From NCBI RefSeq assembly GCF_023684405.1, contig NZ_JAGSOI010000024.1:1-34489 (forward strand): a stretch of 34,489 nt of DNA, written 5' to 3'. Source of the stretch: Methanococcoides seepicolus (GTDB lineage Archaea > Halobacteriota > Methanosarcinia > Methanosarcinales > Methanosarcinaceae). Shown here piece by piece: positions 1 to 34,489 of this stretch. The position numbers and the translations under genes are program-made. The notes under the pieces were generated by a model that saw nothing but the letters and a program-made list of their open reading frames with translations, made no database searches and had not been told where the DNA came from. Numbering within the stretch: the first letter of the stretch is position 1; every line of letters starts with the position of its first letter.

Positions 1-151
1 CACGATATATTGTTGTTGTTTTAGCCATGAAGACTGGATAAGTTCTAATAAGCTAATGATGGCTATTTGTTGCAGAAAAAGTAGTGGAGTTAATGAAAAA
101 TGGAATAGGTTTTTAAGTTAACTTTCTAATTTGAGATTCTCTATTGAAGTA

Positions 152-385
152 TCAGACTTTTTTAATATGGACCTTCCATATGTTATTTTCTTCTTTGTCG
201 ATACCAAGAATGGTATGTCCTTCGTTCTTCACACTTTTAGGAACATTTGATACCGCAGGTGCATAATCAAAGATAACTGTGAGACGGTCACCAGTTTCCA
301 GTTCTTCTAACTGCAATTTGGTTTTTACGAAAGTAAAGGGACAAATCTCCCCCCTGAGATCTAATTCTATTGATTCTTCAGCCAT
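152..385 (-). CDS. TusA/SirA-family sulfur carrier protein
   Basis: A 77-residue protein with the short alpha/beta layout of the TusA/SirA/YeeD family. These proteins carry sulfur as a persulfide on a conserved cysteine and pass it to tRNA-thiolation, cofactor or redox enzymes. The N-terminal strand (ELDLRGEICPFTFVK) holds the family's CPxP-type motif as CPFT, with the active cysteine at residue 15. The proline after it is replaced by threonine, which is seen in some family branches. The ATG is preceded by an AGGTGG ribosome-binding site about 5 nt away. It is a single-gene unit on the minus strand, with an E1-like enzyme of possible sulfur-transfer function 1.5 kb away. The family is clear; the sulfur acceptor is unknown. 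Confidence 0.85.
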   Translation of the reverse strand: MAEESIELDLRGEICPFTFVKTKLQLEELETGDRLTVIFDYAPAVSNVPKSVKNEGHTILGIDKEENNIWKVHIKKV

Positions 386-530
386 ATTTCCACCTTTTAT
401 ATTATTATTTGAACAAAAATAGCTCTACCTGTAAAGATATAAGAACTAAGATATAGGCAAATAAAGACGGATTCTCCATACATGCATCAATGCAAAATCA
501 ACGAAACAAGGCGATTTGGTGCATTTTGCC

Positions 531-547
531 GATATATTTATATATTA
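531..547 (+). promoter_or_regulatory. TATA-type promoter of the winged-helix regulator gene
   Basis: An alternating AT tract (gatatatttatatatta) is a strong archaeal TATA box candidate. Counting about 25 nt downstream puts the start of transcription near 563-567, at the left edge of the inverted repeat at 565-594. Just upstream, GCAAAAT (492-498) and ATTTTGC (523-529) form a second, widely spaced inverted repeat. Confidence 0.5.
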
Positions 548-564
548 GAGAAGCACACTCACAA

Positions 565-594
565 TTGCGACTTCACAATAGTGAACCGTCGCAA
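565..594. promoter_or_regulatory. Operator-like inverted repeat at the predicted transcription start
   Basis: The left arm TTGCGAC plus TTCAC and the right arm GTGAA plus GTCGCAA form a two-part dyad. The loop is AATA, and an extra CC interrupts the right arm. It sits about 25 bp after the TATA box and 53 bp before the ATG of the winged-helix gene. That is where an archaeal repressor would block RNA polymerase. Autoregulation by the downstream protein is an inference. Confidence 0.45.
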
Positions 595-646
595 CATCTC
601 AAACCAGAGATATTAATAATATACATTATACAAAGGAGAAATGATA

Positions 647-1043
647 ATGAGGGATCGATTTTGTTGAAAATTACAAGGAAAGCGTACAGGTAAAGAAAAA
701 CATCGAAGAGCCAAACGATAAATATCTGAGGAAGGCGATCGAAGGGCTACCCCCTTCTGCAAAACTTGTCTTCAAAGTACTGGAATACGGCGGTCTTCTG
801 ACACAGAAAGAAATTGCTGAACAAAGTTATCTTCCACCACGTACTATCAGATATGCTTTGGGTAGGTTGAAAGATGAGGATTTCCTACAAGAAAGGTTTT
901 ACTTCAAGGATGCAAGGCAAAGCCTGTATGGTTTGAAGAATAAACCTGACATGTATGAAGAAACAAAGATCCCCGTAAACTCCGAGATCAATTCTGCCAT
1001 ATTGGGCATAAATTCGGAAAAGTATGAATTATCAGCTGTATAA
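647..1043 (+). CDS. Winged-helix (MarR/TrmB-like) transcriptional regulator, frame broken at codon 2-3
   Basis: The main frame runs open from 651 to the stop at 1041-1043 and encodes about 130 residues. It has a clear winged-helix DNA-binding core: a helix (LPPSAKLVFKVLEY), then GLLTQKEIAEQSYLPPRTIRYALGRLKDEDFL as helix-turn-helix and recognition helix, then RFYFKDARQSLYGLK as the wing. This frame has no ATG, GTG or TTG before the TTG at 858, which lies inside the recognition helix. An AAAGGAG ribosome-binding site (632-638) stands 8 nt before ATG 647, but that ATG reads MRDRFC and stops. Dropping one G from the GGG at 651-653 joins ATG-AGG to ATC-GAT-TTT-GTT-GAA and restores MRIDFVENYK. The gene therefore looks like a real regulator with a one-base insertion, a sequencing error or a +1 shift. 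Ligand and targets are unknown. Confidence 0.7.
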
Positions 1044-1046
1044 ATG

Positions 1047-1069
1047 TGGGATAGGTATTCAATATCCCA
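1047..1069 (+). terminator. Stem-loop just after the regulator gene
   Basis: TGGGATA and TATCCCA form a 7-bp perfect stem with a 9-nt loop starting 4 nt after the stop codon. There is no long T-run directly behind it, so termination or mRNA 3'-end protection is only suggested. Confidence 0.35.
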
Positions 1070-1411
1070 TTGAACATATAGCATAGGAAAGAAAGTTGCA
1101 CTGGGAATCTCTCGCAGAAGTTCTGTGAAATAATTTCCAGTAAACTTTCTGCAAATTCTATTTTTATAATTAATTATCCAGGTTCATCAGTGATCCTGAC
1201 AGACATGCAATGGTATTAGAATCATATTAGTGACAAAGAAAAGCACAGATCCATCTGTCCATAAAGGGTTGCTGATACTCAACAATTAGAACATCATCCA
1301 GAGAAATGATTCAATAGATACTAGCTACTAAAGCAATTGCATTCAAGCTCATTGAAGATAGATCAAAAAAATAGAACATTAGCAATGATATTAAGATAAT
1401 AAAAAAAGATA
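1070..1411. other. Intergenic region between regulator gene and tRNA cluster
   Basis: About 340 bp of AT-rich sequence in which I see no supported gene. Short open frames here have no ribosome-binding site or recognisable product. On the minus strand, the T-rich stretch complementary to 1398-1410 follows the 3' end of tRNA-Gly and probably ends the tRNA transcript. Confidence 0.5.
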
Positions 1412-1483
1412 TACACCAGTCGGGAATCGAACCCGAGTTCGAGCGTTGGCAACGCCCGGTGATAACCGCTACACTACTGGTGT
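1412..1483 (-). tRNA. tRNA-Gly (anticodon GCC)
   Basis: The minus strand folds as a full cloverleaf. The acceptor is ACACCAG/CTGGTGT, the D arm contains AGCGGTTAT, and the anticodon stem GGGCG/CGCTC has loop TTGCCAA with GCC at 1448-1450. The T arm is TCGGG/CCCGA with TTCGATT, and the discriminator is A. No CCA is encoded. The first pair reads A1-U72 rather than the common G1-C72. It is the last gene of a Val-Phe-Gly cluster, 13 nt after tRNA-Phe. Confidence 0.93.
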
Positions 1484-1493
1484 GAATTGATCC

Positions 1494-1568
1494 TGGTGCC
1501 CAGACCCGGATTCGAACCGGGGACAACTGCCTCTTCAGGGCAGCGCTCTCCCACTGAGCTACCTGGGC
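1494..1568 (-). tRNA. tRNA-Phe (anticodon GAA), CCA encoded
   Basis: The cloverleaf is complete. The acceptor GCCCAGG pairs with TCTGGGC (one G-T pair), the anticodon stem CTGCC/GGCAG encloses loop CTGAAGA with GAA, and the T arm has GTTCGAATC. The discriminator A is followed by a genomic CCA (1494-1496 on the plus strand as TGG). It is the middle gene of the Val-Phe-Gly cluster. Confidence 0.93.
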
Positions 1569-1630
1569 TGTGAGAGCATCCGATAATAGTCGTTTTAATA
1601 TTAAAACCTATCGAATGGCACGAAGATTTG

Positions 1631-1707
<77 letters not shown>

Positions 1708-1881
1708 ATGTTGCTTATTTGTTGCCCAGTATATTTGGAACCTGAACAACGCTTCTGTTTCGTTTTTGCTTCAAACCATGTTGCTTGAAGCAAACTCTTA
1801 TAACAGAGTTAAGCTATAAAAACTTTATCACTATAGCCTATTTTCAAACATCTTTAGGATCAATGTCCAAATAACTGAATA

Positions 1882-2655
1882 TCAGTAATTATCCGCATCA
1901 ATAGACGTAATTGAAGGAGCATCGCCACAAACAGGACATTTCGGATTCTTACGCACAGTGATCTCATCAAACCTCATTCCCAAGGCATCGTAATAGATCA
2001 TGCGTCCCACAAGCGGCGCCCCAAGGCGCACAAGGTGCTTGACAACCTCCGTAGCCTGCATGGTACCGACAACTCCCGGAAGAATACCCATGACACCAGC
2101 GTCCCTTGCAGCATCTGTAGAGGGTGAACGTGCGAATATACAGCGATAGCAAGGGCCATCGTGTGGCAATATAGTCATCACCTGCCCTTCGAACATGAAA
2201 ATACTTCCATGGAAAAGGGGCTTTTTCTGCAACACACAAGCATCGTTCAACAAATAGCGTGTGGCAAAATTATCAGAACAATCGACCACAACATCATAGT
2301 CCTTAATGAGACCCTCCACATTATCAGGCCCAACACGCATCTCATATGCTAGTACATTGATATCCGGATCCAGCCTTTCGACATATTCCTTTGCAGAACT
2401 CACTTTTGGCTTGCCGAGATTTCCCGCATGGATGACCTGTCTTTGAAGATTGCTCATCTCCACAACATCATCATCCACAATTCCAAGTGTACCAACCCCC
2501 GCAGCAGCAAGATACTGTATCACAGGTGAACCGAGTCCGCCTGAGCCAATACACAAGACACGGGATGACAGAAGCCTCTTCTGCCCCTCCTCACCCATCT
2601 GCTTCATGACAATGTGCTTTGCATAGCGTTCTTTTTGATCTGGTGAAAGGTTCAT
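1882..2655 (-). CDS. HesA/MoeB/ThiF-family E1-like adenylyltransferase
   Basis: A 257-residue enzyme of the E1-like superfamily. These enzymes use ATP to adenylate the C-terminal glycine of a ubiquitin-like sulfur carrier (MoaD, ThiS or archaeal SAMP). Visible features are the nucleotide loop GSGGLGS (about residues 37-43), the DDDVVEMSNLQRQ segment that binds ATP and Mg, the DCSDNFATRY motif, and two zinc-binding pairs (CYRC and CPVC near the C-terminus). An upstream in-frame TTG at 2668-2670 would add five residues. I prefer ATG 2655 because a TATA element (2682-2693) lies about 30 bp before it and no ribosome-binding site is visible, which fits a leaderless mRNA. It is divergent from mrpA. 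Whether it serves molybdopterin, thiamine or tRNA thiolation cannot be read from the sequence. Confidence 0.92.
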   Translation of the reverse strand: MNLSPDQKERYAKHIVMKQMGEEGQKRLLSSRVLCIGSGGLGSPVIQYLAAAGVGTLGIVDDDVVEMSNLQRQVIHAGNLGKPKVSSAKEYVERLDPDINVLAYEMRVGPDNVEGLIKDYDVVVDCSDNFATRYLLNDACVLQKKPLFHGSIFMFEGQVMTILPHDGPCYRCIFARSPSTDAARDAGVMGILPGVVGTMQATEVVKHLVRLGAPLVGRMIYYDALGMRFDEITVRKNPKCPVCGDAPSITSIDADNY

Positions 2656-2681
2656 ATCCAGTCTATACAATAAAGATAATA

Positions 2682-2693
2682 TAAATAAGCAAG
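2682..2693 (-). promoter_or_regulatory. TATA box of the E1-like gene
   Basis: Read on the minus strand, the element is CTTATTTATATT. Its centre is roughly 30 bp before ATG 2655, which suggests transcription starts at or just before the start codon. Confidence 0.45.
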
Positions 2694-2774
2694 TGGTTAC
2701 GGCCGCATATTTGTCATGGTTTATAATTGTAATTAAAAACGGTTATATATTGGAACTTTGCTAAGAGAGGAGAC

Positions 2775-5144
2775 ATGGATTCATTTAATGCAATAACGGC
2801 AGCTATATTCCTGCCGTTTATATTTGCCGGGTTGGTACCCGTCATGGAAAAGCTGTTAAAGCAACGTGTCGGCTGGTTTGCAGTCGCTACAGCCCTTACC
2901 TGCTTCATACTCATTGGGATAGCAGCACCAGATGTCATCGGAGAAGGACACATAGTTCAGGGAACGATCTCCTGGATGCCTTCAGCAGGAGTGGACTTTA
3001 CCATATATGCAGACGGACTTGCAATGATGATCGGATTTATCGCATCCGGCATAGGTGTCCTGATCATGTCCTATTCCAATGGATATATGTCCAAAACAGA
3101 AGACCTAAAACGATACTATCAGTACCTCTTACTATTCATGGGTTCCATGATAGGAATGGTCTTTTCTGGAAACACCATACAGCTCTTCATCTTCTGGGAA
3201 CTTACCAGCATCACCTCCTTCATGCTCATCGGATACTGGAGGCACAAACCCGAATCCATATACGGTGCCACCAAATCCTTATTGATCACAGCCTCCGGCG
3301 GACTTGCAATGCTTGCAGGTTTCCTTCTACTCGGAAACATCACCGGTTCATTTGATCTGGCAGCCATATTGAATGATCCACAGGTGATAAACGCCATAAA
3401 GGAACACGAGCTCTTCCTTATAACACTTATACTCATATTCATTGGTGCAGCAGCCAAATCTGCACAGGGACCGTTCTACATCTGGCTACCCAATGCAATG
3501 GAAGCCCCCACGCCTGTCAGTGCATTCCTTCATTCCGCAACGATGGTAAAAGCAGGTATCTACCTTGTCGCAAGGATACACCCTATATTCTCAGGAACAG
3601 AAGCATGGTTCATCCTTGTAAGCGGCACAGGCATCATCACAATGCTAGTAGCCGGATTTCTGGCATTCAGGCAGACAGATATCAAAGGTATCCTTGCATA
3701 CTCGACCATCAGTCAGCTTGCATACATGATGACAATGTACGGCTACACCACACACCACGAACCTGGCATTGGTGTCGCAGCAGCTACATTCCACCTTCTC
3801 AATCACGCCACGTTCAAAGCCTGCCTCTTCCTTGTCGCAGGAATAGTGGCACACGAAGCAGCCACAAGAGACATACGAAAGCTCGGAGGTCTGCGGCGTG
3901 AGATGCCCATAACTTTCATAATAGCGTGTATTGCCGGCCTTGCCATGGCGGGGATACCGCCACTTAACGGTTTCCTCAGCAAGGAAATGTTCTACGAGTC
4001 CTCCCTGGAGATGGGAGCCTCGCTAGGCGGTATATTCACATTCCTGATTCCCGCATTTGCCGTACTCGGAGGAGTTTTCACATTCGCCTACTCGATAAAG
4101 CTCATTGATGGGATATTCCTGGGAGAACGTGACAAAGACGCTATCCCACACCATATACATGAACCACCAATGACAATGCTGATTCCACCAGCATTTCTGG
4201 CGTTCCTCGTAATACTGTTCGGAGTCATCCCATCAATACCCATACATCATATCATCGAACCGGCAGTATCAGGCATCCTTCTGGAAACTGCACATCTGCA
4301 CATAAAGCTGTGGCATGGGTTCACCGCGTCCCTGATGATGACCATCGTGACATTCATACTGGGTATCCTGATATACACAAAATACGACAGGATAGCAGCA
4401 TGGCAGGATAACTTCAACATGAAGAACCCCTGGATAAGCATCAATTACTATTATGACCGTGCAGTTGATTCCGCGAAAGGCAATGCATTCAGGTTCTCCT
4501 CGAGAAGCCAGACAGGAAGTATAAAGCTCTACATGAGCGCTATGCTCCTGCTGATGATAGCACTGATAGCGATTCCGGCTGCGATACTTGCAACCAATAT
4601 AGTGCCATCACAACTGAACTTCGACATACCACCCTATGAAGCGATACTATTAGTGCTACTCATTGTAGCGGCACTCTCAGCAGCAATCCTGCCAAAATAT
4701 CTGCCGGCCATCATTGCGCTCTCAGCCCTTGGCTATGGTGTCAGCCTGCTGTTCATATATCTGAAAGCACCTGACCTTGCCTTGACACAAGTACTGGTAG
4801 AAACCCTATCCACCATAATATTCCTGCTTGCAATAACCAAAATACCCCAGAAATATAAGGAAAAGATATCCTTTTCGGTATTCACAAGAGACATACTGAT
4901 CGCAATAACCGTCGCCGCAAGTGTATTTGTATTACTCCTCAATACGACACAAGGCATAGTTGATCCTTTTGCATCACTGTCCCACTATTTCATCGATAAC
5001 AGCCTCCTCCTTGCAGGCGGTCACAATATCGTCAATGTCATAATCGTAGACTTCAGAGGCTACGATACCCTGGGAGAGATAGCGGTAATGTGCCTTGCAG
5101 CACTCGGTGTCTATAACCTTATACACAGCAGGAGCGAGGAATAA
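2775..5144 (+). CDS. mrpA: MrpA, Na+/H+ antiporter subunit A (with MbhD/MbhE-like C-terminus)
   Basis: A 789-residue polytopic membrane protein, the largest subunit of the Mrp multisubunit Na+/H+ antiporter, related to NuoL of complex I. The centre carries the proton-pumping family signature: FWELTSITSFMLIGYW, then AKSAQGPFYIWLPNAMEAPTPVSAFLHSATMVKAGIYL with conserved lysines and the charged TM residues. The C-terminal 180 residues add the MbhD-like part (LSALGYGVSLLFIYLKAPDLALTQVLVETLS) and the MbhE-like part (VIIVDFRGYDTLGEI). This is the full MrpA architecture of about 800 residues. An AGAGGAG ribosome-binding site precedes the ATG. TATA-like elements lie at 2719-2728 and 2743-2751. It is the first gene of the mrpA-G operon and abuts mrpB. 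In methylotrophic methanogens Mrp works with the membrane ion gradients that feed ATP synthase. Confidence 0.95.
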   Translation: MDSFNAITAAIFLPFIFAGLVPVMEKLLKQRVGWFAVATALTCFILIGIAAPDVIGEGHIVQGTISWMPSAGVDFTIYADGLAMMIGFIASGIGVLIMSYSNGYMSKTEDLKRYYQYLLLFMGSMIGMVFSGNTIQLFIFWELTSITSFMLIGYWRHKPESIYGATKSLLITASGGLAMLAGFLLLGNITGSFDLAAILNDPQVINAIKEHELFLITLILIFIGAAAKSAQGPFYIWLPNAMEAPTPVSAFLHSATMVKAGIYLVARIHPIFSGTEAWFILVSGTGIITMLVAGFLAFRQTDIKGILAYSTISQLAYMMTMYGYTTHHEPGIGVAAATFHLLNHATFKACLFLVAGIVAHEAATRDIRKLGGLRREMPITFIIACIAGLAMAGIPPLNGFLSKEMFYESSLEMGASLGGIFTFLIPAFAVLGGVFTFAYSIKLIDGIFLGERDKDAIPHHIHEPPMTMLIPPAFLAFLVILFGVIPSIPIHHIIEPAVSGILLETAHLHIKLWHGFTASLMMTIVTFILGILIYTKYDRIAAWQDNFNMKNPWISINYYYDRAVDSAKGNAFRFSSRSQTGSIKLYMSAMLLLMIALIAIPAAILATNIVPSQLNFDIPPYEAILLVLLIVAALSAAILPKYLPAIIALSALGYGVSLLFIYLKAPDLALTQVLVETLSTIIFLLAITKIPQKYKEKISFSVFTRDILIAITVAASVFVLLLNTTQGIVDPFASLSHYFIDNSLLLAGGHNIVNVIIVDFRGYDTLGEIAVMCLAALGVYNLIHSRSEE

Positions 5145-5563
5145 TGACGACCATAATAACAAAGACCATCACAAAGATATGCATCCCACTGGTGATCCTA
5201 TTCTCCATCTCCCTGCTACTGGCAGGCCATAACAATCCAGGCGGAGGATTCATCGGCGGCGTTATGTTCGCTTCAGTGATCGCATTTGCATATGTTGTCT
5301 TCGGATTGAGATACATAAAGACATTCTTCAACCCGGATTGGGCCAAATGGTTTGGTTTCGGCCTGACACTTGCCTCCTTAACGGCATTTTCGGCCATGAT
5401 GTTCGGGCACAACTTCTTCAGAAGTGCAGTGGAATTCGTGCACCTGCCCCTTTTCGGAGAGATAGAGCTTGTATCTGCCGGTCTTTTTGATATCGGCGTC
5501 TATTTTGTAGTGATAGGTTCACTGCTATTCATATTCAAAAACGTAGGTGACGATAATGAATAA
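5144..5563 (+). CDS. mrpB: MrpB, Na+/H+ antiporter subunit B
   Basis: A 139-residue membrane protein of the MnhB family with about four transmembrane helices. The family signature HNNPGGGFIGGVMFA is visible near residue 30. The ATG shares one base with the last base of the mrpA stop codon (TAATG arrangement), which points to coupled translation. MrpB is needed for assembly and transport by the Mrp complex; it has no separate enzymatic role. Confidence 0.93.
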   Translation: MTTIITKTITKICIPLVILFSISLLLAGHNNPGGGFIGGVMFASVIAFAYVVFGLRYIKTFFNPDWAKWFGFGLTLASLTAFSAMMFGHNFFRSAVEFVHLPLFGEIELVSAGLFDIGVYFVVIGSLLFIFKNVGDDNE

Positions 5564-5978
5564 TTTTTTACTTACCCTCACCATATCCATACTATTTGGA
5601 ATAGGAACATTCCTGATACTCAGGAGAGACATGATAAAGGTCATCATCGGGCTGTCAGTACTGTCCCATGCTGTGAACCTGCTGATAGTATCAGCCGGTG
5701 TATTCGAGAACGGAAAAGTACCCATAATAACCGGCTCAGGACACGGCGGAGAAATAACAGGCACCATCTACAACGACAATCTTGCAGAAGGGATATTCGC
5801 CCCCTTAGTTTCCGCAGGGTCACATGTCGAATTTGTAGACCCGCTCGTACAGGCACTCGTACTTACAGCCATTGTCATCAGCCTTGCAACGACTGCATTC
5901 ATACTTATCCTCGCATACAGGATATACGAGGAATACGGAACTACCGACATACGTGAACTGAGGAGGTTGTGGGGATGA
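5556..5978 (+). CDS. mrpC: MrpC, Na+/H+ antiporter subunit C (NuoK-like)
   Basis: A 140-residue protein with three transmembrane segments, related to NuoK of complex I. Its key features are RRDMIKVIIGLSVLSHAVNLL in the first half and DPLVQALVLTAIVISLATTAF in the last helix, including the membrane-embedded acidic/polar region of the family. A GTG at 5547 would add three residues. ATG 5556 is preferred because GGTGA lies 5 nt before it. The start overlaps the end of mrpB by 8 nt. A polar loop of about 35 residues between helices 2 and 3 (GSGHGGEITGTIYNDNLAEG) is typical of Mrp rather than of NuoK. Confidence 0.93.
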   Translation: MNNFLLTLTISILFGIGTFLILRRDMIKVIIGLSVLSHAVNLLIVSAGVFENGKVPIITGSGHGGEITGTIYNDNLAEGIFAPLVSAGSHVEFVDPLVQALVLTAIVISLATTAFILILAYRIYEEYGTTDIRELRRLWG

Positions 5979-7516
5979 ACATATCAATGACACACCTGCC
6001 CATCCTCCTGGTAGCAGTACCGATACTGATGTCCGCACTTATGATATTCCTGCGCTCTAATGCAAATGTGCAGAAATGGCTCAATGTCTCGGTCTCGTTT
6101 GCCATGATGCTGATAAGCATTATACTGCTCCTGCAGGTCTGGAACGGAGGAATTCAGGTCTACGAGGTAGGAGAATGGGGTAAATATGGAATTGTGCTTG
6201 TAGCAGACCTATTAAGCTCAGGAATGGTCGTGCTAAGCTCGTTAGTGTCCTTCCTTGCATTGCTCTACTCACTTGATTACATTGAAGGCAAGTCATTGAA
6301 CTCGACCTACCACTCCCTGTTCAACCTTCTTGTGGCAGGTCTTAACGGAACCTTCCTCACAGGTGATATTTTCAACATGTTCGTATTCTTTGAGATACTG
6401 CTGTTGTCCTCCTGCGGACTTGTCATCGCCAACGAAAAAGGAGGCGTGACAAAGAGTTCCGACAAGATGGAAGCCACTTTCAAGTACCTTATACTGAACA
6501 TGATAGGCTCCATTGTCATGCTCATTGCAGTAGCTTCTCTTTATGCCACAGTGGGCACCCTTAACATGGCAGACCTATCGGTCAAGATAAGTGCCATGAC
6601 AGCTGCCGGAACACTTCCATGGCATACATACGCCATTGCACTCTTATTCATAGTTGTCTTTGGAAATAAGGCAGCCATCTTCCCAATGCATTATTGGCTC
6701 CCCGATGTACACCCCACAGCACCTTCACCCATCAGTGCCATGCTTAGCGGTGTTATGATAAAAGTAGGAGCCTATGGGATCCTGAGGGTATTCTTCCTTA
6801 TATTCAGGGATGCATTGTTCCTGCTTCAACCCACAATCATCCTGCTTGCACTTGTGACGATCATAATCGGAGCAGTTTCCGCAGTAGGACAGAACGATGT
6901 CAAAAGACTGCTTGCATATTCAAGTGTAAGCCAGATAGGATATATATTCCTTGGAATTGGCATCGGTTCAGTCTATGCCCTGACAGCGGCACTTGTATAT
7001 CTGGTCAACCATGCCATCGCAAAGTCCATGTTGTTCCTGACATCCGGAGGCATAATCCACCATGCAGGCACAAGGGACATGCGTCAGATGGGAGGTATGA
7101 ACAAGACCACGCCGATTATGAGCGTAGCATTCCTCATAGGCGCAATGTCGATCGCAGGCCTTCCCCCAATGGGAGGATTTATAGCAAAGTTCATTCTCTT
7201 TGATGCAGGACTCCGTGCAGAATACTACATACCCGTCGCCATTGCACTGTTCTTTGCAGTGTTCACCCTGTTCTATATGTTCAGGGCATGGTTGTTGATG
7301 TTCTGGGGAGAGACCAGAGATGTTGAAGAATATGGTGAATATTCCTCACACAAACCATCGCTGATGATTGCCCTTCCGATAGTGAGCCTTGCAGCCCTCG
7401 CATTTATCTTCGGGGTCTATGCAGAACCGCTCATAGCCCTTGCACAGGCGATCGCGGAACAACTTATCGATCCGCAACCATACATTGATGCAGTTATGAC
7501 GAGGGTGGTCCGATGA
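5975..7516 (+). CDS. mrpD: MrpD, Na+/H+ antiporter subunit D
   Basis: A 513-residue multi-helix membrane protein of the NuoL/M/N antiporter family. Visible signatures are FNMFVFFEILLLSSCGLVI with the conserved glutamate of TM5, and NKAAIFPMHYWLPDVHPTAPSPISAMLSGVMIKVGAYG with the pumping lysines. A further conserved block follows (NDVKRLLAYSSVSQIGYI). Together with MrpA it forms the two ion-translocating modules of the complex. A GTG at 5969 is possible, but AGGAGG (5961-5966) is ideally spaced 8 nt from ATG 5975. That ATG overlaps the mrpC stop as ATGA. It ends by overlapping mrpE in the same way. Confidence 0.95.
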   Translation: MNISMTHLPILLVAVPILMSALMIFLRSNANVQKWLNVSVSFAMMLISIILLLQVWNGGIQVYEVGEWGKYGIVLVADLLSSGMVVLSSLVSFLALLYSLDYIEGKSLNSTYHSLFNLLVAGLNGTFLTGDIFNMFVFFEILLLSSCGLVIANEKGGVTKSSDKMEATFKYLILNMIGSIVMLIAVASLYATVGTLNMADLSVKISAMTAAGTLPWHTYAIALLFIVVFGNKAAIFPMHYWLPDVHPTAPSPISAMLSGVMIKVGAYGILRVFFLIFRDALFLLQPTIILLALVTIIIGAVSAVGQNDVKRLLAYSSVSQIGYIFLGIGIGSVYALTAALVYLVNHAIAKSMLFLTSGGIIHHAGTRDMRQMGGMNKTTPIMSVAFLIGAMSIAGLPPMGGFIAKFILFDAGLRAEYYIPVAIALFFAVFTLFYMFRAWLLMFWGETRDVEEYGEYSSHKPSLMIALPIVSLAALAFIFGVYAEPLIALAQAIAEQLIDPQPYIDAVMTRVVR

Positions 7517-8007
7517 AACGATATATCCTTTACTCAATGTTCCTTGGGCTTATCTGGTGTTTTGTTCACGGAACGGTAAACTTCAACAACTTCCTGATAG
7601 GGGCATTACTTGGCCCTATCGTTATCAGACCTTTCAGATCACTCTATGGATTTGAGAACAAGATCTCCTATCAAAAAGTAATAAGGAAGATACCGAAGTT
7701 AATGAGGTACTTCTACGTACTTTTCATAGAGATCATCAAAGCCAATATAATGGTAGCCAAGATAATCCTTCAGCCAAAGATGGACATAAAGCCGGGGATA
7801 ATTGCGGTCCCGATCCGTACAAAGACAAATACGGGAATAACTGCCATCGCCAATACGATCACACTTACCCCGGGAACACTAACAATTGATGTTTCAGACA
7901 ACAAAGAAGTGCTTTATGTGCACGCCATCGATGCATCTGATCCACAGGGACTTTGTGATTCCATCAGAGATGATCTTGAAGAATACGTACTGGAGGCATT
8001 CGAATGA
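7513..8007 (+). CDS. mrpE: MrpE, Na+/H+ antiporter subunit E
   Basis: A 164-residue protein of the MnhE family. Two N-terminal hydrophobic segments (about residues 5-45) are followed by KIPKLMRYFYVLFIEIIKANIMVAKIIL and a soluble C-terminal domain. That domain has NTITLTPGTLTIDV, a family hallmark. It starts in an ATGA overlap with mrpD and ends in an overlap with mrpF, so its translation is coupled to both. It is an accessory subunit of the Mrp complex. Confidence 0.93.
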   Translation: MKRYILYSMFLGLIWCFVHGTVNFNNFLIGALLGPIVIRPFRSLYGFENKISYQKVIRKIPKLMRYFYVLFIEIIKANIMVAKIILQPKMDIKPGIIAVPIRTKTNTGITAIANTITLTPGTLTIDVSDNKEVLYVHAIDASDPQGLCDSIRDDLEEYVLEAFE

Positions 8008-8270
8008 ATTCACTGATATTTGATATTTCGATCACATTCATGGTCATTGCTATAATACCATGCATATACAGGGTGATCAAAGGTCCGACGATCCCTGACC
8101 GTGTTATCGCAGTTGATGCAATGACGACCGTAATAGTTGTTATACTGGGCATCTACTCATACATGCAAGAGTCTGCGTTCTTCATGGACGTAGCTCTGGT
8201 CCTTGCAATAATCTCCTTTGTGGGAACAGTGACCATTTCCAAATATCTTGATGAGGGGGCTGTATTTTGA
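8004..8270 (+). CDS. mrpF: MrpF, Na+/H+ antiporter subunit F
   Basis: An 88-residue protein with three transmembrane helices and the MnhF signature RVIKGPTIPDRVIAVDAMTTVIV, followed by FMDVALVLAIISFVGTVTISKYL. This length is normal for the family. It overlaps mrpE at ATGA and mrpG at TTGA. The family is an accessory part of the antiporter, and some relatives also move bile salts; nothing in the sequence suggests that role here. Confidence 0.93.
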   Translation: MNSLIFDISITFMVIAIIPCIYRVIKGPTIPDRVIAVDAMTTVIVVILGIYSYMQESAFFMDVALVLAIISFVGTVTISKYLDEGAVF

Positions 8271-8614
8271 TAGAGATAGGACTTATTCAGGATATTATCA
8301 GCACATTCCTGCTTGTAGTAGGAGCATTCTTCGTATTCCTTGGGATGGTAGGATTGATCCGCTTGCCTGATGTATATAATCGTTTACATGCCACTACCAA
8401 GATAGGCACGCTCGGTGCATTTGGAGTTATGTTGAGTATTGTAGCAAAGGTAGGACTCGAACCCATAGGCGTGAAAGCCATAACAGTTGGTCTTTTCATT
8501 CTGCTCACAGCACCAGTTGCCGCACACATGATAGGCAGAGCTGCTCACAGGCACGGAGTAGGCCTTTGTAAAGAGTCCGTCATTGACGAATACGGCAAAG
8601 AATACAATAAATGA
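8267..8614 (+). CDS. mrpG: MrpG, Na+/H+ antiporter subunit G
   Basis: A 115-residue protein with three transmembrane helices and the PhaG/MnhG signature FLGMVGLIRLPDVYNRLHATTKIGTLGAFGVML. The start codon is TTG. It overlaps the mrpF stop as TTGA and is preceded 8 nt upstream by a GAGGGGG ribosome-binding site. It completes the seven-subunit Mrp set, with no subunit missing or fused. A short hydrophilic tail of about 20 residues follows the last helix. Confidence 0.93.
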   Translation: MIEIGLIQDIISTFLLVVGAFFVFLGMVGLIRLPDVYNRLHATTKIGTLGAFGVMLSIVAKVGLEPIGVKAITVGLFILLTAPVAAHMIGRAAHRHGVGLCKESVIDEYGKEYNK

Positions 8615-8651
8615 TGGAAAATAGAGAAACGAAAAGGTCCATCAATTAATT

Positions 8652-9704
8652 ATGAGTAACAAAACACTGGTCATTCGGGCTGACAGCGACAATTTCGAAG
8701 AGGAGCTGTCAAAGGCTGCCAGCATTATCAAAGAAGGTGGCACCGTTGCTTTCCCCACGGAAACGGTCTACGGCCTGGGAGCCAATGCTCTGGACCCTGA
8801 TGCTGTGAAGAAGATCTTTGCAGCAAAAGGAAGACCTGCAGACAATCCGCTCATAGTCCATGTCTCCAGCAAAGACCAGTGCGGAGATCTGGCAGAGGAT
8901 ATAAACCAAACTGCATTCAGGCTTATGGATGAATTCTGGCCAGGACCACTCACACTCATACTGAAAGCAAAGAAGATAGTGCCTGAAATTACCACCGGCG
9001 GACTTGACACAGTCGGCCTGAGAATGCCTGCCAATGATATCGCCCTTGAGCTTATAAGGATGTCCGGAACTGCAGTAGCAGCACCCAGTGCCAACACTTC
9101 CGGACGACCAAGTCCCACAAGTGCCGAACACGTCATACAGGACCTTGATGGAAAAATAGATGCAATAATAGACGGAGGGATAGTGGAGATAGGATTGGAA
9201 TCAACGGTGGTGGATGTTACCGGAGATATACCAGTGGTCCTGCGTCCCGGACAGGTCAGTGCAGAAGATATCAAAGAATGTGTAGGGCACGTAGAAATTG
9301 GATATACCGACAGGACCCTTGAGGAAAGCGAGACTGCGAGATCACCAGGAATGAAGTACACGCACTATTCACCTGAGACAAAGGTCATACTCATAGAGGG
9401 TAGGCCGGAGAATGTTAAAAGTACAATGACGGAGCTAATAACAAACTGCCACAAGGAAGGGAAAATGGTCGGACTTCTTGCAACTGAAGAAACATCAGGT
9501 TCGATAAATGCCGATGAGATGTTCTCACTTGGTAAAAGAAATGAACCTGCCCAGGCAGCCCATAGTATATTTATGGGCCTGCGACATCTTGATAGTAAGG
9601 AAATTGACCTGATCCTTGTCGATGGGACATTGAAAACAGAAGGAATCGGAGCTGCCGTATTTAATCGGTTACGTAAAGCGGCGGACGAGATAAAAAAAGT
9701 ATAA
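8652..9704 (+). CDS. L-threonylcarbamoyladenylate synthase (Sua5/TsaC)
   Basis: A 350-residue enzyme that makes threonylcarbamoyl-AMP from threonine, bicarbonate and ATP. This is the first step of the universal tRNA modification t6A at position 37 of ANN-decoding tRNAs. The YrdC-type domain (about residues 10-200) shows GGTVAFPTETVYGLGANA, KGRPADNPLIVHV and the nucleotide-binding SANTSGRPSPT. A linker with SPGMKYTHYSPE leads into the C-terminal Sua5 domain (about 240-350). The length therefore fits the two-domain Sua5 rather than the short TsaC. It follows mrpG by 37 nt on the same strand and may be co-transcribed with it. Confidence 0.93.
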   Translation: MSNKTLVIRADSDNFEEELSKAASIIKEGGTVAFPTETVYGLGANALDPDAVKKIFAAKGRPADNPLIVHVSSKDQCGDLAEDINQTAFRLMDEFWPGPLTLILKAKKIVPEITTGGLDTVGLRMPANDIALELIRMSGTAVAAPSANTSGRPSPTSAEHVIQDLDGKIDAIIDGGIVEIGLESTVVDVTGDIPVVLRPGQVSAEDIKECVGHVEIGYTDRTLEESETARSPGMKYTHYSPETKVILIEGRPENVKSTMTELITNCHKEGKMVGLLATEETSGSINADEMFSLGKRNEPAQAAHSIFMGLRHLDSKEIDLILVDGTLKTEGIGAAVFNRLRKAADEIKKV

Positions 9705-9712
9705 ATAGGGAA

Positions 9713-9958
9713 GTGTATCCACTGAAAACAGAAAAAAAGGAATACAATGTTGCAAAACAAGAATACTATGCAATCACAAAAAGGAACAAGAAGATAGCTA
9801 TGGCCGACATGCTTATCCTCGGCACAGGACTTCTACTCAAATACTTTGACCAAGCCGAAATCGGAAAACATTTCATGTGGCTCGGATTCGTTCTGCTGAT
9901 ATACATATTCGGCACGAATATGATGGCACGTAATGACCTTAGAAAACAACAACCATAA
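9713..9958 (+). CDS. Small two-helix membrane protein, unknown function
   Basis: An 81-residue ORF beginning at GTG 8 nt after sua5; no in-frame ATG lies near. The N-terminal 28 residues are strongly basic and polar (KTEKKEYNVAKQEYYAITKR). Two hydrophobic segments follow (about 30-46 and 53-71) and a basic tail. I do not recognise a family. The short distance to sua5 and the termination structure behind it suggest it is the last gene of that transcript. The GTG start has only a weak ribosome-binding site (AGGGA very close), so the exact start is uncertain. Confidence 0.6.
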   Translation: MYPLKTEKKEYNVAKQEYYAITKRNKKIAMADMLILGTGLLLKYFDQAEIGKHFMWLGFVLLIYIFGTNMMARNDLRKQQP

Positions 9959-9988
9959 TTATTTTTTTAATAACAAAAGGGTAAGAAC

Positions 9989-10010
9989 TTCGGAGGTATA
10001 TACCTCCGAA
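9989..10010. terminator. 22-bp perfect palindrome between convergent genes
   Basis: TTCGGAGGTA-TA-TACCTCCGAA is a perfect dyad placed 30 bp after the plus-strand gene and 21 bp after the stop of srp54 on the minus strand. A T-rich run (9959-9968) precedes it for the plus-strand transcript. The simplest reading is a bidirectional terminator or 3'-end structure. A protein-binding site cannot be excluded. Confidence 0.6.
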
Positions 10011-10031
10011 AATACTTCATTACTACAATAC

Positions 10032-11351
10032 TTACATACCCATCTTCTTCATCATTTTCTGCATATTGAACTTACCGCCACGAAGTCCCTTCATGGCATT
10101 TTGCATCATCTTGTGATATTTCAGGAGGTCACGTACAGCATCCGGACTGCTGCCTGAACCCAGGGATATTCTCCTGATGCGTGCACTACCGATCAGCCTT
10201 GGATTGAGGAGTTCCTCATCGGTCATGGAGTCCATTAGAACACGATAACCTTTCATTTTATCTTCAGTGACCTTGTAAGCATCATCTGAGAGCTTAGCCC
10301 CCATGCCTCCAAGAGGGAGCATCTGCATGATCTGTTTCATAGGACCCATCTTATTCATTGCCTCAAGCTGTGAATACATGTCCTTGAGAGTGAAACGGCC
10401 CCGCATCATGGCCTCCATGTCAATGTCCTCTTCGGAAAGGGTCTCCTCTGCCTTTTCGATCAGTGATTTGATATCACCCATACCAAGAAGACGGGAAATG
10501 AACCTGTCCGGTTCGAACTTCTCGAGGTCGTCCGGAGTTTCGCCCACACCAATGAAAGCAATGGCGGAATTCGTCTCGGAGACAGCGGACAATGCCCCAC
10601 CACCTTTTGCAGTACCATCCAGCTTGGAGATGACAACTCCGGAAATACCCACCGAATCATTGAAAGCCCTTGCCTGCTCACTTGCCTGCTGACCAATAGC
10701 ACCATCAAGGACCAGTAACGTGTAATCCGGTTGTGCTACCTTGTGGATCTGCTCCATCTCATCGATGAGGTCAGCTTCCAGAGAGTGACGGCCAGCAGTA
10801 TCCACGATAAGTACATCGTTCTTCTCAAGCTCCGCCAATCCTCTTTCCACAATCCCCACCGCGTCAGGATTATCTTCTTCGCCGTAGAATGGAACGTTCA
10901 ATTTGTCACAAAGGGTCTTCAACTGTTGATAAGCACCCGGACGGAACGTATCTGCACAAACGACCGCAGGCTTCATTCCTTTTCTCTGGAAATAGCGGGA
11001 TAGTTTGGAAGTGGTAGTGGTCTTACCGCTGCCCTGCAGACCGATCATCATGATCGTTTGAGGTTTTAGCGGAATGTCAGCGCTTCTGCCTACGATACTG
11101 ATGAGTTCATGATAAACTATCTTGATGACATGCTCACGTGGGTTCATGCCTGGCGGAACTTCTTCCTTCAAGGCACGTTCCTTGATGTGACTGGACATCT
11201 GCATTACAAGCTTGACATTGACATCCGCCTGCAGCAATGCCCTTTGTATATCCTTTACGACCTCAGTGACCGTTCTTTCATCGATGCGCCCAGCGCCGAC
11301 CAGTTTCTTTAAAGCGTCCTGAAGGGAACTGCCGAGTTTATCCATTACCAT
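10032..11351 (-). CDS. srp54: Signal recognition particle protein SRP54
   Basis: A 439-residue GTPase that binds 7S RNA and the signal sequences of nascent membrane and secreted proteins, then docks with FtsY at the membrane. The N domain (1-90) is followed by the G domain with [13 protein letters not shown] (about 104-116), DTFRPGA (134-140), DTAGRH (184-189) and [11 protein letters not shown]. The methionine-rich M domain starts near 320 ([25 protein letters not shown]) and ends in [16 protein letters not shown]. The first ATG is chosen because AGGATGAT lies 6 nt upstream; an ATG two codons later is also possible. Size and layout are normal for archaea. Confidence 0.97.
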
Positions 11352-11556
11352 ATAATGATCATCCTGTGAAATTGATATAAAATAAAGTATGATTTAATGT
11401 GTGATTTCCTGAAACAAAGAGGTGAGCTTTATTTAATAACCTTTTGAAAACAATAGTAATTAAAATAGAAAATATTTAAACTTATAGAACCAGAACAAAG
11501 ATATAAAGTTAGATAAGTATTAGTGAAATTAATATTGGAGAAAATAGTAGATTGAA

Positions 11557-11631
11557 TAGCGGGGGATGGATTCGAACCATCGGTCTACGGGTTATGAGCC
11601 CGTCGGGATCTCCTGGCTACCCCACCCCGCT
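11557..11631 (-). tRNA. Initiator tRNA-Met (anticodon CAT)
   Basis: The acceptor AGCGGGG pairs with CCCCGCT, and the discriminator is A. The anticodon stem ACGGG/CCCGT carries the run of three G-C pairs typical of initiator tRNAs around loop CTCATAA. The A1-U72 pair is also typical of archaeal initiator tRNA. The T arm contains GGTTCGAATCC. No CCA is encoded. A TATA-like element on the minus strand near 11696-11704 is a possible promoter. Confidence 0.93.
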
Positions 11632-11827
11632 AAGAGTGAGTTATTCATGCATTGTGTGACTGTACCACACTTGCAACCCTACTACTGCGCACTGGCATAT
11701 ATAGTTTGCGTACAACCCGCCTTCTGAAACTACTTTTACCTCATGTCAAGGTATAGATAAGGATAACAAATGATCTCATGCCATAAATCTTTAAATATAT
11801 CGCAACTAATAGGGAATCGGTGAACAG

Positions 11828-12259
11828 ATGCCACATAAATGTACCCGATGTGAAAAAATATTCGAAGACGGGGCCGAAGTAATTCTAAGCGGCTGTCCGA
11901 ACTGTGGCTGGAACAAGTTCCTTTATGTAAAGGACATGGAGCCTGAAGAAGAAGCCAAAGAAAAAGAGGTCCAAGTACAGCCAGAGATAGTGGACAGTGT
12001 AGAAGAGGACATCCCGGCAGAACAGTTCATCAGAGAAATAGATGATATCATCGGCATTGGACATCAAAGAGAAACAGTTGAAAAAGAAGAAGAAGGGGAA
12101 CGCGTAGAGTCCGTAAGAATACTCGGACCTGGCTCCTATGAACTGAACCTGAACTCCCTCTTTGAAAGGGAAGAGATAGTCATGGCTATCAAACAGGATG
12201 GAACATATGCAGTAGACCTCTCCTCTGCTTTCAGAAAGAAAAAGAAGAAACACAATTGA
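11828..12259 (+). CDS. OapC/ArvC-type zinc-ribbon protein
   Basis: A 143-residue protein with an N-terminal zinc ribbon, CTRC (residues 5-8) and CPNC (23-26). It is followed by a very acidic linker rich in Glu (about 40-105) and a conserved C-terminal block (RILGPGSYELNLNSLFEREEIVMAIKQDGTYAVDLSSAF) ending in a lysine-rich tail. This layout matches the archaeal zinc-ribbon family called OapC/ArvC (COG3364), which is thought to bind nucleic acid. GGTGA lies 4 nt before the ATG. A TATA element (11789-11800) sits about 30 bp before it, giving a very short leader. Its molecular task is not established. Confidence 0.82.
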   Translation: MPHKCTRCEKIFEDGAEVILSGCPNCGWNKFLYVKDMEPEEEAKEKEVQVQPEIVDSVEEDIPAEQFIREIDDIIGIGHQRETVEKEEEGERVESVRILGPGSYELNLNSLFEREEIVMAIKQDGTYAVDLSSAFRKKKKKHN

Positions 12260-12334
12260 ATCATCAGATGCATCAATTGATCCTAGATCCCAACAATTCA
12301 TTTCAAGAGGTTATCATTGAAGTCTGGGGAGTGG

Positions 12335-13096
12335 ATGACAGGAACCTATGACAGAAAATGGGAAATTGACTTCCTGAGAGGAATAGCGATCATACTGATG
12401 GTTTTTTTCCATCTGCTCTATGACCTTGAGTTCCTGGGTTACCATGAAAGTAATGTCCAGACAGAGATCGTTTACCTGATAGGAAGAGCAGCAGCATTTT
12501 TATTCATATTTGTAGCAGGAATATCACTCACCTTAAGCTTCTCAAAACAACTTGAACTGGAGCAGACCAAACCTAAATTTACAAAATATGTAAAAAGAGG
12601 ATTGAAGATATTTTTGTGGGGGATGGTAATAACTGCCGGAAGCTACATTTTTTTGAAAGAAGGCATTATTATATTCGGAGTACTCCACTTCATAGGAGTT
12701 GCTATAATACTTTCATATCCATTTCTGAAATATCGTATCCCAAGCCTGGTTACAGCTATTTTGATAATAATCACCGGGATGCTTTTACGAACAATTACAA
12801 TAGAACAGCCCTGGCTGTTATGGATAGGTATCCAGCCAACAGGATTTAGATCATACGATTATTTCCCGTTGATCCCATGGTTCGGAGTGATGCTAATAGG
12901 CATTTTTACAGGAAATGAACTTTATCCGCAATACAAAAGGAAGTTTGCCCTTTCGGACATTTCCGAACTTCTCCCCATAAGGATATTGACGTACATGGGT
13001 AAAAGATCACTGCTTATCTATCTGCTTCATCAACCAGTACTGATAGCTATCCTCTACATTGCAGGATTTGCAGACCTAAGCCAATTCACATCATGA
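12335..13096 (+). CDS. DUF1624/HGSNAT-type membrane acyltransferase-like protein
   Basis: A polytopic membrane protein of about 253 residues. The conserved start of the family is WEIDFLRGIAIILMVFFHLLYDL, where the R and H residues in the first helix region are characteristic. Later blocks include GRAAAFLFIFVAGISLTLSFSK, IFGVLHFIGVAIILSY, PWFGVMLIGIF and KRSLLIYLLHQPVLI. The family (heparan-alpha-glucosaminide acetyltransferase catalytic domain) is predicted to move acyl groups onto sugars across membranes; no substrate can be named here. I chose ATG 12335, preceded by GGGGAG at 3 nt. A TTG at 12317 with AGAGGT 5 nt upstream is a serious alternative and would add six residues. It is convergent to the DNA polymerase gene with only 14 bp between stops. 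Confidence 0.82.
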   Translation: MTGTYDRKWEIDFLRGIAIILMVFFHLLYDLEFLGYHESNVQTEIVYLIGRAAAFLFIFVAGISLTLSFSKQLELEQTKPKFTKYVKRGLKIFLWGMVITAGSYIFLKEGIIIFGVLHFIGVAIILSYPFLKYRIPSLVTAILIIITGMLLRTITIEQPWLLWIGIQPTGFRSYDYFPLIPWFGVMLIGIFTGNELYPQYKRKFALSDISELLPIRILTYMGKRSLLIYLLHQPVLIAILYIAGFADLSQFTS

Positions 13097-13110
13097 AATG
13101 TTAATGATGC

Positions 13111-14175
13111 TTAGAAGAAATCCGAAAGTCGGGTCTGCCTTTCATCGAGCTTGTCCAGTTTTGTGACACCCACACCTAACAGGCGTAATTTATTTTTCCC
13201 ATTGAATTCCTGAAGCAACACTTTTGCGGTTTTCCTGATAGTAACAATGTCATCGGAATGTGCAGCAAGTGTTTTTGCTCTTGTATAGGTTGTGAAATCT
13301 GCAAATCGGACCTTTATTGTAACGGTCTTGAACAAGTATTTCTTCTGTGAAAGGGAAGCATGGACATGCTCTGAGAGAGTATCCACCACACTTCCCAGAT
13401 ATTTTACATCAGAAGTATCCTTATCGAAAGTGTCCTCTTTACTGATGGACTTTATATCCCCACTTTCCTGAACTTTACGCCCATCCACACCATTGGCAAG
13501 CTGATGCATGACCAGACCGAACTTACCAAACTTCTCGCGTAATTCCTGGACATCATATACAGCAAGTTCCCCGATCGTCCCGATACCCATCTGCCCCAGC
13601 ATTACACTCGTTTTCTTGCCAACACCCGATATTCGGGAAACATCCAGAGGATAAAGGAAAGAACGGACATCCTCAGGGCGCACAATAGTCAAACCATCGG
13701 GTTTTTGGAAATCTGATGCTATTTTCGCAATGGACTTGTTAGGGCCGATACCGACTGAACAGGTGATGCCCTCCTTTTGAAAGACATCTTCTTTTATCTG
13801 TAACGCCAGTTTTTCAGCCTCATCCAGCCCGGAAACGACATCGGAAACATCAAGATAAGCTTCATCCACACTTACTTGCTGGAACTTTGAAGAATAGCCC
13901 CTGAGCAGTTCCATAATGGAGTTGGAGACCTTCTTGTACAGAGGCATGTTAACACGCAGATATACAGCTTCAGGACAGAGGCGATATGCTTTTGAGATAG
14001 CCATTGCGGACTTTATCCCAAACTCACGTGCCTCATAGGAACAGGTGCTTACAACACCCCTGTTACCCTCTTGCAGCGGATCAGAGCCAACCACAACAGG
14101 CAACCCTTTGAGTGTAGGATCTGCAGCTACTTCCACGGATGAATAGAAGCTGTCCATGTCAATATGAAAGATCAT
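13111..14175 (-). CDS. dinB: DNA polymerase IV (DinB, Y-family) with PCNA-binding tail
   Basis: A 354-residue translesion DNA polymerase. Catalytic acids are visible in IFHIDMDSFY (D6, D8) and VSVDEAYLDVS (D104, E105). The palm and fingers include VVSTCSYEAREFGIKSAM, and the thumb has helix-hairpin-helix motifs around GIGPNKSIAKIASDFQKPDG and ISGVGKKTSVMLGQMGIGTIGEL. The little-finger domain follows from about residue 235. The protein ends in QTRLSDFF, a canonical PIP box for docking on PCNA. The ORF extends upstream to 14283, but ATG 14175 has GGTGAG at 9 nt and gives the usual N-terminus of the family. It is divergent from the small membrane gene at 14311. Confidence 0.95.
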   Translation of the reverse strand: MIFHIDMDSFYSSVEVAADPTLKGLPVVVGSDPLQEGNRGVVSTCSYEAREFGIKSAMAISKAYRLCPEAVYLRVNMPLYKKVSNSIMELLRGYSSKFQQVSVDEAYLDVSDVVSGLDEAEKLALQIKEDVFQKEGITCSVGIGPNKSIAKIASDFQKPDGLTIVRPEDVRSFLYPLDVSRISGVGKKTSVMLGQMGIGTIGELAVYDVQELREKFGKFGLVMHQLANGVDGRKVQESGDIKSISKEDTFDKDTSDVKYLGSVVDTLSEHVHASLSQKKYLFKTVTIKVRFADFTTYTRAKTLAAHSDDIVTIRKTAKVLLQEFNGKNKLRLLGVGVTKLDKLDERQTRLSDFF

Positions 14176-14310
14176 TTTAATAGTCTCACCAGCCCATTCA
14201 TAAACAACATGATTGAAAATGTTTGTGCACATTAGCAGACATTCAGCAAAGGATTTAATCCATAAAGGACATTGAGGATTCATAACGTATAGAGCTATAG
14301 GAAATGAACA

Positions 14311-14601
14311 ATGTATAGATACATAGCCATTGCAGCATATTGCGTAGTCCTTTTCCTGACACTTCGTGATATCAGGATATTTCGCCGCACAAGATTTGAT
14401 TCATACAGAAAAGGAGCAATTAAAGGAATTGTGGCATCCACAGTAGTACTACTGGGCATCATTGTAGTAGAGGTCAACGCTGAGATCGGATTGGTGATAG
14501 TGTTCATAGGCCTTTACATAAACCGCAAAGGGATGCGTGAAAATGTATTCAATGAAGCGAACACTGTCGAGCGACTTATGGGAAAGAGCGATATAAATTG
14601 A
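14311..14601 (+). CDS. Small membrane protein, unknown function
   Basis: A 96-residue protein with a hydrophobic N-terminal helix (YIAIAAYCVVLFL). A basic loop with several arginines follows, then two close hydrophobic helices (GIVASTVVLLGIIVV and IGLVIVFIGLYI), and a polar tail. An AGGA sequence lies about 7 nt before the ATG. I do not recognise a family. It lies between dinB (divergent) and the eS17-dapA-dapB operon. The 135-bp gap to dinB is long enough for separate promoters. Confidence 0.65.
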   Translation: MYRYIAIAAYCVVLFLTLRDIRIFRRTRFDSYRKGAIKGIVASTVVLLGIIVVEVNAEIGLVIVFIGLYINRKGMRENVFNEANTVERLMGKSDIN

Positions 14602-14720
14602 GCAGCCACCTTCAAATAAAGCATTAGAAGATGCCCTCAATCCAAAAGATATAAATGTAAAGGTTTTCTATAAGGCGATACTCTTAATAATATCTATCTA
14701 AATTTACTGGAGATACTTAA

Positions 14721-14915
14721 ATGGGAAATATTAGACAAACACATATCAAGAACATTTCATTCCGTCTGGTCGAGAACTATGGAGACATTTTTACAACAGA
14801 TTTTGACACAAACAAGCTCCTTGTCTCTCAATACACAACTATCGAGGGCAAAGTAATCAGAAACCGTGTAGCAGGTTACGTTACCCGCAAGATCAGATAT
14901 CCAAAATTAATTTAA
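14721..14915 (+). CDS. rps17e: Ribosomal protein eS17
   Basis: A 64-residue small-subunit ribosomal protein of the archaeal/eukaryotic type. It begins [20 protein letters not shown] and ends with [20 protein letters not shown], as expected for the short archaeal eS17. GGAG lies 9 nt before the ATG. TATA-like elements (14649-14658 and 14666-14673) precede it. It leads the transcript that continues into dapA (19 nt gap) and dapB, so a ribosomal protein and lysine synthesis share a promoter. This order is familiar in Methanosarcinaceae. Confidence 0.93.
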
Positions 14916-14934
14916 GTCCAGGAAGTGGAACGCT

Positions 14935-15810
14935 ATGTTCGAAGGAGTATTACCGGCGCTTATAACTCCGTTCACGAAGGATGACACCATCGACAGGACC
15001 GGTCTGATAAAGAATATCGAATTTGCTGAGAATGGCAGAGTGACCGGTGTAGTTGTCTGTGGTACCACAGGCGAATCTGCTACATTAGCTACTGCAGAAC
15101 ACATGGAAGTCATCGATATCGCAGTAGAATGTGCGAACGTACCGGTAGTTGCCGGCACCGGCTCGAACAATACGGCTGAAGCAGTGGAACTAACAAAACA
15201 CGCTGAAGATGCCGGAGCCTCAGGTGCTCTTGTAATATCTCCTTATTACAACAAACCGAACAAAGCGGGACTTATATCTCATTTTAGAACAATAGCAGAA
15301 GCAGTGGAAATACCTATTGTGCTCTACAACGTGCCTTCACGTACAGGGCAGGACATTCCACTGGAAGTTATCACAGAGCTTGCCAAGATCAATAATATTG
15401 TAGGTATCAAGGAAGCAAGCGGCAGTCTTGACAAGGCATCACAGATAATCGAGAACACAATGGATGAGGATTTCAAGGTCACATCAGGAGATGATGGACT
15501 TACCTTACCTATAATGAGTATAGGGGGATGTGGTGTTATATCTGTGGCAGCGAACGTTGTGCCGGACAGGATGAGCAGGCTTGTCAATGCCTTTAACGAA
15601 GGTGACACGGCAACCGCTCGACAGCTACACTATGAAATGGCTCCACTTATACGTGCTCTTTTCAATGAGACGAACCCAGTACCAATAAAGTGTGCAATGG
15701 AACTTGTTGGCCTCAATGCAGGTCACTTAAGACCACCTCTTGCACCGATAAGTGCTGAGAACAATAAACTCCTTGCAAATTGTCTGAAGGAACTCGGGTG
15801 CATACAATGA
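14935..15810 (+). CDS. dapA: 4-hydroxy-tetrahydrodipicolinate synthase (DapA)
   Basis: A 291-residue TIM-barrel enzyme that condenses pyruvate with aspartate semialdehyde, the first committed step of the diaminopimelate route to lysine. Visible active-site features are CGTTGESATL (TTGE at 44-47 binds the keto acid), the catalytic tyrosine in VLYNVPSRTG (Y131) and the Schiff-base lysine in IVGIKEASG (K159). The length is normal. It has a GGAAGTGG ribosome-binding site. It lies 19 nt after eS17 and its stop overlaps the start of dapB, so the two enzymes of consecutive steps are made together. Confidence 0.97.
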   Translation: MFEGVLPALITPFTKDDTIDRTGLIKNIEFAENGRVTGVVVCGTTGESATLATAEHMEVIDIAVECANVPVVAGTGSNNTAEAVELTKHAEDAGASGALVISPYYNKPNKAGLISHFRTIAEAVEIPIVLYNVPSRTGQDIPLEVITELAKINNIVGIKEASGSLDKASQIIENTMDEDFKVTSGDDGLTLPIMSIGGCGVISVAANVVPDRMSRLVNAFNEGDTATARQLHYEMAPLIRALFNETNPVPIKCAMELVGLNAGHLRPPLAPISAENNKLLANCLKELGCIQ

Positions 15811-16598
15811 TAAACGCAGGAGTTACAGGTGCCTCCGGAAGAATGGGGAAGCTCATCATTGAGAACATCATCAAGATGGAAGGAATACAGCTATCTTCCG
15901 CTTTCGATCTTATGAACATCGGCAAGGACGTAGGAGAAGTTGCACAAGTCGGGAAGCTCAACGTGAGCATCTCTGATGTAGCGGACATGCCAACCGTTCT
16001 GAAAGAATCAAAGACCGACGTGGTCATTGATTTCACTATTGCCCCTGCAACCGCTGCAAACGCACCAGCAGTAGCTGGAGCCGGAGTTGACCTCATCATA
16101 GGAACAACCGGATTCAGTGATGAACAGCGTGCCACCATCGAAGATGCCATAATCAGGAACGGCACCTCAGCAGTTATCTCACCAAACTATTCAGTTGGTG
16201 TCAATGTCTTTTTCAAGATACTTCAGGAAACCGCAAAGTACCTTTCAGAATACGACATCGAGATAATCGAAGCCCACCACAACCAGAAGAAAGATGCACC
16301 AAGCGGAACTGCCATGAAAGCAGCAGAGGTCATCAGTGAGACTTTGGGCGGTAAGGACTTTGTTTACGGACGCGAAGGTCTCGCACCAAGACATAAAGAG
16401 ATCGGCATTCATGCAGTTCGCGGAGGAGACATTGTGGGTGATCATACAGTTCTCTTTGCCGGAGACGGCGAAAGGATAGAGATCAAGCATCAGGCACATT
16501 CCAGAAATGCATTCGCATCAGGCGCAGTAAAAGCAGCCATCTGGATCAATAATGCAGGACCAGGCATCCATACAATGGATGATATTCTGGGATTCTGA
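15807..16598 (+). CDS. dapB: 4-hydroxy-tetrahydrodipicolinate reductase (DapB)
   Basis: A 263-residue NAD(P)H-dependent reductase, the step after DapA in lysine/diaminopimelate synthesis. The Rossmann motif GVTGASGRMGKL is at residues 5-16. VDLIIGTTGF, PNYSVGVNVFFK, EIIEAHHNQKKDAPSGTA (catalytic His and Lys) and the substrate-binding region follow. The open frame extends nine codons upstream, but ATG 15807 overlaps the dapA stop as ATGA, has GGGTG nearby and gives the standard N-terminus. The gene is followed by a T-rich terminator and then the IS91-like element. Confidence 0.97.
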   Translation: MINAGVTGASGRMGKLIIENIIKMEGIQLSSAFDLMNIGKDVGEVAQVGKLNVSISDVADMPTVLKESKTDVVIDFTIAPATAANAPAVAGAGVDLIIGTTGFSDEQRATIEDAIIRNGTSAVISPNYSVGVNVFFKILQETAKYLSEYDIEIIEAHHNQKKDAPSGTAMKAAEVISETLGGKDFVYGREGLAPRHKEIGIHAVRGGDIVGDHTVLFAGDGERIEIKHQAHSRNAFASGAVKAAIWINNAGPGIHTMDDILGF

Positions 16599-16635
16599 CC
16601 TTTTTTCATTAAACAAGAAAGCACCCTTCAGGTGC
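16599..16635 (+). terminator. Terminator region of the eS17-dapA-dapB operon
   Basis: The stop codon of dapB is followed at once by CCTTTTTTCATT, a U-rich archaeal termination signal. Then comes a small hairpin GCACC-CTTCA-GGTGC (16621-16635) followed by AAATTTATT. Confidence 0.5.
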
Positions 16636-16645
16636 AAATTTATTG

Positions 16646-16654
16646 TAGGTACGA
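16646..16654. repeat. Left copy of a 9-bp direct repeat flanking the IS91-like element
   Basis: TAGGTACGA here is repeated exactly at 17864-17872, on the other side of the transposase. The bases before it also resemble each other (AAATTTATTG versus AAATATTGCTTA). It directly abuts the outermost stop codon of the interrupted transposase frame. Confidence 0.5.
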
Positions 16655-17863
16655 CTACCCCATCACTACACCCCAATCATTTATATTACCATTAACTTCC
16701 GCAATTTCCCTAGGCGGTCCTTTCTTATACCAAACAAACTTCATTTTGCCACCACAAAATGAACACTGTGGCGCTCACTTGTTCAACACTTTTTTGAAGT
16801 CTTCGAGATTTGTCTGCTTTATACTTCTCTGTAAGCACTTTGAATATCTCTTTTTGACTTTGCGACTATATGCCCCATAATACCGTATCATTTTAAAATT
16901 TCGATCAGGAATATGCTGAATTAACGCTTTAATAAATTCCTGCAATTCCATTATCACAAAATGCCTTACCCCTTCATGATCATTATACCAAAAAATAACG
17001 GATTTTCCATCATAACTATGCAACCTTGAATTTGTGATAGCTGGATGCCTTATATACCTCCCGACATACTGTGACATCCTTTGTTTGTTAGTGATTCTTG
17101 AGTTTTTTGGCATGTGAACATAAAATCCATCAGGATATTCTTTAAAAAGTTGATTTACAAGATGGGAGAATGCTTGAACCTTAGGGAGGGCATCTTTGAA
17201 TCTCGTAAGCACTTGGTATTGCCATGTTTTTCGCATGGTCTTAAAATGAATGAACTTTTGGTGAATGAATTTACCATACATATCAAATCCACCTTCAGTT
17301 AGAAAAATATGAAGATGAGGATTAAAACCCATATCTTTGGAAAATGGATGTAGAACGACAATAGCACCCGCAAGCAAACGACCATTTCTGTGCTTGAATG
17401 AAATAGTGTCATTAATTGCTACAATTGCTGCATCCATCAAAACCTTTAGTAGAAAACGATTCTTTCTAACAAAACCCCACAGAAGATCCGGGATTGTAAG
17501 AACAGCATGCCTATGAACTACATTGAACATTGCGCGTTTGAGAGATTTAGACCATTTATCAGTATGATTTTTACCACAATTTGTGCAGATACGACTGTTA
17601 CATCCAAAATAGACCGTTTTGTAATTACCACAACTTTCACATTGATAAGTGAAGAAACCACGACTCTTATCTTTACAAGATAACATCTTGTTGACTTCTT
17701 CAATCTCAGCATTGCGAAGAATGTCTTTATGGTCAATGCAAAATAGATCCCAGTTATTATTGTCTTTGAAGATACGTTTGACAGTAAGAAGCTGATTGGA
17801 TGGATAAGTAGTAGTTTGCAATACTGAAATGAATTGGCTTAGACATAATCTAAATATTGCTTA
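16655..17863 (-). mobile_element. IS91-like insertion element (HUH/Y2 transposase), about 1.2 kb
   Basis: The extent is inferred from the 9-bp direct repeats at both sides and from the coding frame, which reaches the left repeat exactly. I see no terminal inverted repeats, as expected for the IS91 family. That family moves by rolling-circle replication and normally makes no target duplication, so the repeats may be coincidental or part of the ends. The element separates dapB from the pyrBI operon in an otherwise ordinary convergent gap. Confidence 0.6.
16775..17821 (-). CDS. IS91-family HUH/Y2 transposase, C-terminus cut by an in-frame TGA
   Basis: A 348-residue rolling-circle transposase. 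The N-terminal zinc-binding domain has CESC (61-64), C74, C79 and C82 in CNSRICTNCGKNHTDKW. The HUH nuclease motif is NPHLHIF (H169, H171). The two catalytic tyrosines of the Y2 type lie in YVGRY (Y252, Y256). RYYGAYSRKVKKRY follows near 314. Reading past the TGA stop (16775-16777), the frame stays open for 39 more codons to a TAG at 16655-16657. The extra peptide starts APQCSFCGGKMKFVW and adds a CxxC typical of the C-terminal zinc ribbon in this family. The TGA therefore looks like a nonsense mutation, perhaps from TGG, although truncated activity cannot be excluded. Confidence 0.88.
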   Translation of the reverse strand: MQTTTYPSNQLLTVKRIFKDNNNWDLFCIDHKDILRNAEIEEVNKMLSCKDKSRGFFTYQCESCGNYKTVYFGCNSRICTNCGKNHTDKWSKSLKRAMFNVVHRHAVLTIPDLLWGFVRKNRFLLKVLMDAAIVAINDTISFKHRNGRLLAGAIVVLHPFSKDMGFNPHLHIFLTEGGFDMYGKFIHQKFIHFKTMRKTWQYQVLTRFKDALPKVQAFSHLVNQLFKEYPDGFYVHMPKNSRITNKQRMSQYVGRYIRHPAITNSRLHSYDGKSVIFWYNDHEGVRHFVIMELQEFIKALIQHIPDRNFKMIRYYGAYSRKVKKRYSKCLQRSIKQTNLEDFKKVLNK

Positions 17864-17872
17864 TAGGTACGA
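17864..17872. repeat. Right copy of the 9-bp direct repeat
   Basis: TAGGTACGA, identical to 16646-16654. It lies 43 bp upstream of the transposase start codon and marks the inferred right edge of the element. Confidence 0.5.
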
Positions 17873-17917
17873 GAAGTTATAGATTATATACAATTAAAAA
17901 TAGAAAAGATACAAGCA

Positions 17918-18397
17918 TCAGAGCAGATGCTCTCCTATATCATCGGAAATGATGCGTTCACAATATGAACAGCGAAGAATGGTCCTCCGTCCATTGGAAC
18001 TTACCGCAAACTTCGAGGTCACTGGTTCATTGCTATTAGAGATACAGTTCGGATTTATGCACCTGACAACGCCCTCGATCTGTGAATGGATATGAACAAT
18101 ATCTTTTTCAGAAACCTCGAAATCCCTTATGATATTGATGGTCGCATTAGGAGCTATCAGGGCTATCTTATCAACTTCTTCAACATTGAGTTCCCTGCCT
18201 TCGATCTTGACAACATCTTTTCGACCATGGACACTGGGTGCATTAATAAGTACACTTACAACCCTTGATGAAGAGCTTGGTATCTTCAATATCTTAAGAA
18301 CGTTCAACGCCTGTCCGGCATTTATGTGATCTATCACAGTACCATTCTCAATGGGATGCACACGTATCTCACGTATTTGTTGATCTTCACTGCTCAT
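17918..18397 (-). CDS. pyrI: Aspartate carbamoyltransferase regulatory chain (PyrI)
   Basis: A 159-residue regulatory subunit. It binds nucleotides (CTP/ATP) in its N-terminal domain and links the PyrB trimers through a zinc domain. IREIRVHPIENGTVIDHI begins the allosteric domain. The four zinc cysteines are C113 and C118 (RCINPNC) and C143 and C146 (RCSYC). The open frame extends 25 codons upstream, but ATG 18397 overlaps the pyrB stop as ATGA and gives the usual length. It is translated together with pyrB and controls flux into pyrimidine synthesis by feedback. Confidence 0.96.
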   Translation of the reverse strand: MSSEDQQIREIRVHPIENGTVIDHINAGQALNVLKILKIPSSSSRVVSVLINAPSVHGRKDVVKIEGRELNVEEVDKIALIAPNATINIIRDFEVSEKDIVHIHSQIEGVVRCINPNCISNSNEPVTSKFAVSSNGRRTILRCSYCERIISDDIGEHLL

Positions 18398-19320
18398 TCC
18401 AATGCCCCCATAACAAGTGCAAGAAGTGCCATTCTGATCGGAACGCCATAGAATGACTGTTTGAAATAACACGCATGCTTAGTATTGTCCACCCTTGGAT
18501 CTATCTCATTCGTCCTCGGCAGCGGATGCATTACCTTCAGCTCAGGTTTCGCTTTCTCAAGAAGTTCAGGAGTGATCAGCAGACTGTTGGCCACCTTACG
18601 ATACTCCGCAGGATCTGGAAAACGCTCCTTCTGAACCCTTGTAGCATAAAGCACATCGATATCCTCAATGGCATCCTCGATAGATTCGGTCTCTGTAACC
18701 TTTATGTTCCTGCTCTTAAGGTCCTCGATGATCTCAGCAGGCAACCGCAACTCTTTCGGAGAAATAAGCGTTATCTCAGCACCATAAAGAGAAAGGGCAT
18801 AGCAAAGCGAATGCACAGTCCGGCCATACTTCAGATCCCCCGCAAGAGCGATCTTCAAACCGTCCAGATGGCTTTCCCTGCGTATGGTATAAAGATCGAG
18901 GAATGTCTGCGTAGGATGATGCCCTGCACCATCCCCTGCATTCAGTATGGGAACCGATGAGAACTCCGAAGCAAGCTGTGCAGCTCCTTCTTTATTGTGC
19001 CTGAGAACTATTGCATTGGCATATCCATCCACCACACGAATGGTATCTGCAAGGGTCTCCCCTTTTGCAATTGAGCTTGCATCCACTGAACCAAGACTTA
19101 AGACATCCCCGCCAAGACGCATCATTGCGGTCTCAAAGGACATACGAGTTCTCGTACTTGGCTCAAAGAACATCACACCAAGCACCTTGCCCTTCAAAAT
19201 ATCTGACTTTGCCTTGTCCCTGGCTATGGGTTCAAGCATTTCTGCAGTATTGAGGACATGATCGATCATATCCCTTGAAAAGGATTTCATCGAAATGATA
19301 TGCAAGTCTTTGAAGCTCAT
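18394..19320 (-). CDS. pyrB: Aspartate carbamoyltransferase catalytic chain (PyrB)
   Basis: A 308-residue enzyme that makes N-carbamoyl-aspartate from carbamoyl phosphate and aspartate, an early committed step of pyrimidine synthesis. Carbamoyl-phosphate binding is shown by FEPSTRTRMSFETAM (about residues 52-66). The aspartate side has GDLKYGRTVHSL and HPLPRTNEID. A GGTGA touches the ATG directly, and a TATA-like element (ATTATATTT on the minus strand) lies about 27 bp upstream, so the message is probably leaderless or nearly so. It is the first gene of pyrBI. Confidence 0.97.
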   Translation of the reverse strand: MSFKDLHIISMKSFSRDMIDHVLNTAEMLEPIARDKAKSDILKGKVLGVMFFEPSTRTRMSFETAMMRLGGDVLSLGSVDASSIAKGETLADTIRVVDGYANAIVLRHNKEGAAQLASEFSSVPILNAGDGAGHHPTQTFLDLYTIRRESHLDGLKIALAGDLKYGRTVHSLCYALSLYGAEITLISPKELRLPAEIIEDLKSRNIKVTETESIEDAIEDIDVLYATRVQKERFPDPAEYRKVANSLLITPELLEKAKPELKVMHPLPRTNEIDPRVDNTKHACYFKQSFYGVPIRMALLALVMGALE

Positions 19321-19412
19321 TCACCATGAAGAAGAATTGCATGAAATATAATGTTTGCCGATGATAGTTATAATCAAAATAAAATATTGATATGATATAC
19401 AGATGAAATAAC

Positions 19413-19859
19413 TCATTCATCAAGTTCCGCCAGGAACTTTATCCAGCCCTTTGCATCTTTAACTGTACACTTCATAGCATCTTCTTTAAATTTAGTCATC
19501 CGCTCAGGACCGGGCAATTCCTCGATCTCCTTCAAGTCCATGACAGCTCGCAAAAGACCCGCAGTTTTGTCGAATATCCCTTTTGCTTCCCCAACGGTCA
19601 TAGTTTCAGTTTCCAGGACACTTTCAAATGACCGTGCTTTCTTAGAAAGAGAAACAATACAATGTTCTATTTGTTCCTTATCTTCATCGTTCAAATCGGG
19701 CTTATTGATAAGTTCCCATGTGATCTCATGAAGCGGGAACATTTTCCCATTGAACTCAACCTCATCAGGAATTCTTTCACCACACCAGAACAATTGACGA
19801 TGAAGTCCTGCAAGGAACTTTTTGCGCTGCTTCTCAGTCAATATATCTTCTTCTACCAT
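19413..19859 (-). CDS. Conserved archaeal protein, DUF5788-like
   Basis: A 148-residue, mostly helical soluble protein (MVEEDILTEKQRKKFLAGLHRQLFWCGERIPDEVEF). It resembles the DUF5788 family found in methanogens and haloarchaea. There is no signal peptide, membrane segment or known catalytic motif. The N-terminal FWCGERIP and the C-terminal KGWIKFLAEL are the most distinctive parts. It lies upstream of pyrB on the same strand with 92 bp between, enough for pyrB to have its own promoter. Function is unknown. Confidence 0.72.
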   Translation of the reverse strand: MVEEDILTEKQRKKFLAGLHRQLFWCGERIPDEVEFNGKMFPLHEITWELINKPDLNDEDKEQIEHCIVSLSKKARSFESVLETETMTVGEAKGIFDKTAGLLRAVMDLKEIEELPGPERMTKFKEDAMKCTVKDAKGWIKFLAELDE

Positions 19860-19984
19860 AATATGAGCTCATTAATAATGACTTACTTTTAACAAATAGC
19901 ATCAACTATTAAGTATTATAACCATATACCCGGTTTGATTTATACTTATTCAACTACACTACGTAAGTTCCAAAGGGTGATCAT

Positions 19985-21265
19985 ATCAACACAATAATTC
20001 AAGTAGCTCTTGACCTGCTGGAAATAGACCGTTCCATCCAGATCGCAAAGGAAGCCGTCGAAGGAGGCATAGACTGGATCGAAGCAGGAACACCACTTAT
20101 CAAGAGTGAAGGAATGAATGCCATTCGCCAACTAAGGAAATCATTCCCGAACCATACGATCCTTGCCGACATGAAAATAGCAGACACCGGTGCATTTGAA
20201 GTGGAGATGGCCGCCAAAGCCGGTGCGGATATTGTCATGCTCCTGGGAAATGCCGATGATTCCACAGTCCTTGATGCCGTCAGATCAGCACACAAATACG
20301 GAGTGAAGCTGATGGCCGACCTGATAATTGTCGAAGATCCGGTATCAAGGGCAATTGAACTGGAACTAATGGGTGTCGATTATATCAACATGCATACAGG
20401 GATTGATCAGCAAATGACCGGTAAGGATCCCACCCCCGTACTTGAGAAAATGACAACGTCAGTTAGCATTCCGGTAGCTGCCGCAGGAGGATTGGATGCT
20501 GCAAGTGCTGCAATGGCAGTAAAAGCAGGTGCAAGCATCGTTATCGTTGGAGGAAATATAACACAATCCGACAATGTGACCGGAGCTGCGAAAAAGATAC
20601 GAGAAGCCGTTGATTCAAAAGATATTCCTGAAATAGCACATCAGACCCTCGAAGAAGAGATCCGACAACTATTATCAGAGGTATCCACCCCGAACATAAC
20701 CGATGCAATGCACAGAAAAGGAGCCATGAAGGACATCCACACAATGGTTGCCGGAAAAAGGATGGTAGGTAAAGCTGTGACAGTCCAGACATTCGAAGGT
20801 GACTGGGCAAAAACTGTCGAAGCTATTGAAGTTGCCGGTGAAGGGGACGTAATTGTGATCTACAACGGAAGTAGACACATATCACCATGGGGAGGACTTG
20901 CCACCCTTAGCTGCCTTAACAAAGGCATAGCAGGAGTTGTCATCGATGGTCCAGTAAGGGATATCGAAGAGATAAGAGCGATAGGAGTTCCCGTCTTTGC
21001 CATCAGCAATGTACCTAATGCCGGTGACCCGAAGGGCTTTGGCGAAATTGGGGCATCCATACACTGCGGCTCACAAAATGTCAACCCCGGAGATTATATT
21101 GTCGGAGATGACAACGGAGTGGTCGTAATACCCAAAGAAAGAGCATATGAGATAGCAAGGCGTGCCAAGGAAGTTGAGAAGAACGAGAAACGTATCTATG
21201 AAGAGATAAAAAGAGGAAGCACGCTTTCTGAGGTCCTTAAGCTCAAAAAATGGGAGAAAATGTAA
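19985..21265 (+). CDS. Bifunctional hexulose-6-phosphate synthase / RraA-like protein, non-standard start
   Basis: About 426 residues. The N-terminal half is a hexulose-6-phosphate synthase (orotidine decarboxylase superfamily). Its visible residues are [10 protein letters not shown] (D10), [31 protein letters not shown] and ADLIIVEDP. In methanogens it splits or makes hexulose phosphate with formaldehyde, a route to ribose phosphate. The second half (from about residue 215) is RraA/MenG-like ([51 protein letters not shown]). The fusion is known in methanogens. The frame is open from 19967, but it has no ATG, GTG or TTG before ATG 20114. That ATG would remove the first barrel strand and D10. 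A perfect GGTGATC ribosome-binding site (19976-19982) stands just before ATC 19985, where ATG would be expected. I therefore place the start at 19985. Confidence 0.8.
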
Positions 21266-22024
21266 ATGATAGAACTATTGAAGGTGCTTGTTTGTATGCC
21301 ATTTCTCCTTTACTCCTGCTATTCGGATATTAAGACACGAAGGGTCACTAACAAGCTCTGGCCAATAATGCTCGGTGCAGCAGCCCCTTTAATCATCTAT
21401 GATATCGCACGATATGGCATTCCCTACGTAAAATGGACACTCATATCGTTCATATTCATATTCGTGTTCGTGTACATATTGTTCTATTTCAGAGCCTTCG
21501 GTGGTGCCGATGCCAAAGTATTGATGGTGATATCATTGATACTACCCATCTATCCTGCACTGGATCTGATCAACTACCATTTGCCCTTAGCAGGTATGGC
21601 ACCCATTGCCCTTTTCACATTCAGCGTCTTTGGGAACTCAGTCATACTCACAGTGGTCGTACCGCTGGGACTGTTCCTCTACAATCTCACACAGCCATCT
21701 CTGAAAGAGACACTTAAAAGACCTCATTACATGTTCCTTGGATACAGATCGTTGATCAAAGACCTTGAACGGCCCCACATTCGCCTCATTGAACAGTACG
21801 AAGAGAACGATGGGAATGTATCACACCGATTCACATCAGGGGGTATGCAGCTTGATGAGGACACAATAGCAACGATGAATGAATATGATAAAAAAGGACT
21901 TATCGAAAAAAGGGTATGGGTCACCCCCGGACTGCCATTCATGATACCCATAACAGCCGGTTTTATCACTGCAGTGGTCTATGGAGATCTTATATTCCAA
22001 CTGACGGTTCATTTCCTGCTATAA
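21266..22024 (+). CDS. Archaeal prepilin/preflagellin peptidase, A24 family
   Basis: A 252-residue aspartic membrane protease that removes the leader peptide of type IV pilins or archaellins. The two catalytic aspartates are visible: D21 in CYSDIKTRRVTN after the first helix, and D82 in FGGADAKV (the GxGD-type motif, here GGAD). About six hydrophobic segments are present. A soluble loop (about residues 150-220) precedes the last helix, as in the longer FlaK/EppA-like enzymes. The ATG follows the hps-rraA stop directly, so translation is probably coupled even though the functions look unrelated. It is convergent with recQ (8 bp apart). Confidence 0.9.
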   Translation: MIELLKVLVCMPFLLYSCYSDIKTRRVTNKLWPIMLGAAAPLIIYDIARYGIPYVKWTLISFIFIFVFVYILFYFRAFGGADAKVLMVISLILPIYPALDLINYHLPLAGMAPIALFTFSVFGNSVILTVVVPLGLFLYNLTQPSLKETLKRPHYMFLGYRSLIKDLERPHIRLIEQYEENDGNVSHRFTSGGMQLDEDTIATMNEYDKKGLIEKRVWVTPGLPFMIPITAGFITAVVYGDLIFQLTVHFLL

Positions 22025-22032
22025 ATTGGTAT

Positions 22033-23976
22033 TCACTTGCTTCCTTTTTCAAAGGCAGCTATTTCTTCCATGAAAATGGAACCATATTTCTTTAACTTAA
22101 CCTCACCGACACCCGTGATATCAATGAACTCCTTTTCATTTTTCGGAAGCTTCGCAGCCATCTGTCTGAGACTGGTATCTGCAAATATGATATAAGGTGG
22201 GACATTTGCCTCCACCGCAAGCCTTTTGCGCAGTTCCCGAAGCTTATCAAAGAGTTTCTTGTTCGGACGTGATATCGGTGTTGGGACCCTCTTTGCCTTT
22301 CCCGGAGCAGATGTTCTTTTTTGAGTGCTGGACTGTGTGGTCTTGGCCGAGGACTTCCCCACCGTTGAGCCAACCTTTTTCGAGCCAGCATATGCAGGCC
22401 TGACGGCTGCAGAATTGCCCGGCCTTGACACACTAACAGGTGCTTTCCGAGGTTTGGCAGCAGCTACCCCCATAGAACGCGTCAGATGTACCTCACCGCC
22501 CCCAAGGACGTCATGGCTCTTCTTGTTCAGAAGAAGTATGGGATATTTCCCTTCCTTCACATCAACATGACCCAGACGTATCATTTCCCTTGCCATTTCC
22601 ACCCATTCGGACTTAATGTACCCGTCACCGGTGCCATAGCTTTTAAGGCGGTCATGTTTGTAGCTTATTATTTTCTTGGACTTAGAGCCTGTAAGGATAT
22701 CCACGATATGCGTCAATCCAAAACGCTCATTGACCTCATCGACACAGGAAATGAAGGTCCTTGCAACATCGGACGCATCATAAGTGTCACGCGGGTTCAA
22801 ACAGACATCACAGCTTCCGCAATTGTCGGACTCCAGCTCCTCTCCAAAATAACGCAATAAGGCCTTCCTGCGACAGGAAGTGCTTTCACAATAATCAATC
22901 ATTTCCTGCAACTTCGTCATTGCGATATCGCGTTCAGACTTTTTGGGTTTTTGATCAATTAAATATTTGATCTTGTACCAGTCAGCCCGACTGAAATACA
23001 AGATACATTCGCATTCAAGACCGTCACGCCCACCCCTGCCGGTTTCCTGATAATAGCCCTCCAGGTTCTTGGGAAGATCATAATGGATAACAAAACGAAC
23101 GTTCGGTTTATCGATCCCCATACCAAAAGCAACAGTAGCCACAATGATATCGACATCATCCCTGATGAAACGTTCCTGATGATCCTGCCTTTTGGCATCG
23201 TTCAATCCTGCATGATAAGGAAGGGTATGAAATCCTTCACGGTTCAGTTTGGTGGAAACAGATTCAACACTCTTTCGGCTGTTGCAGTATATGATACCCG
23301 AATTTCCACGCTGACCCTTAAGGTAACTTACCATGTCACCATAGGTATTGTTCTTGGGTCTTATCTCATAGGAAAGGTTAGCACGATCAAAACTCGCCAC
23401 ATAAACAGAAGGAGAGACCAGATCAAGTTGTTTGATGGTATTTTCCTTTACCTTCGCAGTAGCTGTTGCGGTCAGGGCTATCACAGGAACATCAGGGTAC
23501 TTCTTTTTCAAAAATCCCATACGCCGATATTCCGGCCTGAAATCATGTCCCCATTCTGAGATACAATGAGCTTCATCGATCGCGAAAAGACTTACATTGA
23601 CATGACTTAGCAGCTCCTGAGTGCTTTTCATGCAAAGGCGTTCAGGTGCGACATACAATATATCCACATGCCCTTCGACGATGGCACGGGTGGTTTTCTG
23701 AACTTCGTTATAACTTAACGTACTATTAAGATAAGCAGCCGAGATCCCATTGCTGACAAGTCCGTCCACCTGGTCCTTCATCAGAGAAATGAGAGGGGAT
23801 ACCACCACAGCAAGCCCATCAATTATGAGTGCAGGTATCTGGTAGCATATTGATTTGCCACCGCCGGTCGGCATTAATACAAAAACATCCTTTTTGTTCA
23901 GAACATCCTTGATAATATCCTCCTGAAGAGGACGGAATTCGCTGTAGCCAAAATATTTCTGGAGTGTCCTGTACAT
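22033..23976 (-). CDS. recQ: ATP-dependent DNA helicase RecQ
   Basis: A 647-residue 3'-5' DNA helicase for recombination and fork repair. Motifs in order are the Q-motif region ([14 protein letters not shown]), Walker A MPTGGGKS (35-42), DEAH (134-137) with the RecQ loop [20 protein letters not shown], and motif [12 protein letters not shown]. The zinc-binding region has [17 protein letters not shown] and CGSCDVC, followed by the RQC winged helix. A Ser/Ala/Pro/Lys-rich linker (about 495-560) leads to a C-terminal HRDC domain with [20 protein letters not shown]. Size and layout match bacterial-type RecQ, a gene that several methanogens are thought to have acquired by transfer. Confidence 0.96.
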
Positions 23977-24184
23977 ATTGATACCGAGATTAAGCTAGTG
24001 ATACAATCCTGAAAATGTCTTTCACTATATTTAACATACAACCATGCAGGGTGAAAGTAATTGATATAGGATCATTGAGTTTTCCATCGATACTATTAAA
24101 ACCAACAAACATATTAAAGCACAGTATTATTTAAGAAATTCACTAATATTGATCATCATCACATCATAACTGGAGTTCACATTC

Positions 24185-25099
24185 ATGGTAAAAGTCGAGA
24201 AATTCATACCTAAGGCTATAGACAGGATCAAGGAACAAGCAAAAGGAAAGACCATAATCGCACTTTCCGGCGGCGTTGACAGTTCAGTTTGTGCAGTACT
24301 TGCATACCGGGCTATTGGAGATGATCTGATACCTATCTACATCGATACAGGTCTTATGAGAAAAGGTGAGACCAAAAGGATCAAAGAGATCTTTGAGGAC
24401 ATGAACCTGCAGACCATAGATGCAAAGGACCGCTTCCTTGAGGCGCTTGTCGGCATCAAAGACCCTGAAGAGAAAAGAAAGGTTGTCGGAGAGACATTCA
24501 TTCGTGTCTTTGAAGAGGAAGCACGCGAAATAAATGCAGAATATCTCATTCAGGGAACTATCTATCCGGACAGGATCGAGTCTGACGGCGGCATCAAATC
24601 CCACCATAACGTCGGCGGATTACCAGAACACATCGACTTCAAGGGAATAATCGAGCCTATAGATGACCTTTACAAAGATGAAGTGCGTGAGGTCGCCTGG
24701 GCACTTGACCTTCCTGAAGAGATATGTGAGAGAATGCCATTCCCAGGACCTGGGCTTTCCGTAAGGATAATCGGAGAGGTCACTGAGGAAAAAGTAGATG
24801 TCGTACGTGAAGCGAATGCGATCGTAGAGGAAGAGCTCCTTGAGCAGTTCAAACCATGGCAGACATTTGCAGCCGTCATAGGAAAAGGAACCGGCGTCAA
24901 GGGAGATGTACGTGTACATGGCTGGATAATTGCCGTACGCGCTGTAGGTTCAAGGGATGGTATGACCGCAGAGGCACTTGAACTACCCTGGGAGACCCTC
25001 AGGAAGATCGAATCCAGGATCTCCGGCGAGATAGCATCAGTCGCAAGAGTACTTTACGACCTGTCACCAAAACCACCTGCAACTATCGAGTTTGAGTAA
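24185..25099 (+). CDS. guaAb: GMP synthase, ATP-pyrophosphatase subunit B
   Basis: A 304-residue subunit that adenylates XMP and aminates it to GMP, using ammonia from a separate glutamine amidotransferase subunit (archaeal two-subunit form). The PP-loop is [10 protein letters not shown] (about 24-33). Also visible are [34 protein letters not shown], the [14 protein letters not shown] signature and the dimerisation C-terminus ending [13 protein letters not shown] stands 9 nt before the ATG. It has a 208-bp divergent gap to recQ and is directly followed by the RaSEA gene. The amidotransferase partner is not in this window. Confidence 0.96.
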
Positions 25100-26143
25100 A
25101 TGTCACTTAATAAAGCCGTATTAGATATACGTGAACGTCAGCGTATAAAGCCATCATCTAACGATTATCCTGCCGCAGTATGGAGAAGCACTGATCACTG
25201 TGACGGAAAGACAGTTGATACACTGACCATCATCTTCAAGACATCGGGCTGCTGGTGGGGAAAAGCTGGAGGCTGTACAATGTGCGGCTTCGTTTATGAC
25301 AGTGCAAAGATACCCCCACAACCGGAAGAACTTGAAAGGCAGTTCGATAATGCAATGCAGAAGGGCGAGAAGTTTGAAAGTTTCATGGTGAAGATATTTA
25401 CATCAGGAAGTTTCCTTGATGAAAATGAAGTGCCAGCCGAAACAAGAGCTAACATCCTGAGCAAACTGGCATCCGATGAACGTATCTTTAAGGTCCTTGT
25501 TGAGAGCAGACCTGAGTTCGTTACTGAAGAGACCCTGAAAACCTGTAAAGAAGCACTCGGAGATACCTCATTTGAAGTTGCTATAGGGCTGGAGACAAGT
25601 TCAGACAATATACGGAAGAACTCCATAAATAAGGGATTCACGTTCGAGGATTATATTAAAGCCTCAAACCTGGCAAAGAACAACGATGTGAGCATGAAAG
25701 CATATCTGTTGCTGAAACCACCATTCCTGTCCGAAAAGGAAGCATTGGAAGACATTGTCAAAACTGTAGATGATGTTGCAGATCATGCTCAGACCATCTC
25801 GATAAACCTATGTAATGTCCAAAATGGTACATATGTGGAACAGCTCTGGCAAAGGAGCCAATACAGAACACCATGGCTTTGGAGTATCGTTGAGATCCTT
25901 AAACGTACAAAACAAAACCATCCTGACCTGGTCATAACTTCCGACCCCGTAGGTGCAGGCTCAAAACGTGGCCCTCACAATTGCAAGATATGCAGCAGGG
26001 ACGTTTCGGATGCAGTACATTTGTTTTCACGTACCCAAGACCTAAAAGTGCTCGAAGGACTGACATGCGATTGCAAACAGACGTGGAAAAAAGTGCTCGA
26101 ACTGGACGATTTTACCTATGGTAGTCCGATACTTGACAGATAA
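25100..26143 (+). CDS. Archaeosine biosynthesis radical SAM protein RaSEA
   Basis: A 347-residue radical S-adenosylmethionine enzyme. RaSEA works with ArcS in making archaeosine (G+) at position 15 of archaeal tRNA: ArcS adds lysine to preQ0 in tRNA and RaSEA cleaves the adduct to the amidine. The cluster motif is unusual for radical SAM enzymes, C51-x7-C59-x2-C62 in SGCWWGKAGGCTMCGF. EVAIGLETSSDNIRKNSINKGF is the SAM-binding region. The C-terminus has further cysteines (HNCKICSRDV and LTCDCKQTW), a probable zinc or cluster site. The ATG follows the guaAb stop with no gap and no strong ribosome-binding site of its own, so translation is probably coupled. The identification rests on the motif and the TIGR01210-like layout. 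Confidence 0.87.
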   Translation: MSLNKAVLDIRERQRIKPSSNDYPAAVWRSTDHCDGKTVDTLTIIFKTSGCWWGKAGGCTMCGFVYDSAKIPPQPEELERQFDNAMQKGEKFESFMVKIFTSGSFLDENEVPAETRANILSKLASDERIFKVLVESRPEFVTEETLKTCKEALGDTSFEVAIGLETSSDNIRKNSINKGFTFEDYIKASNLAKNNDVSMKAYLLLKPPFLSEKEALEDIVKTVDDVADHAQTISINLCNVQNGTYVEQLWQRSQYRTPWLWSIVEILKRTKQNHPDLVITSDPVGAGSKRGPHNCKICSRDVSDAVHLFSRTQDLKVLEGLTCDCKQTWKKVLELDDFTYGSPILDR

Positions 26144-26169
26144 AGCCAAAAAAGGATGAGAGGGCACCC

Positions 26170-27060
26170 TTATTCGGTGTCCTTATACACCATCGTACCA
26201 ATACCCTGATCGGTGAAAAGCTCCAGCAATACTGAATGGGATATGCTGCCATCGATGATATGTACACGATCCACGCCTCCTTCAACACTTGCTTTTGCAC
26301 TTCTCATCTTCGGGATCATACCGCCACCGATAATACCATCTTCTATCAGTTGTTCAACTTCATCCACACCGATGCGGGATATGCGTGTTGAGACATCGGC
26401 CTGATCTCTGAGAACACCAGGCACATCGGTCATAAGTATCAGTTTCTTTGCATTCAGAGCATCTGCGAGATCGCCTGCAACCGTATCAGCATTGATGTTA
26501 AGGGCATTGCCCTCTGAATCCATTGCTATTGGAGATATGACTGGAATATAATCATTTGCTATCACTATATTGATAATCTCCGGATCGATTATCTCAGTAT
26601 CCCCAACCCAGCCAAGATCAACATCGTGTTCAACCTCTTCGATCAGGATTCTCTGAGTGCCCTTTTTCTTTGCCAATATCATCTTCCCATCCTTTCCGGA
26701 AAGACCGACGCCTTTACCGCCATGTTTGCCTATAAGGGAGACTATGCGGGTATTGATATTTCCGACAAGCACCATCCGGGCAATTTCCATGGTCTCATCG
26801 TCAGTTATCCTCAACCCACCCACAAATTCTGACTTTTTGCCCATGCGTTCCATCTTTTCGGTTATTTCCGGTCCGCCGCCATGAACGATCACAGGATGAA
26901 TACCGACAAAGCGCAGGAGGACAATATCCTGGATGATATCACTCATTACCTGAGGATCGACCATGGCATGTCCGCCTACTTTGACGACCATAACAGAATC
27001 GTGGAATTCCCTTATGTAAGGAAGTGCCTCGATCAACACATTCTCTCTTTTTCCTGTCAT
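26170..27060 (-). CDS. argB: Acetylglutamate kinase (ArgB)
   Basis: A 296-residue kinase that phosphorylates N-acetylglutamate, the second step of arginine synthesis. The amino-acid kinase fold shows VVKVGGHAM near residue 25, VIVHGGGPEITEKMERMG, the substrate loop FVGGLRITDDETMEIARMVL, and KLILMTDVPGVL and GGGMIPKMRSAKASVEGGVDRVHIIDG toward the C-terminus. No ribosome-binding site is seen. A TATA-like element (27086-27095, minus strand) lies about 30 bp before the ATG, which suggests a leaderless message. The GNAT protein at 30242-30694 could be related to the preceding step. Confidence 0.97.
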   Translation of the reverse strand: MTGKRENVLIEALPYIREFHDSVMVVKVGGHAMVDPQVMSDIIQDIVLLRFVGIHPVIVHGGGPEITEKMERMGKKSEFVGGLRITDDETMEIARMVLVGNINTRIVSLIGKHGGKGVGLSGKDGKMILAKKKGTQRILIEEVEHDVDLGWVGDTEIIDPEIINIVIANDYIPVISPIAMDSEGNALNINADTVAGDLADALNAKKLILMTDVPGVLRDQADVSTRISRIGVDEVEQLIEDGIIGGGMIPKMRSAKASVEGGVDRVHIIDGSISHSVLLELFTDQGIGTMVYKDTE

Positions 27061-27220
27061 ATAGATACAATAAAGATTATACAGCGTATAAAGCTTTTTG
27101 ATTTAAGGAACGTAAAAGAGAGCAGAATAAAGCTTGAAAGATAGGTCTAAAGTAATTATCAATAAAATTCAAAAAGAAGAACTTGCAGGTTCGAGTCAGA
27201 ACCTACAATAATTGAAAATA

Positions 27221-27517
27221 TTAGACAGTTTCCAGTTTGATTATGCCTGGTTTTTGTTTCTTGACGAATGGCTTGTTGATCTTGTCAGGCATCCAGTCAG
27301 GTTTGTTCTTTGGTGCAGCGACCATTTCTTTCCAACCCACGAAAACATGGATCTTCTTAGTGCCGCGCTCACGAAGCATAATCTTTTCTGGCTTCTTTTT
27401 GGTACCCTTGCCCCTGTTAGCAACCTTAAGAGCTGCCTGACGTGGCTGTTTACCCGTGAATACGCCGCTTTCATTGCCTTTTTCGTCTCGTAACACAAAG
27501 TTTCTTGTTTCAGACAT
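27221..27517 (-). CDS. Non-histone chromosomal protein MC1
   Basis: A 98-residue basic DNA-binding protein that bends DNA sharply and is abundant in chromatin of Methanosarcinaceae and some haloarchaea. The MC1 signature is complete: TRNFVLRDEKGNESGVFTGK, RQAALKVANRGKGTKKKP, IMLRERGTKKIHVFVGWKEM, then NKPDWMPDKINKPFVKK. A perfect GGTGAT ribosome-binding site stands a few bases before the ATG. The strong promoter (27566-27577) and the palindrome in the leader fit a highly expressed, regulated gene. This is one of the best taxonomic markers in the window. Confidence 0.96.
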   Translation of the reverse strand: MSETRNFVLRDEKGNESGVFTGKQPRQAALKVANRGKGTKKKPEKIMLRERGTKKIHVFVGWKEMVAAPKNKPDWMPDKINKPFVKKQKPGIIKLETV

Positions 27518-27530
27518 TTTATCACCTTAC

Positions 27531-27547
27531 TAACCCGATATCGGTTA
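27531..27547. promoter_or_regulatory. Near-perfect palindrome in the MC1 leader
   Basis: TAACC(C)GATATCGGTTA is a 16-bp dyad interrupted by one extra C, with a perfect CCGATATCGG core. It starts 14 bp before the MC1 start codon and covers the predicted transcription start (about 27547). It could be an operator for a repressor or a site for MC1 itself. Confidence 0.4.
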
Positions 27548-27565
27548 TAGGTAGTTGTACTTACG

Positions 27566-27577
27566 AAATATAAATAG
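27566..27577 (-). promoter_or_regulatory. TATA box of the MC1 gene
   Basis: Read on the minus strand, CTATTTATATTT is a strong TATA box about 25 bp before the predicted start of transcription. The rest of the 307-bp gap to mptA (27578-27824) is AT-rich with no gene that I can support. Confidence 0.6.
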
Positions 27578-27824
27578 TTTTCTTTTAATGTTGCCTTTTG
27601 ATTATGATTCTGGATGTGAAATAGCCCGACAAGCACATTTATAGATCAAAAATGATATCAAATCAAATATAAATATGAAATGTATAGAAATATATTAGCA
27701 AGTGTTGCGCCTGATAAAATACGACCATATAACAAAACATTTACATGCAATGAATCTGTTTGTGTTGGTTACTATTCAATAATAGATACGATCATTTACT
27801 TAATCCTTGTTCGAGGTTATAAAT

Positions 27825-28778
27825 ATGGAACTTCCAATTGCGCAATTTCCTGATGTACAGGCAAACAGACCAAAAATACCCATAAATCTTACACGTGTGG
27901 GTGTTACCGGAGTTAAAAAGCTTGTTGAGATTAAGAGAAAGGACAAACGTCCAATTGTACTAATCTCAACCTTTGAGATCTTTGTGGATCTACCTTCTGA
28001 CCGTAAAGGTGCAAACCTTTCACGTAACTTCGAAGCCATGGATGAAGTTCTCGAAAAAGCCATCAATCTGCCAGTCTATGAGATAGAGGAACTCTGTAAT
28101 GATGTTGCTAAAAGCCTTCTAAGGCGCCATGAATACGCCACTCGTTCAGAAGTACGTATGAAGAGTGAATATGTTGTCAAAAGGGAAGCGCCATCTACAA
28201 AAATGAAATGTCAAGAAGTAGTGGACATATTTGCAGAAGCGACCGCAACAAGACTTGAAGAGGGGGATATCGCTGTCAAGAAACTCATTGGAGCCGAGGT
28301 CGTTGGCATGACAGCATGCCCATGTGCACAGGAAATAATGAGGGACAACGCAAAAACTGCACTCCGGGAACTTGGAGTAGATCTTGAGACCGTCATGAAC
28401 TTCCTGAACAAAGTTCCAATGGCTACCCACAACCAGAGAGGACGTGGAATTATCTCCCTCGAGGTCAGCGGTGACGTTGATGTCTCCCTTGAGACCATCA
28501 TCAAGATCATTGAGAGTTCCATGAGTTCAAGCATCGTAGAGCTCTTAAAGCGCTCAGATGAAGCACTGGTAGTTGAAAGAGCACACCAGAACCCTAAGTT
28601 CGTGGAAGATTGTGTCAGAACAATGGCACAAAATATAGTCAGTGAATTCACCCATGTGCCTGACAGTGCACTCGTTACCATTAAGCAGATCAATGAAGAG
28701 AGCATACACAGACATAATGCATTTGCAGAAAGAGTTGCCCTTCTTGGTGATCTCAGAGACGAGATAAAAAATAATTGA
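27825..28778 (+). CDS. mptA: GTP cyclohydrolase MptA (GTP cyclohydrolase IV)
   Basis: A 317-residue Fe(II)-dependent enzyme that converts GTP to 7,8-dihydroneopterin 2',3'-cyclic phosphate. This is the first step of methanopterin synthesis, the one-carbon carrier of methanogenesis. The start [32 protein letters not shown] is typical of the MptA/FolE2 group. The metal-site region is [10 protein letters not shown], followed by [15 protein letters not shown]. An upstream TTG (27807) is in frame. ATG 27825 is preferred because GAGGT stands about 8 nt before it and homologs start this way. It is followed at 12 nt by the DUF2098 gene. Confidence 0.96.
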
Positions 28779-28790
28779 TGTGAGGATCAA

Positions 28791-29102
28791 ATGAACGAAG
28801 TACCCGAACCCGTTGATATCGATGGCAAGCCAATAAACGTTGGCAGCAATGTACGCTATATCAATACCGACACCATCGGAGTGATAGAGGAGATCATGAC
28901 CGATGATGAAGGTACCTGGGCACTTCTTGATACCACACAATTATATTACAGGATCGATAAACTGCAAATAACCGAAAAGAGATCCAGCAAAGGAAAGGAA
29001 CACGTCCTTACAGAAGAGGAAACAAAGGAGCTTATTAAAGCGCGTTCCGAAACCGGTCAGGAAAAAGTAGAAGAAGTGTTCCAGGCAACTGGTGGCGGTT
29101 GA
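28791..29102 (+). CDS. DUF2098 family protein downstream of mptA
   Basis: A 103-residue soluble protein. Its core matches DUF2098, a small beta-rich family of methanogens (INVGSNVRYINTDTIGVIEEI, GTWALLDTTQLYYRIDKLQI). The C-terminus is a charged helix (TEEETKELIKARSETGQEKVEEV) ending in GGG. GAGGAT lies 3 nt before the ATG. The 12-nt gap to mptA and the terminator behind it indicate one transcript. A link to methanopterin synthesis is suggested by this position only; no catalytic residues are recognisable. Confidence 0.82.
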   Translation: MNEVPEPVDIDGKPINVGSNVRYINTDTIGVIEEIMTDDEGTWALLDTTQLYYRIDKLQITEKRSSKGKEHVLTEEETKELIKARSETGQEKVEEVFQATGGG

Positions 29103-29135
29103 TCACTCCGATCATCAACCAGATCAACAATTATA

Positions 29136-29161
29136 GAGTGCGCGTCCTTTTCGCAGCACTC
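29136..29161 (+). terminator. Hairpin after the mptA-DUF2098 operon
   Basis: GAGTGC and GCACTC form a 6-bp stem around a 14-nt loop starting 33 nt after the stop codon. A T-rich tract (ACTATTTTTAAT) follows about 10 nt later. Confidence 0.45.
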
Positions 29162-29237
29162 AAGATAACTATTTTTAATACTCATTCACATCTTTATTAA
29201 CATCGATTCTAACACTTTTTGATACAAGTTCAGTGTG

Positions 29238-30167
29238 TTACTGATCAAGTAGTGTCAATGATCTTATCCACTCACCTTTAGGCTCTCTTGAAGTCCCCAC
29301 TACAAGTCTCTTAATGTCGCCCACCTGTTCAACTACGCCCTGTGCTTCGATCAATTCCCCTTTTAGAGCCTGACCGGCATAGGTGTGAGTGTATGAAAGG
29401 ACATGATCTATCTCATCGTGGTCGATCTTGTAGATAGAAGGGTTATCGAATGCCAGTTCTGCATCGGTGACTATTGCTTCTATTTTTGCAGTACCGATGT
29501 CTTCGCCGCGGGAGATTGGCGAACTTATCTGATCCCAGTCTCGAACGAAAAGGAGATCAAAATATGTGCCACCGACCATTCCCCTGTTCCCTTTGCGCTT
29601 TTCGTGTAAAACGAATTCTTCAAAAGAGATCTCAGGGATACGTTTGTTGTAAATGCGACGCCACATATCCTCATCAATATCCTCAATGAATCCGCCCTTT
29701 GCCTTTGCAACTGCAATAGCATCCCTTGCCTTGAACCAGTCCTTGCCATATACAACAAAATCAACATCGGAAGTATCGTTCTGTAAGCCAGGAAGGACAG
29801 AGCCGGTAACACCCATCTTATCAATAGGTATACCGGCTGCATGCAATACTTCATAGACGGCTTTTACCCTCCCATCCTTTTTTATGAGTTCTGGAATAGG
29901 ATCTGAAGGATGGAGAATGACCTTCACCTGATCTTCAGGGACTACGTGGACATCCTGAACCCATTCAGGCCTGTTATTACGCATAAAATCAAAAGCAACA
30001 TCAAAATCATATTTGCGGTAATTCATCCCATTGAGCTGACGGTCCCCAGTCTCATCGGGCACATACCTTAGCACACACCTGACACCTTCAGGATGGAAAT
30101 AGTCTGCAACCGCAAATATCCAGTCGTCTTTGGTAATTATAAAATCTCTGATGCGTGCTTTGATCAT
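29238..30167 (-). CDS. Predicted nucleotidyltransferase (COG1665-like)
   Basis: A 309-residue soluble protein. Its middle carries a polymerase-beta-type nucleotidyltransferase motif: GVTGSVLPG (GS at 122-123) followed by TSDVDFVVYG with D134 and D136 as metal-binding acids. The N-terminal 100 residues (WIFAVADYFHPEGVRCVLRYVP) and the C-terminal 90 residues (HVLSYTHTYAGQALKGELIEAQGVVEQV) belong to the conserved archaeal family COG1665. AGGA stands before the ATG. The substrate is unknown; RNA, small molecules or proteins are all possible for this superfamily. It is a single gene on the minus strand, 74 bp downstream of the GNAT gene. Confidence 0.8.
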   Translation of the reverse strand: MIKARIRDFIITKDDWIFAVADYFHPEGVRCVLRYVPDETGDRQLNGMNYRKYDFDVAFDFMRNNRPEWVQDVHVVPEDQVKVILHPSDPIPELIKKDGRVKAVYEVLHAAGIPIDKMGVTGSVLPGLQNDTSDVDFVVYGKDWFKARDAIAVAKAKGGFIEDIDEDMWRRIYNKRIPEISFEEFVLHEKRKGNRGMVGGTYFDLLFVRDWDQISSPISRGEDIGTAKIEAIVTDAELAFDNPSIYKIDHDEIDHVLSYTHTYAGQALKGELIEAQGVVEQVGDIKRLVVGTSREPKGEWIRSLTLLDQ

Positions 30168-30241
30168 TATTATCTTCCTGGTTTAGTTATAGCTAGGCAA
30201 ATGTACATGGGATTAATAAATGATTACATTGATGACCTGAA

Positions 30242-30694
30242 TTATGAAAGCTCCAATGAAAGAGCTATTTCGTCACAATCCGGGAATTTATGACATTTGA
30301 TGCAACCACTCCATATTTTATGCGGGAGAGTTGCCTTGTCCACAAGTTTGAAATTATTTTTCTCAAAAAAAACAGGTGCATACGTCAATGTGAAAACAGA
30401 GGTGACACCGAGTTCATGAGCATCATCAAGGCATGCATCTAATAATTGAGTGCCAATACATTTTCCCCTATATTCCGGAAGAATAGCAAAAGATAGGATC
30501 TCTGCAAGATCCACCCACAACACCTGCAGACCACAGCAACCTACAACATCGCCATCGATCTCACAAACATAGAAATTACGTATGGACTCATAGAGCTCAC
30601 TGACAGAACGATGGAGCATAAGCTCCTGCTTTGCATAGAAATTAATGATGCTTTTAATCGCATCAACATCATTTAATGTGGCTTTCCGAATCAA
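30242..30694 (-). CDS. GNAT-family N-acetyltransferase (ArgA-like)
   Basis: A 150-residue acetyl-CoA-dependent acetyltransferase. The acetyl-CoA loop is EYRGKCIGTQLL (RGKCIG at 76-81), preceded by EILSFAILP. The short size, MLHRSVSELYESIRNFYV near the start, and KCHKFPDCDEIAL near the end resemble the group of short ArgA-like enzymes (COG1246). Some members make N-acetylglutamate for arginine synthesis. With argB 3 kb away this is a reasonable but unproved guess. The start codon is TTG with GGAG 8 nt upstream. CIKCHKFPDC may bind a metal. Confidence 0.83.
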   Translation of the reverse strand: MIRKATLNDVDAIKSIINFYAKQELMLHRSVSELYESIRNFYVCEIDGDVVGCCGLQVLWVDLAEILSFAILPEYRGKCIGTQLLDACLDDAHELGVTSVFTLTYAPVFFEKNNFKLVDKATLPHKIWSGCIKCHKFPDCDEIALSLELS

Positions 30695-30735
30695 ATCACA
30701 AGCTCCTTAACCTGAAAACATTATCAGAAGAATAA

Positions 30736-30813
30736 TGGCGGGCGTGAAGGGATTTGAACCCCTGATTTACAGCTTAGGAGGCTGCCGCCATATCCTGGCT
30801 AGGCCACACGCCC
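30736..30813 (-). tRNA. tRNA-Arg (anticodon CCT), CCA encoded
   Basis: The acceptor GGGCGTG pairs with CACGCCC. The anticodon stem GCAGC/GCTGT holds loop CTCCTAA with CCT, which reads AGG codons. The T arm contains GGTTCAAATCC. The discriminator is G and the genomic CCA follows. It stands alone on the minus strand. Confidence 0.93.
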
Positions 30814-31055
30814 TCGAGTAACCCCTGTAATGTCAATCAATATTTTAAATCTATTGGTCAAAATGCATTGCAACAGAAAGATATGCAAAATGATGAACAT
30901 AGCGATACAAATGTGGTAATATCTATATGAAAAAAAATAAAACGGTAGAAATGATTTTATGATAAAGTTATAAAAAACAGATTTTTAACAAAACCTATAA
31001 ATAAGATGCATCATTATGATGAACTGCGCGAAATGCCCAAATGGAGATGACAAAA

Positions 31056-31259
31056 ATGAAGATAGTACATGCCCAAACCGTTCTTGCAGAAGAACAATTA
31101 TTAGCATTAAAAGATAAATGCAACAACACATCAACTAAAGAGGCACTTAGCATTGCAGTAGAACACTATCTTGAATGCGAATACACAGAGATGAACGAAG
31201 ATATGTGGACAAAGAAACTTGAGAAGATCGTTCAGAAGAAGAAAGAACAGAAGGCTTAA
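31056..31259 (+). CDS. Small DUF5371-like protein
   Basis: A 67-residue protein (MKIVHAQTVLAEEQLLALKDKCNNTSTKEALSIAVEHYLECEYTE) that looks like the DUF5371 family of Methanosarcinales. The middle, TSTKEALSIAVEHYLEC, is reminiscent of the second half of a ribbon-helix-helix or VapB-like fold. No toxin partner follows it. Three in-frame ATGs occur (31041, 31047, 31056). GGAGAT stands 7 nt before the third, so I chose that one. A TATA element (30993-31004) precedes it. A DNA-binding role is a possibility only. Confidence 0.72.
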   Translation: MKIVHAQTVLAEEQLLALKDKCNNTSTKEALSIAVEHYLECEYTEMNEDMWTKKLEKIVQKKKEQKA

Positions 31260-31670
31260 ACGTTCTTATTTTTGTTGTGTGGACCAAAACACAAGTTGTT
31301 CACATAACGAACACTTACTTATTATGTACTTATTATTTACTTAGTCGCCCACTTAATTGCTTACCTATTCGAATACTTCACTCTTTTTACCGACCTATCA
31401 GCAGAAGCTCTTCGACCTCTGATGAAATTTCGATTTCACCCAGCAGACCTAATTGAAATACCACCCAAAGCCATAGCTCGATAAGATTAGCAATATAGGT
31501 ATGAGGAGTGGTGAATAATAGATCGGAAATTTATGGATAAAGATATTTGAACTAAACAATGGATCTTCTGAATATATATGAGTTAAATAATAGACGAATA
31601 GATACTATATGATTAGATATTACGCAGAATATATGCCAACATTCTTCCTTAAAATAAAAATAGTGATACT
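31260..31670. other. 411-bp intergenic region with a short tandem repeat
   Basis: No supported gene. An 11-bp unit TACTTATTATK is repeated about 2.5 times (31316-31343). Two overlapping stop-free stretches without start codons run in opposite directions (about 31310-31484 plus and 31387-31528 minus); I do not call either. The 3' part is AT-rich and probably contains the promoter of the next gene. Confidence 0.4.
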
Positions 31671-33101
31671 ATGACAGGTAAACTAGGTTCAGTTCTTGAA
31701 AAGAAAGGTCCGATAAAGAAGATAGGCGTCCTTGGAATGGGCTATGTGGGCATTCCTGCCGCTGCTTTATTTGCAGATTCTGAAAAGTTCGATCTTGTTC
31801 TTGGGTTCCAGAGGGATTCGCCCAGTTCCGGTTACAAGATAGAGATGCTGAACAAAGGGGAAAGTCCATTAAAAGGAGAAGAACCCGGTCTAGAGGACCT
31901 ACTTAGAAAGGTTGTGGATACAAAGAAATTCGAATGTACCCCAGACTTTTCAAGAATATCCGAACTTGATGCTGTAACGTTGGCCATACAGACCCCATTT
32001 AAGAACCCTGCAGACCTCACCCCTGATTTTGGAGCACTCATCGAAGGCATCCGCAATGTAGGGAAATATCTCAAAAAAGGAATGCTCGTAGTACTGGAAT
32101 CCACAATAACACCCGGAACAACGGACACTCTTGCAAGGCAGATCCTTGAAGAGGAGTCCGGACTTAAAGCAGGAGAGGATTTTGCACTTGCGCACGCCCC
32201 CGAAAGAGTGATGGTCGGACGCCTTTTAAAGAACATACAGGAACATGACCGTATCGTAGGAGGTATTGATGATACCAGTACGAAAAGAGCTGTGGAACTC
32301 TACAGTCCTGTTCTGACAAAAGGAAAGATCATACCCATGACAGCAACTGCTGCCGAAGTTACGAAGACCGCAGAGAACACGTTCAGAGACCTTCAAATAG
32401 CAGCTATCAACCAGCTTGCATTATATTGTGAAGCAATGAGCATCAACGTATATGATGTGAGAGCAGGCATCGATAGCCTTAAAGGGGAAGGCATTACCCG
32501 AGCCGTGCTTTACCCGGGCGCAGGAGTAGGAGGGCATTGCCTCACTAAAGATACATACCATCTTGAAAGAGGGGTCACAACGAGCAGTGGTGAACTTGAC
32601 TATCCTGAAAACACAGATTCCATTTTTGTACTTGCAAGGAAAGTTAACGACTTTATGCCAAACCACATGTACTACCTTACACAAGAAGCCCTGAAGCGCA
32701 TAGGTAAAGATGTGAAAGGATCGAAGGTCGCAATCTTGGGATGGGCCTTTATAAATGATTCAGATGATGCGAGAAACCCACCGTCCGAACCATACAGAAG
32801 TCTCCTGATCGAGAACGGTGCTGAAGTGATGGTACATGACCCTCACGTCCTGAACTATCCCGAGGTAGAGATAATGAAAGACATCGATGAAGTTATGGAA
32901 AATGCCGACGTCATTGCAATCCTGACAGGACATTCGGATTACTTCAAACTCGACCCATCAGTGCTTAGATTAGTGACAGGAAAGAAGAACACTGTGATCG
33001 TGGATGGAAGGAATGTTCTCGACCCGGATGCATTTATCGATAATGGATTCGTTTACAAGGGCATTGGCAGGGGCGACAAGAACGAACATCCCATCATTTG
33101 A
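31671..33101 (+). CDS. Nucleotide-sugar (UDP-sugar) dehydrogenase
   Basis: A 476-residue enzyme of the UDP-glucose/GDP-mannose dehydrogenase family. It oxidises a nucleotide sugar to the uronic acid in two NAD+ steps, for surface glycans or S-layer glycosylation. Features seen are Rossmann GMGYVG (22-27), LESTITPGTTD, HAPERVMVGR, KTAENTFRDLQIAAINQLALYCE, the catalytic cysteine C290 in GVGGHCL, and the C-terminal domain with LGWAFINDSDDARNPPSEP and LTGHSDYF. The HAPERV block resembles the UDP-N-acetylmannosamine (WecC-type) branch, but the substrate cannot be fixed. GTGAT stands 3 nt before the ATG. No glycosyltransferases follow, so it appears as a single gene at the edge of an accessory region. 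Confidence 0.9.
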   Translation: MTGKLGSVLEKKGPIKKIGVLGMGYVGIPAAALFADSEKFDLVLGFQRDSPSSGYKIEMLNKGESPLKGEEPGLEDLLRKVVDTKKFECTPDFSRISELDAVTLAIQTPFKNPADLTPDFGALIEGIRNVGKYLKKGMLVVLESTITPGTTDTLARQILEEESGLKAGEDFALAHAPERVMVGRLLKNIQEHDRIVGGIDDTSTKRAVELYSPVLTKGKIIPMTATAAEVTKTAENTFRDLQIAAINQLALYCEAMSINVYDVRAGIDSLKGEGITRAVLYPGAGVGGHCLTKDTYHLERGVTTSSGELDYPENTDSIFVLARKVNDFMPNHMYYLTQEALKRIGKDVKGSKVAILGWAFINDSDDARNPPSEPYRSLLIENGAEVMVHDPHVLNYPEVEIMKDIDEVMENADVIAILTGHSDYFKLDPSVLRLVTGKKNTVIVDGRNVLDPDAFIDNGFVYKGIGRGDKNEHPII

Positions 33102-33116
33102 TATGATGTTAAATTT

Positions 33117-33183
33117 GGCTTTGTAGAAAACCTCTAAATCTTGATTTCCCCGTAGTTGATTTAGGTAAGAGTTCTACAGAGTT
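33117..33183. mobile_element. MITE-like inverted-repeat element A (67 bp)
   Basis: The left end GGCTTTGTAGAA and the reverse complement of the right end AACTCTGTAGAA match at 10 of 12 positions, and the inner CTAAATC/GATTTAG also pairs. The last bases (TTCTACAGAGTYGAAA) are shared with element B at 33487-33573. No coding capacity and no clear target duplication. It starts 16 bp after the dehydrogenase stop codon. Confidence 0.55.
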
Positions 33184-33226
33184 GAAATACAAAAAACTTA
33201 AAAGAAAATGAAACATAACAAAAATC

Positions 33227-33496
33227 ATGAATATGAAAGAATTTATTAAGCCAACAAAACAAAAAATCTATAGTTTCATTATCTTAATAATAGGTTTGAA
33301 CATTTTCCCTATCCTTATTAAATTATTTTTCACAATTTTTGTCGCAAGGACGCTTGGACCAGTAAAATATGCAGATTTCTTGATTTTTAAAAGTACTAAT
33401 ATTCCATACATTCTAACTACAACTGTAACTTATTTTGTATGGCTTTATTTAATTACATCTATAATTGTAAATATCAATAAAATGAAGGCTCTGTAA
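33227..33496 (+). CDS. Small membrane protein, end replaced by a MITE-like insertion
   Basis: An 89-residue protein with a short basic start (MNMKEFIKPTKQK) and two strongly hydrophobic segments (about 14-40 and 54-80). I recognise no named family, though similar small membrane proteins are common in methanogens. The last four residues and the stop codon lie in element B, which begins at 33487. The original C-terminus was therefore probably a little different or longer. No ribosome-binding site is seen. AT content is higher than in the core genes to the left. Confidence 0.5.
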   Translation: MNMKEFIKPTKQKIYSFIILIIGLNIFPILIKLFFTIFVARTLGPVKYADFLIFKSTNIPYILTTTVTYFVWLYLITSIIVNINKMKAL

Positions 33497-33573
33497 AAAT
33501 CCTAATTCAGATTTTATTTTTAAACGAATTCATGCTTAGAATATTAAGAAGGTATTAGGATTTCTACAGAGTC
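33487..33573. mobile_element. MITE-like inverted-repeat element B (87 bp) with GAA flanks
   Basis: The left end GGCTCTGTAAAAATCCTAAT and the reverse complement of the right end (GACTCTGTAGAAATCCTAAT) match at 18 of 20 positions. GAA stands directly on both sides (33484-33486 and 33574-33576), a possible 3-bp target duplication. There is no internal gene. It shares both ends with element A, so a full-size IS with the same ends probably exists or existed in the genome. Confidence 0.65.
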
Positions 33574-33691
33574 GAAAATTTCTTATTTTAAAAAAAGAGG
33601 CAGTTGAAAGAACTGATAGCTCAAACGAATATTAAATTTTTTTACATAATAAACAATATAGTTATACTTTTATAATTATATCCAATATTTC

Positions 33692-33709
33692 CCTGCAAAT
33701 CTATGCAGG
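33692..33709 (+). promoter_or_regulatory. Hairpin next to the ribosome-binding region of the small gene at 33720
   Basis: CCTGCA-AATCTA-TGCAGG forms a perfect 6-bp stem. Its last AGG is the start of AGGATCGGA, the only ribosome-binding candidate before GTG 33720. A TATA-like element (about 33667-33680) lies upstream, so the hairpin would be near the 5' end of the message. Confidence 0.4.
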
Positions 33710-33719
33710 ATCGGAAATC

Positions 33720-34130
33720 GTGACCAATACAGGCTATATATATAGATCGTTCTTTAAAAAAAATACAAAAAACGATAGCAAATGCTCATATAACGTTCGG
33801 CAGACAAAAACTCAGAGATCTATCATATTCATGTGCTCCACATGTGAAAATTCATCCACATTGAACGATCAGGCCTGTCGTGAACAGATACTTTCAGCAC
33901 TCCTTAGAGAACCATTTGCTGATGATTTCCTCACGTATTGCAAAAAAGAAGGAAATGATGATGCTAAACTTTTTGTAGAGGTATTTGATACTTATGAGAA
34001 AATCATTGTTGGAAATAGTGACCTTAACGATAAAATCTCTGGATACATAAAATGGGCACATTTGGCATTTATGGGGAGTATTGTAGGTTTAATATTATTC
34101 ATATTGTTTATTATAAATTCATTTAAATAA
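33720..34130 (+). CDS. Unrecognised protein with C-terminal membrane anchor
   Basis: Up to 136 residues from GTG 33720, or 99 residues from ATG 33831. The soluble part is polar and has scattered cysteines (CSTCENSSTLNDQACREQIL, and a later TYCKKEGNDD). The C-terminus is one clear transmembrane helix (WAHLAFMGSIVGLILFILFII) with almost nothing after it, so it is probably tail-anchored with its body in the cytoplasm. ATG 33831 has no ribosome-binding site, which favours the GTG with AGGATCGGA. The first 37 residues look less protein-like than the rest. I do not recognise a family. It is followed by a second small gene at 13 nt. Confidence 0.55.
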   Translation: MTNTGYIYRSFFKKNTKNDSKCSYNVRQTKTQRSIIFMCSTCENSSTLNDQACREQILSALLREPFADDFLTYCKKEGNDDAKLFVEVFDTYEKIIVGNSDLNDKISGYIKWAHLAFMGSIVGLILFILFIINSFK

Positions 34131-34143
34131 AGAGGGCAGCAAT

Positions 34144-34290
34144 ATGTCAAATAAAGACAAAAAAACATACGGGTTCGGTGGACAAAAACCAAGGACTGAT
34201 GGCATGACTGAATTTAATAACAATGAGAATGGCAACACATCAATAATTGCAAGCGAACAAGAGAAATCGAAGTCGAAATCGAAAAAATAA
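34144..34290 (+). CDS. Very small polar protein, second gene of the pair
   Basis: A 48-residue ORF (begins MSNKDKKTYGFGGQKPRTDG, ends EKSKSKSKK). It is hydrophilic with a lysine-rich start and end and many Asn, and it has no membrane segment. AGAGGG stands 7 nt before the ATG, a good ribosome-binding site, and the gene starts 13 nt after the membrane-anchored protein. The composition suggests a disordered or nucleic-acid-binding peptide. Function is unknown; translation is supported by the ribosome-binding site and position only. Confidence 0.45.
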   Translation: MSNKDKKTYGFGGQKPRTDGMTEFNNNENGNTSIIASEQEKSKSKSKK

Positions 34291-34398
34291 AAAATAATTA
34301 AGCAGGAGTATTATAAATTAATAGTAACTATTCAGCCTACCTATCGTCAATCCTGTATGACCGACTATAATACAAAAAATTAATTTGCAACCCTAAAA

Positions 34399-34489
34399 TC
34401 AAACAATCGTTGGAACAAATGGCTTTCCATCGATTGCATCTTGAATAGCTTTCATCACAGAAAGTTGATTCTTCTTAACAGTAGAAATG
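34399..34489 (-). CDS. C-terminal end of a probable transposase (partial)
   Basis: On the minus strand an open frame enters from the right edge and stops at 34399-34401. The 29 visible residues begin ISTVKKNQLSVMKAIQDAID and end GKPFVPTIV. This pattern (YISTxKKN...VxxAIxxAxxGxPFxP) resembles the last residues of IS66-type transposases as I remember them. The rest lies outside the window, so the call is tentative. It fits the mobile-element-rich right end. Confidence 0.4.
   Translation of the reverse strand, partial: ISTVKKNQLSVMKAIQDAIDGKPFVPTIV

Follow-up and report, generated by a model that had tools for sequence, protein, structure and literature searches.

Two reading frames at the regulator locus

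How can a protein be made from an intact reading frame that has no start codon? The question is raised by a winged-helix regulator of Methanococcoides seepicolus, encoded in a stretch of 34,489 nucleotides that was analysed as a whole (the window; contig C76), and the sole homolog in its own genome at E 0.001. The regulator frame (651-1043; 130 open codons, GIDFVENYK...) is closed on its upstream side by TGA-TAA-TGA, and no ATG, GTG or TTG occurs in it ahead of TTG 858, which itself lies within the winged helix. A Shine-Dalgarno sequence stands upstream of ATG 647, which opens the frame ATG AGG GAT CGA TTT TGT TGA (the TGA at 665-667); a second ATG, 641, is in frame with it, and the regulator frame is +1 relative to both. 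The trans-frame product, MRDRF-VENYK..., is predicted to have 131 amino acids. An earlier sequence-only reading had pointed out the missing start and the AAAGGAG and ATG 647 lying one frame off, and the sequence and frames bear it out on both points; the tRNA-Arg(CCT) gene it had noted is present in the window at 30736-30813. To account for the break it had offered a sequencing error, a fresh loss-of-function mutation or, ranked as least likely, a programmed +1 shift at AGG-G decoded by that tRNA. The features of the locus are given in Table 1.

Table 1. Features at and around the regulator gene in the window
Feature	Position	Strand	Basis
Palindrome TTCACAATAGTGAA, possible operator	572-585	.	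TTCACN4GTGAA enrichment near homologs
Shine-Dalgarno AAAGGAG for ATG 647	632-638	+	sequence; GGTG/GGAG kept in homologs
Zero-frame leader ORF MRDRFC-stop	647-667	+	mostly MR[DN]R[FL]C among homologs
Internal AGG, proposed Shine-Dalgarno-like stimulator, 6 nt ahead of the slip codon	650-652	+	AGG in 106/109; prfB spacing
Proposed slip site UUU-U, tRNA-Phe re-pairing +1 on UUU	659-662	+	TTT in 108/108 homologs
Cys codon UGU in the A site, proposed Cys-tRNA sensor	662-664	+	TGT/TGC in 108/108
+1-frame regulator body VENYK... (frame open from 651)	663-1043	+	HTH_24 winged helix, AlphaFold2, Foldseek MarR matches
Divergent neighbour, TusA sulfurtransferase	152-385	-	PF01206, E 1.7e-22

Spread of the broken start

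The first protein search covered 40 genomes, including that of M. seepicolus, and gave homologs in 19 of them. Nine of the ten same-genus relatives matched from residue 1 of the startless frame, and all nine matching DNA loci carried the identical frame break; the tenth (G002, 76 % complete) gave no match in this search. Relatives retained the GGG at the break together with an intact protein, an outcome that the sequence-only reading had set beforehand as favouring programmed shifting. Of 185 genomes of the order, 62 had the exact pattern ATGAGGRATCGNYTTTGY, as had 44 of 392 genomes sampled from the phylum (own genome counted in both), and the reversed pattern, used as a control, had no match in either set.

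The shared arrangement is ATG AGG RAT CGN YTT TGY, to which the regulator frame is +1. The motif led into a winged-helix protein in that frame in all 50 rows of one locus set, in which some loci overlap, L031 and L043 end early inside the domain and L048 is ended by the contig end, and in 18 of 18 cases in a further set. Among the named records that carry the motif are Methanococcoides, Methanolobus, Methanohalophilus, Methanosalsum, Methanosarcina, ANME-2, Methanoperedens, Methanothrix and Methanoregula. At E 1e-10, 82 of the 185 order genomes had a homolog and the other 103 had none. Relatives occurred in 204 of the 392 phylum genomes and most of these lacked the exact motif, so the switch is not general.

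The frame break was thus confirmed to be beyond chance and not an assembly error. A single-base break, and the run of 4-5 Ts in the UUU variants, are what a sequencing error, a pseudogene or transcriptional slippage could produce, but such an origin is barely credible when the same break recurs in independent assemblies of many genera and neither the reading frame nor the domain is damaged. The first two options of the sequence-only reading, sequencing error and fresh loss of function, were rejected on these grounds, and transcriptional slippage was rejected because the CUU variants hold only three Ts.

Some individual loci are worth recording. In an uncultured Methanosarcinales archaeon (L078) the recoded gene is present twice, close to cysS and metX-metY. 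In L031 and L043 the domain of the recoded copy is interrupted downstream, with a different tail, and these are perhaps decaying genes. A contig titled Candidatus Dojkabacteria (L077) shares its in-frame homolog with Methanosalsum natronophilum (L075) and is probably misbinned.

Codon constraint at the site

Pooling the loci and removing identical sequences left 167 homologs. The recoded class, in which an upstream ATG reads through YTT-TGY and the domain lies in the +1 frame, comprises 109 of them, and 52 of the other 58 have an in-frame ATG; since the search profile was built on recoded members, these ratios do not represent natural frequencies. Because the class is defined by YTT-TGY, which is therefore fixed in its 109 members, the selection was redone blind to codons, using the protein motif G[IVL]xF ahead of the domain in the +1 frame. 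This selected 108 of the 167 distinct homologs, which are kin and so not independent counts, and in 108 of 108 the Phe was encoded by TTT, preceded by C or T and followed by GT or GC, that is, by zero-frame YTT-TGY. Elsewhere in these proteins TTT accounts for 183 of 422 Phe codons. All 86 Val codons before the site ended in C or T, against 251 GTY codons of 636 elsewhere. A main-frame ATG ahead of the domain is missing from 106 homologs, and the arrangement is present in 100 of these, the six exceptions being L022, L088 (contig-end cut, still CTTTGC), L119 (fragment), L208, L227 and L241.

Within the recoded class the zero frame ahead of the slip codon has AGG in 106 of 109 (GGG in two, AGU in one), followed by GAT (74) or AAT (35) and then by CGN in 103 and other codons in 6, and the leader peptide is mostly MR[DN]R[FL]C. 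In 106 of the 109 the nearest ATG has GGTG or GGAG at most 16 nt ahead of it, and 16 different codons follow the Cys codon. In 15 divergent representatives the columns from the ATG to the Cys codon were nearly fixed, only -6, -1, 0 and +5 varying freely, and conservation fell past the Cys codon, so the zero frame is constrained up to that codon and not beyond it. In the homologs a conserved startless +1 ORF is overlapped by a zero-frame ORF that has a start, and the P-site codon, UUU-U or CUU-U, is slippery and conserved throughout the codon-blind class. A conserved programmed +1 frameshift is almost certainly what these patterns reflect, and the option once ranked as the least likely has become the best supported.

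The recoding label changed 6 times on a tree of 162 domains, compared with 47 times in shuffles, the tree having few columns and many unresolved forks. Six non-recoded rows fell among the recoded ones, namely L088 (truncated), L208 and the second copies in L119, L122, L124 and L133; the non-recoded L075 was also placed there. In L208, inside the recoded clade, the leader has been lost, and the frame opens after an unrelated stretch with no ATG ahead of the domain.

A zero-frame stop follows at most 7 codons on in 107 of the 109 recoded homologs, and the second codon of the +1 frame is kept as AUC or AUU. Both features would suit a leader peptide MRDRFC followed by separate translation of the regulator, through re-initiation or from an unusual +1-frame start such as AUC 654. 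This reading is quite improbable: it leaves the invariant TTT and the YTT-TGY unexplained, seven paralogs join MxDxF straight to the body (see below), and the +1 frame ahead of the domain is free of ATG in 100 of the 109 homologs and of ATG, GTG and TTG in 77, and on this last ground re-initiation was rejected.

Proposed position of the shift

The sequence-only reading was right in proposing a +1 shift, but the place it chose for it, AGG-G, is probably wrong, and the codon deviants do not support tRNA-Arg(CCT) as the decoder. In 33 of the 109 recoded homologs the base after AGG is A, and AGG-A could not re-pair well after a +1 slip. L125 has AGU-G in place of AGG-G, GGG replaces AGG in the two homologs mentioned above, and in ten sequences from Methanoperedens and close kin (MNxRRNRLC) AGG is the fifth codon. 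Other deviant leaders are MRDHLC, MRDLLC and MRNCLC. All deviants altering AGG-G or CGN retain YTT-TGY. Slippage at AGG-G could draw on the retention of AGG in nearly all members and on the existence of the tRNA, yet it would also leave the downstream zero-frame Cys codon and the YTT without explanation, and we regard it as highly improbable. The codon pattern argues instead that the shift very probably takes place at YUU-U with UGY in the A site. As to the role of the AGG, its occurrence before A in those 33 homologs means that not all sites could form a long Shine-Dalgarno helix.

In seven paralogs of the Methanoperedens family (L251, L246, L025, L082, L096, L242 and L248) MxDxF runs on into the body without a change of frame, and a Cys codon is lacking at that place. 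L251 (MSDRFV...) looks like a hard-wired version of the proposed trans-frame product. These paralogs have ordinary Cys content (12 Cys in 677 residues), as if released from the switch.

Cysteine at the site and in the product

The A-site codon specifies Cys (TGT or TGC) in 108 of 108 members of the codon-blind class and is never a stop, so that the codon for the proposed limiting amino acid is conserved at the place where a shortage would act. The product itself avoids this residue. The recoded +1 products contain 13 Cys in 10,679 amino acids (0.12 %), where 128 would be expected from the background (1,385 in 115,194 residues, 1.20 %); 96 of the 109 are free of Cys and 13 contain it. For the domain alone the values are 12 in 8,014 (0.15 %) in recoded members versus 57 in 4,221 (1.35 %) in non-recoded paralogs. 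A pair test of recoding against Cys content on the tree, with only 4-6 usable pairs, was not significant, and the avoidance is therefore strong but not phylogenetically independent evidence. Met is also low, 0.85 % versus a background of 2.85 %, partly as an artefact because the recoded count omits the initiator Met; the domain by itself has 0.72 % in recoded members and 1.49 % in paralogs.

The same site could serve a programmed +1 shift working at a constant ratio, with the Cys codon merely slow and no sensing of cysteine. Regulation is a further step beyond the frameshift, which is itself deduced, and slow sense codons aid the +1 shift of yeast Ty1 at CUU-AGG-C (PMC5009743). A constant ratio does not account for Cys, and no other slow codon or stop, being kept in every member of the codon-blind class, nor for the Cys-poor product and the sulfur and Cys-tRNA genes found nearby (see below), and it is unlikely. 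Taken with the proposed position of the shift, these features make it likely that a programmed +1 frameshift couples synthesis of the regulator to the supply of cysteine.

The regulator protein

The protein was assigned to the winged-helix fold by Pfam HTH_24 (PF13412), at 23.1 bits against a cut-off of 21.9, and the MarR_2 model scored 18.1 bits, below its curated cut-off of 27. AlphaFold2 was confident over the core only (residues about 30-100, with block means of 92-96 over 31-80). Foldseek matched MarR proteins at E about 1e-4 and TM about 0.5, and a PDB sequence search gave one weak MarR match. Recoded members have open frames of 80-140 codons. No ligand or effector domain was seen in the regulator by Pfam or AlphaFold2; a bare winged helix of this kind fits control at synthesis, and the input of the regulator appears to lie at translation.

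Neighbouring genes and palindromes

Representatives of the flanking gene clusters scored above NCBIfam cut-offs as SepCysS, cysteinyl-tRNA synthetase, MetX, MetY and CysD; other clusters, below the cut-offs, were sulfite reductase-like (Pfam NIR_SIR), SsuA-like and sulfate-permease-like. Members of nine core sulfur and cysteine families were present at 31 of 80 homolog loci, whereas of 40 random windows (12.4 kb each, from 15 genomes) 1 had any; the contrast is somewhat favourable because the test loci themselves supplied the families and the controls lacked matching by taxon. Core families were present in 16 of the 38 homolog loci of at least 10 kb. The 49 of 80 loci with none of the nine include many short contigs and many from Methanoperedens. 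TusA was found in 14 of 80 loci. Depending on the lineage, the genes near or adjacent to the regulator are SepCysS, CysS, TusA with sulfite reductase and CysH, a CysK/ThrC-family gene, or nitrogenase-like genes. Sensing of cysteine for the control of sulfur metabolism is, in view of these neighbourhoods, a fairly likely function.

Nitrogenase-like genes adjoin the recoded regulator or lie near it in L095 and L134 (also L129 and L132); they possibly encode methylthio-alkane reductase, which would be another sulfur source. In seven loci of a Methanoperedens lineage and kin (L070, L071, L073, L074, L079, L081 and L087) the recoded gene stands beside a DUF5788 gene, with no core sulfur families.

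Two palindromes were enriched around the homologs: TTCACN4GTGAA, which occurs 24 times in 761 kb but once in 496 kb of random windows, and GTTAACN3GTTAAC, with 14 occurrences against 0. The form TTCACNATNGTGAA has 3 sites in the M. seepicolus genome. TTCACN4GTGAA lies 95-99 nt from the predicted SepCysS start in two Methanoregula loci. In different genera it is found again at the regulator, close to SepCysS and to MetY, and around a thi4 operon (window 572-585; L155 6925 and 7468; L127 5218; L131 3861; L114 10872). Assigning the palindromes to the winged-helix protein as their binder is at best weak, since a further small gene, next to a thi4 operon of Methanococcoides, is likewise flanked by TTCACNATNGTGAA. 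This gene (L155:6978-7325, own genome) has the two palindrome copies on its flanks and adjoins thi4 and a class-V aminotransferase gene, IscS-like by eye. Its small product is HTH-like by eye, gave no Pfam match at E 1e-5 and is possibly a second sulfur regulator.

Proposed switch

In the mechanism that we propose, ribosomes would start at ATG 647 and read MRDRF. The internal AGG, through a putative anti-Shine-Dalgarno contact, would strain the ribosome as UUU occupies the P site and UGU the A site. If Cys-tRNA is plentiful, the UGU would be decoded and translation would end at once (MRDRFC-stop). With Cys-tRNA scarce the UGU would become a 'hungry' codon and tRNA-Phe would slip +1 onto UUU, giving MRDRF-VENYK...; in the CUU variants tRNA-Leu would slip +1 onto UUU instead. 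Targets of the regulator would be genes of sulfur assimilation and cysteine, perhaps together with its own promoter. Because the regulator would be made when cysteine is scarce, it is expected to turn on genes for sulfur acquisition and Cys-tRNA.

Some lineages make cysteine on tRNA (SepRS/SepCysS). If the proposal is true, the ribosome in these lineages would also measure the last sulfur step of tRNA-based cysteine synthesis. Many methanogens and archaea that oxidise methane would then have a switch for sulfur assimilation, a cysteine/sulfur regulator would have been identified for methanogens and anaerobic methane oxidisers, and programmed +1 frameshifting would be placed in cellular archaeal genes. 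Gene callers should miss or truncate the regulator gene, because its frame has no start codon. Methanosarcina hosts have genetics.

Comparison with known systems

A literature search, whose coverage excluded most subscription papers and preprints, gave no description of this regulator family. The closest parallel is bacterial prfB. As far as the available text of PMC12421855 describes it, prfB likewise has an early zero-frame start, an internal Shine-Dalgarno-like element containing AGG, and a CUU-U or UUU-U slip site at equal spacing, the archaeal AGG (6 nt before YUU in 106 of 109, and shorter than AGGGGG) standing where the prfB AGGGGG-NNN-CTTT element begins; TTTTTGA variants of prfB are known, and there, as is proposed for the regulator, a slow A-site codon senses the pathway of the product itself (PMC12421855). 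The two differ in the A-site codon, which is UGA in prfB and Cys UGY, in all members of the codon-blind class, in the archaeal gene, and in the product, which is release factor 2 in the former and a winged-helix transcription regulator in the latter; the regulator site also lacks a conserved C after the A-site codon.

Yeast Ty1, ABP140 and EST3 resemble the CUU variants in having CUU in the P site and a slow sense codon in the A site, but that codon is AGG or AGU, and no amino-acid sensing is described in the available part of PMC5009743. The archaeal recoding events named in the sources consulted are -1 frameshifts, in the Sulfolobus fucosidase and in the Methanocaldococcus/Methanococcus magnesium chelatase, and for the virus HSTV-2 a +1 event that is very likely; a change of frame would be common to these and the present site, and none of those named there is a Cys-codon regulator.

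MarR-type regulators share the DNA-binding winged-helix fold, and differ in that the recoded members show no effector domain. Mycobacterial poly-Cys uORF attenuators use translation of Cys codons as a cysteine sensor, but they act by attenuation or coupling and not by a frameshift that creates a protein. The provocation of a shift by shortage of an aminoacyl-tRNA at the A site would be shared with the hungry-codon frameshifting of Gallant. Trans-frame proteins made by starvation-induced frameshifting were considered conceivable in a 2016 review, with the remark that 'no examples are known' (PMC5009743). On balance we favour the view that the regulator is the first natural hungry-codon switch, an archaeal transcription factor that would need a +1 slip at a starved Cys codon and through which the ribosome would gauge Cys-tRNA. 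The family offers a conserved candidate for such a case, with a named amino acid and a defined site.
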